From Hyphomicrobiaceae bacterium (GTDB lineage: Bacteria > Pseudomonadota > Alphaproteobacteria > Rhizobiales > Hyphomicrobiaceae): DNA of 64,000 bases. Positions 1 to 64,000 of this stretch are shown in pieces. A program made the position numbers and the translations under genes. Each line of letters opens with the position of its first letter. The stretch's first letter is position 1. Under the pieces are notes generated by a model. The model had not been told where the DNA came from. It did not search any database and was given only the letters and a program-made list of their open reading frames with translations. The DNA is taken from assembly GCA_022844275.1 (NCBI GenBank), contig JALHMB010000001.1, forward strand, positions 496,001 through 560,000. The letters are read 5' to 3'.

Positions 1-1076
1 AGCAGCACGCTGTTCCAAGCGGCCTTCGAGAGCGCGGCCCAGCCTGCATCATCGGTGAAGTGGATGGCGTTGTAGGCAAGCACGAGGCACGGCAGCACGA
101 ACCCCGCAATGAACGGAATGAGGCAGACGACGATCGCGCCTACCGCCCACCAGCCCGAAAGCGCAGAGAACGGGATCGAGCGGTATCGCCCTGTCGTGTG
201 ATGGAACTGTCGCCGCCCGCGCGCGTGACGCTCGATCGCAAACAGGATCAGCACGAGGGCCACCGCCGCGAGCGCGATCTGCGCCGCCCCACCGAGGCTC
301 GATCGCTGCAGCCAGGTTGCATAGAGCGCCGCCGAAAGCGTCTCGACGCCGAGGTGCTGCACGGCACCCAGATCATTGAGGCATTCCATGAGCACGAGCG
401 CGACACCGGCCGCGAGCGCTGGTCGTGCCAGCGGCAACGCCACGCCGATGAACGCACCCCAGGGCGTGCGCCCGAGCGTACGCGCGACCTCCAGAACGCA
501 GATGGACTGCTGTACGAAGCTCGCGCGCGCGGCGAGATAGACATAGGGGTAGAGCACGCTCGAAAGCAGGAAAATAGCGCCACTCGTCGAGCGGACGTCG
601 GGGAACCAGTAGTCGCGCGGCGTTCGCCAATGGAAGTAAGCTCTCAGCGCGCCCTGCACGGGGCCCGCATAGCCGAGCAGATCGACATAGCAGTAGGCGA
701 CGATGTACGTCGGCACCGCGAGCGGGATCACCAGAAGCCGATCGAGGATCCCGCGCCCCGGAAAGCGGTACATGGTGATGATCCAGGCCGTCCCCGCGCC
801 CACGATGAGCGTGGTGACGGCGGCGCCGGCCATGACAGTCAGCGTCGTGCTGAGTGCATTCGGCAGGATCGTCCGAACGAGGTGCGGCCACGTCTCGAAG
901 CCCGACGAGAGGGCAAGCACAGCGATTGCCGCGACCGGGAGCGCGACCAGTGCGACAATGAGACCGACCGCAATCGTCCAACCCGGCGAAACCTGACGCC
1001 GCCCGCGCCAGGCGCTGAGCTTATGCCCCCACCATCTACCGCGCTCTGTGGATGTCGAAACGTCGCCACTCTGCAT
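1..1076 (-). CDS. ABC transporter permease, Fe3+ (FbpB/SfuB) type, 3' end outside window
   Basis: The frame is open on the minus strand from an ATG at 1076 to the window edge, giving about 358 residues of a protein that is usually 500-570. The start peptide is MQSGDVSTSTERG, followed by a first membrane segment at about residues 34-55. Further hydrophobic segments follow, and LARTLGRTPW...ALPLARPALAAG matches the cytoplasmic EAA loop (G at the usual place) of binding-protein-dependent permeases that contact the ATPase. A second hydrophobic block begins near residue 300, as expected for the duplicated permeases of ferric-iron or thiamine systems. It should move a ligand delivered by a periplasmic binding protein across the inner membrane. 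The partner ATPase and binding protein are not in the window, so the substrate (iron most often in this family) is inferred. Confidence 0.8.
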   Translation of the reverse strand, partial: MQSGDVSTSTERGRWWGHKLSAWRGRRQVSPGWTIAVGLIVALVALPVAAIAVLALSSGFETWPHLVRTILPNALSTTLTVMAGAAVTTLIVGAGTAWIITMYRFPGRGILDRLLVIPLAVPTYIVAYCYVDLLGYAGPVQGALRAYFHWRTPRDYWFPDVRSTSGAIFLLSSVLYPYVYLAARASFVQQSICVLEVARTLGRTPWGAFIGVALPLARPALAAGVALVLMECLNDLGAVQHLGVETLSAALYATWLQRSSLGGAAQIALAAVALVLILFAIERHARGRRQFHHTTGRYRSIPFSALSGWWAVGAIVVCLIPFIAGFVLPCLVLAYNAIHFTDDAGWAALSKAAWNSVL

Positions 1077-1102
1077 TGGCTGCCGGGCTCTCCGCCGCCC
1101 AC

Positions 1103-1139
1103 TTGGGGAGAGGCTCCCCAAAAACGCCGCCCGGGCGGC
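1103..1139. repeat. Hairpin plus palindrome in the divergent permease/pdhA intergenic region
   Basis: Positions 1103-1110 (TTGGGGAG) and 1114-1121 (CTCCCCAA) form a perfect 8-bp stem with a 3-nt loop. Immediately after it, 1126-1139 (GCCGCCCGGGCGGC) is a perfect 14-bp palindrome. Both sit in the untranslated leader of the leftward permease gene and upstream of pdhA. They could be a transcription attenuator, an operator or a degenerate intergenic repeat; the sequence alone does not decide. The rest of the 291-bp gap (1077-1367) shows no gene or RNA that I can recognise. Confidence 0.5.
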
Positions 1140-1367
1140 TGGTCAACCACGTCATTACCCTTCTAGACCTCCGCGGTCGAGTATCTAGGCTGACGCACAA
1201 AGCACGCCCACGATTTTGCGGCAGCGCACAATGGCCCCAAAGCACTCTCAGATGAATTGACCGAACATAGTCAACGCTCTGGCCAGTTTGCCCCCCGTCG
1301 GCTAGTAGTCATCCTAAGCGCTTAAATGACAATCGGCGCCGAGATGGATGATGAGCAGGGAGGTTGC

Positions 1368-2390
1368 ATGGCCGCCACGAGCCAAACAGCGAATGGCCTG
1401 ATCCCGGGCGCCGGCACGCCGGTACAGTTCACCCGCGATGAAGAGCTGACCGCCTATCGCGAGATGTTGCTGATCCGCCGCTTCGAGGAGAAGGCGGGCC
1501 AGCTCTACGGCATGGGTTTCATCGGCGGCTTCTGCCACCTCTATATCGGGCAGGAGGCGGTCGTCGTCGGCATGCAGATGGCGATCAAGCCAGGCGACCA
1601 AGTGATCACCACCTATCGCGATCACGGCCACATGCTCGCAACGGGCATGGACCCGAAGGGTGTCATGGCCGAGCTTACCGGCCGCCAGGGAGGCTATTCC
1701 CGCGGCAAGGGCGGCTCCATGCACATGTTCTCCAAGGAGAAGAATTTCTACGGCGGTCACGGCATCGTCGGTGCCAACGTACCGCTCGGCGCGGGTCTCG
1801 CCTTCGCCAACAAGTACCGCGGCAACGACAACGTCTGCCTCACGTACTTCGGTGACGGCGCCGCCAACCAGGGCCAGGTCTACGAAACCTTCAACATGGC
1901 GAAGCTCTGGCACCTGCCGGTGATCTTCATCATCGAGAACAACCGCTATGCCATGGGCACGGCGATCGAGCGTTCATCGGCGACGACGGATTTCTCACGC
2001 CGTGGCGCCTCATTCGACATTCCCGGCGAGCAGGTCGACGGCATGGACGTGCGTGCCGTGCGCGCGGCCGGCGAGCGCGCCGTCAAGCGCGCCCGCGCCG
2101 GCGAAGGCCCCTGCATTCTCGAAATGCTGACCTACCGCTATCGCGGCCACTCCATGTCCGACCCGGCCAAGTATCGCACACGCGAGGAAGTGGAGCGCGT
2201 GCGCGAGGAGCGTGACCCCATCGAGCGCGTGCGTCGGCGCATGCTCGAAGCGGGCATGATCCAGGAGGACGATCTCAAGAAGATCGACGGCGAGATCCGC
2301 ACGATCGTCAATGCCGCTGCCGACTTCGCGCAGCACGATTCCGAGCCCGATCCGTCCGAGCTTTGGACGGACGTGCTGCTCCCGGCGTAA
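1368..2390 (+). CDS. pdhA: Pyruvate dehydrogenase E1 component, alpha subunit
   Basis: ThDP-dependent E1 alpha subunit (340 aa) of the pyruvate dehydrogenase complex, which decarboxylates pyruvate and passes the acetyl group to the lipoyl arm of E2. Seen: the GFIGGFCHLYIGQEA segment near residue 50, the phosphorylation-loop-like region YSRGKGGSMHMF, and the ThDP/Mg motif GDGAANQGQ at about residue 162 ending with the ENNRYAMG segment. An upstream in-frame ATG exists at 1326, but the ATG at 1368 has AGGGAGG at 1357-1363 and gives the normal family N terminus. It heads a same-strand run with pdhB and pdhC. Acetoin dehydrogenase E1 alpha is a close relative, but the lipoylated E1 beta downstream favours PDH. 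Confidence 0.93.
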   Translation: MAATSQTANGLIPGAGTPVQFTRDEELTAYREMLLIRRFEEKAGQLYGMGFIGGFCHLYIGQEAVVVGMQMAIKPGDQVITTYRDHGHMLATGMDPKGVMAELTGRQGGYSRGKGGSMHMFSKEKNFYGGHGIVGANVPLGAGLAFANKYRGNDNVCLTYFGDGAANQGQVYETFNMAKLWHLPVIFIIENNRYAMGTAIERSSATTDFSRRGASFDIPGEQVDGMDVRAVRAAGERAVKRARAGEGPCILEMLTYRYRGHSMSDPAKYRTREEVERVREERDPIERVRRRMLEAGMIQEDDLKKIDGEIRTIVNAAADFAQHDSEPDPSELWTDVLLPA

Positions 2391-2399
2391 GGGCCTGCG

Positions 2400-2786
2400 A
2401 TGGGTGAGACCTTGCGCCAACGAAATCTCGACGCGGCCTTCGGCCAGCTCACGGACTTCTGGTCGCCCCGCGTCGTCGCGACGACCAATGGACAGTACGT
2501 GAAGGTGGCCAAGGTCAAGGGCGAGTTCGTCTGGCACGCCCACGCCGGCGAGGATGAATTCTTTCTCGTGCATCGCGGCGCGCTGACCATACGCTACCGT
2601 GATCGCCCGGATGTGGTTCTGCGTGAGGGAGACTTTCACGTCGTGCCGAAGGGCGTCGAGCACAATCCATTCGCCGCCGATGAGTGCTGGGTCGTGCTCG
2701 TCGAGCCGGCCCAAACCAAGCATACCGGAGAGACCGTCTCCGACATCACGAAGTCGATTGAACAACAAGCAGTGCCTCTCGGCTGA
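2400..2786 (+). CDS. Cupin-domain protein inside the pdh operon
   Basis: A 128-aa single-cupin protein. The two cupin motifs are visible: WHAHAGEDEFFLVHRG (metal-ligand HxH and a Glu) at about residues 44-59 and GDFHVVPKGVEHNP (third His) at about 78-91, so a mononuclear metal site is likely intact. The gene begins 9 bp after the pdhA stop and ends 39 bp before pdhB, so it is almost certainly co-transcribed with them. Small cupins like this are often of unknown function (isomerases, sensors, dioxygenases). Nothing here shows its substrate; association with PDH is from position only. Confidence 0.82.
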   Translation: MGETLRQRNLDAAFGQLTDFWSPRVVATTNGQYVKVAKVKGEFVWHAHAGEDEFFLVHRGALTIRYRDRPDVVLREGDFHVVPKGVEHNPFAADECWVVLVEPAQTKHTGETVSDITKSIEQQAVPLG

Positions 2787-2825
2787 AGCGACGCCGACGG
2801 AAGCATCAGGGACGAACCGACCACC

Positions 2826-4196
2826 ATGGCCACTCAGATCCTCATGCCGGCGCTCTCTCCGACCATGGAAGAGGGCAAACTTGCCAAATGGCTCGTGAAA
2901 AGCGGCAGCCGCATCAAACCCGGCGATATCATCGCCGAGATCGAGACCGACAAAGCGACCATGGAGGTCGAAGCCGTTGATGAAGGTACGGTGTCCGAGC
3001 TGCTGATCGCCGAAGGCACCGAGAACGTGAAGGTCAATACGCCTATCGCCGTCGTGCTCGGCGAGGGCGAAGGCAACGGCGCCGGAGCGCCGAGTGCGCC
3101 TCCAAAGGCAGCACCGCAGCAGGCCGCTCCAGCCGCGCCCGTCAATGCGGCGCCGGCAGCACCTCCCCCACCGGCAGCGCCAGCACTTGCCGATACGAGC
3201 ATCGCGCCCGGCACGGAGATGATGACGCAAACCATGCGCGAGGCACTGCGCGACGCCATGGCCGAGGAAATGCGCCGCGATCCGGACGTCCTCCTCATGG
3301 GTGAGGAAGTGGCGCAGTATCAGGGCGCCTACAAAGTGAGCCAGGGCCTGCTCGACGAGTTCGGCGCACGCCGTGTGATCGACACACCCATTACCGAGCA
3401 AGGCTTTGCCGGTATCGGCGTCGGTGCCGCCATGGCCGGACTCAAACCGATCGTCGAGTTCATGACGTGGAACTTCGCCATGCAGGCGATCGACCAGATC
3501 ATCAATTCCGCCGCCAAGACGCTCTACATGTCGGGCGGCCAGATGGGGGCGCCGATGGTGTTCCGCGGCCCGAACGGCGCCGCTGCCCGCGTCGCCGCCC
3601 AGCACTCGCAGTGCTATTCGTCGTGGTACGCGCATGTGCCGGGTCTGAAGGTGGTGTGCCCATCGAACCCAGCCGATGCCAAGGGACTTCTCAAGAGCGC
3701 GATCCGCGATCCGAACCCCGTGCTCGTGCTCGAGAACGAGCTTCTCTACGGCATGAGCGGCCCGGTACCGAAGGTCGAGGACTGGCTCGTACCGATCGGC
3801 AAGGCGCGCATTGCGCGTGAAGGCACGGATGTGACGATCGTCTCCTTCGCGCGCGGCATGCATTACGCACTCGCCGCTGCCGAAAAGCTCGCGGAAGAAG
3901 GTATCAGCGCCGAGGTGATCGATCTCAGGTCACTGCGCCCGATCGATTGGGACACGATCATCACGTCGATCAAGAAGACGAGCCGCATCGTCACCGTCGA
4001 AGAAGCATGGCCCGTATGCTCGATCGGCTCGGAAATCTGCGCGCAGGCAGCCATCCAGGCCTTCGACTATCTCGACGCGCCGCCGGCCAAGGTGAATGGT
4101 GCCGACGTTCCCATGCCCTACGCCGCCAATCTCGAGAAGCTCGCGCTCCCGAACGCCGACCAAGTCGTCGCGGCGGTGAAGTCGGTGATGGCGTGA
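2826..4196 (+). CDS. pdhB: Pyruvate dehydrogenase E1 component, beta subunit with N-terminal lipoyl domain
   Basis: E1 beta (456 aa), pairing with PdhA to form the ThDP active site. Residues 1-80 are a biotinyl/lipoyl domain with the lipoylation lysine K43 in [15 protein letters not shown]. An Ala/Pro-rich flexible linker covers about 85-130, and the transketolase-like catalytic and C-terminal domains cover about 133-456 ([49 protein letters not shown]). An E1 beta carrying its own lipoyl domain is a known alphaproteobacterial arrangement (Sinorhizobium, Zymomonas). The lipoyl domain is strikingly similar to that of PdhC in the same operon. Confidence 0.95.
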
Positions 4197-4221
4197 ACGC
4201 ACTGAAAGGCCTGTTGCTCGA

Positions 4222-4818
4222 ATGACCACCACGGCAAAGCCACGCAAGAGACCGGCGACCTACGCCGATCTCGAAGCCGTGCCCCCGAACTTGGTGGCGG
4301 AGATTCTCGGCGGCGAGCTGGTGACGCATCCACGCCCGCGGCCGAGGCACGGCGTTGCTGCCAACTCACTCGGCTACGAGCTCACCGGCCCTTTTCAGAA
4401 GGGCGCGGGTGGGCCTGGCGGTTGGATTTTTGTTACAGAGCCGGAACTTCACCTTGGCGAGAATGTGGTGGTTCCGGATTTGGCTGCTTGGCGCCGTGAA
4501 CGGCTTCCGACTATGCCCGAGGAGGTCGGCATCACAATCGCGCCCGACTGGGTCTGTGAAATCCTGTCACCGAACACCGCAATCTACGATCGAACCGTCA
4601 AGTTCGATATCTATCAAGAGTTTGGCGTCGGCCATCTCTGGTACCTTGATCCCGAGTACAAGACACTCGAAGTGTTCGGACGCGGCGAAGAGCATTGGCA
4701 GACACTCAAGACCTTCGGTGGCCACGATGACGTGCGCGCCGAACCTTTCGATGCCATCTCCTTCTCGCTTGGCGCGCTCTGGCCCTACGATCCGCCGCCT
4801 GCAGCGGAGGGAACGTGA
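4222..4818 (+). CDS. Uma2 family (DUF820) PD-(D/E)XK-like nuclease fold protein
   Basis: A 198-aa protein of the Uma2 family, which has the restriction-endonuclease-like fold. Recognisable blocks: YADLEAVPPNLVAEILGGEL at the N terminus, then EPELHLGENVVVPDLAAWRR with the PD of the active site, then PDWVCEILSPNTAIYDR and VKFDIYQEFGVGHLWYLDP, where the E-x-L-S and later K would complete the site. Uma2 proteins are abundant in Cyanobacteria and Chloroflexi and their role is unknown; some are thought to be linked to transposons. It starts 25 bp after pdhB and ends 3 bp before the next gene, so it is embedded in the pdh operon. That location is odd and suggests later insertion. Confidence 0.85.
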   Translation: MTTTAKPRKRPATYADLEAVPPNLVAEILGGELVTHPRPRPRHGVAANSLGYELTGPFQKGAGGPGGWIFVTEPELHLGENVVVPDLAAWRRERLPTMPEEVGITIAPDWVCEILSPNTAIYDRTVKFDIYQEFGVGHLWYLDPEYKTLEVFGRGEEHWQTLKTFGGHDDVRAEPFDAISFSLGALWPYDPPPAAEGT

Positions 4819-4821
4819 GCC

Positions 4822-5211
4822 ATGGCCCGGTCCGCGACACGCACGGTCACGATCAAGAAGCGCGGCGAAGCGGCGCCTATCGAGCTGCGCGCCGGCGAGA
4901 CAACACTCGGCTCGCTTCGCAGCGTCACGGGTGCGATCGGCAGCAATGAAACCATGAGCGGCACCTTCACGCACGCACCGGCCTACGCCGACTTCACCGA
5001 GCGCTTCCTGACCATGACTTCGGCACTCAACGCTGGTGATGCCGCGGCGGCCGCGGCCATACGGGCCGAGATCGAGAAAGCGGGCGTGCACGTCTATCAT
5101 CTTCAGCACGAGATGCGCATAGATCGCCCGGCCTCCGTGCAGGTCATTGGCGGCGAGGTGCGCTTCTCGCCGAATGATGCCTATCTGATGATGCGCACAG
5201 GGGGCCTCTAG
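4822..5211 (+). CDS. Unrecognised 129-aa protein between pdhB and pdhC
   Basis: I do not recognise this protein. It has a basic, beta-rich looking N terminus (TRTVTIKKRGEAAPIELRAG), a central helical and Ala-rich stretch (ALNAGDAAAAAAIRAEIEKAG) and a C-terminal part ending SPNDAYLMMRTGGL. No signal peptide, membrane segment or Cys/His metal motif is visible. GGAGGG at 4807-4812 precedes the ATG by 9 nt, and the gene follows the Uma2 stop by only 3 bp. Codon use looks like that of its neighbours. Other alphaproteobacterial pdh operons carry a small DUF protein between pdhB and pdhC, but I cannot match this one to it. Confidence 0.72.
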   Translation: MARSATRTVTIKKRGEAAPIELRAGETTLGSLRSVTGAIGSNETMSGTFTHAPAYADFTERFLTMTSALNAGDAAAAAAIRAEIEKAGVHVYHLQHEMRIDRPASVQVIGGEVRFSPNDAYLMMRTGGL

Positions 5212-5305
5212 AGCAGAGCTGGCCACGCGCCCGAGGTAGACGGCGCACCACGTTCTGATCGAGAATGCCGACACAAGAGCAACGAGCGACGAGCAGGAAA
5301 CGACC

Positions 5306-6682
5306 ATGCCCACCGAGATCCTGATGCCCGCCCTCTCCCCGACGATGGAGGAAGGCAAGCTCGCCAAGTGGCTCGTGAAGGAAGGGCAGAAAGTGCGCTC
5401 CGGCGACATCATTGCCGAGATCGAGACCGATAAGGCCACTATGGAAGTCGAGGCTGTCGACGAGGGCACGGTTGGCTCGCTGCTGATTGCTGAAGGCACC
5501 GACAAGGTGAAGGTCAACACGCCGATCGCGGTGCTGCTCGGCGATGGTGAGAGCGCCAGCTCCGTCAAATCTGCTACTCCGGCGCCGAAGCCTGCTGCGG
5601 CACCCGCCGCCGCGCCATCGCCCGCCCCCGCAGCAGCCGCGCCGAAAGCGCAGCCAGCACGGGCACCGGCAAGCGCACCGCCCTCGGCAGCAACCCCTGC
5701 GCCCGCAGCAAAGCCCGCTGCAAACGGTCATGCTCCCGGTGCTCGACTTTTCGCGTCACCGCTTGCGCGTCGTCTCGCAAAGGAGGCAGGGCTCGACCTC
5801 GCGCGCGTTGCCGGCACCGGTCCGCACGGCCGCATCGTGCGCCGCGACATCGAAGCCGCTGCGAAAGGTGGTGCTGCAAAAGCCGCTCCCGCACAGAGCA
5901 CGGCAGTCGCAACCACTGCAGCCGCCACACCGGCCATGGCCGCGCCGATGCCGGATTCCAAGATCCTCGCGCTTTACGAGCAGGGCAGCTACGAAGTTCT
6001 GCCGCACGACGGTATGCGCCGCGTCATCGCCGAGCGTCTCACGCAGTCCAAGCAGACCATTCCACACTTTTATCTCTCGCTCGATTGCCGGCTCGATCAG
6101 CTCCTCGCCGCACGCGAACGCATCAATGCCGCGGCACCCAAGGAAGGCCCGCGCGCCTATAAGCTCTCGGTCAACGACTTCGTCATCAAGGCGCTCGCGC
6201 TCGCACTTCAGCATGTGCCAGGGGCGAATGCCACGTGGACGGCCGAGGGCATGCTCCGCCATCGCCACTCGGATGTCGGTGTCGCCGTCGCGGTCGAGGG
6301 CGGACTCTTCACGCCCATCATCCGCCACGCCGAGCTCAAGACGCTCGGCGAGATCTCGAACGAGATGAAGGATCTTGCGGGCCGCGCCAGAAAGCGTCGC
6401 CTCGCCCCGCACGAGTATCAGGGCGGCACGACGTCAATTTCGAACCTCGGCATGTACGGCATCACGAGCTTCGACGCGGTGATCAATCCGCCCCACGCGA
6501 CGATCCTCGCCGTCGGCGCCGGCGAGAAAAAGCCTGTTGTCGTGGGCGACCGCATCGAGATTGCCACGATCATGAACTGCACGCTTTCGTGCGATCACCG
6601 CGTCGTCGACGGCGCCCTAGGTGCCGAGCTGCTGAACGCGTTCAGGGCCCTCATCGAGGACCCCGTGCGAATGCTGGTCTGA
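5306..6682 (+). CDS. pdhC: Dihydrolipoamide acetyltransferase, E2 of pyruvate dehydrogenase
   Basis: E2 core subunit (458 aa), transferring acetyl from lipoamide to CoA. Domains in order: lipoyl domain 1-80 with K43 in ETDKATME; a long Ala/Pro linker 85-145; peripheral-subunit-binding domain at about 147-185 ([31 protein letters not shown]), which binds E1 or E3; a second linker; and the catalytic domain from about 235, ending with the active-site HRVVDG (His near 431). It has a single lipoyl domain, but PdhB supplies another. GCAGGAAACG precedes the ATG. No lpd (E3) gene follows, so E3 must be encoded elsewhere. Confidence 0.95.
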
Positions 6683-6807
6683 GGTTCCTGCCACCCGGCT
6701 GTCAGCAACTGTCTGTGACATGTGCACGCCGACTGATTGTCGCGCTTGGGCGGACTGGGCCGGCGTGCTAAGCACGCGTCAAACCTCACTGAGCGAGGAT
6801 CCAGACG

Positions 6808-7992
6808 ATGACCGTGAGCAACGGCCGACAGTTCCTGTCCATTCCCGGCCCGACGAACATTCCCGACGAGGTCCTGCAGGCCATGAACCGGCCGGCGATC
6901 GACCTCTACTCGGGCAGCATGCTGCAGACCACCTACAGCCTGCTCGAAGATCTGCCGAAGCTCTTCAAGACCGCCGGGCGCGTCTACATGTACGCCGCCA
7001 ACGGGCATGGCGGCTGGGAAGCTGCCTACACGAACGTTCTCTCGCGCGGCGATCATGTGCTCGTGCTGGAGAGCGGCCGCTTTGCCATCGGCTGGGGCGA
7101 GATGGCGAGGCTCATGGGCGCGGAAATCGAAGTACTCGAGCAGAGCGGCCGCAAGGCCGTCGATCCCGCAGCGGTCGAAGCGCGCCTCAAGGCCGACACG
7201 AAGCACTCGATCAAAGCGATCTTCGTCGTCCAGATCGACACGGCCACCAGCGTCGTCAATGACCTGCCGGCCATCCGCAAGGCCATCGACGCGGCGGGCC
7301 ATCCCGCGCTGCTGATGGTCGACACTGTCGCCTCGCTGGGCTGCATGCCCTACGAGATGGATGCCTGGGGCATCGACGTCACCATGTGCGGCTCGCAGAA
7401 AGGCCTCATGACGCCGCCGGGTCTCGCGCTCGTCGCAGCCGGCCCACGCGCCATGGAAGCGCACAAGTCCGCCAACATGCGCACCATGTACTGGGACTGG
7501 ACCTTCCGCGACGGCCCCGAGCACTATCAGAAGTACTGCGGCACGCCACCCGAGCACACGATCTTCGCCTTGAGGAAGGCTGTCGATCTGCTGTTCGCCG
7601 AGGGTCTGGAGAACGCGCACCGCCGCCACGCGCTGCTCGCGGAAGCGACGCGTCGCGCCGTCGCCAAGTGGTGCGAAGGGCAGGTGCTGGCCTTCAACAT
7701 CATCGACCCCACGCAGCGCGCGAACTCGGTGACGAACGTGCTGACGAACAGCGTCGATCCGCAGATCATCCTCGACTACTGCCGCGAGAAGTGCGGCGTC
7801 GTACTCGGCGTCGGCATCGGCGATCTCACGGGCAAGGCCTTCCGCATCGCGCACATGGGGCACACGAACGCGCCAATGGTGCTCGGCACGCTCGCCGCCG
7901 TCGAGATGGCGCTCAAGGCGCTGAAGATCCCGCACGGCTCGGGCGGCGTGCAGGCGGCCATCGAGTATCTGGGAAGTGAAGTAGCGCCCTGA
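6808..7992 (+). CDS. Class V aminotransferase, serine/alanine-glyoxylate type
   Basis: PLP enzyme of 394 aa, fold type I, class V. The N-terminal IPGPTNIPDEVLQAM is typical of serine-glyoxylate and alanine-glyoxylate aminotransferases. VDTVASLGCMPYEMDAW holds the PLP-ring aspartate, and GSQKGLMTPPG holds the PLP-binding lysine (about K198). Expected reaction: glyoxylate plus serine or alanine to glycine plus hydroxypyruvate or pyruvate. GAGGATCC lies upstream of the ATG. The gene follows pdhC by 125 bp on the same strand and could share its transcript. A hydroxypyruvate/glyoxylate reductase-like gene at 11867 is consistent with C2/serine metabolism, but this is inference; substrate preference cannot be read from the sequence. 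Confidence 0.88.
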   Translation: MTVSNGRQFLSIPGPTNIPDEVLQAMNRPAIDLYSGSMLQTTYSLLEDLPKLFKTAGRVYMYAANGHGGWEAAYTNVLSRGDHVLVLESGRFAIGWGEMARLMGAEIEVLEQSGRKAVDPAAVEARLKADTKHSIKAIFVVQIDTATSVVNDLPAIRKAIDAAGHPALLMVDTVASLGCMPYEMDAWGIDVTMCGSQKGLMTPPGLALVAAGPRAMEAHKSANMRTMYWDWTFRDGPEHYQKYCGTPPEHTIFALRKAVDLLFAEGLENAHRRHALLAEATRRAVAKWCEGQVLAFNIIDPTQRANSVTNVLTNSVDPQIILDYCREKCGVVLGVGIGDLTGKAFRIAHMGHTNAPMVLGTLAAVEMALKALKIPHGSGGVQAAIEYLGSEVAP

Positions 7993-7998
7993 GTAGCG

Positions 7999-9127
7999 CT
8001 ACTCGATATCCTCGACGTCCACCGCGCCGCCCTTCACGCGTTGTGCGAGCGAAGCTTCGATGAATGGATCGATATCGCCGTCCAACATCGCGGCGATGTC
8101 ACTCGTCTGCACACCCGTGCGCAGATCTTTGACCATCTGATAAGGCTGCATGACGTACGAGCGGATCTGATGACCCCAGCTGTTGTCCGATTTGGATGCA
8201 GCCTCGGCCTGTGCCTTCTGCTCGCGCTTCTGCAGTTCCAGCTCGTAGAGCCGCGCCTTGAGGCGCTTCATGCCCGCATCGCGGTTCTGATGCTGCGAGC
8301 GCCCTTCCTGCGAGAAGATCACGATACCCGTGGGCTTGTGCACGATACGCACCGCCGATTCAGTACGGTTCACGTGCTGACCGCCCGCGCCGCTCGACCG
8401 CGTGAATGACACGTCGATCTCGTCCGGCTTGATCTCGATCTCGATATTGTCGTCGACGATCGGATAGACCCATACGCTCGAAAATGACGTGTGCCGGCGT
8501 GCGTTCGAGTCGAACGGCGAGATGCGCACCAGGCGATGCACACCCGACTCGGTCTTCAGCCAGCCATAGGCATTCTGCCCCTTGATCTCGAGCGTCGCCG
8601 ACTTGATGCCTGCTTCTTCGCCCGGGCTCTCGTCGATCAGCGTCACCTTGTAGCCGCGTCCCTCCGCCCAGCGCATGTACATGCGCAGCAGCATCTGCGC
8701 CCAGTCCTGGCTCTCGGTGCCGCCGGAGCCGGCGTGAACTTCGAGGTAGGTGTCGTAGCTGTCGGCCTCACCCGAGAGCAGCGCCTCGACCTCGCGCCGC
8801 TTCACCTGCGCAAGCAGGTTCTTCAGGGCTGTGCCACCTTCCTCGACGGTCGCGGCATCGTTCTCGGCCTCGCCGAGCTCGATGAGGGTCACGATATCGT
8901 CGAGCTCCTGCTCGATCTTCTGGTATCCCTTGACGGCCGTTTCCAGCGTCTGGCGCTGGCGCATTACCTTCTGCGCGCGTGCGGGATCATTCCATAGTGC
9001 GGGATCTTCCGCCTGGCGATTGAGATCGCCGAGACGCATGTCGGCTGTGTCCCAGTCAAAGAGACCTCCGGAGCAGGGCCATGGATTCCTTGATCTCGGA
9101 GACGAGAGCATTGTGCTCGGCGCGCAT
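7999..9127 (-). CDS. prfB: Peptide chain release factor 2 with +1 programmed frameshift
   Basis: RF2 recognises UGA and UAA stop codons and hydrolyses peptidyl-tRNA. The first 23 codons run from the ATG at 9127 (AGGAGG at 9133-9138) to an in-frame TGA at 9058-9056. Reading must shift +1 at CTTTGAC (slip codon CTT 9061-9059), after which 352 more residues follow, giving 375 aa in total. The stimulatory GGAGG (9069-9065) sits 3 nt before CTT, exactly the spacing of the Escherichia coli prfB element. The protein has the RF2 anticodon-like SPF in ISPFDSNARR and the catalytic GGQ in SGAGGQHVN near residue 248. A conventional gene caller would truncate it to start inside the second frame near 9111. 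Confidence 0.95.
9055..9069 (-). promoter_or_regulatory. prfB: prfB recoding signal (SD-like GGAGG, slippery CTT, UGA, C)
   Basis: On the minus strand the order is GGAGG, TCT, CTT, TGA, C. The internal Shine-Dalgarno-like GGAGG, the 3-nt spacer, the CUU slip codon, the poor-context UGA and the following C reproduce the autoregulatory frameshift site of bacterial RF2. When RF2 is scarce, termination at UGA is slow and ribosomes shift +1 to make RF2. Confidence 0.95.
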
Positions 9128-9355
9128 TTGAGCCTCCTCAGGCAAATTCAGGTGTTGGGCGCGGTTTATAGGGAGAGCCCGACGCATTGTAAACGCGAAG
9201 AACTGGGGCCCGACGCGGCACGGCTTCGGCAAGCCACAATTGGGGTGGCCCGGTTCTGTGAGCGACGTTTCTGCCAGTCGCCTTCAGTCCGCTCCCATGC
9301 CACTTGTTGAGCGATAACCACCGCCCGCCCCTACGCTGTTTCTGGAGCCCAACGA

Positions 9356-10396
9356 ATGGAGTTCGCCCTCTTCAACCTGATGTCGCTCAACCACGCCAAG
9401 GAGATACCGGCGGAGGTGTTGGCGACGACCGCGGAAGCGGTGCAGCTCGCGGATCAGATCGGTTTCGATATCGCGTGGTTCGCCGAGCACCATTTCTCCA
9501 GCGCGTCGATTTGCTGCTCGCCGCTCATGATGGTGGCGCATTGCGCACCTCTCACGCAGCGCATCCGCCTTGGTCCGGCTGTCGTCGTGTTGCCGCTGTA
9601 CCATCCGCTCAGGGCAGTGCAGGAGATCGGCATGGCACAGCTCATGGCGCCCGGGCGGATCGTTCTCGGCATCGGCTCGGGTCACCAGCCGCACGAGTTC
9701 CGGACCTATGGAATCGACCTGTCCGCACGCACGCAGCTTCTGCACGAAGGCTGGGATATTCTGGAACAAGGCCTGACGACCGGCCGCGTGGCATACGACG
9801 GCAAACACTACCGCATCCCGGAAGCGCCGCTCTGTCTGCCCGCCACCATGCCGCCGCTCCACTTGGCAGGTAACGATCCCAGCCTGATTGCCCGGGCCGC
9901 GCGCGCCGGCGCAACGTTGCTGGTCAGCCCTGGGCTGCGTTGGGGCAAGGAGGCGCTCCCGGCGAAGGCCAAAGTAGAAGCGCCCTATCGCGCGGCGGGT
10001 TTCCAGGGCGCGGACATCCCGCTGGGCCTTCAACGCTACATTTTCGTCACCGAAGACGCCGCCGAGGCGCGCCAGGCCGCCGAAGGACATCTGAAGTTCT
10101 TGCGCAACACGATCGCTTTGCGCACCGACTACCCTCCGCGCGAGGGCGCACTGCTTCAAGTCCCTCCCCAAGAGGGCGAGCCTAGTCTCGACTGGTTGCT
10201 CGAGCACGCGCCGATCGGGCCGGCAGACAAGGTCATCCGCATTCTTACGGAAGATATCCAGGCCCTACGCCCATCCCATTTCAGCCTCTATTGCGGCTTC
10301 ACGGGTCTCGGCAAGGGAGCGACGCTCGCCGCCATAGATCGCCTCGGTCGCCAAGTGCTGCCGGCCCTGCGAAACGTAGCCGGCGCTCTGTCCTAA
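9356..10396 (+). CDS. LLM-class flavin-dependent oxidoreductase
   Basis: A 346-aa bacterial luciferase-like (TIM barrel) protein. Family landmarks: IGFDIAWFAEHHFS near residue 38, a block TQRIRLGPAVVVLPLYHPLR near 65-85, and PGRIVLGIGSGHQPHEF near 100. These bind F420 or FMN in relatives, which oxidise small organic substrates using a separately reduced flavin. The C-terminal part carries the usual helical LLM extension. It is divergent from prfB and is followed by two small genes at 10427 and 10786 that are probably co-transcribed. The substrate is not predictable; no flavin reductase gene is adjacent. Confidence 0.88.
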   Translation: MEFALFNLMSLNHAKEIPAEVLATTAEAVQLADQIGFDIAWFAEHHFSSASICCSPLMMVAHCAPLTQRIRLGPAVVVLPLYHPLRAVQEIGMAQLMAPGRIVLGIGSGHQPHEFRTYGIDLSARTQLLHEGWDILEQGLTTGRVAYDGKHYRIPEAPLCLPATMPPLHLAGNDPSLIARAARAGATLLVSPGLRWGKEALPAKAKVEAPYRAAGFQGADIPLGLQRYIFVTEDAAEARQAAEGHLKFLRNTIALRTDYPPREGALLQVPPQEGEPSLDWLLEHAPIGPADKVIRILTEDIQALRPSHFSLYCGFTGLGKGATLAAIDRLGRQVLPALRNVAGALS

Positions 10397-10426
10397 CAGC
10401 GCGCAAATCAATTCTGGAGTACGCCC

Positions 10427-10780
10427 ATGCCTCGCTTCGTTGCCGTCTACACCATGAAACCGGCGGACATCGCCGCCTTTCGCGCGCGCCCCAAATCCGA
10501 GCAGGAAGCCATCGACAATGCCGGCCTGAAGGCGTGGGGGGAGTGGCGCAAGCGCAACGCCGCCGCCATTGTCTCGACCGATATCATGGTGGGCAAGACC
10601 AAGCGCGTCACCAAATCCGGCATCGCCGATGCGCGGAACCATATCGCGGGCTTTCTGATCGTCGAAGCCGCCGACATCGCTGCCGCAGCCAGCCTTTTTC
10701 AGGACCACCCACACATCACCGTATTTCCCGGTGATGGTATCGACGTCATGCCGGACGTCACGGGGCCACCAGAGGACTAG
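10427..10780 (+). CDS. Small YciI/YCII-like dimeric alpha-beta barrel protein
   Basis: A 117-aa protein starting [22 protein letters not shown] with GGAG about 7 nt upstream of the ATG. The pattern of a short beta strand, a helical middle ([14 protein letters not shown]), [22 protein letters not shown] and a C-terminal acidic tail is that of YCII-related ferredoxin-like proteins used as small enzymes or scaffolds. The DHPH segment is the usual C-terminal motif. It follows the LLM gene by 30 bp and precedes the DUF2200 gene by 5 bp. The exact function is unknown. Confidence 0.75.
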
Positions 10781-10785
10781 CTGCA

Positions 10786-11163
10786 ATGAAGCGGGCAACA
10801 GCCAGGGCTGCCGCAAACTGGCGCCGCCTCTATGCCATGCCCGTCGCGAACATCTATCCTTCTTATGTTGCCAAGGCTGAGAAGAAGGGCCGCACCCGGG
10901 CCGAGGTCGACGCGATCTTCCGTTGGCTCACCGGCCACAGCCAGGCCTCGCTCGAAGCGGAATTTGCGAAGAAGACGAGCTTTGAGGATTTCTTCGCGCG
11001 CGCGCCGAAGATGAACCCGTCTCGCTCTCTGATCACCGGCGTCGTATGCGGCGTCCGCGTGGAGGAGATCGAGGAGCCGATGATGCGCGAGATCCGCTAC
11101 CTCGACAAACTCATCGACGAGCTCGCCAAAGGCAAGACGATGGAAACAATCCTCCGCAAATAG
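10786..11163 (+). CDS. DUF2200 family protein
   Basis: A 125-aa protein whose core [20 protein letters not shown] followed by [19 protein letters not shown] matches the conserved start of DUF2200 proteins, a small soluble bacterial family of unknown function. The C terminus ([26 protein letters not shown]) is helical and charged. No ribosome binding site is obvious before the ATG at 10786; the 5-bp spacing from the previous stop allows translational coupling. The first 15 residues may be an overextension. Confidence 0.78.
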
Positions 11164-11218
11164 CCCTGCGTGGGAGTGGCCTGATGGCGCTTCTTCAACA
11201 CGTCGAACTACTCTGGCC

Positions 11219-11845
11219 TCACCCCAGACGCGCCGCTGCGATCTTCTCGTCGATGGCGAGAGCGCGCTGGCGAGCCGGCCGAGCATTGAGACGCGCCGCG
11301 TATTTCTTGAAAACCTCGCGCTCGGGAAGAAGCTCGAACTGCAGTCCCCACGAGATCGCAGAGCCGACGTACACGTCCGCCGCCGAGTAGCGCTCACCCA
11401 GGAACCAGGGCCCCTTCTCGACAGCCCGCTCGAGGGCTGCGACGGCAACCTCGTACGTGCCATAGGGCATCATCCCACGCCGTCCCGGCTCGCGCTTCAG
11501 CGCACGGTCGACGATCGCGGGCTCCAGCGCGTTACCCTGAAAGAACATCCAGCGCAGGTACGTTCCCCGCAACGGGTCGCCGATCGGCGGCGCCAGCCCG
11601 GCCTTCGGGAAGGCGTCCGCGAGATAGGTGCAGATCGCGCCGACCTCGGTGACCACGGCGCCCTCGTATTCGATGGCCGGCACCTTGCCCATGGGATTGA
11701 TCGCGAGATACTCGGGCCGGTACTGCTCCTCTTTCTGAAGGTCCATCACCTTCAGCTCATAGGGCGCGCCGATCTCCTCGAGCATGAAAAGAACGGTCGA
11801 TGAGCGACTCGGCGCCGCGTGATGCAGGATGATCTTGCCGCTCAT
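11219..11845 (-). CDS. Glutathione S-transferase family protein
   Basis: A 208-aa cytosolic GST. The thioredoxin-like N-terminal domain (about 1-80) shows HHAAPSRSSTVLFMLEEIG with the candidate catalytic serines, NPMGKVPAIEYEGAVVTE with the cis-Pro (KVPA) that recognises glutathione, and the E-x-G-A-I motif after it. The all-helical C-terminal domain contains LGERYSAADVYVGSA, the N-capping box motif. The family conjugates glutathione to electrophiles or acts as a glutathione-dependent isomerase or reductase. The start is at the ATG at 11845. The gene lies 21 bp downstream of the 2-hydroxyacid dehydrogenase gene on the same strand, so the two are probably one transcript. Confidence 0.9.
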   Translation of the reverse strand: MSGKIILHHAAPSRSSTVLFMLEEIGAPYELKVMDLQKEEQYRPEYLAINPMGKVPAIEYEGAVVTEVGAICTYLADAFPKAGLAPPIGDPLRGTYLRWMFFQGNALEPAIVDRALKREPGRRGMMPYGTYEVAVAALERAVEKGPWFLGERYSAADVYVGSAISWGLQFELLPEREVFKKYAARLNARPARQRALAIDEKIAAARLG

Positions 11846-11866
11846 GTCAGCCTCCGTTCGCTTTAC

Positions 11867-12823
11867 TCAGTATCCGCGCGCGCGATCCACCACATTCTGC
11901 AACGGCTCGCCGCGCTCGTATGCTTCGATCTGCGCCACCACGTAGTCCGACACCGCCTCGGGATCGCTGTCGGCGGCATTGTGTGGCGTGATCGTGGCCT
12001 TGGGGTGACTCCACAAGGGGTGCTCCGGCGGCAGTGGCTCCGTATTGAACACGTCGAGCGTGACGGCACCGAGGGTACCGTCATTGAGTGCTGCGACGAT
12101 GTCATCCTCGACCTGCAAGCCACCGCGCCCGGCGTTGATAACGACTGGCCCACCGAGCACGCCGTCCCGTGCCAGCTTCCGGAACGATGACGCATTGAGG
12201 ATGCCTTTGGTTTCCGGCGTGAGGGGCACGAGCACCACCAGAATGTCCGTCCGCGCGAGAAAGGCCGGGAGCTGATCCATGCCCGCATAGCAATCGACAC
12301 CCGGCACCTCACGCTTCGAGCGGCTCCAGCCCGCCACCTGGAAGCCAAGACGTACGAGCACCTCCGCACTGTCACGGCCAAGCTCGCCGAGGCCCATGAT
12401 GCCAACGCGCAGCGCCGAGGCCGCGCGCTGGTCTGGCGTGTCCCATTTCTTCGCGCGCTGCGCGGCATCAAGGCGGCGCTGCTGGCGATGGTGCATGAGG
12501 ACGTGCAGCACGACGTACTCCGTCATGCGCTTGGTGAGATCGCTGACGGCGACGCGGACCAGCGGCACATCGGGGAGAGTTGCATCCGCGACGAGTGCAT
12601 CGACACCCGCGCCGAGATTGAAGATCACCTGGAGATTGGGGTACGTCCCGAGCAGACCCGGCGGCGGCTTCCACACAGCCACATAGCGCACGCTCTCGGG
12701 TGCCGGGGTGTCCTGGGGCCAGAGCGCCACGGGCATGGACTTGAGACGTGCAGCAAAGCGCTGCCGCCATGGCTCGGCGGTCCAGTTCTCGCCCGCCCCC
12801 TGCACCACGATGAGAAGTGTCAT
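11867..12823 (-). CDS. D-2-hydroxyacid dehydrogenase, glyoxylate/hydroxypyruvate reductase A (GhrA) type
   Basis: A 318-aa NAD(P)H-dependent dehydrogenase of the GhrA branch. The dinucleotide-binding motif is VGIMGLGELGRDSAEVL near residue 140. The catalytic triad of the family is present: Arg in VVINAGRGGLQVED, Glu in FNTEPLPPEHPLW and His in ITPHNAADS. The N-terminal half (VWKPPPGLLGTYPNLQVIFN) is the substrate-binding domain. Expected role: reduce glyoxylate or hydroxypyruvate to glycolate or glycerate, which would fit the glyoxylate aminotransferase at 6808. The ATG at 12823 has GGGACAGA upstream. Exact substrate is inferred from subfamily resemblance. Confidence 0.88.
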   Translation of the reverse strand: MTLLIVVQGAGENWTAEPWRQRFAARLKSMPVALWPQDTPAPESVRYVAVWKPPPGLLGTYPNLQVIFNLGAGVDALVADATLPDVPLVRVAVSDLTKRMTEYVVLHVLMHHRQQRRLDAAQRAKKWDTPDQRAASALRVGIMGLGELGRDSAEVLVRLGFQVAGWSRSKREVPGVDCYAGMDQLPAFLARTDILVVLVPLTPETKGILNASSFRKLARDGVLGGPVVINAGRGGLQVEDDIVAALNDGTLGAVTLDVFNTEPLPPEHPLWSHPKATITPHNAADSDPEAVSDYVVAQIEAYERGEPLQNVVDRARGY

Positions 12824-13172
12824 ATGTCTGTCCCGGCCCTGGATTGATCCTCTGTCAAAAGGCCGGCCGAGGCTCTGCCGTCAAGTGCAAAGGCCGGGTC
12901 GCAGGGCATGGTTTCCGCGGCGTGACGTTCGCCGCAAGGCTCCGCAAGCGCATTACGGCCGTCCGTATCCGGCTGATCCCCGATGACCCCACCGCCCGAA
13001 GCCTGACACCTGCCCGATTTGCAGACAGGACGGCACCTGTCATGCAATGGCCAATCGCCAGGGCAATTGCTATGCTTTCGCCAGCATCGGCCGCGAACCG
13101 GCCCGCCCATTCCCGCACCTGTTCCGGACGCGCGGCCAAAAGCCCAGCGCGCCGCCCGAGAGGAGGCCTGCC
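12824..13172. other. Divergent intergenic region, no gene recognised
   Basis: This 349-bp stretch separates the leftward dehydrogenase gene and the rightward threonine aldolase gene and must contain both promoters. I see no tRNA, riboswitch or convincing small gene. An in-frame extension of the aldolase upstream of 13173 exists but is composed of Pro/Arg-rich residues unlike the family and lacks a ribosome binding site. Confidence 0.5.
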
Positions 13173-14243
13173 TTGTCCACGAACCACCTGATCGATCTCT
13201 ATAGCGACACCCAGACCAAGCCCTCGGCCGGCATGCGCAAGGCCATGGCCGATGCCGAGGTCGGCGACGAGCAGCGGGGCGAGGACCCATCGACGAATCT
13301 GCTGCAGGAGCGCGTCGCCGAGCTGCTCGGCAAGGAGGCAGCGCTGTTCCTCCCCTCCGGCACCATGTGCAATCAGATTGCCATGCTCGTGCACTGCCGT
13401 CAGGGCGACGAGATCATCGGCGCGGAAGTCACGCACCTCTTCACGTCCGAGGCGGGCGGCGCGTCGGCCCTCGCGGGCGCGCAGACGTGGCCTATCCGCT
13501 GCGAGCGCGGCATTTTTAAAGGCGCCGACGTGACAGCAGCCGTCCGCGCGCCGGGCCGCCACAACCCGATCTCCCGCGTCGTCATCATCGAGCAGACGGT
13601 CAACCGTGGCGGCGGAGCGATCTGGTCCATCGATGAGATCGCCGATGTCGCTGCGGCCACGAAGCAGCACGGCCTCGTTCTGCACATGGACGGCGCGCGG
13701 CTGATGAATGCTGCCGTCTCGTCCGGGGTCGCGGCCGACATCATGACGACGCATGTCGACACGGCATGGACGGACCTGTCGAAGGGCCTCGGCTGCCCCG
13801 TTGGCGGCGTGCTCGTTGGCTCCCGGGCCTTCATCGACGAGGCCTGGCGCTGGAAGCATCGCCTTGGCGGCGCGCTGCGCCAGTCCGGGATTCTTGCCGC
13901 GGCGGGACTTTACGCGCTCGACCACAACATTCAGAAGCTCGCCGAGGATCACGAGAATGCCGTCGCCCTCGGCAATGCTGTAGCGGCTATCGAGGGCCTC
14001 AAGCTCTTCTCGCCGCGCATCGAGAGCAACATGGTGTTCTTCGAGTCGACGCTGCCCGAGATCAGCTCGCGTCAGATCTTCGAGACCCTGCTCGCGCGTG
14101 GCGTGCGCATGGGCATGACCTACGGCAACATGATCCGCGCGGTGACCCACCTCGACGTCTCGAGCGACGACATCACGCGCGCCGGCGAGATACTCGGCCA
14201 GGTCGTGGCCGATCTCAAAGCCGGCCTGCGCAAGGCCTCCTGA
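13173..14243 (+). CDS. ltaE: Low-specificity L-threonine aldolase family protein
   Basis: PLP enzyme (356 aa) cleaving threonine and related beta-hydroxy amino acids to glycine plus an aldehyde. Landmarks: LIDLYSDTQTKPSAGMRKAM at the N terminus, the AALFLPSGTMCNQIA segment, the PLP aspartate in HMDGARLMNA and the PLP lysine in WTDLSKGLGCPVGG. I choose the TTG at 13173 because AGGAGG (13161-13166) lies 6 nt before it and the family alignment starts there; the longer frame from 13047 adds 42 unrelated residues. It is followed by CoA-transferase and enoyl-CoA hydratase genes on the same strand with gaps of 63 and 30 bp. Confidence 0.88.
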   Translation: MSTNHLIDLYSDTQTKPSAGMRKAMADAEVGDEQRGEDPSTNLLQERVAELLGKEAALFLPSGTMCNQIAMLVHCRQGDEIIGAEVTHLFTSEAGGASALAGAQTWPIRCERGIFKGADVTAAVRAPGRHNPISRVVIIEQTVNRGGGAIWSIDEIADVAAATKQHGLVLHMDGARLMNAAVSSGVAADIMTTHVDTAWTDLSKGLGCPVGGVLVGSRAFIDEAWRWKHRLGGALRQSGILAAAGLYALDHNIQKLAEDHENAVALGNAVAAIEGLKLFSPRIESNMVFFESTLPEISSRQIFETLLARGVRMGMTYGNMIRAVTHLDVSSDDITRAGEILGQVVADLKAGLRKAS

Positions 14244-14306
14244 CGGCAAGAGGCTCCGGCCTCACCGTCCTTTCGTCAATCCTAAGCACCGACCCAGGAA
14301 ACTGCC

Positions 14307-15491
14307 ATGCCCTTCGAGCCTGCGAGCGACGTGCTGTCGCAATACACCGTCCTCGACCTCACCCGCGTCCGCTCGGGGCCGACGTGCGTGCGCCAGCTCG
14401 CCGACTGGGGCGCCAACGTCATCAAGATCGAGGATCCCGAATCCGACAAGATCGGGCTTGGTGGCGCTCGTTCGGGCTCGGATTTCCAGAACCTTCACCG
14501 TAACAAGCGCTCGATGACGCTGAACCTCAAGTCGAAAGAGGGCATTGCGATCTTCCTGGCTCTGGCGAAGAAGGCGGACGTGATCGTCGAGAACTACCGG
14601 CCCGACGTGAAGCGGCGTCTCGGGATCGACTATGACGCCATCTCGAAGATCAACCCGCGCATCGTCTATGCCTCGATCTCGGGCTTCGGCCAGGACGGGC
14701 CGCTCGCCAATCGACCGGGCTTCGATCAGATCGCGCAGGGCATGGGCGGCCTCATGTCCATCACTGGCGAGCCGGGCAAAGGCCCCATGCGCGTCGGCAT
14801 TCCCATTGCCGATCTCACTGCCGGAATCTTCTGCTCGCAGGGCATCCTGCTGGCGCTCATGGAGCGCGAGCGCTCGGGCAAGGGCCAGTGGGTGCAGACG
14901 TCGCTCCTGCAGGCTCAGGTCTTCATGCTCGACTTCCAGGCCTCGCGATGGCTCATGGACAAGGAAATCCCGCCCCAGGCCGGCAACGACCATCCGACAT
15001 CGATCCCGACAGGCGTCTTCAAGACCTCCGACGGCTACATCAATATCGCCGTCGCTGGGCAGAAGATGTGGGAGAAATTCAAGTCGCTGTTCAACGACCC
15101 GGGATTCGACAGTCCCGACTATGTGGAGGCCAAGGGTCGCTCGAAGAACAGGAAGGCTCTCAACGCGCTGATCGAGAGCCACACCGTGAAGAAGACCGCG
15201 GCCGAGTGGATCGCCATCTTCAACGAGGCGGGCGCGCCAGCGGGTGAGATTAACGACATCAAGCAGGTCTTCGATCTCGAGCAGGTCCGCCATCTCGGCC
15301 TCGCGCAACCCATGGTGAGTCAGGAGCGCGGCGCGACCGAAGTTCTCGGCCAGCCGATCCTCATGAGCCGCTCCAAGGCCTCGGTCCGCCGTCCCCCGCC
15401 GACGCTCGGCCAGCACACGGGCGAGATCCTCGGCGAGATCGGGTATGGTGCCGAGGACGTGAAGAAGCTCGCCAAGGACGGCGTGATCTGA
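14307..15491 (+). CDS. CaiB/BaiF (family III) CoA-transferase
   Basis: A 394-aa family III CoA-transferase, which moves CoA between carboxylic acids through an aspartyl-CoA thioester. Seen: VLDLTRVRSGPTCVRQLADWGANVIKIEDP at the N terminus, the VENYRPDVKRRLGIDYDAI block, and IVYASISGFGQDGPLANRPG, with the catalytic aspartate in the RPGFDQIAQGMGG region. AGGAAACTGCC precedes the ATG. The next gene is an enoyl-CoA hydratase 30 bp downstream, so the pair probably activates and hydrates an organic acid. The substrate is not evident. Confidence 0.9.
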   Translation: MPFEPASDVLSQYTVLDLTRVRSGPTCVRQLADWGANVIKIEDPESDKIGLGGARSGSDFQNLHRNKRSMTLNLKSKEGIAIFLALAKKADVIVENYRPDVKRRLGIDYDAISKINPRIVYASISGFGQDGPLANRPGFDQIAQGMGGLMSITGEPGKGPMRVGIPIADLTAGIFCSQGILLALMERERSGKGQWVQTSLLQAQVFMLDFQASRWLMDKEIPPQAGNDHPTSIPTGVFKTSDGYINIAVAGQKMWEKFKSLFNDPGFDSPDYVEAKGRSKNRKALNALIESHTVKKTAAEWIAIFNEAGAPAGEINDIKQVFDLEQVRHLGLAQPMVSQERGATEVLGQPILMSRSKASVRRPPPTLGQHTGEILGEIGYGAEDVKKLAKDGVI

Positions 15492-15521
15492 CATCCGGCA
15501 CAAACGAACGAGGACAATAAC

Positions 15522-16337
15522 ATGAGCAATCCCGCCGTGGCCGAAGCACCGGCCGAAGAGAAAATGCTCGGCCTGAAGAACGGGCCGGTCGCCGAGATCG
15601 TGTTCAATAATCCCGCGCGCCACAATGCCGTCTCGCTCGACATGTGGGAGCGCATGACGATGCTGCTCGCGGATTTCGCGGCCGATCCGAGCGTGCGCGC
15701 CCTGGTCGTCAGCGGTGCCGGCGGCAAGGCGTTCGTCTCAGGCGCCGACATCTCCAAGTTCGAGAGCCAGCGCTCGACGGCAGAGGGCGTCGCCCACTAC
15801 AACGCCGTGGGATCCAAGGCCTACGAGACGCTATATAATTTCCCGAAGCCGACGATCGCGAAGATCCAGGGGTACTGCATCGGCGGTGGCATGAATGTCG
15901 CCACGTGCTGCGACGTCCGCATTGCGACAGACACCTCGAAGTTCGGCATTCCAGCAGGCAAGCTCGGCCTGGGATATGGCTACGGCGGCGTCCACCGGCT
16001 CTCCGAGATCATCGGTCTCTCGAAGGCCATGGAGCTCTTCTATACGGCGCGCCAGTTCACGGCTGCCGAGGCCGAGGCCATGGGCTTTCTCAACCAGGTC
16101 GTGCCGGCAGAAGACCTCGACGCGGCCGTCGCCACGATGACCGGTCAGATTGCCGAGAATGCGCCGCTTACCATCGCAACCATCAAGGCCGTCGCGCGCG
16201 AGATCGGCCGGCCGTCCGCTGAGCGCGACCATGCCAAGCTCGACCGCATGGTCACCGCCTGCTTCGCCTCCGAGGACTACATCGAGGGCCGCCGCGCCTT
16301 CATGGAAAAGCGCAAACCACAGTTCAAAGGACGCTGA
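15522..16337 (+). CDS. Enoyl-CoA hydratase/isomerase family protein
   Basis: Crotonase-fold protein of 271 aa. VVSGAGGKAFVSGADISKFE supplies the first oxyanion-hole segment, and IQGYCIGGGMNVATCCDVRIAT the second (GGG) with the following helix. FGIPAGKLGLGYGYGGVHRL carries the position of one catalytic acid, while the second usual glutamate site is less clear, so the reaction may differ from classical hydration. It is placed directly after the CoA-transferase and likely acts on the CoA ester it makes. GAGGACAATAAC precedes the ATG. Confidence 0.9.
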   Translation: MSNPAVAEAPAEEKMLGLKNGPVAEIVFNNPARHNAVSLDMWERMTMLLADFAADPSVRALVVSGAGGKAFVSGADISKFESQRSTAEGVAHYNAVGSKAYETLYNFPKPTIAKIQGYCIGGGMNVATCCDVRIATDTSKFGIPAGKLGLGYGYGGVHRLSEIIGLSKAMELFYTARQFTAAEAEAMGFLNQVVPAEDLDAAVATMTGQIAENAPLTIATIKAVAREIGRPSAERDHAKLDRMVTACFASEDYIEGRRAFMEKRKPQFKGR

Positions 16338-16451
16338 TCCCCAGCTCGCGCGGCCTGCTTCTTGAGTTCGCCACACTATTGTTCAAGTACTGGATAACCC
16401 GGTATTCCACCATTTATCCAAAGTCTTGAGCACCCAGGGCCGCGCGGGGAG

Positions 16452-17327
16452 ATGCGTAACACCATTGCCATCATGAACACCAAGGGCGGGGTCGGAAAAT
16501 CGACCATCGTCCTTGCGGTAGCCGAGACGTTGTCGGTCTACCATGGCAAGAACGTGCTCGTGATCGACTCGGATGCTCAGGCAAGCATCAGCACCATGCT
16601 GATGGCGACGGACAGCCTGAGGAAACTCCAGAACGAAGGCCGCACGATCGTCGACTATCTCGTCGCTCAGGTGCTGAAGGGCACGCCTGCGGAGTGGACG
16701 GAGTTCGTGGTCGGCGGCGTGTCCGATATCGACGATGCCCGCTCGGTCTATCTCATGCCGAGCGACATGCAGCTCACCCTCCTCGAACGGGAGGTCTCCA
16801 AGGAGAGCCAGCACGCACGCCTGCGCACCGCCATCGGCGGCCTACTGAGCCGCGCCCGCATCGTATTCGATATTGTGCTGATCGACTGCCCGCCGGGCCT
16901 CTCCGTGCTGACCGAGAGTTGGCTCCGTGAAGCGGATTTCCACGTCTCGCCGACGAAGCCCGACTATGTGTCCGTCTGCGGCCTCGATGTCTTCCGGCGC
17001 TTTCGCGACCTGAACCCCGAGATGGGCTTTGCCGAGAACCTCGGCGTCGTCGTGAACATGAAGGATGGTGCCGCCCCGCTCGAGGAGGAGTATCACCGCT
17101 GGCTCGCGGCGGACGCGAATAACCGCTGCTTCAAGCACGCGCTGCCGCGGATTCATGCCATGCAGCAGGCCGGTCATTTCCAGCAGAGCGAGCGCTCCTA
17201 CATCGCCAAATACCCGGGCGATGTCGGCGTGGCCGTGCGCGGGCTTACCGACGAAATTCTCGCCCGCATTGCTGGCGCTGGCGCGCAAGCGCCCCAAGTC
17301 CAGGCCGCCAGCGGGCGGGGCGGCTGA
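16452..17327 (+). CDS. Orphan ParA/MinD-family ATPase
   Basis: A 291-aa deviant-Walker P-loop ATPase. The ParA-type Walker A (NTKGGVGKST, with the signature lysine before GGVGK) is at residues 9-18, DSDAQAS is the A' motif near 41, and VLIDCPPGLSVLT is Walker B near 142. Such ATPases position plasmids, chromosomes or protein complexes on the nucleoid or membrane. No parB-like gene or parS-like repeat cluster is adjacent, and the gene is convergent with ispB (6-bp gap), so it is not the chromosomal parAB locus. A cargo-positioning or unknown role is inferred. GGGGAG sits very close to the ATG. Confidence 0.88.
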   Translation: MRNTIAIMNTKGGVGKSTIVLAVAETLSVYHGKNVLVIDSDAQASISTMLMATDSLRKLQNEGRTIVDYLVAQVLKGTPAEWTEFVVGGVSDIDDARSVYLMPSDMQLTLLEREVSKESQHARLRTAIGGLLSRARIVFDIVLIDCPPGLSVLTESWLREADFHVSPTKPDYVSVCGLDVFRRFRDLNPEMGFAENLGVVVNMKDGAAPLEEEYHRWLAADANNRCFKHALPRIHAMQQAGHFQQSERSYIAKYPGDVGVAVRGLTDEILARIAGAGAQAPQVQAASGRGG

Positions 17328-17333
17328 CCGCGC

Positions 17334-18350
17334 TCAGTGCGCGCGCGCGATGCAGAAGGCGACCGCCTCGGCGAGCGCCGAACGTGCCGCGCTTTCGGGG
17401 AAGATCGCCAGCGCATCCGAGGCAATGGCGCCGTAGTGGCGAGCGCGCTCGAGCGTTGCTTCGATCGCCTTGTGGCGCCGCATGAGCCCGATGGCGTGCT
17501 CGAGATCGCCGTCGTTGATCTCGCCGTTCGAGAGCGTGCGCTGCCAGAAGGCCCGCTCCGTCGGGTTGCCGCGCCGATAGCACAGGATCACGGGCAGCGT
17601 GATCTTGCCCTCGCGGAAATCATCGCCGACCGACTTGCCGAGGCGGGCGCTGTCACCCGCGTAGTCGAGCGCATCGTCAACGAGCTGGAAAGCCACGCCG
17701 AGATTGCGGCCGTACGAGCGCAGCGCAGACTGCTCGGCGGCCGGGCGCCCGGAAATGGCCGGGCCTACTTCCGCCGCCGCCGCGAACAGCGCCGCTGTCT
17801 TGGCATTGATGATCGCGAGATACTCGTCCTCGGTCGTGCCCATGTTCTTGGCGGCCGAGAGCTGCATAACCTCGCCCTCGGCGATGACCGCCGCAGCATT
17901 GGAGAGGATGCGCAGCGCGGGCAGCGAGCCGACATCCACCATCATGCGAAAGGCCTGCCCCAGCAGGAAATCCCCGACCAGCACGCTCGCCTGATTGCCC
18001 CACAACCGCCGCGCCGAGGCCTTGCCGCGGCGCACGTCACTCTCGTCAACGACGTCGTCATGGAGCAGCGTCGCCGTGTGCATGAACTCGACGGTCGCCG
18101 CCAGCCGAACATGCCCCTCACCGGCGTAGCCCGAGAGCTTGGCTGCCGCGATCGTCAGCATGGGACGAAGCCGCTTGCCGCCGGAATCGATCAGATGATG
18201 GGCGAGCGTCGGAATGAGCTCGATATCCGAGACCGCCTTGTCGAGAATGATGCGATTGACCCCCGCCATCTCCTCGCTGACGAGATCGAGCAGCGGCTGC
18301 AGGCTAGCTGCCGGATCGCGTGCGCCGTCTATGGAGACCACAACGCCCAA
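17334..18350 (-). CDS. ispB: Polyprenyl diphosphate synthase (octaprenyl/decaprenyl type)
   Basis: A 338-aa trans-prenyltransferase making the side chain of ubiquinone. The first aspartate-rich motif is HDDVVDESDVRRGK (D98, D99, D102), preceded by GGKRLRPML. The second is QLVDDALDY (D225, D226, D229). The product chain length (C40-C50) depends on residues before the first motif and I do not assign it. The likely start is TTG at 18350, with AAGGA 8 nt upstream; GTG at 18341 is an alternative. It stands alone, convergent with the ParA gene and divergent from the LLM gene at 18562. Confidence 0.92.
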   Translation of the reverse strand: MGVVVSIDGARDPAASLQPLLDLVSEEMAGVNRIILDKAVSDIELIPTLAHHLIDSGGKRLRPMLTIAAAKLSGYAGEGHVRLAATVEFMHTATLLHDDVVDESDVRRGKASARRLWGNQASVLVGDFLLGQAFRMMVDVGSLPALRILSNAAAVIAEGEVMQLSAAKNMGTTEDEYLAIINAKTAALFAAAAEVGPAISGRPAAEQSALRSYGRNLGVAFQLVDDALDYAGDSARLGKSVGDDFREGKITLPVILCYRRGNPTERAFWQRTLSNGEINDGDLEHAIGLMRRHKAIEATLERARHYGAIASDALAIFPESAARSALAEAVAFCIARAH

Positions 18351-18561
18351 AGTGCCGTTCCTTGTTCAGCTTCCGTCACCTCAACGGTCATAGTCCGTTC
18401 ATGGACCAGCCCGGTCAAGCCGCATTCTGACGCTGCATCCGCATACGCCCTATCGTCCAGCGCTCCTTGACGGCCAGCGGCCGGGCGGGCACGAAGGGAC
18501 GAACGGCCGATCCTCTCTCGGGGGACAAAGACCGTCTGTCAAGATGATCAGGGGATGCGCC

Positions 18562-19722
18562 ATGGACGATCGCTATTTACGCACCGGGGTTTTTCTCGCC
18601 CCCTTCCATGCCCTCGGCGAAAATCCGACACTGGCGCTCGATCGTGACATGGAGCTCGTCGTCCATCTCGACCGGCTGAACTATCACGAAGCCTGGATCG
18701 GCGAGCACCATTCGGGCGGATTCGAGATCATCGCCTGTCCGGAGATGTTCATTGCGGCGGCCGCGCGCGAGACCCGTCACATCCGCCTTGGCACGGGCGT
18801 CGTCTCGCTCCCCTATCACCACCCGTTCACGCTCGCGAGCCGCATCATGCAGCTTGACCACATGACGCGCGGGCGCGCCATGTTCGGCGTCGGCCCCGGT
18901 TCGCTCATCTACGACGCCGAGAAGATCGGCCTCAAGGCTGCCGACCAGCGCCGCCGCATGGACGAAGCGCTCGACTGCCTCATGCAGCTCATGCGCGGCG
19001 AGATGGTGACGAAGAAGACGGACTGGTTCACGCTCCAGGAAGCCAAGCTCCAGCTTGTTCCGTACTCGCGTCCACACATCGAAATGGCCGTCGCGTCCTC
19101 GCGCTCGCCGGTCGGCGCCGTCGCATCCGGCAAGCACGGCATCGGCATGCTCTCGATCGGCGGCACCTCCGATGAAGCCCTTGCCGCGCACGCTAAGAAC
19201 TGGGCCATTCACGAGGATGCCGCGCGCGAGGCCGGTGCCACCACGGACCGCTCGCGCTGGCGTATCGTCACCTTCGCGCACGTCGCCGAGACCCGCGAGA
19301 AGGCGCGCGCCGACATGGCCTTCGGCCTCGCCGACTTCAATCGCTACTTCAACGAGGTCGCGACCTTCCCGATTGTCCCGCCGGGCATCGAGGATCCGCT
19401 CAACTACCTGACCGAAAGCGGGCTCGCCTGCATCGGCACACCCGACGACTGCATCCGCCACTTCGAGCGCCTGTGGAAGGGCTCCAACGGCGGCTTCGGT
19501 GCCGTTCTGCTGCTCGCCCACAACTGGGCTGACTGGGATGCGACCAAGCGCAGCTACGAGCTCATGGCGCGCCACGTTCACCCGCATTTCCAGCGCGGCG
19601 CCAACAGCCTTCGCCAGTGGAGCTACGACGACGCCAAGACCAAGCGTGCCGGCGCCGGCATGGAAAACCAGGCCGCCATTCAGGCCGAGATCGACAAATA
19701 CAAAGCACGGAAAGGCGGCTGA
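18562..19722 (+). CDS. LLM-class flavin-dependent monooxygenase (limonene monooxygenase-like)
   Basis: A luciferase-like monooxygenase of 386 aa. The N terminus (DDRYLRTGVFLAPFHALGEN), NYHEAWIGEHHSGGFEII, RHIRLGTGVVSLPYHHPF and GRAMFGVGPGSLIYDAEKIG resemble the FMN-dependent limonene 1,2-monooxygenase and alkane-type group. I choose ATG 18562, preceded by AGGGG; ATG 18544 lies in frame but has no ribosome binding site. It begins a run of same-strand genes up to 23753, suggesting a catabolic unit in which this enzyme makes the first oxidation. A flavin reductase partner is not visible. Confidence 0.88.
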   Translation: MDDRYLRTGVFLAPFHALGENPTLALDRDMELVVHLDRLNYHEAWIGEHHSGGFEIIACPEMFIAAAARETRHIRLGTGVVSLPYHHPFTLASRIMQLDHMTRGRAMFGVGPGSLIYDAEKIGLKAADQRRRMDEALDCLMQLMRGEMVTKKTDWFTLQEAKLQLVPYSRPHIEMAVASSRSPVGAVASGKHGIGMLSIGGTSDEALAAHAKNWAIHEDAAREAGATTDRSRWRIVTFAHVAETREKARADMAFGLADFNRYFNEVATFPIVPPGIEDPLNYLTESGLACIGTPDDCIRHFERLWKGSNGGFGAVLLLAHNWADWDATKRSYELMARHVHPHFQRGANSLRQWSYDDAKTKRAGAGMENQAAIQAEIDKYKARKGG

Positions 19723-19761
19723 CCGCCTCGACCGAATGATGGACGTGAGCCGGGAAATTCC

Positions 19762-20865
19762 ATGACTGCTGATGTTGAAACCGTTGTCGTCGGCGCTGGC
19801 GTCGTCGGGCTCGCCATCGCGCGAGCGCTGGCCATGGCAGGCCGCGAGGTCATGGTGCTCGAGCAGCACGATATCATCGGCTCGGAAACGAGCTCGCGGA
19901 ACAGCGAGGTCATCCACGCCGGCATCTACTATCCCCCTGGCTCGCTGCGGGCGAAGCTCTGTGTCGAAGGCAAAGCGCAGCTCTATAGGTTCTGCGCCGA
20001 GAACGGCGTCGCGCATCAGCAGATTACCAAGCTGCTCGTCGCGACCAACGAAACGCAGGTACCGAAGCTCAAGGCGATTCAGGAAACGGCGATCCGCAAT
20101 GGCGTGACTGACCTGCAGCCGCTCATGGGCAACGAAGCGCGCGCGATCGAACCCGAGGTCTCGTGTGTCGCGGCTCTGCTCTCGCCTTCGACGGGCACGA
20201 TCGACACGCACGCTTTCATGCTCGCGCTCGAAGGCCACATCGAGGCCCATGACGGCAACGTGGTGCTGAACACGCCCGTCGAACGGGTCGGCCGCCGCGT
20301 CGATGGCCTTTTCGAGGTCGTGACCGCAGGCGAGGCACCGGCCACCATCACCGCCAAAGAGCTGATCCTCTCGCCCGGTTTGCACGCGACGAAGCTCGCG
20401 CGCACGCTGAGCTTTCCCTCGGGCTATGTCCCCCCGGAGACCTACTACGCCGTCGGCCAGTACTACGCCTACACGGGCCGCTCGCCGTTCGCTCGCCACA
20501 TCTATCCCATGCCCGACGGCGCCTGGCTCGGCTTGCACGTGACCGTCGACCTCGGCGGGCGCTGCAAATTCGGCCCCGACATCGAGTGGATCCCCGAGAT
20601 CGACTACACTTTCAAACCGGAGAAGCTCGAGAAGTTCTTAGGCTTCATCCGCACGTACTATCCGGGTCTCGATCCTGATCGGCTGCACCCCGATTACACC
20701 GGCATCCGCCCGAAGCTCTACCGCGAGGGCGAGCCCGTGCCCGATTTTGTATTCCATGGACCCAAGCAGCACGGCGTCGATGGCCTCGTCATGCTCTTCG
20801 GCATCGAGAGCCCTGGTCTGACCTCCTCCCTCGCCATCGGCGACCTCGTGGTTGGGATGCTGTAG
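19762..20865 (+). CDS. FAD-dependent oxidoreductase, L-2-hydroxyglutarate oxidase (LhgO)-like
   Basis: A 367-aa DAO-superfamily flavoprotein. The Rossmann motif VVVGAGVVGLAIARALAMAG at residues 8-27 binds FAD. SSRNSEVIHAGIYYPPGSLR near residue 45 and the C-terminal GIRPKLYREGEPVPDF and LFGIESPGLTSSLAIG are typical of the L-2-hydroxyglutarate oxidase/dehydrogenase group, including the conserved His. It oxidises 2-hydroxy acids and passes electrons to oxygen or quinone in relatives. It lies 39 bp after the LLM gene. Another 2-hydroxy-acid substrate generated in this cluster is possible. Confidence 0.88.
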   Translation: MTADVETVVVGAGVVGLAIARALAMAGREVMVLEQHDIIGSETSSRNSEVIHAGIYYPPGSLRAKLCVEGKAQLYRFCAENGVAHQQITKLLVATNETQVPKLKAIQETAIRNGVTDLQPLMGNEARAIEPEVSCVAALLSPSTGTIDTHAFMLALEGHIEAHDGNVVLNTPVERVGRRVDGLFEVVTAGEAPATITAKELILSPGLHATKLARTLSFPSGYVPPETYYAVGQYYAYTGRSPFARHIYPMPDGAWLGLHVTVDLGGRCKFGPDIEWIPEIDYTFKPEKLEKFLGFIRTYYPGLDPDRLHPDYTGIRPKLYREGEPVPDFVFHGPKQHGVDGLVMLFGIESPGLTSSLAIGDLVVGML

Positions 20866-20905
20866 TTGCGAGGCAGCGGCAAACGCTGAGGTCTCGAATG
20901 TGCTG

Positions 20906-20941
20906 CCCCTCACCCTTTCTCCGCAAAGGCGGGGAGAGGGG
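20906..20941. repeat. GC-rich hairpin repeat between the oxidase and hupE
   Basis: CCCCTC (20906-20911) pairs with GAGGGG (20936-20941) and TCTCCGC (20918-20924) with GCGGGGA (20929-20935), leaving a 6-nt bulge on one side and a 4-nt loop. It could end transcription of the two upstream genes or be one copy of a short intergenic palindrome; similar CCCTCACCC...GGGGAGAGGG sequences are common in rhizobial genomes. No T-tract follows it. Confidence 0.5.
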
Positions 20942-21041
20942 ATGATCGCCCCCGCCCGCGTAGCGGCACTTGATCAGCAACCGCCCACGCGGGCATGATA
21001 CGCCTCACAACACGCCAGCTACTGAACCTTCGGGGAATGAC

Positions 21042-21671
21042 ATGCAGCAGACCAAAATCAAGCGGCTCGGCCTTGCCGCAGCTTTCCTCATGGCTGGCAT
21101 CGGCTCGGCGGCGGCGCACCACCCCATGGGCGGTGTGACACCCACGACTTTCATGGAGGGCTTTCTCTCCGGCATCGGACATCCTGTGATCGGCATCGAC
21201 CATCTGGCCTTCATCATCGCCATCGGTATCGCCGCAGCGTTCGTGAGCGGCGGCATCGGCATCATCGCCGGCTTCATAGCCGCTTCGTCGCTCGGCGTGC
21301 TCGCGCATGTCATCGAGCTGAACGTGCCCCTCGTCGAGATGCTCGTCGCAGTGAGCGTGATCGTCGCCGGTGCGGCGCTGGCCATTGGGCTAACCTCAGC
21401 GCGTGCCGGCTGGGTGCTGCTTGCCGTCATTGCCGGCCTCTTTCACGGCTATGCTTTCGGCGAGGCGGTCGTTGGCGCTGAGCGTACGGTGATTGGCGCC
21501 TATCTGATCGGCCTCGCGGTCATCATGGCGGCGATCGCCACGGTTGCCATGCTCGTGTCGCGCAAATTTCTCGTCGCGGCTGAGGCGAACCCGATTGGTC
21601 TGCGCGCGGCCGGTGGTGCGCTCGCCGCTCTCGGCGTCTTCCTCCTCGTCATGGGTCTTGTGGAGGCCTAG
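21042..21671 (+). CDS. HupE/UreJ family membrane protein (putative Ni/Co permease)
   Basis: A 209-aa membrane protein. A signal-like hydrophobic start ends near AAAHHPMGG, whose His pair could become the metal-binding N terminus. The family signature is HPVIGIDHLAFIIAIG (about residues 44-59, the His/Asp metal motif), followed by about six membrane helices and FHGYAFGEAVVGAE, which contains the second family histidine. HupE/UreJ proteins import nickel or cobalt. The ATG at 21042 has CGGGGAATGAC upstream and a Lys/Arg-rich start; the frame back to 20970 is not needed. No hydrogenase, urease or B12 gene is nearby, so metal identity is unknown. Confidence 0.85.
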   Translation: MQQTKIKRLGLAAAFLMAGIGSAAAHHPMGGVTPTTFMEGFLSGIGHPVIGIDHLAFIIAIGIAAAFVSGGIGIIAGFIAASSLGVLAHVIELNVPLVEMLVAVSVIVAGAALAIGLTSARAGWVLLAVIAGLFHGYAFGEAVVGAERTVIGAYLIGLAVIMAAIATVAMLVSRKFLVAAEANPIGLRAAGGALAALGVFLLVMGLVEA

Positions 21672-21676
21672 TCGGA

Positions 21677-22084
21677 ATGACAACGCTGACAACACTCGAT
21701 GCCACAGCCGGGCGCGTGATCGCGCTCTTCGAGCGCCTCCCCGCGCTGGTCGGCGGCAACGCCGATCTGCTGCGGCGCGGCCGCTTCCTGACGACCGACT
21801 TCGCCATCGTAGTCGGCGCGACGCCGCTGCTCGTGCGCGTCGATGGCGGGCGCGTGACGTCGATCACGCGCGGCCCGTTCCTGCTGAGGCCATGGGCATT
21901 CTCAATCACGGCCGAGCCGGAGACATGGCTCAAGCTCTTGAAGCGCGTGCCCGATCCTGGAACGCATGACCTCATGGCACTCTCGAAGGTCGGCCTCGCG
22001 CGCATCGAAGGCAACCTGCAGCCCTTCATGGCGAACCTGCAGGTCATCAAGGACATCGTCACTGCGCCGCGCGCGCTGACGTGA
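21677..22084 (+). CDS. Unrecognised 135-aa protein, SCP2-like in appearance
   Basis: I do not recognise this with confidence. It begins TTLTTLDATAGRVIALFERLP, and the central part (VVGATPLLVRVDGGRVTSI, FSITAEPETWLKLL) with the final helical MANLQVIKDIV resembles the beta-sheet plus helix arrangement of SCP2-like lipid-binding domains, used as carriers of hydrophobic substrates. Spacing is 5 bp from hupE and 13 bp to the alpha/beta hydrolase, so it belongs to this operon. A lipid or small hydrophobic substrate role is inference only. Confidence 0.6.
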   Translation: MTTLTTLDATAGRVIALFERLPALVGGNADLLRRGRFLTTDFAIVVGATPLLVRVDGGRVTSITRGPFLLRPWAFSITAEPETWLKLLKRVPDPGTHDLMALSKVGLARIEGNLQPFMANLQVIKDIVTAPRALT

Positions 22085-22097
22085 GGAAACGCGCCCC

Positions 22098-22949
22098 ATG
22101 AAAGCTACCTTCGAGCCGATCGTCGGCCGCTACGCTCATCTGACGCTCTCGGGCCGTCCGCACCGCCTTTACATCGAGGAAGCCGGCAGTGGCATTCCGC
22201 TCGTCTGTCTGCACACGGCCGGCGCGGACGGTCGGCAGTTCCGCCACGTGCTGAACGACCCGGCGATTACGCGCGACTATCGCGTCATCGTGTTCGATAT
22301 GCCGTGGCATGGGAAATCGCTGCCGCCCGTCGGCTTCGAGACCGAGGAATACAATCTCACGACCGCCAACTACACGCAGATGGTGCTCGACGTCTGTGAT
22401 GCGCTGGAACTCCAACGCCCCGTCGTGATGGGCTGTTCGATCGGCGGACGTCTCGTGCTCAATCTCGCGGCCGAGCACCCGGAGCGCTTCCGCGCGCTCA
22501 TCGGCCTCGAGTCCGCCGCTCATCAGCAGCCCTGGTACGACACCGAATGGCTCAATCGGCCAGACGTGCACGGCGGCGAAGTCTGTGCCGCGCTCGTCTC
22601 CGGCATGATGGCGCCGCAGAGCCCCGCCGAGAGCCGCCACGAGACGCTCTGGATGTACAAGTGCGGCGGCCCCGGCATCTTCAAGGGTGATCTCTATTTC
22701 TATCGCGTCGATGGCGACCTGCGCGAGAAGATCGCTCGCATCGATACGAAGCGCTGCCCCCTCTACATGCTGACCGGCGAGTACGATTTTTCCTGCACGC
22801 CGGACGATACAAAGCGGACGGCCGCGCAAATCAAGGGCGCCGAGGTCACGATCATGAAGGAGCTCGGCCACTTCCCCATGAGCGAGAACCCGGCGCAGTT
22901 CCGCCGCTACATCATGCCGGTGCTCGAGAAGATCAAGGCGGGGAAATAG
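22098..22949 (+). CDS. Alpha/beta hydrolase
   Basis: A 283-aa alpha/beta hydrolase. The oxyanion region is HTAGADGRQFRHVL near residue 38, the nucleophile elbow GCSIGG with Ser114, the acid probably in YDFSCTPDDT and the catalytic His in ELGHFPMSENP near residue 258. Substrates in the family are esters, lactones, C-C bonds or epoxides. GAGGAAACGCGCCCC precedes the ATG, with a 13-bp gap from the preceding gene. It sits between a putative carrier protein and a cyclase, which fits a ring-cleavage or lactone pathway, but this is inference. Confidence 0.88.
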   Translation: MKATFEPIVGRYAHLTLSGRPHRLYIEEAGSGIPLVCLHTAGADGRQFRHVLNDPAITRDYRVIVFDMPWHGKSLPPVGFETEEYNLTTANYTQMVLDVCDALELQRPVVMGCSIGGRLVLNLAAEHPERFRALIGLESAAHQQPWYDTEWLNRPDVHGGEVCAALVSGMMAPQSPAESRHETLWMYKCGGPGIFKGDLYFYRVDGDLREKIARIDTKRCPLYMLTGEYDFSCTPDDTKRTAAQIKGAEVTIMKELGHFPMSENPAQFRRYIMPVLEKIKAGK

Positions 22950-22970
22950 CCTCACGCATCGGAGGCCACC

Positions 22971-23753
22971 ATGGCGCGTCGCATCGTCGATCTCTCTGTC
23001 GCGCTCGAAGCGGATATCGCCTCCGATCCGCCCGGCAACGAGCCGAAGATCACTTACGTCGCGCACACGGATCCGGCGGCGCTCTCACGCATGCTCCCGC
23101 ATTTTCCGGGGCTCACGGCGGAGGAGCTGCCGGGCGGCGAGGCCTGGGCCGTCGAGCAGCTCACGGTCTCGACGCACAACGGCACGCATCTCGACGCGCC
23201 CTATCACTTTCATTCGACCATGGACGGCGGCAAGCGCGCCTGGACGATCGACGAAGTGCCGCTCGAGTGGTGCATGAGCCGCGGCGTGAAGCTCGACTTC
23301 CGACATTTTCCCGATGGCTACGTGGCGACGCCGGCTGATGTCGAGGCAGAGCTCGTGCGTACGGGCGTCACGCTCCAGCCGTTCGATATCGTGCTCGTCA
23401 ATACAGCCGCCGGCGCGCGCTACGGCGAGACCGACTACGTCTCACGTGGCTGTGGCATGGGCCGTGCCGCCACGCTCTGGCTGACCGAGCGCGGTGTGAA
23501 GATTACCGGCACGGATGCCTGGAGCTGGGACGCCCCTTTTGTTCATACTGCGAAAAAGTACGCCGCGACGCGCGATGCCGCGCTGATCTGGGAAGGCCAT
23601 CGCGCCGGCATGGAGCGCGCCTACTGCCACATCGAGAAGCTCGCGAATCTCGAGCAGCTCCCCGCGACCGGCTACACGGTGTGCTGCTTCCCCTTCAAGA
23701 TCAAACGCGCCTCGGCCGGCTTCACGCGCGTTGTGGCAATCTTCGAGGAGTGA
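22971..23753 (+). CDS. Cyclase family protein (kynurenine formamidase-like metal hydrolase)
   Basis: A 260-aa metal-dependent hydrolase of the cyclase/KynB fold. The family motif HNGTHLDAPYHFH (metal-binding His, Asp and His) occurs near residue 66, and a second metal His region (GTDAWSWDAPF, WEGHRAGMERAYCHIEKL) lies downstream. Relatives hydrolyse N-formylkynurenine, isatin or cyclic amides and lactones. GGAGGCCACC precedes the ATG, and the gene ends the same-strand run that began at 18562. A Trp-pathway function is unlikely here since kynA/kynU are not adjacent. Confidence 0.88.
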   Translation: MARRIVDLSVALEADIASDPPGNEPKITYVAHTDPAALSRMLPHFPGLTAEELPGGEAWAVEQLTVSTHNGTHLDAPYHFHSTMDGGKRAWTIDEVPLEWCMSRGVKLDFRHFPDGYVATPADVEAELVRTGVTLQPFDIVLVNTAAGARYGETDYVSRGCGMGRAATLWLTERGVKITGTDAWSWDAPFVHTAKKYAATRDAALIWEGHRAGMERAYCHIEKLANLEQLPATGYTVCCFPFKIKRASAGFTRVVAIFEE

Positions 23754-23954
23754 GCAGGCGCACAAATATGTGGCGCTTGCGCATCACACTTCCGAAAACC
23801 TCCAGACATCGGTACGTCTCACCTCTGGATTTTGCTTTAGCGCAAGGTGCGGCCGCAATCGGCGCCTGAGAGTTGGCTATACTGCGCGGCGATTCGAGAT
23901 GGGGACGTCTCGCGTCGAAGGGCAGATAGTTCACTTCGCAGGGAGCAGGGTGAC

Positions 23955-24452
23955 ATGAACAGGATTACGACGGGCGTTGCGGCGGGGCTTATCGGTATCG
24001 GTATTGCGGCTGGCTTCGCAACCGTCTCAACGACAACGGCAGACGCCCAGTCCGCGCGCTCGCTCATCGGCACGCTGACCTGCAAGGGCGGCCCGCATGT
24101 CGGCATGATCTTAGGCTCGCAGCAGACGCTGGAGTGCTTCTACCAGTCCGTCGGCGGCAAGCGGCCGCGCGGCTACACCGCGACGATCACCAAGGTTGGC
24201 GTGGATATCGGCTTCAAGAACGAGACCACCCTCATCTGGCAGGTGATCGGCTCGACCGACGTCAATAGAGGTCCGCTGCTCGTCGGTGACTACGGCGGCG
24301 TCTCGGCAGAAGCCTCCGTCGCGCTTGGCGTCGGCGCGAACGCGCTTGTGGGCGGCAGCAACAAGTCGGTCGTGCTTCAGCCGGTCAGCGTGCAAGGCCA
24401 GACCGGCCTTAACGTAGCCCTCGCGGTCACAAGCATGGTTATCAGCCGATAA
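23955..24452 (+). CDS. DUF992 family secreted protein
   Basis: A 165-aa protein with a signal peptide: NRITTGVAAGLIGIGIAAGF then TVSTTTADAQSA, with probable cleavage after ADA. The mature part starts with RSLIGTLTCKGGPHVGMILG and contains ALGVGANALVGGSNKSVVLQ and VQGQTGLNVAL, matching the DUF992 family of small exported alphaproteobacterial proteins of unknown function. The ATG at 23955 is preceded by GGGAGCAGGG. It is monocistronic, with a TATACT hexamer at 23878-23883 as a possible -10, and is followed by a strong terminator. Confidence 0.87.
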   Translation: MNRITTGVAAGLIGIGIAAGFATVSTTTADAQSARSLIGTLTCKGGPHVGMILGSQQTLECFYQSVGGKRPRGYTATITKVGVDIGFKNETTLIWQVIGSTDVNRGPLLVGDYGGVSAEASVALGVGANALVGGSNKSVVLQPVSVQGQTGLNVALAVTSMVISR

Positions 24453-24477
24453 GGCGATCGGCCGTCATAAAAGCGCG

Positions 24478-24505
24478 AACGGCCGGCACCTCGGTGCCGG
24501 CCGTT
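24478..24505 (+). terminator. Rho-independent-type terminator after DUF992 gene
   Basis: AACGGCCGGCACC (24478-24490) and GGTGCCGGCCGTT (24493-24505) form a perfect 13-bp stem with a 2-nt gap, followed by TTTCGTT. It lies between convergent genes and probably serves the rightward DUF992 gene. Confidence 0.85.
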
Positions 24506-24524
24506 TTCGTTGGTGCCGTTGAGC

Positions 24525-26171
24525 TCAGGTCGCGTAGTTCGTGAAGGCCGTCGTCGTCGCGCGCGCATTGTGGTCCGTGATGACGCAGACGAGTGCCGGC
24601 TTGCCCGCCTTCACAGCCTTCATGGCACGCTCGAGCGCCGGGCGGATATCATCCGGCTTATCGACCCACTCGCCATGGCCGCCGAAGGCCTCGGCGAATT
24701 TGTCGAGGCGCGGATAGCCGAGGTCGCGGCCGGGCTTCTCCTTGTTGGGATCGCCCGTCCAGCCGCCGTTCTGGCTGATGATGGTCAGGATCGGCAGGTT
24801 GTGACGGACCGCCGTGTCGAACTCCATGGCGTTCATGCCGAACGATCCGTCACCATGCAGCACGATCACCTGCTTGTCGGGCAGCGCAACCTTGGCACCG
24901 ATACCGAACGGCATACCGACACCCATGGTGCCGAAGGCGCCTGAGTTGACGCGGTGGCGCGCGGTGTACTGCGGGATGGCCTGGCGACCGAAGTTCAGGA
25001 TCTCCTGCCCGTCGACACAGAGCACGCAGTCGCGGTCCATGAAGTCGCGCACTTCCTTGCACAGGCGCAGCGGATGGATGGGTGACGCGGGATTCGAAAG
25101 CGCCTGCTCGGCTTCAGCCGTCTTCTGGACATTGCGGGAGCGGAGGCGCTCGCGCCATGTCTCGTAGGTCGCCGGCGTGACCTTGCCGGCAACGGCCGCT
25201 GTGAGCTGCTGGAAGGCCACCTTCGCATCCGCGATCACGCCGACCGCGAGATTGCGCGGCGAGGACGCGATCTCGATCGGATCGATGTCGACGCGCACGA
25301 TCTTCGCATTGGCATTCCAACGCGGCGGCGCGGCATGGCCGATGATGTAGTTCATGCGCGTGCCGACGACGAGGATGAGGTCGGCATCGCGGAAAGCAGC
25401 GGCGCGCGAGGTGAGATAGCAGTACTTGTGATCCTCGGGGATCACACCGCGGCCCTGTGGCGTCGTGTAGAAGGGCACACCTGCCGCCTCTACGAAGGCC
25501 AGCATCTCGCGCTCGGCCTCGGACCACTGTACACCCGATCCGGTGATGAGAACGGGCTGCTTCGCCTTGGAAAGCAACTCGACAATGGCCGAGAGATCAT
25601 TGGCGTTCGCGGCGGGACGCGGCCGCTTAGCGTGGTCGTAGGGATCGGGATACTCGATCTTGGACTCGTCCACCTCCGCATAGAGGATGTCACCGGGACA
25701 ATCGAGATAGACCGGACCCGGTTTGCCGCTCATGGCGTGCTTCACCGCGAGATTTATCAGCTCGGGGATGCGCTTCGTGTGGTGCATACGGTCGGACCAC
25801 TTCGTACAGGGCTTGAACATCGAGAGCTGGTCGATGTCCTGGAAAGCACCGTGATGCCACGTCACGACCGGCGCCGCGCCACCGAGCGCGATGACCGGCG
25901 TGCAGTCGGCCCAGGCGTGCGCAATGCCTGTCACGAGATTGGTCACGGCCGGACCCGAGGCCGCCATGCAGAACGCAGGCTTGTTGAGAAGGCGCGCGTA
26001 GGCGAAGCCGGCCATTGCCGCCGCCTGCTCGTGGCGCACGTCCACGCCGCGCAGGCCGAGCTTCATGGCGGCCTTCTCCACGGCCATCATGGGCGCGCCC
26101 ATGATGTAGAAGAAGTCGCTCACGCCTTCGTTCTTCATTGCCTTGGCAATGATGTCGGAACCAATAGCCAT
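24525..26171 (-). CDS. ThDP-dependent enzyme, oxalyl-CoA decarboxylase/2-hydroxyacyl-CoA lyase-like
   Basis: A 548-aa three-domain ThDP enzyme of the acetolactate synthase superfamily. The N-terminal Pyr domain has the activating glutamate in VDVRHEQAAAMAGFAYARL (near E48) and the ASGPAVTNLVTGIAHAW segment. The central domain includes QPVLITGSGVQWS. The C-terminal PP domain has HGDGSFGMNAMEFDTAVRHN and SQNGGW, the ThDP/Mg motif. No FAD-binding acetohydroxyacid synthase signature or small subunit is near. It lies 47 bp downstream of a CaiB-family CoA-transferase, the frc/oxc-like arrangement, so a CoA ester substrate is likely. AGAGGAACACCCG precedes the ATG. Confidence 0.82.
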   Translation of the reverse strand: MAIGSDIIAKAMKNEGVSDFFYIMGAPMMAVEKAAMKLGLRGVDVRHEQAAAMAGFAYARLLNKPAFCMAASGPAVTNLVTGIAHAWADCTPVIALGGAAPVVTWHHGAFQDIDQLSMFKPCTKWSDRMHHTKRIPELINLAVKHAMSGKPGPVYLDCPGDILYAEVDESKIEYPDPYDHAKRPRPAANANDLSAIVELLSKAKQPVLITGSGVQWSEAEREMLAFVEAAGVPFYTTPQGRGVIPEDHKYCYLTSRAAAFRDADLILVVGTRMNYIIGHAAPPRWNANAKIVRVDIDPIEIASSPRNLAVGVIADAKVAFQQLTAAVAGKVTPATYETWRERLRSRNVQKTAEAEQALSNPASPIHPLRLCKEVRDFMDRDCVLCVDGQEILNFGRQAIPQYTARHRVNSGAFGTMGVGMPFGIGAKVALPDKQVIVLHGDGSFGMNAMEFDTAVRHNLPILTIISQNGGWTGDPNKEKPGRDLGYPRLDKFAEAFGGHGEWVDKPDDIRPALERAMKAVKAGKPALVCVITDHNARATTTAFTNYAT

Positions 26172-26218
26172 CGGGTGTTCCTCTCTAATGTGTTCAGTTT
26201 CTGCGAGCAGGCGGAGAG

Positions 26219-27457
26219 CTAGATGACCTGCTCTTTCTTGAGTGCATCGAGATCGCCCTTCGACAGGCCGAGCCAGTCGCCGTACACATCGGCATTGTCC
26301 GCGCCGAGGATCGGCGAGGATTTCACCGGCACGTAGCTGTCCGAGAGCTTCACCGGCCAGCCGGGGATGACGACCTTGCCGCGCGCGGGATGATCCACTT
26401 CCACGAAGATCTCGCGCTCGCGCATGCTCGGCTCGTTCATGAGTTCATCGGTATCGAGCACCGCACCGCACGGCACACCCTGCTCACCGAGGATCTGCAT
26501 GGCCTCGTGCTTCGTGTAGTTCTGCGTCCAGCTCTGGATGTAGCCGTTGATCTCGTCGACGATCTTGACCCGAAGCTGCGGTGTCGCGAAACGCTCGTCT
26601 GACTTCAGATCCTCGCGACCGATCACCTTCAGCAGGCGCTCCCACTGAATGTTGTTGGCGCGGCTCGTGTAAATGTAGACGTAGTCGTTCGGCCCACCCG
26701 GCTTGCACTTGAACACATCGGACGGTGCGTTCGTACCGAGCACGACCTGATTGCCCATGCGAGGGCAGGGCTTCTTGTGCAGGAGCTGCGACGCATAGGC
26801 AATGCGGCAGTAGTTGACCATCGCATCCTGCATCGCGACCTCGACCTTCTGGCCGCGGCCGGTGGCCGTGCGCTGGTAGAGCGCCGCCAGCACACCGATG
26901 CACGCATGAAGGCCGGTGCCGGTATCACCGAGCGTGACGCCCGGCTTGATCGGCTTGCCGTCGCTGTCGCCTGTGATGCTCATGACGCCGCCCGCGGCCT
27001 GCGCGATCATGTCGAAGGCAAGGTGCTTCTCGTAGGGACTCCCTTTTCCGAAGCCCTTGACCGTCGCGTAGATGATGCGCGGATTGATGCGCGAGACTTC
27101 CTCATAGGAAAAGCCGAGCTTCTCGATAACGCCCGGCGCGAAGTTCTCAGCAAAGATGTCCGCCTTTGCGATCAGCTTGCGCAGCATGTCCTTGCCGCGC
27201 TGATCCTTGAGATTGAGTGTCACCGATCTCTTGTTGGCGTTGAGCAGCATGAAGTAGTAGCTGTCGACGCCCTTGATGTCGGTCGAGGCCCCGCGGCCCT
27301 GTTCGCCGCCGACCGGATTCTCGATCTTGATGACGTCGGCACCGAGCCACGCCAGCGTTTCAGTGATGGACGTGCCGGCCTCGAACTGCGTGAGATCGAC
27401 GACCTTGATGCCTGCAAGCGCACTGCGCCCGGCTTCTTCCCTGCTTGGGGACGACAT
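26219..27457 (-). CDS. CaiB/BaiF CoA-transferase paired with the ThDP enzyme
   Basis: A 412-aa family III CoA-transferase. Seen: LAGIKVVDLTQFEAGTSITE, LAWLGADVIKIENP, FAENFAPGVIEKLGFSYEEV, PRIIYATVKGFGKGSPYEKH and, just after it, the aspartate in LAFDMIAQAAGGVMS. The start is ATG 27457, preceded by GGGAGGAGCC; the frame continues upstream to 27730 but that part is Arg/Ser-rich and overlaps the end of the MATE gene. The pair with the gene at 24525 recalls formyl-CoA:oxalate CoA-transferase plus oxalyl-CoA decarboxylase, or 2-hydroxyacyl-CoA lyase pathways. Which acid is used is not shown by the sequence. Confidence 0.9.
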   Translation of the reverse strand: MSSPSREEAGRSALAGIKVVDLTQFEAGTSITETLAWLGADVIKIENPVGGEQGRGASTDIKGVDSYYFMLLNANKRSVTLNLKDQRGKDMLRKLIAKADIFAENFAPGVIEKLGFSYEEVSRINPRIIYATVKGFGKGSPYEKHLAFDMIAQAAGGVMSITGDSDGKPIKPGVTLGDTGTGLHACIGVLAALYQRTATGRGQKVEVAMQDAMVNYCRIAYASQLLHKKPCPRMGNQVVLGTNAPSDVFKCKPGGPNDYVYIYTSRANNIQWERLLKVIGREDLKSDERFATPQLRVKIVDEINGYIQSWTQNYTKHEAMQILGEQGVPCGAVLDTDELMNEPSMREREIFVEVDHPARGKVVIPGWPVKLSDSYVPVKSSPILGADNADVYGDWLGLSKGDLDALKKEQVI

Positions 27458-27587
27458 GGCTCCTCCCGGAAGCTCGTTGTTTTGGCTACCGGAGAGTTTG
27501 CGTCGTGCGCGGAGCGTGCGCAAGACTGCAGCGCACCGTGCATGACAGGTAGACGGCAGAGAAAAGGGCCTCGAAGGCGACGCAGGC

Positions 27588-28976
27588 TCAGTTGCGTCGC
27601 TTATTACCCTCCCAATCGACGATCCAGAGCGAGAAGGCGGTGGCCGCGCCGTAAATGGCCATCGCGAAACCGACGAGCGCAAAGAGCATCCACGCCGGCG
27701 CATCGATGCTGACGAGCCAGAGTCCGCCAATCAAAACAACGACGAGCCTCAGCGTGCCCGCCAGAACAGGCCCGACGACACTGCCCGAACCTTGCGCTGC
27801 AAAATAAAGGCAGAGGCCGAGACCAAAGAGACCATAGAACGGTCCGGCCCAGCGGAGATAGCTACTTGCAGCCGCAAGCGTCGCCGGGTCTTTCGTGAAG
27901 ATGCCCGCCCAAAGAAGCGGAAACACGGCGACGATCAGACCGACGATTGTCAGCAGGATTGTCGCGACCGCACCCGACGTCCAGGCGACACGACGGGCGC
28001 GCGCAGCGTTCCCGGATCCAATGGCGACGCCGACCATCGGCACGCTCGCGACGCCGATCGAGAACGTGATCGGAATGAGCAGGAACTCGAGCCGGGTGCC
28101 GAGGCCATATCCGGCAAGAGCCTCCGTCCCGAAGGCCGAAACCAGGCGCGTGAGTATCAGGATCGCTAATACTGTCTGGATCGACGAGATACATGCGACG
28201 GCGCCGACCTTGCAGATATCCCGCAGCATCTCCCAGGAGAGCGACATCTTCGAGAGTCGCAGCGTGATGCGCGCGCGACCCGATGCAAGATGCCAGTAGA
28301 GATACAGGGCACCCATCGTGAACGCTACGGCCTGCCCCATCGCGACGCCCGCCATGCCCAGGCGCGGGAACGGCCCGAGACCGAGCCCGAAGCTGCCACC
28401 AATGAGGATCTGCGCGCCAGCGACCGCAAGGAGGACCGCCGACGGCACGATCATGTTTCCCGTGCCGCGCAAGATCGAGGCGAATGTATTTGCCAACCAG
28501 ATAGATGGCGCGCCGAGGAAGACCACATTCGAGTAGGTCAACGCCTCGGCGAGCACGCCGTCACGCCCGCCGAGTGCGCGATAGATCGCGGGGCCGGCAA
28601 GCAGGTAGAGCGCCAGAAAGAAAAGGCCGGCGGTGGCTCCGATCACGAACGCATGCTGGGCGAGAGCTGCTGCGCGCGCCGTGTCGCCAGCTCCGAGCGC
28701 GCGGCTGATGGCCGAGGAAATGCCGCCGCCCATGGCGCCTGCTGACATCATCTGCTGCAGCATGACCATCGGGAACACGAGCGCGAGCCCGGCGAGGGGA
28801 AGCGTCCCGAGCTGACCGACGTAGGACGTCTCCGCGATAGCAACGAGCGCCGTCGCCACCATCGCGATGCTCGTCGGCAAGGCAAGACGCAACAGCGTCG
28901 GCAGGATGGCGCCGTCGAGGAGAGGATTCGGCGCAGCGGCAGGCCGCGGAGCGGAGCCGAACGAGGTTGCGGTCAT
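27588..28976 (-). CDS. MATE family efflux transporter
   Basis: A 462-aa multidrug and toxic compound extrusion protein with about 12 membrane helices in two similar halves. LLRLALPTSIAMVATALVAI begins the first half; AGAMGGGISSAISRALGAGD is the conserved loop of the N-half and GVAIGSGNAARARRVAW the equivalent in the C-half. MATE pumps export cationic or organic compounds using Na+ or H+ gradients. The gene starts 10 bp after the MFS gene stop and is preceded by GAGAGCCAAACC, so the two exporters are probably one transcript under the MarR gene upstream. Confidence 0.92.
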   Translation of the reverse strand: MTATSFGSAPRPAAAPNPLLDGAILPTLLRLALPTSIAMVATALVAIAETSYVGQLGTLPLAGLALVFPMVMLQQMMSAGAMGGGISSAISRALGAGDTARAAALAQHAFVIGATAGLFFLALYLLAGPAIYRALGGRDGVLAEALTYSNVVFLGAPSIWLANTFASILRGTGNMIVPSAVLLAVAGAQILIGGSFGLGLGPFPRLGMAGVAMGQAVAFTMGALYLYWHLASGRARITLRLSKMSLSWEMLRDICKVGAVACISSIQTVLAILILTRLVSAFGTEALAGYGLGTRLEFLLIPITFSIGVASVPMVGVAIGSGNAARARRVAWTSGAVATILLTIVGLIVAVFPLLWAGIFTKDPATLAAASSYLRWAGPFYGLFGLGLCLYFAAQGSGSVVGPVLAGTLRLVVVLIGGLWLVSIDAPAWMLFALVGFAMAIYGAATAFSLWIVDWEGNKRRN

Positions 28977-28986
28977 GGTTTGGCTC

Positions 28987-30213
28987 TCATGCCTTCGCGG
29001 CCGATGCAGCGACGATGCGCGGTACTGGCTGCTCTTTGATCGGCCAGTTGAGCAGCGCCGAGATCACGCCAAGCGCGACCGAGATCCACCACATGGCGTC
29101 ATAGGACTTGGTCATGTCGAACAAGCGCCCGGCGAGCCATACGCCGAGGAACGAGCCGACCTGATGCGAGAGAAAGACGAAGCCGAACAGCATCGACATC
29201 CACTGCGTGCCGAAAAAGGTCGCGACGAGACCGCTGGTCGGCGGAATGGTCGAGAGCCAGAAGATGCCGAGCAGCCCACAGAGCACGATGACCGTCACCG
29301 GCGTCAGCGGCAGAAACAGAAAACCGAGGAAGATGACCGCGCGGGCCAAGTAGATGAGGCTCAGCAGGCGGCGCTTCTCGATGTAGCGGCCCGACTGTCC
29401 CGCAAGGAACGTGCCGATGATATTCGCGATACCAACGACGGAGAGCGCGAATGGCCCGACCCAGCTCGGCAGTCCCTGGTCCACTGCGAAAGCAGGCAGG
29501 TGCACGACGATGAAGGAAACGTGGAAACCGCACACGAAGAAGCCCGCCGTCAGCAGCCAGTAGCTCGGATGCCGGAAGGCTTCGCCCAGCGCTTCACCGA
29601 GCGTCTGACTGCGCACCGGCCCATCCACCTTTGCGGGCTTGCCGCCAATGGGCCACGCGAGCGGGATGAGCAGCGCTGTGATCGCCATGAGCCAGAGCAG
29701 GCTCTGCTGCCAGCCGACGATCTCGATGAGGAAGTGCATAACGGGCAGAGCGACGAAGCTGCCGATGCCGGCCGCCATGCCGATCGAGGCAATCGCCTGG
29801 AGGCGCTTCTCCGATGGTGCGAGCCGGCCGATGGTGCCGACGAGCGACGTCACGCCCGTGCCGCTCACGCCGATGCCCATGAGAATGCCGGCAATGAGCA
29901 GATCGGTCGAAGTTTGCGCGGCATACATGAAGTAGAGGCCTGCGATCGTCGCCAGGACACAGGCGACGATGACGCGGCCGGCGCCGAACATGTCGATCAG
30001 GGCGCCGGAGAAGGGCGCGCCAACACCCATGAGCAGTTGCGATGAGGCAATCGAGAGCGCGAAGGCCTCGCGACCGATATTGAGCGCCGACGTAACGGGC
30101 TGAAGGTAGAGGCCCATGGACTGGGCGCGCCCCATGGACACGCCGACAATGGTGCCGACGATCAGAATGAGCAGCCAGAGCGGAAGAACTGCTTGAGACG
30201 AAGACGTGCGCAT
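28987..30213 (-). CDS. MFS transporter
   Basis: A 408-aa major facilitator protein with 12 predicted helices, starting LPLWLLILIVGTIVGVSMGR. MFGAGRVIVACVLATIAGLY follows helix 2, in the place of the family's A-loop motif. The central loop KPAKVDGPVRSQTLGEAL joins the halves. It resembles oxalate/formate or monocarboxylate-type MFS members (LYLQPVTSALNIGREAFALS), but the ligand is not certain. The ATG at 30213 is chosen because the longer frame is Arg-rich and overlaps the thioesterase gene. A CoA-transferase/ThDP enzyme pair of possible organic-acid catabolism lies downstream. Confidence 0.9.
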   Translation of the reverse strand: MRTSSSQAVLPLWLLILIVGTIVGVSMGRAQSMGLYLQPVTSALNIGREAFALSIASSQLLMGVGAPFSGALIDMFGAGRVIVACVLATIAGLYFMYAAQTSTDLLIAGILMGIGVSGTGVTSLVGTIGRLAPSEKRLQAIASIGMAAGIGSFVALPVMHFLIEIVGWQQSLLWLMAITALLIPLAWPIGGKPAKVDGPVRSQTLGEALGEAFRHPSYWLLTAGFFVCGFHVSFIVVHLPAFAVDQGLPSWVGPFALSVVGIANIIGTFLAGQSGRYIEKRRLLSLIYLARAVIFLGFLFLPLTPVTVIVLCGLLGIFWLSTIPPTSGLVATFFGTQWMSMLFGFVFLSHQVGSFLGVWLAGRLFDMTKSYDAMWWISVALGVISALLNWPIKEQPVPRIVAASAAKA

Positions 30214-30263
30214 AGTGCTTGCCCGTAGAAATAGAGGGATGTGTCGGTACGTCGGAGCGACCG

Positions 30264-30779
30264 TCAGCCCGCTGGAACCTGCATCACGAGGCACGTCGTC
30301 GTGCCATGTGCGTAGAGCTTGCCTTCGGCATCGACGAGGCGAGCTTCCGCTGTGGCGATCCGGCCGCCCACGTGAATGACCTTCCCCTCGCACCTGAGCT
30401 TGCCTGTGCTCTGATGCACGGCGCGCACGAAGCTGATGGCGAGATCGACCGTCGTGTAGCCCTGGCCAGCCTTCAGCGTCGAATGCACGGCGCAGCCCAA
30501 GGACGAGTCGAGCAGCGTCGTCATCCATCCGCCGTGGACCGTACCGAGCGGATTGCGGAAGCGATCCGACGGTATGCCCTCGAAAACGGCGCGCCCCGGC
30601 TCGGCTTCGACGAGGATGAAATCAAGCGTCTCGCATATCGGCGGCGCGGGAAGCTTCCCGCTCATCATCGCACGCAGGAATTCGATGCCGGGCATCGCAG
30701 TCGCCGATTTGGAATCGGTGACGCCAAAGCTCACCGCTTGGCCCGCGAGTCGCTCCACCGCGCTCTTATGTGTGCTCAT
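30264..30779 (-). CDS. PaaI family hotdog-fold thioesterase
   Basis: A 171-aa single hotdog-domain protein of the PaaI/DUF4442 group. The catalytic/CoA region NPLGTVHGGWMTTLLDSSLG (HGG motif) is near residues 84-103, preceded by the strands FILVEAEPGRAVFEGIP and followed by TTVDLAISFVRAV. It hydrolyses acyl- or aryl-CoA esters in the cytoplasm. GGAAAAACGACC precedes the ATG. The candidate MarR operator lies at 30797-30808, just upstream of the start, so the gene is likely controlled by the MarR protein encoded before it. Confidence 0.9.
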   Translation of the reverse strand: MSTHKSAVERLAGQAVSFGVTDSKSATAMPGIEFLRAMMSGKLPAPPICETLDFILVEAEPGRAVFEGIPSDRFRNPLGTVHGGWMTTLLDSSLGCAVHSTLKAGQGYTTVDLAISFVRAVHQSTGKLRCEGKVIHVGGRIATAEARLVDAEGKLYAHGTTTCLVMQVPAG

Positions 30780-30796
30780 GGTCGTTTTTCCATTTG

Positions 30797-30808
30797 CTGC
30801 ATATGCAG
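30797..30808. promoter_or_regulatory. Palindrome CTGCATATGCAG, candidate MarR operator (thioesterase side)
   Basis: A perfect 12-bp palindrome between the marR-type gene and the thioesterase ATG (18-29 bp upstream of the start at 30779). On the minus strand the surrounding bases (ATCTGCATATGCAG then AAATGG after 1 nt) match the second copy at 31296-31307, so this is a duplicated operator rather than chance. Confidence 0.8.
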
Positions 30809-30832
30809 ATAGAGGATCGTCAAAAAACGAGG

Positions 30833-31282
30833 CTATTCGGCGAAGCGCTCCAGCACGTAATCGAGCGTGTCGTGAAGTGCGGCAGTCTCTTCCTCACCGA
30901 TCAACTTGCGAACGTGCTCCTGCGCTTCGCGCCACGCAGGCCGCGCGCGCTCGAGAGCTTGCCGCCCGGCATCAGAGAGACTTACCCAACGCACGCGTCG
31001 GTCGCGCCGATCGGATTCGATGACCACGAGGCCCTCGCGCTGGAGCGGCTGCAGGTTGCGCGTGAGAGTCGTCGGATCCATGAGCAGCTGCTCGGCCAGC
31101 GGCCCGATCGCCATCCGCCCTGCCGTCAGTAGACTGGCCAGTACGCCGAACTGCGTGATCGTCAGGCCGGCCGCCTCGAGGTGGCGGTCATAGATCTGCG
31201 TGACCCGTCGCGCCGCCTTGCGCAGGCGCATGGCCGTGCATCCTCGCGCCCGACGCGGCTGATCCGGTGCATTCTGGTCCAT
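30833..31282 (-). CDS. MarR family transcriptional regulator
   Basis: A 149-aa winged-helix regulator. RLRKAARRVTQIYDRHLEAAG starts the first helices, LTITQFGVLASLLTAG and AIGPLAEQLLMDPTTLTRNLQPLQREGL form the HTH, and VVIESDRRDRRVRWVSLSDAGRQ is the wing with the conserved DRRxRR basic patch. The C-terminal helix contributes to dimerisation. The ATG at 31282 is chosen because it follows the operator-containing leader; the longer frame from 31531 is Arg-rich and overlaps nothing conserved. Two identical palindromes, at 31296-31307 and 30797-30808, suggest autorepression and control of the downstream genes. Confidence 0.92.
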   Translation of the reverse strand: MDQNAPDQPRRARGCTAMRLRKAARRVTQIYDRHLEAAGLTITQFGVLASLLTAGRMAIGPLAEQLLMDPTTLTRNLQPLQREGLVVIESDRRDRRVRWVSLSDAGRQALERARPAWREAQEHVRKLIGEEETAALHDTLDYVLERFAE

Positions 31283-31295
31283 AGTCGCCGTATAT

Positions 31296-31307
31296 CTGCA
31301 TATGCAG
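31296..31307. promoter_or_regulatory. Palindrome CTGCATATGCAG, candidate MarR operator (autoregulation)
   Basis: Same 12-bp palindrome as at 30797-30808, here 14-25 bp upstream of the marR ATG at 31282. Read on the plus strand it is preceded by TAT and followed by GCAATGG, matching the reverse complement of the other copy over about 20 bp with two or three differences. Confidence 0.8.
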
Positions 31308-31358
31308 GCAATGGCAAGTCCGCGGCGAACACATCTCCGTGCAGAAAGCCCGGCGGTT

Positions 31359-31817
31359 TCAGGAGGACGAGGCCTCTCCACGAGTTGCTTCCGGCGGTGT
31401 TTCGTCCGCGGCAACAACGAGATAAGCGCCTTCGACTGCAACAATGCGGACCCATGTTCCCGCTGCGCAATCCGGGCCACGCGCACGCCAGACCGTATCG
31501 GCGACGCGCACCCTGCCTTCTCCGCCCGCAATCGGCTCGCTCACGCACACCACGCGCCCGATGTGCTGTGCCCCCCGACGGTTGAGGAGTGGCTGCTCGC
31601 TTCCCGGCTGCGACTGGTGCACCCAAAAGAATGCCAGAGCGAAATCGAGCACCAACATCGCGACGCCGATCGCCAGCAGCCACCATCCGATCGCATTGCT
31701 TCGGATCGCCAAATACAGACCTATCGCGGCGAGCGGAACGCCGATCCACGGCAACAGCAGGTCCAAGAGCCCTATGAGCCACGCCAGAGGACCCGGATCT
31801 TTCTCAGGCCGATACAC
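31359..31817 (-). CDS. Second NfeD-like membrane protein
   Basis: A 152-aa protein with two hydrophobic segments at about residues 11-33 and 40-68, followed by a basic linker and a beta-rich C-terminal domain (GRVVCVSEPIAGGEGRVRVA, DTVWRARGPDCAAGTWVRIV) resembling the OB-fold of NfeD. It lacks a signal peptide. It starts with GTG at 31817, overlapping the end of the first NfeD gene (stop at 31804) by 14 nt, which implies translational coupling. NfeD proteins partner with SPFH proteins in membrane microdomains; the duplicated partner here is probably part of the same complex. Confidence 0.8.
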   Translation of the reverse strand: MYRPEKDPGPLAWLIGLLDLLLPWIGVPLAAIGLYLAIRSNAIGWWLLAIGVAMLVLDFALAFFWVHQSQPGSEQPLLNRRGAQHIGRVVCVSEPIAGGEGRVRVADTVWRARGPDCAAGTWVRIVAVEGAYLVVAADETPPEATRGEASSS

Positions 31818-32259
31818 GCTCCACCATCAGTACGGCATCATGTACGTCTTTCACGCGAACGCGCGTGCCTGCAGGCACGTCCTCGCCCTCGGCCTGCCAC
31901 AGCGAGTCGCCGACACGCACACGCCCGCGACCACCCTTGATGGCTTCGGCGACGACGAACTCGCGCCCGACATACTGATGGCTGCGCACATTCAGATCGG
32001 GGACATCGGTGATGTTCACGTGCGCGCGCGCATACTTCCGGACGGCAAAGGCGGTCGCAATCGAGATCACCGCGAAGATGACGAGTTGCCAGGGCCACGA
32101 AATGCCCGTCGCGAAGACGACAAGCCCGACGACGAGCGCGGCCGTCCCGAACCAGACCATGTTGACGCCGGGCACCACGGTCTCGAGCCCATAGAGGATC
32201 AGCGCGAGAATGAGCCAACTCCAGGCTCCGAGATCGAAAAGAAAAGAGACCAATGACAT
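31804..32259 (-). CDS. NfeD family protein
   Basis: A 151-aa short NfeD: two or three hydrophobic helices (SWLILALILYGLETVVPGVN, MVWFGTAALVVGLVVFATGI, WQLVIFAVISIATAFAVRKY) and a C-terminal OB-fold domain (YVGREFVVAEAIKGGRGRVR, VGDSLWQAEGEDVPAGTRVR). The start is ATG 32259; an upstream ATG at 32319 would add 20 residues. It sits 128 bp downstream of the SPFH gene in the usual partner arrangement. Confidence 0.88.
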   Translation of the reverse strand: MSLVSFLFDLGAWSWLILALILYGLETVVPGVNMVWFGTAALVVGLVVFATGISWPWQLVIFAVISIATAFAVRKYARAHVNITDVPDLNVRSHQYVGREFVVAEAIKGGRGRVRVGDSLWQAEGEDVPAGTRVRVKDVHDAVLMVERVSA

Positions 32260-32386
32260 GGCGCCAACCCGGATTGAGAATCTGATCGCGAAGGACAGCT
32301 GCAGCGGAAGACGCTGCACCCACAGGATACAGCGAGAATGAGCAGCAAGGTAGGCGCCCGGCAGTCACACCGGGCGCCTCAGTACA

Positions 32387-33415
32387 TCATGCTCCCGCGC
32401 GCGGGACGCTGCTTGCATTGGGTCGGCCACTCCCCGTGGGCCGCGGCGCCGAGCCGTCCCGGTTGCCGAAGGCAGCTCCCGCGATCTCGGCAATGCCCGC
32501 GAGCGAGCCGATAACCGAGGACGCCTCGAGCGGCATCATCAGCACCTTCTGGTTGGGCGATTTCGCAATTTGCTCCAGCGCCTTCACGTAGTTGTTGGCG
32601 ACGAAGTAGTTGATGGCCTGTACATCGCCGGCCGCAATCGCCTGCGAGACCATTCTAGTGGCTTCCGCCTCCGCCTGCGCGGCGCGCTCGCGGGCCTCGG
32701 CCTCGCGGAATGCCGCTTCTTTCTTGCCCTCGGCGGCCAGAACGGCAGCCTGCTTCTCGCCCTCGGCCCGGAGGATGTCAGCCTGCCGTTCGCCCTGGGC
32801 CTTGAGGATCGCAGCTTCACGCAGACCTTCCGATTCGAGGATCTGGGCGCGCTTCTCGCGCTCGGCCTTCATCTGGCGGGCCATCGAGTCGACGAGGTCG
32901 CGCGGCGGCGCAATGTCCTTGATCTCGATGCGTGTCACCTTCACGCCCCACGCCTCTGTCGCGTGATCGACGACGTCGAGCAGCTTCGCGTTGATGGCGT
33001 CGCGATTGGAGAGCAGCTCATCGAGATCCATCGAACCCATGACCGTACGGATGTTGGTCATCGTGAGGTTGATGATGGCGGACTCCAGCCCCTCGATCTC
33101 GTAGGCCGCCTTGGCCGCGCTGAGCACCTGGAAGTAGGTCACGCCGTCGACGCGCACCATGGCGTTGTCGCGGGTGATGATATCCTGGCTCGGGATCTCC
33201 ATCACCTGCTCTTTCATGTTCATCTTGTAGCCGACGCGCTCCATGACCGGGATGAGGATGTGCAGGCCCGGCGTCAGCGTCCGCGTGTAGCGGCCGAAGT
33301 TCTCGATCGTCCAGTTGTAGCCCTGCGGCACGATCTTCACAGTCGACCACAGCGCCACCGCTGCAAGGACGATCAGCAACAGACCGAAGATCTCGAAACC
33401 ACCAAACGGTTGCAT
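32387..33415 (-). CDS. SPFH/band 7 (stomatin-like, QmcA/YbbK) protein
   Basis: A 342-aa membrane-anchored protein. One N-terminal helix (FEIFGLLLIVLAAVALWSTV) precedes the SPFH domain: VPQGYNWTIENFGRYTRTL, ITRDNAMVRVDGVTYFQVLS, VMGSMDLDELLSNRDAINAK, VTRIEIKDIAPPRDLVDSMA. A coiled-coil tail of Glu/Ala repeats with many Lys/Arg (about 180-260) drives oligomerisation, then a Gly/Ser-rich end. It organises membrane microdomains and protects membrane proteins. AAGGACCTGCCCA precedes the ATG. Two NfeD genes follow. Confidence 0.92.
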   Translation of the reverse strand: MQPFGGFEIFGLLLIVLAAVALWSTVKIVPQGYNWTIENFGRYTRTLTPGLHILIPVMERVGYKMNMKEQVMEIPSQDIITRDNAMVRVDGVTYFQVLSAAKAAYEIEGLESAIINLTMTNIRTVMGSMDLDELLSNRDAINAKLLDVVDHATEAWGVKVTRIEIKDIAPPRDLVDSMARQMKAEREKRAQILESEGLREAAILKAQGERQADILRAEGEKQAAVLAAEGKKEAAFREAEARERAAQAEAEATRMVSQAIAAGDVQAINYFVANNYVKALEQIAKSPNQKVLMMPLEASSVIGSLAGIAEIAGAAFGNRDGSAPRPTGSGRPNASSVPRAGA

Positions 33416-33555
33416 TGGGCAGGTCCTTCCATGAGCGCTGCACTGAAATACGCGCGAATCTCTTCCCGTTTCTCCTGTCTGAAACAGTCAAAACAAGGTA
33501 AATGAACAGTAAACCGCCCATTTGGAAAAGTCAGGCAGACCAAAATAATCGCCGA

Positions 33556-33573
33556 GGGTACTTAAATGTACCC
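33556..33573. repeat. Inverted repeat in AT-rich SPFH/hemH intergenic region
   Basis: GGGTAC (33556-33561) and GTACCC (33568-33573) flank a 6-nt TTAAAT centre, in a locally AT-rich 216-bp gap between the SPFH gene start and the ferrochelatase stop. It may be a promoter-proximal operator for the SPFH operon. No gene is visible in this gap. Confidence 0.4.
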
Positions 33574-33631
33574 GCAAAGCTGCTTTATAACCGGTCACCA
33601 AAATTGCGAGCAACAGCGAAGCGGTATTTTC

Positions 33632-34672
33632 TCAGAGCCAGCCCTGCAACTCGCGGCGGACAACGTTCGCGATCACAGACATGCCCTCGGGGTCGTCATT
33701 GAGGGCCGGGAGATAGGCGTATTTCTCGCCACCATTCTCCATGAAGTAATGGCGGTTTTCGACGTCGAGCTCTTCCAGCGTCTCAAGACAATCGGCCGTG
33801 AAACCCGGGGCCACGAGCGCCAGCCGCCGCACACCCTCTCGCGCCAGCCGCTTCACTGTTTCGTCAGTATAAGGCTGGAGCCATACGTCATTTCCAAAAC
33901 GGGATTGAAAAGTCGTGAGCCACTGCGCCTCGCTGAGTCCCATTGCCGCGCGAAGCAGACGCGATGTCTTCTGGCACTGGCAGTAATAAGGATCGCCCTG
34001 CTGAAGGTATTTTTCGGGCATTCCGTGAAATGTTGCGATAATCCGTTCAGGCTCGAAATCGAGTTTTGCGAGATGCCGGCGCATGGATGCAGCGAGTGAC
34101 TCGATATAGACGGGATCGTCGTGCCAGGGAGGCGCGACGCGGATCGCCGGCTGCCAGCGCATGTCCATGAGGGCGCGAAAGGCCTGATCGCACGCCGTTG
34201 CCATTGTTGCAGCGGCGTACTGCGGATAGAGCGGCAAGATCAAAATGCGATCGCAACCCTGTGAGAGCAGCCATTCGAGGCGGCTCGCAGTCGTCGGGTT
34301 CGCATAACGCATGGCCCAGTCGACAACGACGCCAGGCGTGTCCGCGAGAGCAGCGGCGAGCTTCTCAGCCTGCGCGCGGGTGATCGTCTTCAGCGGGCCT
34401 TCGTTGCGCTCCTTGTTCCAGATGGAATCATAGTCGCGCCCTTTGGGTCCCGGCCGCACGGTCAGGATGATGAAATTGAGGATCGGCCACCACTTCCAGC
34501 GCGGCTCCTCGATGACACGCGCGTCGGACAGGAACTCCTTGAGATAGCGCCGCATGGACCAGTAGTCGGTCGCATCGGGCGTGCCGAGGTTCAGAAGCAG
34601 CACGCCGACCTTGCCGTGCGCCACTTTCGGATGCGCGGCCGGCAGAGACGAGGCTGGGGTCTCGCGTTGCAT
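33632..34672 (-). CDS. hemH: Ferrochelatase
   Basis: A 346-aa protoporphyrin ferrochelatase inserting Fe2+ into protoporphyrin IX, the last step of haem synthesis. The N terminus has GKVGVLLLNLGTPDATDYWS. The catalytic histidine is in ATFHGMPEKYLQQGDPYYCQ, and the second conserved acidic site is in LVAPGFTADCLETLEELDVE. RYANPTTASRL contributes to the active-site wall. The frame opens at GTG 34690, but ATG 34672 is the better family start. Some alphaproteobacterial ferrochelatases carry a 2Fe-2S cluster; the isolated Cys residues here (YYCQCQK) do not clearly form one. Confidence 0.94.
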   Translation of the reverse strand: MQRETPASSLPAAHPKVAHGKVGVLLLNLGTPDATDYWSMRRYLKEFLSDARVIEEPRWKWWPILNFIILTVRPGPKGRDYDSIWNKERNEGPLKTITRAQAEKLAAALADTPGVVVDWAMRYANPTTASRLEWLLSQGCDRILILPLYPQYAAATMATACDQAFRALMDMRWQPAIRVAPPWHDDPVYIESLAASMRRHLAKLDFEPERIIATFHGMPEKYLQQGDPYYCQCQKTSRLLRAAMGLSEAQWLTTFQSRFGNDVWLQPYTDETVKRLAREGVRRLALVAPGFTADCLETLEELDVENRHYFMENGGEKYAYLPALNDDPEGMSVIANVVRRELQGWL

Positions 34673-34711
34673 GGGACTCACTTCACTCACAGCGGGCGTA
34701 CGACGCAGCCG

Positions 34712-36091
34712 CTAGGATGCGCGCTGCTCAGAGCCGACACCGAGCGCACGCAGCTTGCGATGAAGCGCCGAGCGCTCCATGCCGACGAACTCCGCCGTGC
34801 GCGAGATGTTGCCGCCGAAGCGGTTGATCTGGGCAAGCAGATACTCGCGCTCGAAGATCTCGCGCGCCTCGCGCAGCGGCAGCGACATGAGGTGCTCCGC
34901 GCCGCCGTTCACGGGGAGCGGCACGTTCGAGCCGATCTCCTCCGGCAGCATGTCGGCCGTGATCACGGTCCCCGGATCGCCACCCGCGAGAATCATCAGG
35001 CGCTCGATGTTGTTCCGGAGTTCGCGCACGTTGCCGGGCCAATCGTGGGCCTGAAGCACGGCGACAGCATCATCGCCAATGCGGCGCGGCGAGAGCCCCG
35101 AGGCCGTCGCTATCTGCTGGACGAAGAAGTCGATCAGCGCCGGAATGTCGTCGCGCCGCTCGGCAAGGCTCGGCACGCGCAGTGGCACGACATTGAGGCG
35201 ATGGTAGAGGTCATTGCGGAAGCGCTCCTCCTGCATCTCGCGCTCGAGATCGCGGCTCGTCGATGAGATGATCCGAACGTCCACCGCGACCTTGGGACCG
35301 CCGCCGATCCGCTGGAATTTCTGCTCGACGAGCACACGGAGCACCTTGCCCTGCGTCTCGAGCGGCATGTCGGCGACCTCATCGATATAGAGCGTGCCGC
35401 CGTGTGCTTCCTCGAGCGCGCCAACCTTGCGCGGCCCCGAACGATCCTCGGTGCCGAACAGCTCCTCTTCGACGCGATCCGGCGCCATTGCCGCAGCGTT
35501 CAGCACGACGAACGGCCCGTCCGCGCGACCGGACTTCGCATGAATGACGCGGGCGGCAAGCTCCTTGCCCGAGCCCGAGGCACCGCGGATCAGAATGCGG
35601 CTGTTGGTCGGCGATACCCGCTCGAGCTGGTTGCGGAGCTGATTCATGGCGGCCGACTTGCCGACCATCTCCGAGCTCTGCACCGTGCGCTCGCGCAGTG
35701 TCTTGACCTCGCGGCGGAGCTGAGAGGCCTCGAGCGCCCGCAACGTAACGAGAACCAGCCGGTCGGCCTTGAAAGGCTTCTCGATGTAGTCGTAGGCACC
35801 GCGCCGGATGGCCGTCACCGCCGTCTCGATGTTGCCGTGGCCGGAGATGATGACGACCGGCAGATCAGGATGCGCTTTCTTGATCGCCGACAGCATTTCG
35901 AGGCCGTCGAGACGGCTCCCCTGCAGCCAGATATCCAGAATGACGAGGTGCGGACGGCGCTCCTCGATGGCCCTCAGCCCTTCATCGGCATCGCGCGCAA
36001 GACGTGTGCTGTGGCCCTCGTCCTCGAGGATGCCCGAAACGAGATCGCGGATATCCGCCTCGTCATCGACGATCAATATGTCGGCTGCCAT
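34712..36091 (-). CDS. ntrX: Response regulator NtrX
   Basis: A 459-aa NtrC-family regulator and partner of NtrY. The receiver is residues 1-120, with the phosphoacceptor Asp in LVILDIWLQGS. The AAA+ domain has the Walker A GASGSGKELAARVIH and Walker B GGTLYIDEVADMPL. The sigma-54 contact loop expected as GAFTGA is not found: the corresponding segment reads LFGTEDRSGPRKVGALEEAH. A Fis-type HTH lies near the C terminus (AEFVGMERSALHRKLRALGV). GAGGGAAG precedes the ATG, and the ntrY stop is 26 bp upstream. It is followed by hemH, not hfq as in several relatives. Confidence 0.94.
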   Translation of the reverse strand: MAADILIVDDEADIRDLVSGILEDEGHSTRLARDADEGLRAIEERRPHLVILDIWLQGSRLDGLEMLSAIKKAHPDLPVVIISGHGNIETAVTAIRRGAYDYIEKPFKADRLVLVTLRALEASQLRREVKTLRERTVQSSEMVGKSAAMNQLRNQLERVSPTNSRILIRGASGSGKELAARVIHAKSGRADGPFVVLNAAAMAPDRVEEELFGTEDRSGPRKVGALEEAHGGTLYIDEVADMPLETQGKVLRVLVEQKFQRIGGGPKVAVDVRIISSTSRDLEREMQEERFRNDLYHRLNVVPLRVPSLAERRDDIPALIDFFVQQIATASGLSPRRIGDDAVAVLQAHDWPGNVRELRNNIERLMILAGGDPGTVITADMLPEEIGSNVPLPVNGGAEHLMSLPLREAREIFEREYLLAQINRFGGNISRTAEFVGMERSALHRKLRALGVGSEQRAS

Positions 36092-36117
36092 CGCAACTTC
36101 CCTCGAACTTATGTGCT

Positions 36118-38454
36118 CTACGCGGTTTGGCGCTGGCGCAGATCATCGGTCTGCTCCGGCGTCGTCGTCTGGTGGTCGCTCGTCTGGTGATCGCTAGTCT
36201 GGTGGTCGCTCCGGGCCGCCGGGCGGCTCAGAGGTAGCGTGATGGAGATCCTGGCGCCAGCCTGCACCCCGTCAGGCCCGACCGGCGCATCATCGAGGAC
36301 GAGCGTTCCCCCGTGCTGCTCGACGATCTTCTGGACGATCGCGAGGCCGAGCCCCGTTCCCTTGCGCCCCTTGGTCGTCACGTAAGGTTCGAGCAGACGC
36401 GAGCGGTTCTGCTTCGGCAAGCCCGGACCATTGTCGATCACTTCGATAGTCACGCGCTCGCCATCGCTGGTGACGATCGCGCGCACGCGTCCGCGGAAGC
36501 CCGCTGGCGCTTCGGAAGATTCAGCACGCGTCTGGACGGCCTCGGTCGCGTTCTTGACGAGGTTCGTGAGCGCCTGCGCCAGTAGCCGTCCGTCGCAGGG
36601 AAGGACGATCGGCTGCGCGGGCAGATCCATCTCGTACGTAACGCTCGCATGCGACTCGCGATACTGGATCATCGGCTCCTGCACGACCTCGCGGATGTCC
36701 TGCGGCGCGAACGTCGGCTGCGGGACACGCGCGAAGGCGGCGAACTCGTCGACCATCGTCTTGATGTCCCCGACCTGGCGGACGATCGTGTCCGTCAGCT
36801 TTTCGAAGGTCTCGCGATCCTCGTGAATCACGCGGCCGTACTTGCGGCGGATACGCTCGGCCGAGAGCTGGATCGGCGTCAGCGGGTTCTTGATCTCGTG
36901 AGCAATGCGGCGGGCGACATCGCCCCAGGCCGAGGTGCGTTGTGCGGCGATCAGCTCGGTGATGTCGTCGAACGTGACGACGCTGCCCTGATCCTCTCCA
37001 CCCTGCGCCTGCTCCTTGGTCATCTGAACCGCGAAGACGCGTTCCTCATCACCGACCATCATGGTGATCTGGCCATGGGCGCGGCTTTTGCCGTGGAGCT
37101 GCTCTGCGGCTTCGGCGCAGTGCTGGCCGAGTGCCGGTATGGCCTCCGCGATCGGCCGGCCGAGCATGTCATCGGCGTTGATGCCGAGAAGACGCTCGGC
37201 AGAGGGGTTAGCAATGCGGACAACCCCGGCAGCGTCGAGGCCGATGACACCGGCACTGACGCCCGACAGCATGGCTTCCATGAACCGGCGGCGCTCATCC
37301 AGTGCACTGCGTTGGCGGTGCAATTCGCGCGTCATCAGGTTGAAGTCATTCGAGAGGCGACGCAGATCGCCCTCGCCGCGATAGAGCGGCAGCTCGACGC
37401 TCAAATCACCCGTGGCCACTTGCTGCGCGGCGCGGATCAGGCGACGGATCGGGGCGACGAGCTGGCTCGCGAACCACAAGCCCACCCAAATTGCCGCGAG
37501 CACGCCGGTAAGCGAAAGCATGAAGTACATGAGGCCATGTACGAGCTTGAGGCCGCCACGCGCCTGAAGCAGCCGCTCGTATTCGGCGACGCCGGCCTCC
37601 GTGCGCTGCAGATGCCCGACGACGCGCGGACTGACGCGCCGTGCGCCATAGAGATAGTGTCCGGGATAGCGGGTGAGCTTCGCGACGGCGGCAATGCGGT
37701 TGTTCTCGGTCGACATTAGAAGCGGAATCTGTCCTGCTTCCGCCTGCGCGATCACGTTGGCCCGCGGCGGCTCGTAAGCGACCCCACCGTTCATGTCCGT
37801 CGAGAAGACGACCGTGCCCTTGGCGTCGATCACCGAGACGAGCGCCAAGTCGCGCAGGCCCGCCTGGGCGAGCACGAGATTGCGCCATGCCTGGTCATTG
37901 CCGGGATCCGACGAACCGGGCGTGACCGCCTCGTCGAGATCTTTGGCCATGTTGACGATGTCGGTGCGGATCACCTGACCGTGCTCGGCCACGTACGCAC
38001 GAGCCACGTCGAGCGAGTTCGCGACGATGGTTCGCGTCCGCGTCGCAAACCAGTTGTCGAGCGAGCGCGAGAAAGTCGTGGTCGCGGCGAGCGCGAGCAA
38101 CAACGCCGGCAGGGCCGAGATCAGTGCGAACAGGAAGACGATGCGGATATGGACGCGAGCACCCGGAAGCCGCCTCCGCCACGCGCGCCAAAGGCCGTAG
38201 GCTTGCGCGCCGATCACGGCCAGCATGGCGATGATCACCACTACGTTGACCAGCAGGACCAGCAGCACGACGTCGTTACGCGGCGCGATCGGCGTCAGTC
38301 CAGTAAGAATGAGATAGGTCGCGAGGCCCGAGACGAGCGAAAGCACGACGATCGCGAGACCGAACCAGAAGGCGCGCGGACTCGATCCGGGCAGCCCCGA
38401 CTCGGGCACGCCGGAAAGAATCGAGCGGCGGTTCGTTGTGTCTTGCGTGCCCAT
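36118..38454 (-). CDS. ntrY: Sensor histidine kinase NtrY
   Basis: A large membrane sensor of about 778 aa. N-terminal helices: FWFGLAIVVLSLVSGLATYL, then one near VVIIAMLAVIGAQAY, one at IRIVFLFALISALPALLLAL, a periplasmic region of about 180 residues, and a fourth helix (YFMLSLTGVLAAIWVGLWFA). HAMP domain: PIRRLIRAAQQVATGDLSVE. PAS: SAGVIGLDAAGVVRIANPSA. His[22 protein letters not shown] with the His. HATPase: LVKNATEAV, VIDNGPGLP and GRKGTGLGLAIVQ. The C terminus carries the pentapeptide SDHQT in tandem. The start could be 38454 (MGTQDT) or 38499; it is upstream of ntrX. Confidence 0.94.
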   Translation of the reverse strand: MGTQDTTNRRSILSGVPESGLPGSSPRAFWFGLAIVVLSLVSGLATYLILTGLTPIAPRNDVVLLVLLVNVVVIIAMLAVIGAQAYGLWRAWRRRLPGARVHIRIVFLFALISALPALLLALAATTTFSRSLDNWFATRTRTIVANSLDVARAYVAEHGQVIRTDIVNMAKDLDEAVTPGSSDPGNDQAWRNLVLAQAGLRDLALVSVIDAKGTVVFSTDMNGGVAYEPPRANVIAQAEAGQIPLLMSTENNRIAAVAKLTRYPGHYLYGARRVSPRVVGHLQRTEAGVAEYERLLQARGGLKLVHGLMYFMLSLTGVLAAIWVGLWFASQLVAPIRRLIRAAQQVATGDLSVELPLYRGEGDLRRLSNDFNLMTRELHRQRSALDERRRFMEAMLSGVSAGVIGLDAAGVVRIANPSAERLLGINADDMLGRPIAEAIPALGQHCAEAAEQLHGKSRAHGQITMMVGDEERVFAVQMTKEQAQGGEDQGSVVTFDDITELIAAQRTSAWGDVARRIAHEIKNPLTPIQLSAERIRRKYGRVIHEDRETFEKLTDTIVRQVGDIKTMVDEFAAFARVPQPTFAPQDIREVVQEPMIQYRESHASVTYEMDLPAQPIVLPCDGRLLAQALTNLVKNATEAVQTRAESSEAPAGFRGRVRAIVTSDGERVTIEVIDNGPGLPKQNRSRLLEPYVTTKGRKGTGLGLAIVQKIVEQHGGTLVLDDAPVGPDGVQAGARISITLPLSRPAARSDHQTSDHQTSDHQTTTPEQTDDLRQRQTA
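36166..36210 (-). repeat. Three tandem 15-bp units in the ntrY 3' end
   Basis: Units 36166-36180, 36181-36195 and 36196-36210 (consensus CGTCTGGTGGTCGCT) differ at one base each and encode three copies of SDHQT in the C terminus of NtrY. They are likely a recently expanded in-frame minisatellite. Confidence 0.85.
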
Positions 38455-38499
38455 GCTCACTTCTGTTCCGGCTGATACCGCGGATTGCCTCGAAGGCAT

Positions 38500-38840
38500 G
38501 TGTCCCGCCGGAAGCGGCGGCGCGGCAACGGCGCTCGGAGTAATCCTCCGTGGTCGCCGGAGGTTCCCGGCGATCCTTGATATTCAACCGATCTCAAGCA
38601 CTTGGATCCGGCTCGTGCCGAGCAGCGCGGGACTCGCCCCGCCGCCGATGTCACAGCCCCAGCACCATGGCTCGAAGTCGTGTCAGCCAATATGACACAA
38701 ACTGTGTCTTTCTGGCGACAAGCCCTGTCACACCTTTATGTGACCGGCCGTGAGCGGCATTTCTGTGGATAGAGCAAGGACGGGACGCCGCGTGCAGCGC
38801 AGCACGTGCGAGGCGGCCGTCATTGGAAGTTTTCAGTCCC
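38500..38840. promoter_or_regulatory. ntrC-ntrY intergenic region with two dyads
   Basis: This 341-bp gap separates ntrC (upstream) from ntrY. It contains GACACA-AAC-TGTGTC (38694-38708) and GTCACA-N6-TGTGAC (38727-38744), two perfect 6-bp inverted repeats with similar half-sites 18 bp apart. They may bind a regulator of ntrYX or end ntrBC transcription. No T-tract follows, so I prefer an operator. No coding gene is apparent. Confidence 0.6.
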
Positions 38841-40288
<1,448 letters not shown>

Positions 40289-40292
<4 letters not shown>

Positions 40293-41446
40293 GGGCCTCT
40301 CTTGGTGAGGTCGCCCGCGCGTTCCTGCATGGGCAGGAGTACGCGGAAGACAGTCTTACGGGGCTCGCTGTCGCACTCGATGATGCCGCCGTGATCGCCG
40401 ACGATCTTGGCGACGAGCGCGAGGCCGAGACCGGTGCCGGTCCGCTTGGTGGTGACGAAGGGATCGAAGAGGTGCGAGCGCACCGCTTCGGCAATGCCTG
40501 GGCCGTTGTCCTCGATCTCGATCATGAGCGGGAGCGCGACGCGCGCCCTCGAGCCGGGAACGGAGAGGCGGACACCCGGCCTGAATGCCGTGGTGAGCAC
40601 GATGCGGCCGCCGTCGTTCGACTCGGCCAGCGCTTCGGCAGCGTTCTTCACGAGATTGAGGAAGGCCTGGACGAGCTTGTCGCGATTGCCGGGGATCGGC
40701 GGCAGCGAAGGATCGTATTGCTCCTGGATGCGGAAGCCTCGGGCAAAGCCGCTCTCGGCAATGCGCTTCACGTGATCGAGGACATCGTGAATGTTGACGG
40801 GCTCGGTCGCGAGCGGCCGCTCGTCGCCGAAGACCTCCATGCGGTCGACGAGATTGCGGATGCGATCCGTCTCCGCGCAGATGAGGCGCGCCAGTGCGCG
40901 ATCCTCGTCGGAGAGCGAGGGCTCGAGAAGCTGCGCGGCGCCGCGTATGCCGGACAGCGGGTTCTTGATCTCATGCGCGAGCACGGCCGCGAGACCCGAC
41001 ACGGAGCGAGCTGCCGCGCGATGCGTGAGCTGGCGCTCGATCATCTGCGCCATCGAGCGCTGCTGAAGCATGAGCAGGACGAGGTCGGGCGCATCTGGCA
41101 GCAGCCCACCGTAGATGTCGACGAGGCGCGGCGCCTGGATCTTCGGTGTGGAGATGAGGACGCCGTACTCGTTGACCGTCGAACCGGTGCGGACGACCTG
41201 GCGGGCGAGCGCGATCAGCGGACAGTCGTCGCTGACGATTGAGCCGATCTGCTGGCGCTTCAGGACGGCCTGGCTCGACTGGAAGAACGTCTCGGCCGCA
41301 ACATTGGCGTAGATGACCCGCTCGTCGGCGGCGAGAACGAGGATCGGATGCGGCAGCGAACCGACGAGCACGTCGTGTTCGATGTGACGCCGAGTCGTGA
41401 GCGGCGGCACCAGTGAGGCGCGCTCGGGCGTGCGGTCTGCACTCAT
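40289..41446 (-). CDS. ntrB: Nitrogen regulation sensor kinase NtrB
   Basis: A soluble 385-aa histidine kinase. N-terminal PAS domain ([20 protein letters not shown]). H-box [20 protein letters not shown] with the phosphorylated His. N-box [17 protein letters not shown]-box [11 protein letters not shown] and the ATP lid [20 protein letters not shown]. It phosphorylates NtrC under PII control. ATG 41446 overlaps the dusB stop (TGA at 41445-41443) by ATGA, and its own stop overlaps ntrC, so dusB-ntrB-ntrC are translationally coupled. The longer frame to 41677 is a spurious extension. Confidence 0.96.
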
Positions 41447-42516
41447 GCGGCCGCCCCTTCGAGGTGCGGAACCGACGCATAGAAGCGCGCCAGCCCCGCA
41501 AGCAGTCGTGCGGGGTCTGTCTCCGTGCACAAGCGCTGGCGGTTGGCCTTCACCACCGCAGGGGGAGCGCCGCTCGACTCGAGATACCAGCCGATGTGCT
41601 TGCGCGCACTGCGCAGTCCGAGAAATGCGCCGTAGTGACCGAGCATAGCCTCGACGTGGGCCAGCGCGATCTCGCATTGCCTGTCGAGTGTTGGCGCGCC
41701 GGGATCAACGCCGGTGGCAAGGAAGGTCGCCGTCCGCGCCGGCAGCCAGGGCGCACCATAGGCGCCGCGCCCGATCATGACGCCGTCGGCGCCGGAAGCA
41801 GCGAGTGCAGCGCGCGCATCCCCGGGCGTGCAGATGTCGCCATTGACGATGACCGGGATCGAAACGGCGTCTTTGACGCGACGTACGAAATGCCAGTCCG
41901 CCTTGTCCTTGAAGAACTGGCAGCGCGTGCGGCCGTGCACCGTCACAAGCGCAACGCCGGCGGCCTCGGCGCGGCGTGCAAGCTCGGGGGCGTTGAGACG
42001 CGCGTGATCCCAGCCCATGCGCATCTTCAGCGTCACGGGCACTTGCACCGTGCCGACCGTAGCATCGATCAAGCCGATCGCGTGATCGAGATCGCGCATC
42101 AAGGCGCTGCCCGAGAGCTTGCCTGTGACCTCGCGCGCCGGGCAGCCCATGTTGATGTCGATGATGTCGGCGCCGAGACCCTCCGCGATGCGCGCCCCTT
42201 CAGCCATCCAGTGCGCCTCGCGTCCTGCGAGTTGCATGACGAAGGGCCGCTCGCCCGCGAATGCCGTGCGCCGCAGCACGTCGGGACGCTCGCGCACGAG
42301 CTCCTCGCTGGCGACCATCTCGGAAACGACATAACCTGCGCCGCAGCGTTGCGCGGCCTGACGAAACGGCAGATCGGATACGCCGGACATCGGTGCCAGC
42401 ATTACCCGGCACGCAATGGATATGCGGCCGATGGTGAGGGCGGGCACGCCCAGATCGGCCACAGGCAAACCGCCCGTAGCTTCACCCCTCAGCTCGAAGT
42501 CTGGCCGCCCGTTCAT
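41443..42516 (-). CDS. dusB: tRNA-dihydrouridine synthase DusB (NifR3)
   Basis: A 357-aa FMN-dependent TIM-barrel enzyme that reduces uridine to dihydrouridine in t[23 protein letters not shown] binds FMN. The catalytic cysteine is in [20 protein letters not shown], with the conserved [10 protein letters not shown] after it. Further down, [20 protein letters not shown] and [15 protein letters not shown] complete the barrel. It is the first gene of the dusB-ntrB-ntrC operon, a linkage conserved across proteobacteria. AGGGCAGGCA precedes the ATG. Confidence 0.96.
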
Positions 42517-42731
42517 TGCCTGCCCTATTTTTGAGCAAGATTACACTCTGCCCAATAATTATTCAAACTAGAGAAGGATGCTGGCCTTCGCAAGTGCGAA
42601 ATTGCACTGCAATCCCCAGCCATTGCATAGGTCGGGCAGCAGGCCTATGACCCTTTGCACAACTTTTGGATATGGTTGGATTTTGACAGCGGGCCGGCGC
42701 GCCAGCGGCCGCACAAATCGGGGGCAGGGCT

Positions 42732-43916
42732 ATGCCAACCATAGCCATAATCGTTGCAGCAGGACGGGGCAGCCGGGCCGCCGGAAGCTCCGGATTGCCC
42801 AAGCAGTATGCCGACCTGGGCGGCGTGCCGATGCTCACGCGGACGCTGGAAGCCTTTGCCAGCCATCGCGATATCGACCACGTGCTGGCGGTCATCCACC
42901 AGCACGACATGCTCCGATATCAGGCAGCCGCGCAGCGCGTCTCGGGCAAGCTGCTCCCGCCGGCGATCGGCGGCGCAAGCCGGCAGATCTCGGTGCACAA
43001 TGGCCTCGAGGCGCTGTTTCAGCTCAATCCGACGCGCGTGCTCATTCACGATGGGGCGCGTCCGTTCGTGTCGCACGGCCTGATCGATCGGGTCATTGGG
43101 GCACTCGCGTCATCGACGGGTGCGCTGCCCGGGCTGCCCCTCACAGATACGCTCAAACGCGCCGATGCTGCGGGCAATGTCGCCGAAACCGTGGACCGTG
43201 CCGGTCTCTGGCGCGCCGAGACGCCACAAGGCTTCCGCTATCCGGAGATTCTCGCGGCACATCGCGCCGCCGAAGCGTCCGGACGCAACGAGTTCACGGA
43301 CGATTCGGGCATCGCCGAATGGCACGGCATCGTTTGCACGCTCGTCGAAGGCGAAGCGCGCAACATCAAAATCACGAGCGCGGAGGACCTGACCTTGGCC
43401 CAGCAGTCATTCGGCCGCGCCGCGCAAGCTATCACCGACGTCCGACACGGCACCGGCTTCGACGTGCATCGCTTCGGGAACGGCGACCACGTATGGCTCT
43501 GCGGCGTGTCGATCCCGCATTCGCACGCCCTTGAGGGCCATTCCGACGCCGATGTCGGCCTGCACGCGCTTACTGATGCCCTGCTCGGCGCCATCGCCGA
43601 CGGCGATATCGGCCAGCACTTCCCGCCGAGCGACATGCGCTGGAAGGGCGCGCGCTCCGAGATCTTTCTCACCGAAGCTGCACGACGCGTCGCGGCATCC
43701 GGCTACCAGATCGGCAACATCGACGTCACGATCCTCTGCGAGGCACCGCGCGTCGGGCCACATCGCGATACCATGCGCAAGGAGATCGGTCGCATCCTCG
43801 GAATTGACCCTGGTCGCGTTGGCGTCAAGGCGACGACCACGGAAACGCTCGGCTTTACGGGGCGCCGCGAAGGCATTGCCGCCATGGCGAGCGCAACGAT
43901 TATCCGGCGCGGCTGA
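42732..43916 (+). CDS. ispDF: Bifunctional IspD/IspF enzyme
   Basis: Two MEP-pathway steps in one 394-aa chain. Residues 1 to about 230 are IspD (MEP cytidylyltransferase): PTIAIIVAAGRGSRAAGSSG and LPKQYADLGGVPML hold the nucleotide loop, and FIHDGARPF-like VLIHDGARPFVSH the metal site. From about 235, IspF (MECDP synthase): RHGTGFDVHRFGNGDHVW with the zinc D-x-H, and HSDADVGLHALTDALLGAIA. It runs divergently from dusB. The fusion is known in alphaproteobacteria and Campylobacter. Confidence 0.95.
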   Translation: MPTIAIIVAAGRGSRAAGSSGLPKQYADLGGVPMLTRTLEAFASHRDIDHVLAVIHQHDMLRYQAAAQRVSGKLLPPAIGGASRQISVHNGLEALFQLNPTRVLIHDGARPFVSHGLIDRVIGALASSTGALPGLPLTDTLKRADAAGNVAETVDRAGLWRAETPQGFRYPEILAAHRAAEASGRNEFTDDSGIAEWHGIVCTLVEGEARNIKITSAEDLTLAQQSFGRAAQAITDVRHGTGFDVHRFGNGDHVWLCGVSIPHSHALEGHSDADVGLHALTDALLGAIADGDIGQHFPPSDMRWKGARSEIFLTEAARRVAASGYQIGNIDVTILCEAPRVGPHRDTMRKEIGRILGIDPGRVGVKATTTETLGFTGRREGIAAMASATIIRRG

Positions 43917-43948
43917 GAACCATCCCAACGAGGCCGTGTGCAGGTCGC

Positions 43949-44518
43949 CTATCTAAATTTATAGCCGAAGCGGATGCCGGCGCTGGTTATGCCGCTGTTG
44001 TGCGAACAGAGATCCGCGTTCGACATGTGGGTGACTGTGGCATAGACGGTCCAGGACTCGTCCAGCGCATAGCCGAGCGATGCCGACTCGCGGAAATTCA
44101 CCCGGCAGCCATAGCGATCCGCGGCACTGCCATCGAGCGGCCCGTCATGCCAGGCGCCACCGAACGACGCCTCGAGGGAGAGCCTTTCGGTGATCTTCAG
44201 ATCCCAGGTGAAGCCCGCATAGATCTGGCTAGTATCGCCGATCGTGTTGATCGCGGCGCCGACGTGAACGCGCGGCCTGAAAAAGAAATCGGCCACCGAG
44301 TGGCCGAAAGAAATGGCGGGACGCCGCAGAAGCAGCTCGAGATTGACGTCGGCACCGTCCTCGGAATGACCGCTTTCGATGCTGTGGGCCATGACCCCGA
44401 AGCGCAGTTCATCGAACAGCGGCGATTGGGCGCTCGCGGGCGACCCAATCAGGGCACCGACCGCGACCGCCGTAACAGCGGCATAGCGCTTAATTCCCCA
44501 ATGCCTAGCCCGCTCCAT
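43949..44518 (-). CDS. PagL-like acyloxyacyl hydrolase / lipid A 3-O-deacylase
   Basis: A 189-aa outer-membrane beta barrel enzyme candidate. The signal peptide is WGIKRYAAVTAVAVGALIGS ending ASAQS. The barrel shows alternating strands (LSLEASFGGAWHDGPLDG, SLGYALDESWTVYATVTHMS) and a THMSNADLCSHNSG region matching the H-x-S-N catalytic element (His, Ser) of PagL homologues, with the terminal aromatic-like FGYKFR. PagL removes the 3-O acyl chain of lipid A. ATG 44518 is preferred; the frame starts at 44557. Confidence 0.82.
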   Translation of the reverse strand: MERARHWGIKRYAAVTAVAVGALIGSPASAQSPLFDELRFGVMAHSIESGHSEDGADVNLELLLRRPAISFGHSVADFFFRPRVHVGAAINTIGDTSQIYAGFTWDLKITERLSLEASFGGAWHDGPLDGSAADRYGCRVNFRESASLGYALDESWTVYATVTHMSNADLCSHNSGITSAGIRFGYKFR

Positions 44519-44661
44519 GGCGCGCGTCCCGCATCTATCCGGCGATATGTATCGCACATTCTAATGACGAACGCAGGGCAACCGATGCTGCACGCAAACA
44601 ACTTTAGATGGATGTGGCCCGGTGAACACGCACAATCACACGTTGTCGGCAAGTTTTCACA

Positions 44662-47058
44662 TCAACCCGTGGCCGCTTTGCCGGCCTCCTCGATCTGATG
44701 ACGCATCGGCAGCTCGATGATGAAGGTCGCGCCTAGGCCTGGCTGGCCGTCCGCGTCGATCGAGCCGCCATGACGTTCAACGATCTTGCGAACCGTGGCG
44801 AGGCCGACGCCGGTTCCTTCGAACTCGAGGCGGCCATGCAGCCGCTGGAAGATCGTAAAGATCTGCTCCTTGTACTTGTTGTCGAAGCCGATCCCATTGT
44901 CCCTGATCTCGATCCGCACGTGCGGCGGCCGGTGACCGGTCTTCGCTCCATCGACCGAGCACGTGATGCTGATTTCTGGTTTCACATCGGGCTTGCGGAA
45001 CTTCAGAGCGTTCGCCAGCACGTTCTGGAGAAGCTGGCGCATCTGCGTCGCGTCCGCATCGATCGCGGGAAGCGCCTCCGACCTGATGACGGCGCCCGAC
45101 TCCTCGATCCGGATTTGCAGGTCCGAGAGCACTCCCGTGAGCACCTCGTCGAGCACGACTCGTGTAAACGGCTTGGCCTTTGTCGTCACGCGCGAGTAGT
45201 CGAGCAGGTCATTGATGAGACGGCGCATCCGGCCGGCCGCATTCTGCATCCGGTCGAGGAACATGCGCCCGTCGTCGGGCAGGTCCTTGCCATAGCGGGT
45301 GACGAGGCGATCGCCGAAGGCCTCGATCTTGCGCAGCGGCTCCTGGAGATCATGCGAGGCGACATACGCGAAGTCCTGCAGCTCGCGGTTCGACCGCTCG
45401 AGCTTCAGCGTATACTGGTGCCTCTGCTCGGCGTAGCGCTCACTTTCGGAGACGTCCATGCAAGTGGCGATCGTCCCGCCGTCCTGCATCGGCTCGCTGA
45501 CCACGGCGATCACGCGGCCATCGCGCAGATGCTGCTTGAACGTGCGGCGCGTCTTTTGATGCCGCGTTTCGTGCCGCTCCGCCAGAACGCGGCGCGCTTC
45601 CTCTTCGGTATAATTGCCGACGCTGGCGCTGTGCATCATGACATCGCTTAGAGAAACACCCGGCCTCACGACCTCAGGCGAGAGGCGATACATTTCCAGG
45701 TAGCGGCGGTTGCAGATGATCAAGCGCTGATCATCGTCGTACATGGCGACGCCCTGCACCATGTTGTGCATGACCGCGTCGAGCTGCATGTGCTGTGTGG
45801 CCAGCCGTGCGTTGAGGCTCTCGCGTTCCGTAATATCTTCATGCGTACTGATGAGGCTGCCATCCGGCATGGGCTGACGCACGAGCGATATGGAGCGCCC
45901 ATCGGACAGCCTCATCACTTGGGAAATCTGCTCCCCGAAGGTAGCACCACCATCCCTGACGAGTTGCTGACCATCCTCGCAGGCGTAGAGGCCCGTCGCT
46001 GCCCGTGTCTCCAGGATCTCCTTAAGGCTCGTACCAGGCTTGACGCTGTCAGGATTGAGACCATAGATCTCGGTGTAGCGACGATTGGAGAAGACGACCC
46101 GCTGATCCGCATCGAACAGGCAGACACCCTGAGACATGTTGTCCAGGAGAATGTCGAACATCGCACTGCGCGAATGCAGCTCACGGCTCAGCCGAACTAG
46201 GTCGGCCTCGCGCTGCTTTAGCTGGGTGATATCGGTACGCGTTTGAACGATTTCCCCGTTCGACGTGCGCGTTTCATTGACCAGATGCCAGCTGCCGTCG
46301 GCCAACCGAACCTCGGTCGGAATGCCAGGATTGCGATGGCGCTTCAGGGCAGCCGCGAGATACATCTCGGGCGGGCGGCCCCTCAGATCAAAGCCGCCAC
46401 GACGCAGCTCTTCCTTGAGCAATGCCTCGTACGACGCGCCGCGGACTATGAGCTCCGAAACGAGCTGCCGGCATTCCACGTACTTGCGATTGAAGACCAC
46501 GAGCTTTTCGTCGGCATCGAAGAGGGCGAAACCCTCCGCCATGACATCGAGCGCGTGGGACATGCGCTGACGTGCATTAGCGGCGATCTGGGCGAACTGG
46601 ACATTGAGATCCGTCACGCTCGTCGTGGGCTCGAGTTCGCGGACGGTCTCGACGAGCGTGCCGCTCGGGAGGCACGCGCGGTTCACCTCGATGAGCTTGG
46701 CGCTCGGCGCGACATAGCGGAAAGTATCCTCGGCGCCGGGGACGACGCGTTCCATGGCCGCCTGCATACGGGTGGCGATCTGCTCGTCTGAGAGCTCCAG
46801 GCGCTCGAGCACGCGGCGGATGAGATCCTCGAGAGACGCGCCGGCGACCAGTTCGTCCGGCGTATGACCGCGCAGGATGCGATAGGTCTCGTTGCAGGCA
46901 AGAAGCCGCAGATCCTTGTCGAACATGGCGAGGCCGACGCTCGCGCCGGCAAGCAGGGCCTTGGTCGCATCCGCGGGTGCGGCCTTCGAGGCCTGCTCGT
47001 CACGGCCGGGCATTTCCAGCCCCGACAATGCCAATAGCCCAGCCTGAGCGGTCGTCAT
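44662..47058 (-). CDS. Soluble multi-PAS sensor histidine kinase
   Basis: A 798-aa kinase without membrane helices. Four PAS-like domains in order: about 35-150 (ASVGLAMFDKDLRLLACNET), 175-290 (MAEGFALFDADEKLVVFNRK), 305-420 (NMSQGVCLFDADQRVVFSNR) and 430-550 (NMVQGVAMYDDDQRLIICNR). These repeats are homologous to each other (PAS_7 type). The HisKA has VASHDLQEPLRKIEAFGDRL with the His, and the HATPase has LLQNVLANALKFRKP, IRDNGIGFD and FEGTGVGLATVRKIV. ATG 47058 is preceded by GGGGGAGAGGC. No response regulator gene is adjacent. Confidence 0.92.
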   Translation of the reverse strand: MTTAQAGLLALSGLEMPGRDEQASKAAPADATKALLAGASVGLAMFDKDLRLLACNETYRILRGHTPDELVAGASLEDLIRRVLERLELSDEQIATRMQAAMERVVPGAEDTFRYVAPSAKLIEVNRACLPSGTLVETVRELEPTTSVTDLNVQFAQIAANARQRMSHALDVMAEGFALFDADEKLVVFNRKYVECRQLVSELIVRGASYEALLKEELRRGGFDLRGRPPEMYLAAALKRHRNPGIPTEVRLADGSWHLVNETRTSNGEIVQTRTDITQLKQREADLVRLSRELHSRSAMFDILLDNMSQGVCLFDADQRVVFSNRRYTEIYGLNPDSVKPGTSLKEILETRAATGLYACEDGQQLVRDGGATFGEQISQVMRLSDGRSISLVRQPMPDGSLISTHEDITERESLNARLATQHMQLDAVMHNMVQGVAMYDDDQRLIICNRRYLEMYRLSPEVVRPGVSLSDVMMHSASVGNYTEEEARRVLAERHETRHQKTRRTFKQHLRDGRVIAVVSEPMQDGGTIATCMDVSESERYAEQRHQYTLKLERSNRELQDFAYVASHDLQEPLRKIEAFGDRLVTRYGKDLPDDGRMFLDRMQNAAGRMRRLINDLLDYSRVTTKAKPFTRVVLDEVLTGVLSDLQIRIEESGAVIRSEALPAIDADATQMRQLLQNVLANALKFRKPDVKPEISITCSVDGAKTGHRPPHVRIEIRDNGIGFDNKYKEQIFTIFQRLHGRLEFEGTGVGLATVRKIVERHGGSIDADGQPGLGATFIIELPMRHQIEEAGKAATG

Positions 47059-47361
47059 GCCTCTCCCCCTCGACTCGCGGTCGTATCCCCAGGGTCCGAT
47101 ACATGGCACAAGGCCGATTAAGAACTCCTAAGCGAACGCATGGCCGAGCACCGAAAGGCACCTGAAGACACCGCCACGCAAAGAGCCGCGGATCCTGCAG
47201 ATTGGGATACAATGGCTCTAACCCTCGGAAAGAGCGTGCATTTAACCGCGCGGCGGCGCATTGAGCTGCACGCCCCGCTGACTGACCATCAAACCAGACG
47301 AGCTTCAGGCCGCCCCACCGCCAGAGGTCATGTGCCGCCACCGCTGGGGTCGCTCGCTACA
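47059..47361. other. Intergenic region between kinase and phosphatase genes
   Basis: About 300 bp holding the kinase promoter and the region after the phosphatase stop. No gene, terminator with T-tract or RNA is recognised. Confidence 0.4.
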
Positions 47362-47367
47362 AATCCG

Positions 47368-48102
47368 CTAGCTGCGAACCCGCCCCCACGCGGCGCGCTT
47401 CATCCAGCTTTGCGCTTTGAAGCTCGCGACGAGTGCCTCCGGATCATAGACGGCGTCCAGCCATTCGGCGAACGGCATGGGGGATCGGGCATCGTGCTCG
47501 AGATACTGATCGAACAGATGATCGAGTATGCCGGTCTTGGTCATGCGGATATGGCCGTAGCGTAACGATAGCTGGTGACGCGCCTGGATAACCGGAACAC
47601 CCTCGCGCAGGATGAGATAGAGCGCGCAAAAGAGGCCGGTGCGATCGGAGCCGGACTTGCAGTGAACGAGCGTCGGCTGATCGATGGTCGCGATCAGCTT
47701 GCGCATATCGGCAATGTCATTGCGCGAGGGCGCTGCCCGCGACCTCATGCGCAGGTCGACGAGGTCGAGACCGAGGCGCGCGCAGGTCTCCTGCTCGAGC
47801 CAGTAGCCACCGTGCGTCTCCTCGCCACGCAGATTTATGACACGACGTACACCGCGTTCAGCAGCCGCGCGGAGGTGGCGCGGCGCCGGCTGCGCCGAAC
47901 GCCAGAGGCCGTCGGTCACCTGATGCAGATTGCCGTAGACTTCGCGTAGAACACCGTAGTCGATCAGCCAAAGGTCGAGATGATTCACGGCCGGACCGAA
48001 ACGGCGCACCATCCACGGCGGCAGTGCCGCGGCCGTGCTCGCCTGCCACGCGCGCAGGCCTCTGCGAAAACGTCGCCGACTGCCCTTTGCTATCTTCGCC
48101 AT
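47368..48102 (-). CDS. Dual-specificity/tyrosine phosphatase family protein
   Basis: A 244-aa Cys phosphatase. The P-loop HCKSGSDRTG contains the nucleophile Cys and Arg of the CX5R signature near residue 152, and NLRGEETHGGYWLEQE and MRSRAAPSRNDIADMRKL lie before it. It resembles bacterial protein/inositol phosphatases with a Gly-rich loop. A basic N terminus (AKIAKGSRRRFRRGLRAW) may bind acidic membranes. A TTG at 48108 is an alternative start. A kinase gene lies just downstream on the same strand; a functional link is speculative. Confidence 0.88.
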   Translation of the reverse strand: MAKIAKGSRRRFRRGLRAWQASTAAALPPWMVRRFGPAVNHLDLWLIDYGVLREVYGNLHQVTDGLWRSAQPAPRHLRAAAERGVRRVINLRGEETHGGYWLEQETCARLGLDLVDLRMRSRAAPSRNDIADMRKLIATIDQPTLVHCKSGSDRTGLFCALYLILREGVPVIQARHQLSLRYGHIRMTKTGILDHLFDQYLEHDARSPMPFAEWLDAVYDPEALVASFKAQSWMKRAAWGRVRS

Positions 48103-48574
48103 CAGCAAACCGCGACAAGCCTTTCATTCCATCCGAAGCGAGCCGCCGGCTGAAAAGCCGTGTCATTGCACCGGCTTTTCCGCAACCCGACTCCTCTCAC
48201 CCCTTGGCGAACGTCCTTATCGCCTGTAACGATGACAGGCAATTGCGGCTGCGATCGCCTTGCTGGTGCCCGCGCTTTCGGGCGAGGAGAGGGCGCCGAG
48301 CGCGGCGATATGGCGCCGGACGGGGGCCACCATTTGCGTCTAAAGGGCTGGTGGTCTCGTCGGTCCGATGCCCTGTCGGCGGCGCTGCCGCAGCAGGCCG
48401 AAGCGCCTGGCGCGGCTTAGGGCCGCATCGCCGCTGACGCCCCGTGCTTGGAGAGTTTCGGTTGCAGGTCGATGTTCCGGCTGGAATGCGGTGCAATTCG
48501 CGGCGTGTGCGCGCGCCAGGCGCATCGGTCTTTGTTCGCGCGCGGCGCTGCATCGCCGTGAGGAGCGCGGCAAC
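48103..48574. other. Divergent intergenic region with a perfect 9-bp inverted repeat
   Basis: GAAAAGCCG (48152-48160) and CGGCTTTTC (48172-48180) flank an 11-nt spacer upstream of the leftward phosphatase gene. Apart from this, the 472-bp stretch, which also carries the waaA promoter, shows no gene I can support. The reading frame back from waaA to 48368 is open but Arg-rich and unlike the family. Confidence 0.45.
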
Positions 48575-49903
48575 ATGAGCAGCCAGGCGGCGGCCGGCGG
48601 CCATCAGTCCCTGCCCCAATCACTTCCTCTTGCCTTGCGCACCTACCGCGCCGTCATGTCACTGGCACGCCCGGCATTGTGGCTGGTACTGCATCGCCGG
48701 GCCGAGCGCGGCAAGGAAGACCACATGCGCCGCGCGGAGCGTTACGGCATTGCTGGCATTCCGCGGCCCGACGGCGATCTCCTCTGGCTGCACGCGGCGA
48801 GTGTCGGTGAGACCAACGCGGTGCTTCCGCTGATCGAGCGCCTGCTTGCCGCACGACGCAACCTGACGATCCTTCTCACCACCGGCACAGTGACTTCCGC
48901 CGGGCTCGCGGCCAAACGCCTGCCGGCCCGTGCGCTACATCAGTACCTGCCGCTCGACTCCGGCCCTTATGTACGCCGCTTCCTCGATCACTGGCGGCCG
49001 ACCATCGCCGTGCTCACCGAGCAGGAGATCTGGCCCAATCTCATTCTCGAGGCGCACGCGCGCGGCATCCGCCTCGCACTCATCAATGCCCGCATGTCCG
49101 GCCGCAGCCTGGCGCGCTGGCAGGGCAAGCCCAATGTTGCCAAGGCGCTGTTCGGGCGGCTCGACGCGGTGCTTGCTCAGAACGACCAACTCGCGCGGGC
49201 GATCGCTTCACTCGGCGCCGTCAACACCACGGCAGTCGGCAATCTCAAGCTCGACGCACCGCTGCTGCCGATCGACGAGGCGGCCGCGACGGCCCTCGAC
49301 ACCGCACTCGCCGGGCGGCCGCGCTTTGTTGCAGCAAGCACGCACGCCGGCGAGGAAGCGATCGTCGCAAACGCACATCGTCTCATGCGTTCGGCACAGC
49401 CGGAACTCTGCACGATCATTGCGCCGCGTCATCCGCATCGCGGACCTCAGATCGCCGCCGATCTTGCCGCAGCAGGCCACACCGTCGCCGTGCGCTCGCG
49501 TGGCGAGCTGCCACACGCAGGCACCGATATCTACATCGCCGATACGATTGGCGAGCTTGGCACGCTTTACTCCATCGCGCGCATTGCCTTCATCGGGGGC
49601 TCGCTGATCGATCGGGGCGGCCAGAACCCAATTGAAGCCGCACGTCTCGGCGCCAGCGTTCTCGTCGGACCGCACCAGTCGAGTTTCACCGACATCTATG
49701 CGCCGCTGATCGACGCCGGTGGGGCTGTCGAGATCCACAGTGCCGATGACATGGCGCGCCAGGTGCTGGCATGGCTGCAGGCGCCCGCGAGCCGCGACCA
49801 GGTGGCCGCCATTGCAACCCAAACGCTCGAGCGGCTTTCCGGTGGCCTAGAACGGACCACGCAGGCAATCATTCACATGCTCAGCAAGCCGCGCGGCGCC
49901 TGA
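48575..49903 (+). CDS. waaA: 3-deoxy-D-manno-octulosonic acid (Kdo) transferase
   Basis: A 442-aa GT-B glycosyltransferase that adds Kdo to lipid A in the inner membrane. Recognisable: LPLALRTYRAVMSLARPALW (membrane-associating start), LLWLHAASVGETNAVLPLIE, VLTEQEIWPNLILEAHARGI, VGNLKLDAPLLPIDE and the C-terminal FIGGSLIDRGGQNPIEAARLG. ATG 48575 has AGGAG at 48561-48565. Its 5' neighbours are not lipid A genes. The PagL-like gene at 43949 is also a lipid A function but is not in the same operon. Confidence 0.94.
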   Translation: MSSQAAAGGHQSLPQSLPLALRTYRAVMSLARPALWLVLHRRAERGKEDHMRRAERYGIAGIPRPDGDLLWLHAASVGETNAVLPLIERLLAARRNLTILLTTGTVTSAGLAAKRLPARALHQYLPLDSGPYVRRFLDHWRPTIAVLTEQEIWPNLILEAHARGIRLALINARMSGRSLARWQGKPNVAKALFGRLDAVLAQNDQLARAIASLGAVNTTAVGNLKLDAPLLPIDEAAATALDTALAGRPRFVAASTHAGEEAIVANAHRLMRSAQPELCTIIAPRHPHRGPQIAADLAAAGHTVAVRSRGELPHAGTDIYIADTIGELGTLYSIARIAFIGGSLIDRGGQNPIEAARLGASVLVGPHQSSFTDIYAPLIDAGGAVEIHSADDMARQVLAWLQAPASRDQVAAIATQTLERLSGGLERTTQAIIHMLSKPRGA

Positions 49904-49921
49904 GAGTCCTAGCAGACGCGC

Positions 49922-50518
49922 CTATGCGTGCCCGGCTTCGCTGTGCAGATGGGAGAGCTCGACACCGATCTTCGAGAGTGCCCGCACGTATTTGAGCTCG
50001 AGATCCGTGTCGAAGATCAGGTCGCGGTCGGCCGGACAGTGCAGCCAGCCATTGGCGCCGATCTCCGCCTCGAGCTGCCCCGCCGCCCAGCCCGAATAGC
50101 CGAGGGCCAACATGGAGCGGCGCGGTCCCTGGCCGGCAGCGATGGCTTTCAGGATCTCGATCGTCGCCGTCAGGCAGATGCCGTCGCTGATGGCGAGCGT
50201 CGCCTCGTCGGCGAAATAGTCGTTTGTGTGAAGCACAAAACCACGCTCGGTCGAGACCGGGCCACCGTTCAGAACACTCTGCTCGAGAAATGTTTCGGCG
50301 CCGCCCTCGCCAAGCCCGAGTTGATCGACGAGATCGCCGAGCGAAACGTCGGGCGAGCGCTGATTGACGATCAGGCCCATGGCTCCTTCGGACGAATGGG
50401 AGCACATGTAGATGACCGAGCGGCGAAAGCGACGATCGCTCATCGTCGGCATGGCGACGAGAAGCTGGCCACTGAGATAGCTCGGGCCCGAGACGCGGCG
50501 TTTGCGTGCCTGTTCCAT
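49922..50518 (-). CDS. YqgE/AlgH family protein
   Basis: A 198-aa cytosolic protein of the UPF0301 family. Conserved segments: [80 protein letters not shown] and the terminal helix [18 protein letters not shown]. Its biochemical role is unsettled; AlgH has been connected with alginate regulation in Pseudomonas. It ends 18 bp from waaA, convergently. Confidence 0.94.
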
Positions 50519-50705
50519 CCGTCGAGACTAACGCTTGCCGATGCCTGATGTGAAGCCGTGATTTGTCCGGCAACGAAAATCCCGCATCGTCGTTGCGTTG
50601 AAAGTGCCTTCCGATCTCATTTGCACCAAAACTTGATCCGACGAGAGCAGAACGTCACTTCCCATGACGAGGCGTCACGCTACGATGTATGCTGTGGAGG
50701 CCTAT

Positions 50706-51575
50706 GTGAACACCAAGTTGCAGCGCATCCTGCCTATCCCCGCCGCGGGATTAATACTGTGCGCGATCGCCCAGAGCGCAGCCGCCGATCCTCCGGCTTT
50801 TGCTTCATCATGGGTCAAGGAGCCGCACGCTCGCGCACGCCTCGTTGCCGGCGGACGGGCGGCGGATATCCCGGCCGGCACGATTGCTGCCGGCATCGAG
50901 ATCGAGCTTGCGGACGGGTGGAAGACCTATTGGCGCAATCCCGGCTCATCTGGTGTGCCGCCGCTGTTCGACTGGTCGGCGGCCTCCAATCTCGCCTCGG
51001 TCGAGGTGCGCTATCCTGCGCCCGCCAGGCTGGCTGATCGTGGTGGCGACACGATCGGTTACAAGCAACGCCTCATTCTGCCTCTCATCGTGCGGCCAGC
51101 AGATCCCAAGCGTGAGATCACCCTCACGCTCTCGCTCGAGTATGGAGTTTGCAAGGACATCTGTATTCCAGCGCAAGCCCGCCTCGAGTTGGTGCTTCCA
51201 CCCGGTGCCGAGAAGGAGCCCATTGCAAGCGATCTCGCGCGCGCGCTCGACCGCGTTCCTCGTTCGCCCGGCACGCGACGCCCGTCCGATCCCGAGTTGA
51301 GCAACGCGACTGTTGTGCTTGGCGGCGACAAACCCGAAATCCGGCTCGACGTCACTATCCCCGGGGGTGCCGAAGGCGCTGACCTCTTCATCGAAGCGCC
51401 AGATGGCGCATGGATCCCCATGGCCAAGCCGGAAGGCCCGCCCAAGGGCGATCGCGCCAGCTTCCTCGTCGACCTCTCGGAGGGCGCCGACATTGCCGAT
51501 CTCAAGGGCAAGACCGCACGCATTACGATGGTCTCGCCGCGCGGCCAGTCCGAGGCGATGCTGAAGCTCGAATGA
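50706..51575 (+). CDS. Secreted DsbD N-terminal-domain protein (protein-disulfide reductase domain only)
   Basis: A 289-aa exported protein. A signal peptide (NTKLQRILPIPAAGLILCAI, then AQSAAA) follows a GTG start at 50706, supported by GGAGG (50696-50700) five nt upstream; ATGs at 50664 and 50685 give no signal peptide start. The mature part resembles the DsbD alpha domain: WKTYWRNPGSSGVPPLFDWS, LILPLIVRPADP and the Cys pair in YGVCKDICIPAQARLEL. There is no transmembrane DsbD core downstream; it probably receives electrons from another membrane reductase. Confidence 0.87.
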   Translation: MNTKLQRILPIPAAGLILCAIAQSAAADPPAFASSWVKEPHARARLVAGGRAADIPAGTIAAGIEIELADGWKTYWRNPGSSGVPPLFDWSAASNLASVEVRYPAPARLADRGGDTIGYKQRLILPLIVRPADPKREITLTLSLEYGVCKDICIPAQARLELVLPPGAEKEPIASDLARALDRVPRSPGTRRPSDPELSNATVVLGGDKPEIRLDVTIPGGAEGADLFIEAPDGAWIPMAKPEGPPKGDRASFLVDLSEGADIADLKGKTARITMVSPRGQSEAMLKLE

Positions 51576-51681
51576 CCGTCGTTTTTCCGGTAGCGGGCAC
51601 GCTTGCGCTTAGGTAAGTCGCAAGATATGGTCCGCGCGCCGTTTGAACCGGAGCCTCAGCGAGGCGCAGGGACGCGGCTCC

Positions 51682-51771
51682 GGAGAGGTGGCAGAGTGGT
51701 CGATCGCGCCGCACTCGAAATGCGGAGTACGGGCAACCGTACCGGGGGTTCGAATCCCTCCCTCTCCGCCA
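51682..51771 (+). tRNA. tRNA-Ser (anticodon CGA)
   Basis: A 90-nt class II tRNA. Acceptor stem GGAGAGG (51682-51688) pairs with CCTCTCC (51761-51767), discriminator G and encoded CCA at 51769-51771. Anticodon stem CCGCA/TGCGG encloses the loop CTCGAAA with anticodon CGA at 51716-51718. The long variable arm and GGTTCGAATCC T-arm are present. Its 3' end is duplicated at 54408-54421. Confidence 0.97.
51758..51771 (+). repeat. attL-like site, 3' end of tRNA-Ser
   Basis: The 14-bp CTCCCTCTCCGCCA, here the end of the tRNA, recurs at 54408-54421 in the same direction. TTCGAA also occurs just upstream in both copies, offset by one nucleotide. This is the structure left by tRNA-site integration. Confidence 0.8.
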
Positions 51772-51824
51772 GTTAACCACAATAAACGGCTGAAATTACG
51801 CGATTTTTTCGACAATCCCCCTCG

Positions 51825-51848
51825 TCGGCATAACCGTGGGCATAACAT
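51825..51848. repeat. CATAAC direct-repeat site, left
   Basis: A 24-bp sequence whose core is CATAACCGTGGGCATAAC occurs perfectly here and at 54263-54286, same orientation, near both ends of the islet. Each contains two CATAAC copies. Resembles arm-type binding sites of a tyrosine integrase. Confidence 0.75.
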
Positions 51849-52068
51849 TTTGGGGATGCCGAAGTCCACCCAAGATGCGGGTGGCTGTGGACAAGTCAAG
51901 CGGCCATCTTGAAGGCGCCCGACGACATCCCAACTATCCAGCCACGGAATAGTCGAGGCGTGCAGGGGGCACCGGGTAGACTACTAAACATCCCGAAAAT
52001 CCCCACGCTGGCTCAACGCGCGATGTCGACTAAGTTAGGACCCCGCGCACGATGATAGGAGCCACCTC

Positions 52069-52191
52069 ATGGGTGTGTTTCTTATCCTCGAGGCCAGTCA
52101 GCCGAGCGGCGCGCGCTACCGTCTGACCTTTGGATGCCTAGTGCATCCGAGATGGGCTTCGATGGTATCGGCGCTGTCGCGGTTGATTTGA
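52069..52191 (+). CDS. Possible 40-aa protein
   Basis: Opens at ATG 52069 with AGGA at 52057-52060 and ends immediately before a hairpin. No homology is recognisable; the composition is not distinctive. It could be a leader peptide or chance. Confidence 0.2.
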   Translation: MGVFLILEASQPSGARYRLTFGCLVHPRWASMVSALSRLI

Positions 52192-52194
52192 ACG

Positions 52195-52222
52195 AAGGGC
52201 GCCTCGGCAACGGGGCGCCCTT
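52195..52222 (+). terminator. Candidate terminator hairpin in the islet
   Basis: AAGGGCGCC (52195-52203) pairs with GGCGCCCTT (52214-52222) with a 10-nt loop; only CTTCG follows, so the T-tract is poor. It may end the short upstream frame or insulate the next gene. Confidence 0.4.
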
Positions 52223-52262
52223 CTTCGCACTTCATGTTGGGGACATCAACGGGGTCAATCTG

Positions 52263-52766
52263 ATGATTGATATTGGTTCTCTGGCGAGCCTTGCTGGTTC
52301 GCTTAAAACAGCCGGCGACATTGCACAGACGCTTGTGGGCCTTCGAGATGCCAACCTAATTCAGCAGAAAGTCATTGATCTCAATCGGGAGATTATCGCT
52401 GCTCAAAGCAGCGCAATAACAACTCAATCTCAATACGCCGCACTGACTCAACAGGTGCGTGATTTAATCGCTCGCATTGCCGAGCTAGAGGCATGGGAGC
52501 AAGAGAAGCTGCGCTATCAACTGACTGACCACGGCGGCGGCACGTTCACATATGCTTTGAAGGCGGGGATGGAAAACGGTGAGCCGTTCCATCGCATCTG
52601 CGCGCATTGCTATCAGGTGCGGCGCAAGTCGCTGCTACAGTCGCATGGGAACATTGTTGGCGGGCGGGAGAAGGTCACTTGCCATGCGTGCAATGGCGAG
52701 ATTCTGCTCGGTGAATACCGCAGGTCGCCGACACCAAGCAGCTACACGGATTCTTGGCGCGCTTAG
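52263..52766 (+). CDS. Islet protein with coiled coil and C-terminal zinc-ribbon-like Cys
   Basis: A 167-aa protein of unknown role. It begins IDIGSLASLAGSLKTAGDIA and has a long helical segment rich in Gln/Ala/Leu (VIDLNREIIAAQSSAITTQS, then LTQQVRDLIARIAELEAWEQ) likely forming a coiled coil. The C-terminal region (ICAHCYQVRRKSLLQSHGN, then EKVTCHACNGEIL) has two CxxC pairs spaced like a zinc ribbon. Such proteins are frequent in phages and islands. ATG 52263 is chosen; the frame back to 52134 is unlike it. GC is lower here than in neighbours, consistent with transfer. Confidence 0.65.
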   Translation: MIDIGSLASLAGSLKTAGDIAQTLVGLRDANLIQQKVIDLNREIIAAQSSAITTQSQYAALTQQVRDLIARIAELEAWEQEKLRYQLTDHGGGTFTYALKAGMENGEPFHRICAHCYQVRRKSLLQSHGNIVGGREKVTCHACNGEILLGEYRRSPTPSSYTDSWRA

Positions 52767-52775
52767 GTGCTCGCG

Positions 52776-53765
52776 TCAAACGAACAGGCTGGCCTGCCCA
52801 GGCACTTCGACTCGCGCCCGCTTCGTCGAATACTCCTCAAAAGGCTTGTGCATATAGTCGCGCGTTATCACCCACCGCTGAAGTCGCTTCAGCGTCGGAT
52901 AGAGTGGCGACCTCTTGCGCCGATCGTCGCCGCCGAACACCATTGGATAGGGTCGAATGCCGCGCTCAACCATCCGATTGAGGCGGTGCATGACTCGCTC
53001 AATTGTCTCGCGAGGATCATAGCCAACCAGCATATAGGCAAACACCCACGTCGACTTCCATCCCGCGTGCTCTAGCCTGTCGATGCCGTCGAAAAAGACG
53101 CGCTCGTCACCAATGTTGTCCCAAGCCGTATAAAGGCGGCGCCGAGAAAATCCATCGTCCCACGGCGCCATTTTCACGATCGCGGTGGCCTGCTCATCGT
53201 CGAGAAGGCGCACGTTGATGCCCTGATTGATGCAGACCTTGAAGCCTCCATCGACTATATCGTCGACACGATCGCGCCATTCTGGATTTCCGAAAAAATC
53301 GTTGTCGAGCAGGTGGAGGTGGCGCGGATAATCGTCGCCCCGCCAAATTTGCGCGATCGGTGAAGCCGCGCGAGCCTTACCCTCTTGCTTTGGAACGATG
53401 CAGAAACCGCATTTGAAACGGCATCCGCGCATTGTGTAACCTATGCTGGCGGTGAAGTCAGGATAGCCGGAATAGTCGAGCGCCGTGAATTGCGTTGGCA
53501 CGATCGCCTCAACGCGCAACGCCGAGTCGCCGCCGCTCCCACCAACAATTGCGCCGGGGAAGTTGGCGCGGAATACCTCAACTGCCTTCGCGCTCGTTGC
53601 AAATATCGCCGAGCCATACACGAGGTCGTAGGCTGGTTCCATAAGCCCCGGCGAGACTCCGCGCTCCCATCGCACATCGTCGCCTTGCGCGCGATGCCAA
53701 GCGGCGAGGCGCATCAATGCGAGGTTCGGCAATTTGCCGTCTATTTGGGTAATGCGAACGATCAT
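52776..53765 (-). CDS. Radical SAM protein of the islet
   Basis: A 329-aa radical SAM enzyme. The cluster-binding motif CRFKCGFC (CX3CX2C) lies near residues 114-121, preceded by TASIGYTMRG. The N terminus (MIVRITQIDGKLPNLALMRL, AAWHRAQGDDVRW) resembles B12-binding-type starts (DGKLPNLAL), though the DxHxxG cobalamin signature is not clear. Other blocks: PRHLHLLDNDFFGNPEWRDR, INQGINVRLLDDEQA and the conserved GGDDRRKRSPLYPTLKR. Substrate unknown; related phage-encoded radical SAM proteins occur. It begins within the stop of the next gene (ATGA overlap). Confidence 0.88.
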   Translation of the reverse strand: MIVRITQIDGKLPNLALMRLAAWHRAQGDDVRWERGVSPGLMEPAYDLVYGSAIFATSAKAVEVFRANFPGAIVGGSGGDSALRVEAIVPTQFTALDYSGYPDFTASIGYTMRGCRFKCGFCIVPKQEGKARAASPIAQIWRGDDYPRHLHLLDNDFFGNPEWRDRVDDIVDGGFKVCINQGINVRLLDDEQATAIVKMAPWDDGFSRRRLYTAWDNIGDERVFFDGIDRLEHAGWKSTWVFAYMLVGYDPRETIERVMHRLNRMVERGIRPYPMVFGGDDRRKRSPLYPTLKRLQRWVITRDYMHKPFEEYSTKRARVEVPGQASLFV

Positions 53766-53953
53766 TTCTCGGCCAGCCGCCTATAGGCCCAGCCGATGAA
53801 CCATTCGTGGTAGAGGTTGAGGCGACCACTATCTCGATCGTCCTCAAGTCCAGAATCGCCATCCTGTAGCGGAGCAAGGCCGGTGTCGGCCTCAAACTGA
53901 CGGCGTTCCGCCGGATTGCGCCAGAGGCGGTCAATTTCGATGCGATACTTCAT
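53762..53953 (-). CDS. Small 63-aa protein coupled to the radical SAM gene
   Basis: A short acidic/basic protein (MKYRIEIDRLWRNPAERRQF) with many charged residues and no Cys pair, ending WFIGWAYRRLAEK. Its stop overlaps the radical SAM ATG by four bases, so the two are translationally coupled. GAGGG lies just before the ATG at 53953. Unrecognised; possibly a substrate-binding or accessory partner. Confidence 0.7.
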   Translation of the reverse strand: MKYRIEIDRLWRNPAERRQFEADTGLAPLQDGDSGLEDDRDSGRLNLYHEWFIGWAYRRLAEK

Positions 53954-54008
53954 AACCCTCTAAAATCACAGCGTCGTCCCCGCTGCGTGGCTGTTCGGGT
54001 GGCCTTGC

Positions 54009-54197
54009 TTATCGGGCCGGGGGGTGGACTGCGCGCCTGTCGGAGAGGTTGCGTCCCACCACCGGCACGCACGATTCATCCAGCCGCATCTCGCCCAGAC
54101 CGCATACGCGGCAGAGGTCGAGAACGATATGTCCGTTACGGTCTTTGATGACGCTCGGGGCGTCGGGGTCGCCCTGGCGATAGAGAATGTGAGCCAC
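54009..54197 (-). CDS. Small 62-aa protein with a CxxC motif
   Basis: Starts with GTG at 54197, preceded by GGAAGGA. AHILYRQGDPDAPSVIKDRN then GHIVLDLCRVCGLGEMRLDE shows a CRVC pair and a further Cys (DESCVPVVG), suggesting zinc or iron-sulfur binding. It is upstream of the 63-aa/radical SAM pair on the same strand, so all three may be one operon. No homologue is known to me. Confidence 0.6.
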   Translation of the reverse strand: MAHILYRQGDPDAPSVIKDRNGHIVLDLCRVCGLGEMRLDESCVPVVGRNLSDRRAVHPPAR

Positions 54198-54262
54198 GCA
54201 AAATTCCTTCCAAAAAGAACCAACAAATCCGACAGCGGATTCATAGCTTCGTCAGTGCAATC

Positions 54263-54286
54263 TCGGCATAACCGTGGGCATAACAT
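54263..54286. repeat. CATAAC direct-repeat site, right
   Basis: Perfect 24-bp copy of 51825-51848, 122 bp before the right att-like repeat. Together the two sites bracket the islet. Confidence 0.75.
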
Positions 54287-54407
54287 CGGCCGAATGCTTG
54301 AATATCTAGGCACCACGGGAACTTAGGTGCGAAACGGCAAAATTTAACCAATTAATCAAGGACTTAGGCGCAGTCAGACGGAGTTTGGCGGAGCACCTTC
54401 GAAATGG

Positions 54408-54421
54408 CTCCCTCTCCGCCA
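54408..54421 (+). repeat. attR-like copy of the tRNA-Ser 3' end
   Basis: CTCCCTCTCCGCCA in the same orientation as the tRNA end at 51758-51771, 2.65 kb away. It bounds an islet without any recognised integrase gene. Confidence 0.8.
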
Positions 54422-54524
54422 CACCCCAATCCGCCACCCTCCCCTAAAGTCCACACAAATCCCCGATTTTGTTGATCTTTTCGCCCTTTTTGGTGAAAGG
54501 GGCCGAGGGCATTGAAGCCCCGAA

Positions 54525-54558
54525 TGTTATGCGCGGGTTATGCGCGCGGTTATGCGTG
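54525..54558. repeat. Related CATAAC/GTTATG cluster in opposite orientation
   Basis: Three GTTATGCG units follow one another (GTTATGCGCGG, GTTATGCGCGCG, GTTATGCGTG). Their reverse complement, beginning CATAACCGCGCGCATAAC, resembles the direct-repeat sites inside the islet but lies just outside the right repeat. Confidence 0.6.
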
Positions 54559-54716
54559 AAAACGTGGTTCATCGACATTCCGGCCACAGGCATGTGGCGC
54601 TCAGGCAAGCGAGACTGTGGACAACCGGCGGCACGCCCGGTGAACTCGCTGTTGTCCCGGAGCACATTGGCGCGCCAAGTCCCGAGGAGACCCGTCGTGT
54701 CGAAGATGCCCACGGT

Positions 54717-54839
54717 TCATTCGCCCTCCCACCACTTCACGAACATCGCAAGCGCTTCGATGAAACCGAACACACACGCGCACACAAACAGGACGGCGCC
54801 TGTGCCAAGGATAAACTGCTCGAAGCCGGTTGGAGTCAC
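54717..54839 (-). CDS. Small 40-aa single-span membrane protein
   Basis: Too short for ordinary gene calls. It starts at GTG 54839, with AGGAGG (54845-54850) five nt upstream, and ends at TGA 54719-54717. One hydrophobic helix (FILGTGAVLFVCACVFGFIE) is followed by a C-terminal KWWEGE. The strong ribosome binding site is the main evidence. It lies downstream of the molybdenum oxidoreductase subunit gene on the same strand; unknown function. Confidence 0.6.
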   Translation of the reverse strand: MTPTGFEQFILGTGAVLFVCACVFGFIEALAMFVKWWEGE

Positions 54840-54866
54840 AGCAGCCTCCTCATGAGTATCCTCGCC

Positions 54867-57071
54867 CTACGTCGGCAACGATTTGAGGATCTTGTTGAGG
54901 GTAAGGGGGTAGTCGCGTATGCGAGCACCGCACGCATTGTACACCGCATTCGCCACCGCGGCCCCAGCACCGCATATGCCGAGCTCACCGACACCCTTGG
55001 CTTTCATCGGCGAGGATTTCGCATCGACTTCATCGAGGAAGACGACCTCCTGATGAGGTATGTCGGCATGCACAGGGACCAAGTATTCCGCCATGTCATG
55101 ATTGACGAAATAGCCGCGCTTTTTGTCGACGACGGCTTCTTCCATCAACGCCGCGCCGACGCCCATCGACATCGCTCCGATGATTTGGCTGCGGGCGGTC
55201 TTCGGATTGAGGATCCTGCCTGCTGCAAACACGCCAAGCATCCGGCGAACGCGCACCTCACACGTGTGCCGGTCGACGCCTGCTTCCACAAAGTGCGCGC
55301 CGAAGGTCGCTTGAGCGTAGCGTTCGCTGAGATCGCCGAACTCAATGCCGTCATCAACCGTGATGCCCTTGTCGCCCGCGGCCTCGGCGAGTGACACCAC
55401 GCGCGTACCCGAACGCAATTCGCCGTTTTCGAACACGACATCCTTCGAATTGAAACCGACCTTCTGGGTGATGGCATCACGAAGCGACATGCAAGCGGCG
55501 TATACGCCAGCGGTCGAGCTGTTGCCGCCCCACTGTCCGCCAGATCCGGCCGATACGGGAAAACTAGAGTCGCCGAGCTGCACCGACACGCGTTCGATCG
55601 GCACGCCCAAGAGTTCCGCCGCAGTCTGCGCAATGATGGTGTAGCTGCCAGTACCGATGTCGGTCATATCCGTTGCGATCGTGACCATGCCGCGCTTGTC
55701 GACACTGGCGCGCGCGGCCGACTTCATCGTGATATTGCCGCGAAACGCCGCGGCAACACCCATGCCGATGAGCCACCGTCCATCACGAACCTGACCGGGC
55801 GTTGGATTGCGGCGGCTCCAACCAAACCTGTCTGCGCCCAATTGGAGGCACTCGACGAAGCGGCGTTCCGAGAACGGCACACTCGGCCCCTTTTCCGGAT
55901 CGTATTGCGTGTCATTGACGATCCGTAGTTGTACTGGGTCCATGCGCAGGCGCTCCGCCAACTCATCCATCGCGATTTCAAGCGCAAGCATTCCGGCCGC
56001 TTCACCAGGGGCACGCATGGCATTGCCCTCCGGCAGGTCGAGTGTCGCGAGCCGATGAGCGGTCAAGCGTGCTTCGCCGGCATAGAGCTGGCGCGTTTGC
56101 TTTGCCGCAATCTCGACATCGCCGCCTTCGAGATCGCCGGACCAGCTCTCGTGCGCGATCGCCGAGATACGGCCGTCTCGGGAAGCACCGAGGCGAATAC
56201 GCTGAATAGTCGCCGGGCGGTGCGTCGTGTTGTTGTAGGCTTGAGGTCGAGTTAGCGCGACCTTGACGGGACGTCCCGTGGCACGCGCGCCGAGCGCCGC
56301 CATCACGGCATCCGCCCGCACCCAAAGCTTCGAACCAAAGCCGCCGCCGATGTAGGGCGAGCTGACGTGTATCCGCTCGGGTGGAATGAGAAGTGTCTCA
56401 CTCATATCTCGCACAGCCCAAGCAATCATCTGGTTCGACGTCCAGAGGCTAAGCTTGTCGCCCTCCCACGCCGCTATGGTCGCATGTGGCTCCATCATCG
56501 CGTGGCACTGATCGGGGGTCGTGTACGTTTCGTCGAGTTGCACATCGGCCGCCGCAAACGCGGCGGCGAAATCGCCGACGGCGGTGTCGGGGGTATCACC
56601 CTTTTCCTGCGGCTTCACCGCTTTATCTCGCTGGCCGGCGAGATCGAAGCGTCCTTCCTCGCGCAGATAGTCAACTTTGATCAGATGAGCCGCAGCACGA
56701 GCCTGCTCGAATGTTTCAGCAACGACGATGGCGACCGCCTGATCGTAGTGCTGAACGCCTGGACCTGCGAGCATCCTGGCCGTATGCGCCTTTGCTTTGC
56801 CGAGCTTGCCGGCATTCTCGTAGGTTACAATGGCCAAGACGCCAGGTGCTCTTCGTGCTTCCCCGACATCAATCGTGCGGATCGAACCCTTGGCGATGCT
56901 CGCGCCGAGAATGTAGCCGTAGGCAGTTCCTTTCGCGACGTCGTGCCGCTCGTAGGCATAGGGGGCTCGACCCGTTGTCTTCAATGGTCCGTCAATGCGG
57001 TTGATGGGCCGCCCGACCACCCGTTCCTTGTCGATGAGATTGGCTTCTGCGGGAATGTCGAACTTCATCAT
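54867..57071 (-). CDS. paoC: Xanthine dehydrogenase family molybdopterin subunit (PaoC-like)
   Basis: Large catalytic subunit (734 aa) binding the Mo-cytosine dinucleotide cofactor. It begins [40 protein letters not shown] holds the cofactor loop, followed by [20 protein letters not shown] with the conserved arginine. The catalytic glutamate lies in [20 protein letters not shown] near the C terminus. It resembles the E. coli PaoABC aldehyde oxidoreductase. The ATG overlaps the FAD-subunit stop (ATGA) with GGAGGA upstream. Likely oxidises aromatic aldehydes in the periplasm. Confidence 0.93.
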
Positions 57072-58027
57072 GTGCGCATTCCTCCTTGCTCGAGCACCGA
57101 CGCCAGCGTGCGTTCGGTCAAGCGAAGCTTGTAGGCATTGTCCGACGTCGGGCGGGCGTCCGCGAGAAGACGTTCCGAAATCGCCTTCGCCCCGCTATCC
57201 GCTAGCTTCTCTGCGGATTCTACGCGCCAAGGCTTCGGCGCAAGACCGCCAAAGGCCACCCGTACGGTGCGATCTGCCGGGTGAACGATCGCTGCGATTG
57301 ATACCGTCGCAAATGCGTAGGATGCGCGATCTCGGACCTTGCGATAGAGCTGAGTACCGCCAATAGGCTTCGGAAGTCGAACTGATTTGACGAGCTCACC
57401 TTGCTCTAGGGTAGTCTCGATATGCGGCGTATCACCGGGCAGCCGATGCAGGTCAACAATCGGAATTTGGCGCTCGCTTCCATCGGGCATGAGAGTTTCC
57501 ACGACTGCATCCAGCGTCCGCAAGGCGACTGCCATATCCGAGGGATGGGTGGCGATGCAGGCCTCGCTGGTACCGACCACACCGAGATTTCGGCTGAAAC
57601 CTTCCGCGGCGCTGCAGCCACTGCCGGGCACGCGCTTATTGCAGGGCTGATTGGTGTCGTAGAAATAGGGGCATCGCGTCCGCTGAAGAAGATTGCCCGC
57701 GGTGGTAGCCCTATTGCGAAGCTGCCCGGACGCGCCCGCTGCCAGCGCCCGCGCCAAGACGGGATAGTGCTCACGCACGCGCTGATCCGCCATCAAGTCA
57801 GTATTCCTGACCGTGGCGCCGATCCTCAAGCCGCCGTCCGGCAGCACATCGATTTGATCTAGTGGCAGACGGTTGATGTCGACGAGATGGTCTGGTGCTT
57901 CTATCTCATGCTTCATGAGATCGAGAAGGTTCGTGCCACCGGCGATAAACCGCCGGCTTGGCGATGCCGATACGATATTTGCGGCAGCGCGAGGATCGCT
58001 CGCCCGTTCGTAGTTGAAGGGTTTCAT
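57068..58027 (-). CDS. paoB: FAD-binding subunit (PaoB-like) with Cys cluster
   Basis: A 319-aa medium subunit. FAD-binding region: [20 protein letters not shown] and the [20 protein letters not shown] segment. The insert with [20 protein letters not shown] and SGCSAAEG, then [16 protein letters not shown], matches the PaoB loop that binds an extra 4Fe-4S cluster. C-terminal CO_deh_flav domain: [19 protein letters not shown]. It is translationally coupled at both ends (ATGA overlaps with paoA and paoC). It passes electrons from Mo via FeS to FAD. Confidence 0.93.
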
Positions 58028-58662
58028 GTCGCTTGCCCCGCTACGTCCTGAATGGCGTCGATGATGTTGGAATAAGCAGCGCAGCGACAGATATTGCCGC
58101 TCATACGCTCCCTGAGCTCATCGGCGGTCGGTGAATATGGGCCTGCGAGATCATTCGATACGTGGCTCGGGATGCCGTCCTTGATTTCGTCGAGGACCGC
58201 GACGGCCGAACAGATCTGCCCGGGCGTACAGTAGCCGCACTGGTAGCCGTCATGGTTGACGAACGCCTCCTGCATAGCGTGCATTTTTTCAGGCGTGCCG
58301 AGCCCCTCGATGGTTACGATCTCATCGCCGTCGTGCATGATTGCGAGAGAAAGGCAGCTATTTATACGCCGCCCGGCGACCAGCATGGTGCAGGCACCGC
58401 ATTGACCGTGATCGCAGCCCTTTTTGCTGCCAGTCAGTTTGATGTGCTCTCGAACGGCATCCAGCAGCGTGACTCTGGTGTCGACGTTCAGCTCGTGCTG
58501 CTCACCGTTCACGATCAGGCGGACGGAGTTCATTTGCGGCTTTCCTTGTGCGGTTTCAGTCGGTGACTGCGCGCGAGCGGGCACCAGACGATGTGCGGTG
58601 ACGGCGGCGGTGCCGACCAGCACACCGCGACGCGACACGGGAATGGTTGGAAATCGGCGCAT
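58024..58662 (-). CDS. paoA: 2Fe-2S subunit of the aldehyde oxidoreductase (PaoA-like), Tat exported
   Basis: A 212-aa small subunit. A Tat-type signal ([20 protein letters not shown]) precedes the 2Fe-2S ferredoxin domain [20 protein letters not shown] and a C-terminal 2Fe-2S domain with [17 protein letters not shown] and [14 protein letters not shown] 58662 is chosen because GGAGG (58670-58674) precedes it by 7 nt; the frame is open to 58761. The whole enzyme presumably folds in the cytoplasm before export. No MCD maturation gene (paoD) is adjacent. Confidence 0.93.
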
Positions 58663-58899
58663 CTGCTCGCCTCCGAACATGGACCATGGCAAGCGCTGAT
58701 CAGTTCCGAGCGCTTTGTCGATCAACTCATCGGGAGTGAAAAGGCTCCGAATAATGTCCAATTCGGCCAGCGAAAGAGAGAAAATGTGATCTACGCCCCG
58801 ATGGGCAGGTGTTGGCTTCGCCGCCTAAAACCCCCGGGAACTTCCTTTGGCCGGCGCTGTTAGGGCAGATAATCGGCACCTCTACAGCGGAGACCAGCA

Positions 58900-59403
58900 A
58901 TGGCAAGCAAATCGAAGACTTTGGACGATCTCTTTCACGACACGCTTCGGGACATCTACTACGCCGAGAAGAAGATCCTGAAGGCTCTACCCAAGATGCG
59001 CCGGGCCGCCCAATCGAAGGAGCTGAAGGCGGCCTTTGAGAAGCACGAGGCACAGACGGAAAGCCAGGTTGAACGCCTCGAGCAAGTATTCGAGATGATG
59101 GGTAAGGCTGCGCGTGGCAAGACATGCGATGCTATTGAAGGTATCATCGCGGAAGGCGAAGAGATCGCCGAGGAGTTCAAGGGTACGCCCGCGCTCGATG
59201 CGGGGCTGATATCGGCGGCGCAGGCTGTCGAGCACTATGAGATCACCCGTTACGGCACATTGAAGCAGTGGGCGATCGAGCTTGGCATGAAGGATGCTGC
59301 AGCCTTACTCGACAAAACTCTGCGCGAGGAGGCGATGACGGATGAAGATCTGACATCGCTTGCCCAGTCGCTGGCCAACGTGCGCGCGAAGAAAGCGGCC
59401 TGA
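58900..59403 (+). CDS. DUF892 (YciE/YciF) ferritin-like protein
   Basis: A 167-aa four-helix protein. Conserved: LDDLFHDTLRDIYYAEKKIL, FEKHEAQTESQVERLEQVFE, AAQAVEHYEITRYGTLKQWA and LLDKTLREEAMTDEDLTSLA. Glu and His residues in these helices could make a dinuclear iron site, as in ferritin-like members. The family is linked with stress response in enterobacteria, but its action is unknown. It is probably monocistronic. Confidence 0.92.
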   Translation: MASKSKTLDDLFHDTLRDIYYAEKKILKALPKMRRAAQSKELKAAFEKHEAQTESQVERLEQVFEMMGKAARGKTCDAIEGIIAEGEEIAEEFKGTPALDAGLISAAQAVEHYEITRYGTLKQWAIELGMKDAAALLDKTLREEAMTDEDLTSLAQSLANVRAKKAA

Positions 59404-59908
59404 GCGGAGGCTCTCGGTGTCGGTGCGCAGACCGGGCGCTCCAGCAGCGTCCCCGCGCCCGACAACCGAGGCGCTACATGAGTACGATGTCGCGCTTTGT
59501 TTCTCGGATCACCACCAGGCTCCCGCGCCCTGGAAGGTGACCGCCTATCTCTGCTTGGTCGCTGAGTTGTTCGCCAGCGCGCGCGGCCCGAAGGATGCGC
59601 CGATCGGTCCCTCGCCCCGTACAGCCCGTGTCGCTCCCGACGAGGGGCTTGGATGAAGTGATGCGGGAATTCAGCTCCGCAAGAGTTCGCGGCGGGTCAT
59701 TGTTGGCCGCATCCACAGGCTGCTCTTGCGCGATCGTCATCACCACCTCGTAGCCTTTGCGCCAGACTCCTTCAATTTGCGTGCTTGGGCGTCAGTTCCA
59801 AGGAAGCCGTTCGTCGGTCGGAAGTTCAAAATCGGCTGGCACAATATTTGCTTAATTTTATGCTCGTCAGGCGATCCTGTCTGGTGCGTTTGCAGCGACG
59901 GAGCACAA
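59404..59908. other. Intergenic region with the sigma-54 promoter, no clear gene
   Basis: 505 bp between the ferritin-like gene and the FMN monooxygenase. A leftward frame of 90 codons (59746-59474) has no homologue known to me and I do not call it. The functional element I see is the sigma-54 promoter at 59837-59852; no NtrC-type enhancer pair with obvious TGCACC symmetry is found upstream. Confidence 0.5.
59837..59852 (+). promoter_or_regulatory. Sigma-54 (-24/-12) promoter
   Basis: TGGCACAATATTTGCT matches the consensus TGGCAC-N5-TTGCW, with the GG and GC separated by exactly 10 nt. Transcription should start near 59863, about 45 bp before the FMN-monooxygenase ATG at 59909. Confidence 0.85.
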
Positions 59909-61222
59909 ATGCCCAAGCCGTTTCATCTCGCTTGGTTCCTTCAAGGTTCGAGCGCACAAGCCTGGGGCGAAGCATGGACTGGGCATATCGGCCAGACATG
60001 GATGCAGCCCGAGCTTTTCCTCAACATGGCACGCGCGCTCGAGCGTGCCTGCTTCGACTACATCCTGCTTGAAGATTCATCGTACGTTGGCGAGAGCTTC
60101 GGCGGATCGACGGAGATTTATCTCAAGAACGGCCTATCCGTTCCACGCCAGGATCCATCAGTCATCGCTGCGCTGATGACGCAAGTGACGTCGCGCATCG
60201 GCATCGTTCCGACGTTTGGCACCTACGCGTATCACCCTTATCTCCTGGCCCGCCTCGTTGCGACGCTCGACCAGGTATCGAACGGCCGCATTGGCTGGAA
60301 CGCGGTGACGGGCAGCTCGGATTTCGCCGCCATGAACTTCGGCTTGCCGGGCATGCCGGAGCACGACCTGCGCTACGATATGGCGGACGAATATATGGAG
60401 GTCTGCCGCGGACTTTGGGGGTCGTGGGAGCCGGGCGCGATCATAGCCGACCGCAAGACCGGCGTGCTCGTGGACCACACCAAGGTTCATGCCATCAACT
60501 ACAACGGCAAGTACTTCAAGACGCGCGGGCCGCTGAACTCCGGACCGGCGCCATCGGGCCAGCCGGTCATTGCACAAGCCGGCGGCTCGCCGCGCGGGCG
60601 CAAGTTCGCAGCCGCCCACGCCAATACGATCGTCGTCAATGCCAAAGGTATCGAGGCGATGCGCGCCTATCGCGAAGACGTGCACAAGCACATGATCGCG
60701 GCCGGCCGCAACCCATCCCACTGCAAGGTGCTCTACCTCATCAATCCCATTCTCGGCGACACGACGACTGATGCCCTGGAGCGCAAGAAGCGGCGCGCCG
60801 CCACTGCCGCAGCACGCATCGAGGAGCGGCTCGCGCACTTCGGCAAGGTGACCAATATCGACTTCGGCAAGTTCAACCTCGACAAGCCCTTGCCGGACGA
60901 CGTCACGACCAATGGGCACCAGCAGAACCTCGAGCAGTTCCGCAAGCTCGCAAACGGCCGCTCCATCCGCGAGACCATGGCGAGCTACAACGCTGTAGAC
61001 CTATCCGTCGAGTTGTGCGGCACGCCTGACGCCGTCGCCGCTCAGATGGGTGAAGTGATGCAGGCCGTAGGCGGCGACGGCTTCCTCTTCTCCATGCCAA
61101 ATGTCAATCGGCGCACGCTTGCAGAGATCGAGGACGGTCTTGTGCCCGCGCTGCAGGATCGCGGCCTCATGCGGACCGCCTACGAGCACAAGCAGTTCCG
61201 CGACAATCTCTTAGCATTCTGA
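59909..61222 (+). CDS. NtaA/SnaA/DmoA-type FMN-dependent monooxygenase
   Basis: A 437-aa LLM-fold enzyme of the nitrilotriacetate/dimethyl-sulfide monooxygenase branch. Seen: FDYILLEDSSYVGESFGGST, NGLSVPRQDPSVIAALMTQV, TSRIGIVPTFGTYAYHPYLL, GRIGWNAVTGSSDFAAMNFG and SGPAPSGQPVIAQAGGSPRG. Requires reduced FMN from a separate reductase not found here. CGGAG precedes ATG 59909; the frame from 59726 is an extension. The sigma-54 promoter upstream and the following ABC importer suggest uptake and oxidation of an organic N or S compound. Confidence 0.9.
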   Translation: MPKPFHLAWFLQGSSAQAWGEAWTGHIGQTWMQPELFLNMARALERACFDYILLEDSSYVGESFGGSTEIYLKNGLSVPRQDPSVIAALMTQVTSRIGIVPTFGTYAYHPYLLARLVATLDQVSNGRIGWNAVTGSSDFAAMNFGLPGMPEHDLRYDMADEYMEVCRGLWGSWEPGAIIADRKTGVLVDHTKVHAINYNGKYFKTRGPLNSGPAPSGQPVIAQAGGSPRGRKFAAAHANTIVVNAKGIEAMRAYREDVHKHMIAAGRNPSHCKVLYLINPILGDTTTDALERKKRRAATAAARIEERLAHFGKVTNIDFGKFNLDKPLPDDVTTNGHQQNLEQFRKLANGRSIRETMASYNAVDLSVELCGTPDAVAAQMGEVMQAVGGDGFLFSMPNVNRRTLAEIEDGLVPALQDRGLMRTAYEHKQFRDNLLAF

Positions 61223-61251
61223 TCAACCAGCAGGAAGGCAGGGCAGCCATC

Positions 61252-62364
61252 ATGCGCAGATTTCCATCTTCCAAGCATTTCAGCCGCCGCACGGCCATGG
61301 GCCTCATCGGTGCAGGCCTAGCCGCGCCCTATGTTCGCCCGAGCTACGCTCAGGGCGCATGGCCCGAACAGACAAGCATACCGGACATCCTGAAGGGCAG
61401 TGGCGAGCTCCGCATTGCCACCTTCGGCGGCACCATGCAGGAGACTCAGGTCAAGGCCTACTTCGAGCCCTTCGAGAAGATCTCCGGCATTAAGGTGCGC
61501 TACTTCCCCGGAACGAGCGCGCCCAAAGTCAAGGCCATGGTCGAGACGGGCAATGTCGAGTGGGACGTGGCACAGCTCAGCCGCGGCTCGATCATGAACC
61601 TGCAGAAGCAGGGCGAGTACTTCGAGAAGATCGACTACTCGCTGATCGACGATGGCGTCGGTAAGGAATTCCGCTTCGAATACGGTATCGAAATGCTGGT
61701 GTGGGCGCAGGTGCTGGCGTATCGCACCGACGCCTTCAAGGGCGCAGTGCCCAAAGGCTGGGCGGATTTCTGGGACACCGCCAAGTTCCCCGGCGACCGG
61801 GCCTTGCTCGGAACGACGGGCGGCGGATGGCCGGAGCTGGAATTCGCGCTGATGGCGGCCGGCGTTCCTGCCGATAAGATCTACCCCATCGACATCGATA
61901 AGGCCTTCGCGAGCTACGACAAGATCAAGAAGTCCGTCGTCAAGTGGTGGGACACGGGCGCCATCCCGATCCAGCTGCTGACCGATCGCGAAGTCTCCAT
62001 GACCTCGGTCTGGAATGGTCGCATGGCGGCCCTTCAGGCAGCAGGCGTCCCGGCTGACATAAGCTGGGGGCAGGGGCTGTCGAAGCGCGATGCCTGGGGC
62101 ATACCCAAGGGCGCCAAGAACGCAGCGAATGCCATGAAGTTCGTGGCCTACTCCACCATGGCGATCCCACAGGCGCGCGTCGCCTGGGGCATTCCCTATG
62201 GCTCGGTCAACATCAAGTCGAACGAGTTCATTCCGGAGGCTCGGCAGGCCGTCCTCCCGAGCGCGCCCGCGATCAAATCGCAGCTCGTGAACTACGACTA
62301 CGACTGGTGGATCGAGAACCGCGAGGCGGTCATCGGACGGTTCAACAAGTGGCTGCTGGGCTAG
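61252..62364 (+). CDS. ABC transporter substrate-binding protein, polyamine (PotD/F-like) family
   Basis: A 370-aa periplasmic binding protein. A Tat-like signal (FSRRTAMGLIGAGLAAPYVR) ends near PSYAQG. Then: GELRIATFGGTMQETQVKAY, FPGTSAPKVKAMVETGNVEW, DVAQLSRGSIMNLQKQGEYF, PGDRALLGTTGGGWPELEFA and VTWSV-like REVSMTSVWNGRMAALQAAG. This is the SBP_bac family of spermidine/putrescine importers, but many members bind other cationic or amide ligands. It follows the monooxygenase by 29 bp, so it could deliver that enzyme's substrate. Confidence 0.9.
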   Translation: MRRFPSSKHFSRRTAMGLIGAGLAAPYVRPSYAQGAWPEQTSIPDILKGSGELRIATFGGTMQETQVKAYFEPFEKISGIKVRYFPGTSAPKVKAMVETGNVEWDVAQLSRGSIMNLQKQGEYFEKIDYSLIDDGVGKEFRFEYGIEMLVWAQVLAYRTDAFKGAVPKGWADFWDTAKFPGDRALLGTTGGGWPELEFALMAAGVPADKIYPIDIDKAFASYDKIKKSVVKWWDTGAIPIQLLTDREVSMTSVWNGRMAALQAAGVPADISWGQGLSKRDAWGIPKGAKNAANAMKFVAYSTMAIPQARVAWGIPYGSVNIKSNEFIPEARQAVLPSAPAIKSQLVNYDYDWWIENREAVIGRFNKWLLG

Positions 62365-62386
62365 AAGCCAGATTGGGACACGAGCG

Positions 62387-63484
62387 ATGATGAACGGCGT
62401 TGGACGCGGCGCATCTGTGTCGCTCAACGACCTGCAGAAAAGTTACGGCGGCGTGACCGCGGTGGCTGGTGTGACGCTCGACATCCGCTCGGGCGAGTTC
62501 CTGACTCTATTGGGCCCCAGCGGGTCAGGTAAGACGACAACCCTCACGATGATCGCCGGCTTCGAGACACCGACCGATGGCGACATCGCCATTGACGGCA
62601 AGTCGGTCGTTGCCATGCCGCCCTATCGCCGCAACATCGGCATGGTCTTTCAAAACTATGCGCTCTTTCCGCATCTCACGGTGGCTGACAATATCGGCTT
62701 TCCCCTGAAGCAGCGCGGGGTTCCCAAAGCCGAGCGGACAAAGCTCGTCGGCGACGCGCTCGAACTCGTTCAATTGCCGGGTTACGGCGCGCGCTATCCG
62801 CGGCAGCTTTCCGGCGGTCAGCAGCAGCGTGTCGCACTCGCGCGGGCGATCGTGTTCAAGCCGCGCTTGCTGTTGATGGACGAGCCATTGGGGGCGCTCG
62901 ACAAGCAACTGCGCGAAACCCTCCAGCTCGAGATGCGCCGTCTTCATGCGGACCTCGGCATCACCTTCATCTACGTGACGCATGATCAGGAGGAAGCCCT
63001 GACCATGTCCGACCGCATCGCGGTCATGAACGAAGGCCTCGTCGCACAGGTCGGGCGCCCCGAGGATCTCTACGACCGGCCGGACAATCACTTCGTCGCG
63101 GCCTTCATTGGGGAGTCGAACTTCCTCCCCGCTGTAGTGCGTGGCTTCGAAGACGAGGTCGTCGTTGCCGAATACAACGGCTCGCTCATACGAGCCATCT
63201 CGCCGAGCAAGCAGCGAGACGCCGGCATGAAGGTCATCCTGTCCACGCGACCTGAGCGCATCCGCTTCGCCGACGGCGCTGTGGAATCGCCAGCACCGCA
63301 GAACCGACTCAACGTCACCGTGACTGAGGCCGTATTTGCCGGCGAACGCTGCCGATATATGCTGCGGACAGGCGACGGCAGCTCGATCGTACTGAAGGAG
63401 CCGTCGAGTGCGGCCATTCGCCGTCGCGAAGTCGGCGAACGGGTAGAAATCTCTTGGTCTGTCGCGGATACGATCCTTGTCTGA
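62387..63484 (+). CDS. ABC transporter ATP-binding protein (PotA-like)
   Basis: A 365-aa ATPase. Walker A LLGPSGSGKTTTLTMIAGFE, Q-loop MVFQNYALFPHLTVADNIGF, signature YPRQLSGGQQQRVALARAIV, Walker B PRLLLMDEPLGALDKQLRET and H-loop FIYVTHDQEEALTMS. A C-terminal TOBE domain follows (ERIRFADGAVESPAPQNRLN, TEAVFAGERCRYMLRTGDGS). It starts at ATG 62387 (or 62390), 22 bp after the binding-protein stop, and powers the importer. Confidence 0.95.
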   Translation: MMNGVGRGASVSLNDLQKSYGGVTAVAGVTLDIRSGEFLTLLGPSGSGKTTTLTMIAGFETPTDGDIAIDGKSVVAMPPYRRNIGMVFQNYALFPHLTVADNIGFPLKQRGVPKAERTKLVGDALELVQLPGYGARYPRQLSGGQQQRVALARAIVFKPRLLLMDEPLGALDKQLRETLQLEMRRLHADLGITFIYVTHDQEEALTMSDRIAVMNEGLVAQVGRPEDLYDRPDNHFVAAFIGESNFLPAVVRGFEDEVVVAEYNGSLIRAISPSKQRDAGMKVILSTRPERIRFADGAVESPAPQNRLNVTVTEAVFAGERCRYMLRTGDGSSIVLKEPSSAAIRRREVGERVEISWSVADTILV

Positions 63485-64000
63485 AGCCGTCGAGATCCCT
63501 TCCGGAACACTGACCGTCACGCGGCCGATCGGCGTGCAATTCTCCTGGAGGAAGGCCATACCGTGGCTCCTGACCGGGCCGCTCCTCCTCTTCATGCTCG
63601 CATTCTATGCTGTACCCGTGGTGGCGATGCTTTTGCGCAGCGTCAATGATCCGACATGGACACTCGCGCACTTTCACGCTCTGGCCAGCGACACGGTCTT
63701 CTTCAAGGTTTTCTCGAACACGCTTTACACGGCATTCACCGTCACGATCGGGGCCCTGCTCTTCGGCTATCCCTTAGCTCTCGCGCTCGTGCGCACACCC
63801 CGCTGGGCGCCGGTCATTCTGATCATGATACTGCTGCCATTCTGGACGAGCGTCCTCGTGCGCAGCTATGCATGGATGGTGCTGATGGGGCGGCACGGCC
63901 TCATCAATGAGGCGCTGCTCGCGTTAGGCACGATCGAGCGGCCATTCCGCATCCTCAATACGCCGCTCGCGACGCAGATCGCGATGATCCACATACTCCT
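63477..64000 (+). CDS. ABC transporter permease (PotB-like), truncated by window end
   Basis: The visible part is about 174 residues. The frame opens after a stop before 63477; TTG 63477 (overlapping the ATPase stop) or GTG 63534 could start it. Hydrophobic segments: PWLLTGPLLLFMLAFYAVPV, AFTVTIGALLFGYPLALALV and VILIMILLPFWTSVLVRSYA, typical of the PotB branch. The EAA loop lies beyond the window. Confidence 0.85.
   Translation, partial: MSEAVEIPSGTLTVTRPIGVQFSWRKAIPWLLTGPLLLFMLAFYAVPVVAMLLRSVNDPTWTLAHFHALASDTVFFKVFSNTLYTAFTVTIGALLFGYPLALALVRTPRWAPVILIMILLPFWTSVLVRSYAWMVLMGRHGLINEALLALGTIERPFRILNTPLATQIAMIHIL

Follow-up and report, generated by a model that had tools for sequence, protein, structure and literature searches.

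A 2.65-kb islet without an integrase at a tRNA-Ser(CGA) gene of a Hyphomicrobiaceae bacterium, possibly mobilised in trans

Analysis of a 64,000-nt stretch of DNA from a Hyphomicrobiaceae bacterium (the window) showed that its tRNA-Ser(CGA) gene is followed by an islet of 2650 bp end to end, which is bounded by two copies of the tRNA 3′ end, carries a 24-bp direct repeat inside both ends and has no detectable integrase gene (Table 1). We lean towards reading it as a non-autonomous integrative islet related to cis-mobilizable elements (CIMEs), whose ends have been kept, whose integrase is lost or absent and which is mobilised in trans. An earlier note on this DNA had proposed an islet without a recombinase, either mobilised in trans or degenerate; this was essentially right, except that mobilisation in trans is something we infer and that a remnant is still a live rival. 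The note did not mention the repeats inside both ends, the second element's end to the right, the micro-gene or the existence of comparable islets elsewhere.

Table 1. Features of the islet and its borders, in positions of the window
Feature	Position	Strand	Basis or remark
tRNA-Ser(CGA)	51682..51771	+	ARAGORN and Rfam; 3′ end is the attachment site
attL, left attachment core, 14 bp	51758..51771	+	last 14 bases of tRNA-Ser(CGA)
Left arm-type repeat (candidate), 24 bp, two units at 12-bp spacing	51825..51848	+	repeat search
40-aa micro-ORF	52069..52191	+	in 6/103 family genomes (own included)
210-aa protein, phrog_1244 family	52134..52766	+	PHROG match
Terminator-like hairpin after micro-ORF	52194..52223	+	conserved in DNA alignment
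Radical SAM protein, 329 aa, phrog_9298	52776..53765	-	
63-aa protein	53762..53953	-	
Leader ahead of minus-strand genes	53957..54006	-	resembles leader of methyltransferase-like gene, G111 islet
62-aa CxxC protein	54009..54197	-	
Right arm-type repeat (candidate), 24 bp	54263..54286	+	perfect direct copy of left repeat
attR, right attachment core	54408..54421	+	exact copy of last 14 bases of tRNA-Ser(CGA)
Left-end module of older second element	54422..54555		likeness to tRNA-Tyr end

The 14-bp copy of the tRNA end that had been claimed at the right border matches the left core exactly, and the two core copies are 89% identical across 19 nt. By arithmetic (4^14), chance would produce any one 14-mer about 5e-5 times per 12 kb, and an exact 3′-end repeat of at least 11 nt was found in the downstream stretch read for 4 of the 45 tRNA genes examined. 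The Rfam scan gave nothing above threshold but the tRNA; two sub-threshold matches that overlap the tRNA were set aside, and a 12-nt match at 54706-54717 was at chance level. In two genomes of the same genus (G003 and G004), the left flank is common up to the tRNA and is then followed by different DNA. The earlier note had named the same genes at this place in all related strains as the outcome that would refute an islet, and this check therefore came out in favour of one. To the right of the islet, positions 54424-54515 share 87% identity with the segment 3-94 nt past tRNA-Tyr in the same genome, and three GTTATGC units lie at 54526-54555; judged by this likeness, insertion of the islet seems to have taken place just ahead of an older element's end. 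No further core with at most two mismatches was found within 30 kb to the right, nor was one found when the DNA from 54422 to about 70.9 kb was considered as one large second element.

The search for PF00589 gave 15 matches in the whole genome and none on the 1.02-Mb contig that carries the islet. When 20 integrases were compared with the islet by tblastn, no match with E <0.05 was obtained and both positive controls were recovered, which together with the PF00589 search bears out the earlier claim that the islet lacks a recombinase. The best match (E 0.061), to the integrase of the tRNA-Ser(CGA) site of G014, consisted of two short pieces within the radical SAM gene and was taken as chance. 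Conjugation families were likewise absent among the islet proteins.

The 22-bp core of the end repeat, with up to three mismatches, occurs in the window at the two islet sites only, and not once in 100 shuffles. Elsewhere in the family, the motif was found in one other of the 103 genomes (G121), 80 nt past tRNA-Gln and ahead of a 437-aa PF00589 protein. Because this copy lies between a tRNA gene and a tyrosine-integrase gene, the 24-bp repeat may be read as an integrase arm-type site; an identical layout of tRNA, tandem repeat and integrase is present at tRNA-Ser(GGA) of the islet's own genome. Reversed-pattern controls gave 1 match in 103 genomes and 8 in 397, raw motif counts being no better, and the telling point of the G121 match is its position alone. 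Outside the islet locus, the motif with at most two mismatches occurs in only two places of the own genome, at least 45 kb from the listed tRNA and integrase genes, compared with three matches of the reversed motif. None was found in the other 396 of the 397 genomes of the order-level set or in IMG/VR. The tRNA-Ser(CGA) sites of G014 and G010, where an integrase gene lies directly by the tRNA, are without such a repeat, indicating that integrases do not generally come with repeats of this type. The tRNA-Gly(GCC) gene was left off the repeat list despite an 8-nt run, this being a low-complexity triple repeat with a spacing of 14.

With regard to gene content, the earlier description of a radical SAM protein and small proteins with Cys pairs was confirmed for the former and for the 62-aa CxxC protein, but the 63-aa protein contains no Cys; searches of Pfam, PHROG and PADLOC yielded no family for it. 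By eye, two CxxC pairs are present in the 210-aa protein, whose listed start overlaps the micro-ORF; a later start is likely. PADLOC gave no family for the three window proteins tested. Proteins that share 55% and 59% identity with the CxxC protein are encoded in the two islets of G008, a metagenome-assembled genome that was the only source of matches among the genome contigs (a set that may leave out the own genome); IMG/VR yielded none, and close patterns of the 210-aa protein were not found there either. The 210-aa, 63-aa, CxxC and micro-ORF proteins are absent from 80 viral radical-SAM loci. The islet is present as a single copy, and its radical SAM gene is, among 199 genomes searched, confined to its own. 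Across 29 aligned sequences, two Cys of its CxxxCxxC motif are invariant and one nearly so. The AlphaFold model (mean pLDDT 89) gave nothing at E <=0.001 in Foldseek, the top rows being unrelated barrels with very low TM-scores; weak rows to AerR (B12-related, 90 columns) and to lysine-2,3-aminomutase give a hint of a B12-type radical SAM fold for the predicted structure. PDB matches of the radical SAM profile to PPR and alpha-solenoid proteins were set aside, as a single helical stretch seems to have produced them artefactually.

Other islets without an integrase were found in the family. G008 carries two in tandem (3202 and 2674 bp), whose right ends, repeats included, are identical in 156 of 176 alignment columns and whose middles share no blastn similarity; none of that genome's 11 PF00589 matches lies on their 55.9-kb contig. 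An islet of 910 bp with repeats at both ends is present in G065, and the own tRNA-Tyr gene carries one of 2.0 kb, at whose right end stands a single repeat unit, an 8-mer expected by arithmetic in about 3% of cases by chance in 2 kb. Taken together, these islets form a loose family set of 0.9-3.2 kb, with ends or small genes in common, such as the CxxC protein of the tRNA-Ser and G008 islets, and with mostly phage-like or defence-like cargo. Candidate islets were also identified in G019, G111 and G085, without mapped right ends.

The micro-gene occurs in islet-like loci of five genera, at tRNA genes in five of its six loci (four by ARAGORN, one by eye), and is missing from the G008 and tRNA-Tyr islets. 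The surroundings of the other five loci, as far as they were read, showed no integrase. Over 10 pairs, differences numbered 121 at the first, 61 at the second and 135 at the third codon position, a pattern that is only weakly coding-like. The micro-ORF was not found in plasmids, phages or IMG/VR; the matches L134-L136 to the micro-gene region were dropped, as they seem part of another gene.

Under the reading that we favour, the islet would retain the substrates of a tyrosine integrase, namely a tRNA-derived core at each end and, further in on either side, a tandem arm-type site. Entry, and possibly excision, would most likely have been catalysed in trans by the integrase of an autonomous element whose arm and core specificity was the same, placing the islet between tRNA-Ser and the older element's end. 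We infer that such an integrase would bind the repeats, that excision and transfer could follow and that the cargo could be functional. Prophages or islands that underwent internal deletions are the probable source of the islets in this set.

A less probable but serious alternative is that the islet is a decayed, immobile remnant, that is, a classical CIME left when an internal deletion removed the integrase of a prophage or island, the other islets being independent decays. No helper element matching the islet repeats was found in the own genome, and the right neighbour resembles a remnant end. Viral relatives of the radical SAM protein are up to 72% identical, and in L154 an integrase and a tRNA-like attP fragment (tRNA by eye) directly precede the start of the gene, the position of a prophage-end gene, which internal deletion would spare. 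However, both 24-bp repeats are still identical, the tandem islets of G008 have common ends and different middles, and the micro-gene recurs in six islet-like loci where no integrase was detected, which would not be expected if different elements had decayed independently.

It is improbable that the islet is a miniature phage satellite that depends on a helper phage for both integrase and packaging and whose cargo has its relatives near terminase genes. Consistent with a satellite, phrog_1244 adjoins the terminase large subunit in DMS3, the radical SAM gene of vir215 lies five genes ahead of that subunit, and both large window proteins and all three G008 islet proteins tested match PHROG families. 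On the other hand, one protein of the G111 islet, of 232 aa, has no PHROG match, and in both L154 and L155 it is a tRNA-like attP fragment that precedes the radical SAM gene. Phage satellites (PICI, P4-like) have a packaging or replication module and an integrase, a combination absent from the islet, in which no terminase, capsid or packaging function was identified; to our knowledge, all known ones are far larger than 2.65 kb. Least probable by far is a chance origin of the right core, with the genes belonging to the ordinary chromosome. This is in keeping with an islet GC (57%) close to that of the right flank (58-63%; left flank, 61-68%), which makes composition weak evidence, but is contradicted by the 24-bp repeats inside the same two ends, the end module directly past the second core and the loss of synteny at the tRNA end.

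The paired repeats, recurring micro-gene and small size speak for a type that propagates and against individual elements in decay. As a tentative extension of the integrative-islet reading, Hyphomicrobiaceae-type bacteria might harbour a self-perpetuating class of miniature integrase-less islets, a tyrosine-integrase counterpart of MITEs, consisting of core and paired arm sites, the 40-aa micro-gene or CxxC protein and a few cargo genes, mostly of phage origin, with arm sets swapped to suit the different integrases that serve different tRNA genes. If the islets move, part of the phage-defence or phage-derived cargo at tRNA sites would spread via borrowed integrases, and the end repeats would offer a simple rule for pairing islet with helper.

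In the excerpted text of PMC5704250, CIMEs are decay products of ICEs or IMEs that keep attL and attR, lack integration and transfer genes and are mobilised in cis by a neighbour. The islet resembles them in having attL and attR, as core repeats, in that no integration or transfer genes were found and in adjoining another element's end. It differs in its paired repeats inside both ends, its very small size, a micro-gene common to islets at different tRNAs and in that no adjacent functional partner was found, the contig having no integrase match and the right neighbour being an end module. As to its origin, the cargo is phage-like and would point to a prophage, if anything. At Dehalococcoides ssrA, for which the sections seen of PMC3146451 give 15 islands without an integration module, islands likewise stand in tandem, separated by copies of the end of an RNA gene, and some have no integrase, but they occupy one site that serine-recombinase islands also use, whereas here the ends are tyrosine-integrase-like and several tRNAs are targets. 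CALIN arrays and MITEs, as outlined in part of PMC11389934, are also non-autonomous DNA served by an enzyme in trans, but with other enzymes and other ends (attC sites, inverted repeats); the terminal inverted repeats of a transposase that define MITEs are replaced here by direct repeats tied to a tRNA core. The tRNA/tmRNA islands of Islander and TIGER share the tRNA target and the 3′-end fragment at the far end, but, in the passages concerned of PMC4383910 and PMC12424338, require an integrase gene within the island, which this islet lacks, and the 2025 resource discards islands <2 kb (PMC12424338, same passages). Given this integrase requirement and size cut, islets of this kind would be missed, and small trans-mobilised islets would be invisible to such catalogues.

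Comparison of the two ends bore out the boundary proposed in the earlier note: the 14-bp end of tRNA-Ser(CGA), hereafter the core, is repeated at 54408-54421, giving an islet of 2650 bp. Each end also contains a 24-bp direct repeat. The left and right copies match perfectly, and each is made of GGCATAAC units in tandem with 12-bp spacing. With up to three mismatches allowed, the 22-bp core of the 24-bp repeat was found in the whole window only in the islet copies, and in none of 100 shuffles.

Features of the islet and of the micro-gene loci in other genomes of the family
Feature	Position (window) or size	Remark
tRNA-Ser(CGA)	51682-51771	
Left 24-bp direct repeat	51825-51848	53 nt inside left islet end
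Right 24-bp direct repeat	54263-54286	121 nt inside right islet end
Micro-ORF, 40 aa (micro-gene)	52069-52191	terminator-like hairpin after
phrog_1244 protein, 210 aa		in islet
CxxC protein, 62 aa		in islet, minus strand
63-aa protein		in islet, minus strand
Radical SAM protein		in islet, minus strand
G121 micro-gene locus		between two tRNA-Gly copies
G085 micro-gene locus		in tRNA-Gly seemingly split at anticodon loop (by eye)
G019 micro-gene locus		tRNA-Arg
G111 micro-gene locus		tRNA-Tyr
G065 micro-gene islet	910 bp	without tRNA; repeats at both ends

The islet carries no integrase. The tyrosine integrase profile PF00589 gave 15 matches in the genome carrying the window and none on the window's contig, in agreement with the earlier claim that the islet lacks a recombinase. 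A tblastn comparison of the islet with 20 integrases returned nothing at E < 0.05, while two positive controls were recovered; the best match (G014 integrase, E 0.061) lay within the radical SAM gene. No helper for the islet is known in its own genome.

The comparison of relatives suggested earlier showed that the tRNA-Ser site is variable. Synteny with the same-genus genomes G003 and G004 extends over the left flank (44.6-51.7 kb) as far as the tRNA, past which all three genomes differ. For G003 it picks up again at 70.9 kb (window plus following contig; E 1e-15), corresponding to 26 kb past the tRNA in G003; two matches ahead of that point, of only 28-30% identity, were read as paralogues. 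G003 and G004 each have a tandem repeat of their own past the tRNA, with runs of 7 and 8 nt respectively, and G003 has an integrase 16 kb further downstream. Ten tRNA-Ser(CGA) sites from other genera were available as full listings; eight of them had no repeat of at least 7 nt, and two of these eight (G024 and G026) have downstream sequences alignable with each other by eye and probably represent an unoccupied site. PaoABC-type aldehyde oxidoreductase genes lie right of the islet (54867-58761); none were detected at the equivalent position of G003.

Comparable islets share ends and differ in cargo. At tRNA-Ser(GCT) of G008, two islets of 3202 and 2674 bp stand in tandem; their right ends, which hold the repeats, agree at 156 of 176 alignment columns, whereas blastn showed no similarity between their middles. 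The second islet has a degenerate left repeat. None of that genome's 11 PF00589 matches fell on the 55.9-kb contig carrying the two islets. Among the cargo are a protease, which matches PADLOC candidate PDC-S45 at 1.3e-95, and a DNA methyltransferase. The CxxC proteins of the two islets have 55% and 59% identity to that of the window; both CxxC genes (L035 5201, 8393) have ACG at the position of the window gene's GTG start. The window's own genome holds a further islet without integrase at tRNA-Tyr (L010 7857-9875, 2018 bp), with two repeat units on the left and one on the right. It encodes a protein with HNH endonuclease and regulator PHROG matches, and a small excisionase-like HTH ORF was noted by eye. 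The micro-gene was found in six of 103 family genomes (the islet's own and the five in the table), and hmmsearch detected no integrase around the other five loci (five stretches of 6-19 kb each). The G121 islet is flanked by a 92-bp duplication with a whole tRNA-Gly in each copy (L142 777-868, 2388-2479). A 159-aa ORF of the G111 islet (L143 6895-7374) joins a C5-cytosine methyltransferase start to the end of a different methyltransferase type; either half was matched by PADLOC models, the types being assigned by eye.

The pattern GGCATAACNNNNGGCATAAC matched two of 103 family genomes, namely the window's own (both islet copies) and G121, where it lies 80 nt past the tRNA-Gln 3′ end, ahead of a gene for a 437-aa PF00589 integrase. 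The match count is unremarkable, the reversed pattern giving 1/103 family genomes and 8/397 genomes at order level; the odds of chance placement within 100 nt past a tRNA were estimated at about 0.1% (45 tRNAs per 4 Mb). In the islet's genome, a downstream direct-repeat run of at least 8 nt (spacing 10-14, 190 nt after the tRNA; fewer than 110 nt available for 2/45) was present at 10 of 45 tRNA genes, versus 3.6% of random positions. One of the ten was left out. An integrase lay within 3 kb at three of the remaining nine (Ser-GGA, Lys, Arg) and was absent from the other six (9.9-12.2 kb downstream examined). Repeats in tandem directly past a tRNA therefore fit arm-type sites, which some tyrosine integrases would bind. 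Speaking against a general rule, G014 and G010 have no such repeat at tRNA-Ser(CGA), although an integrase directly adjoins the tRNA there.

The right core is followed immediately by a stretch (54424-54515) that shares 87% identity over 92 nt with the sequence at 3-94 nt past the genome's own tRNA-Tyr. Next come three GTTATGC units (54526-54555), which are the same half-site oppositely oriented. In the simplest order of events, a tRNA-Tyr-type element end would have stood beside tRNA-Ser first, and the islet would have inserted between them later. The DNA downstream of the genome's tRNA-Ala(GGC) and of G004 tRNA-Ser(CGA) (L078, L038) is 87% identical over 295 nt including repeats, a single end module at two tRNA targets. 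In G004, a tRNA-Ala-like end (by eye) and a similar module follow 8.7 kb further on.

In DMS3, a gene adjoining terminase is a relative of the one for the 210-aa protein. The radical SAM protein has 97 IMG/VR relatives (top identity 72%), and 10 of 80 kept viral loci had an integrase in the fetched stretch. In one viral locus (L154) a tRNA-like fragment and a PF00589 integrase immediately precede the start of the radical SAM gene; another (L155) has a similar fragment, and its record was not matched by PF00589 (both fragments by eye). This arrangement is consistent with a gene that travels at the end of a prophage. A predicted model only hints at a B12-type radical SAM fold.

We infer as the likely mechanism that an integrase supplied by an incoming element binds the core and repeats at both islet ends, that it then excises the islet as a circle, and that this circle is transferred and inserted at a tRNA end. 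No description of this islet set was found in the open-access literature searched. The TIGER/Islander resource demands an integrase (PMC12424338), and islands without an integration module have been reported at Dehalococcoides ssrA (PMC3146451). The nearest concept is the cis-mobilizable element (CIME; PMC5704250).
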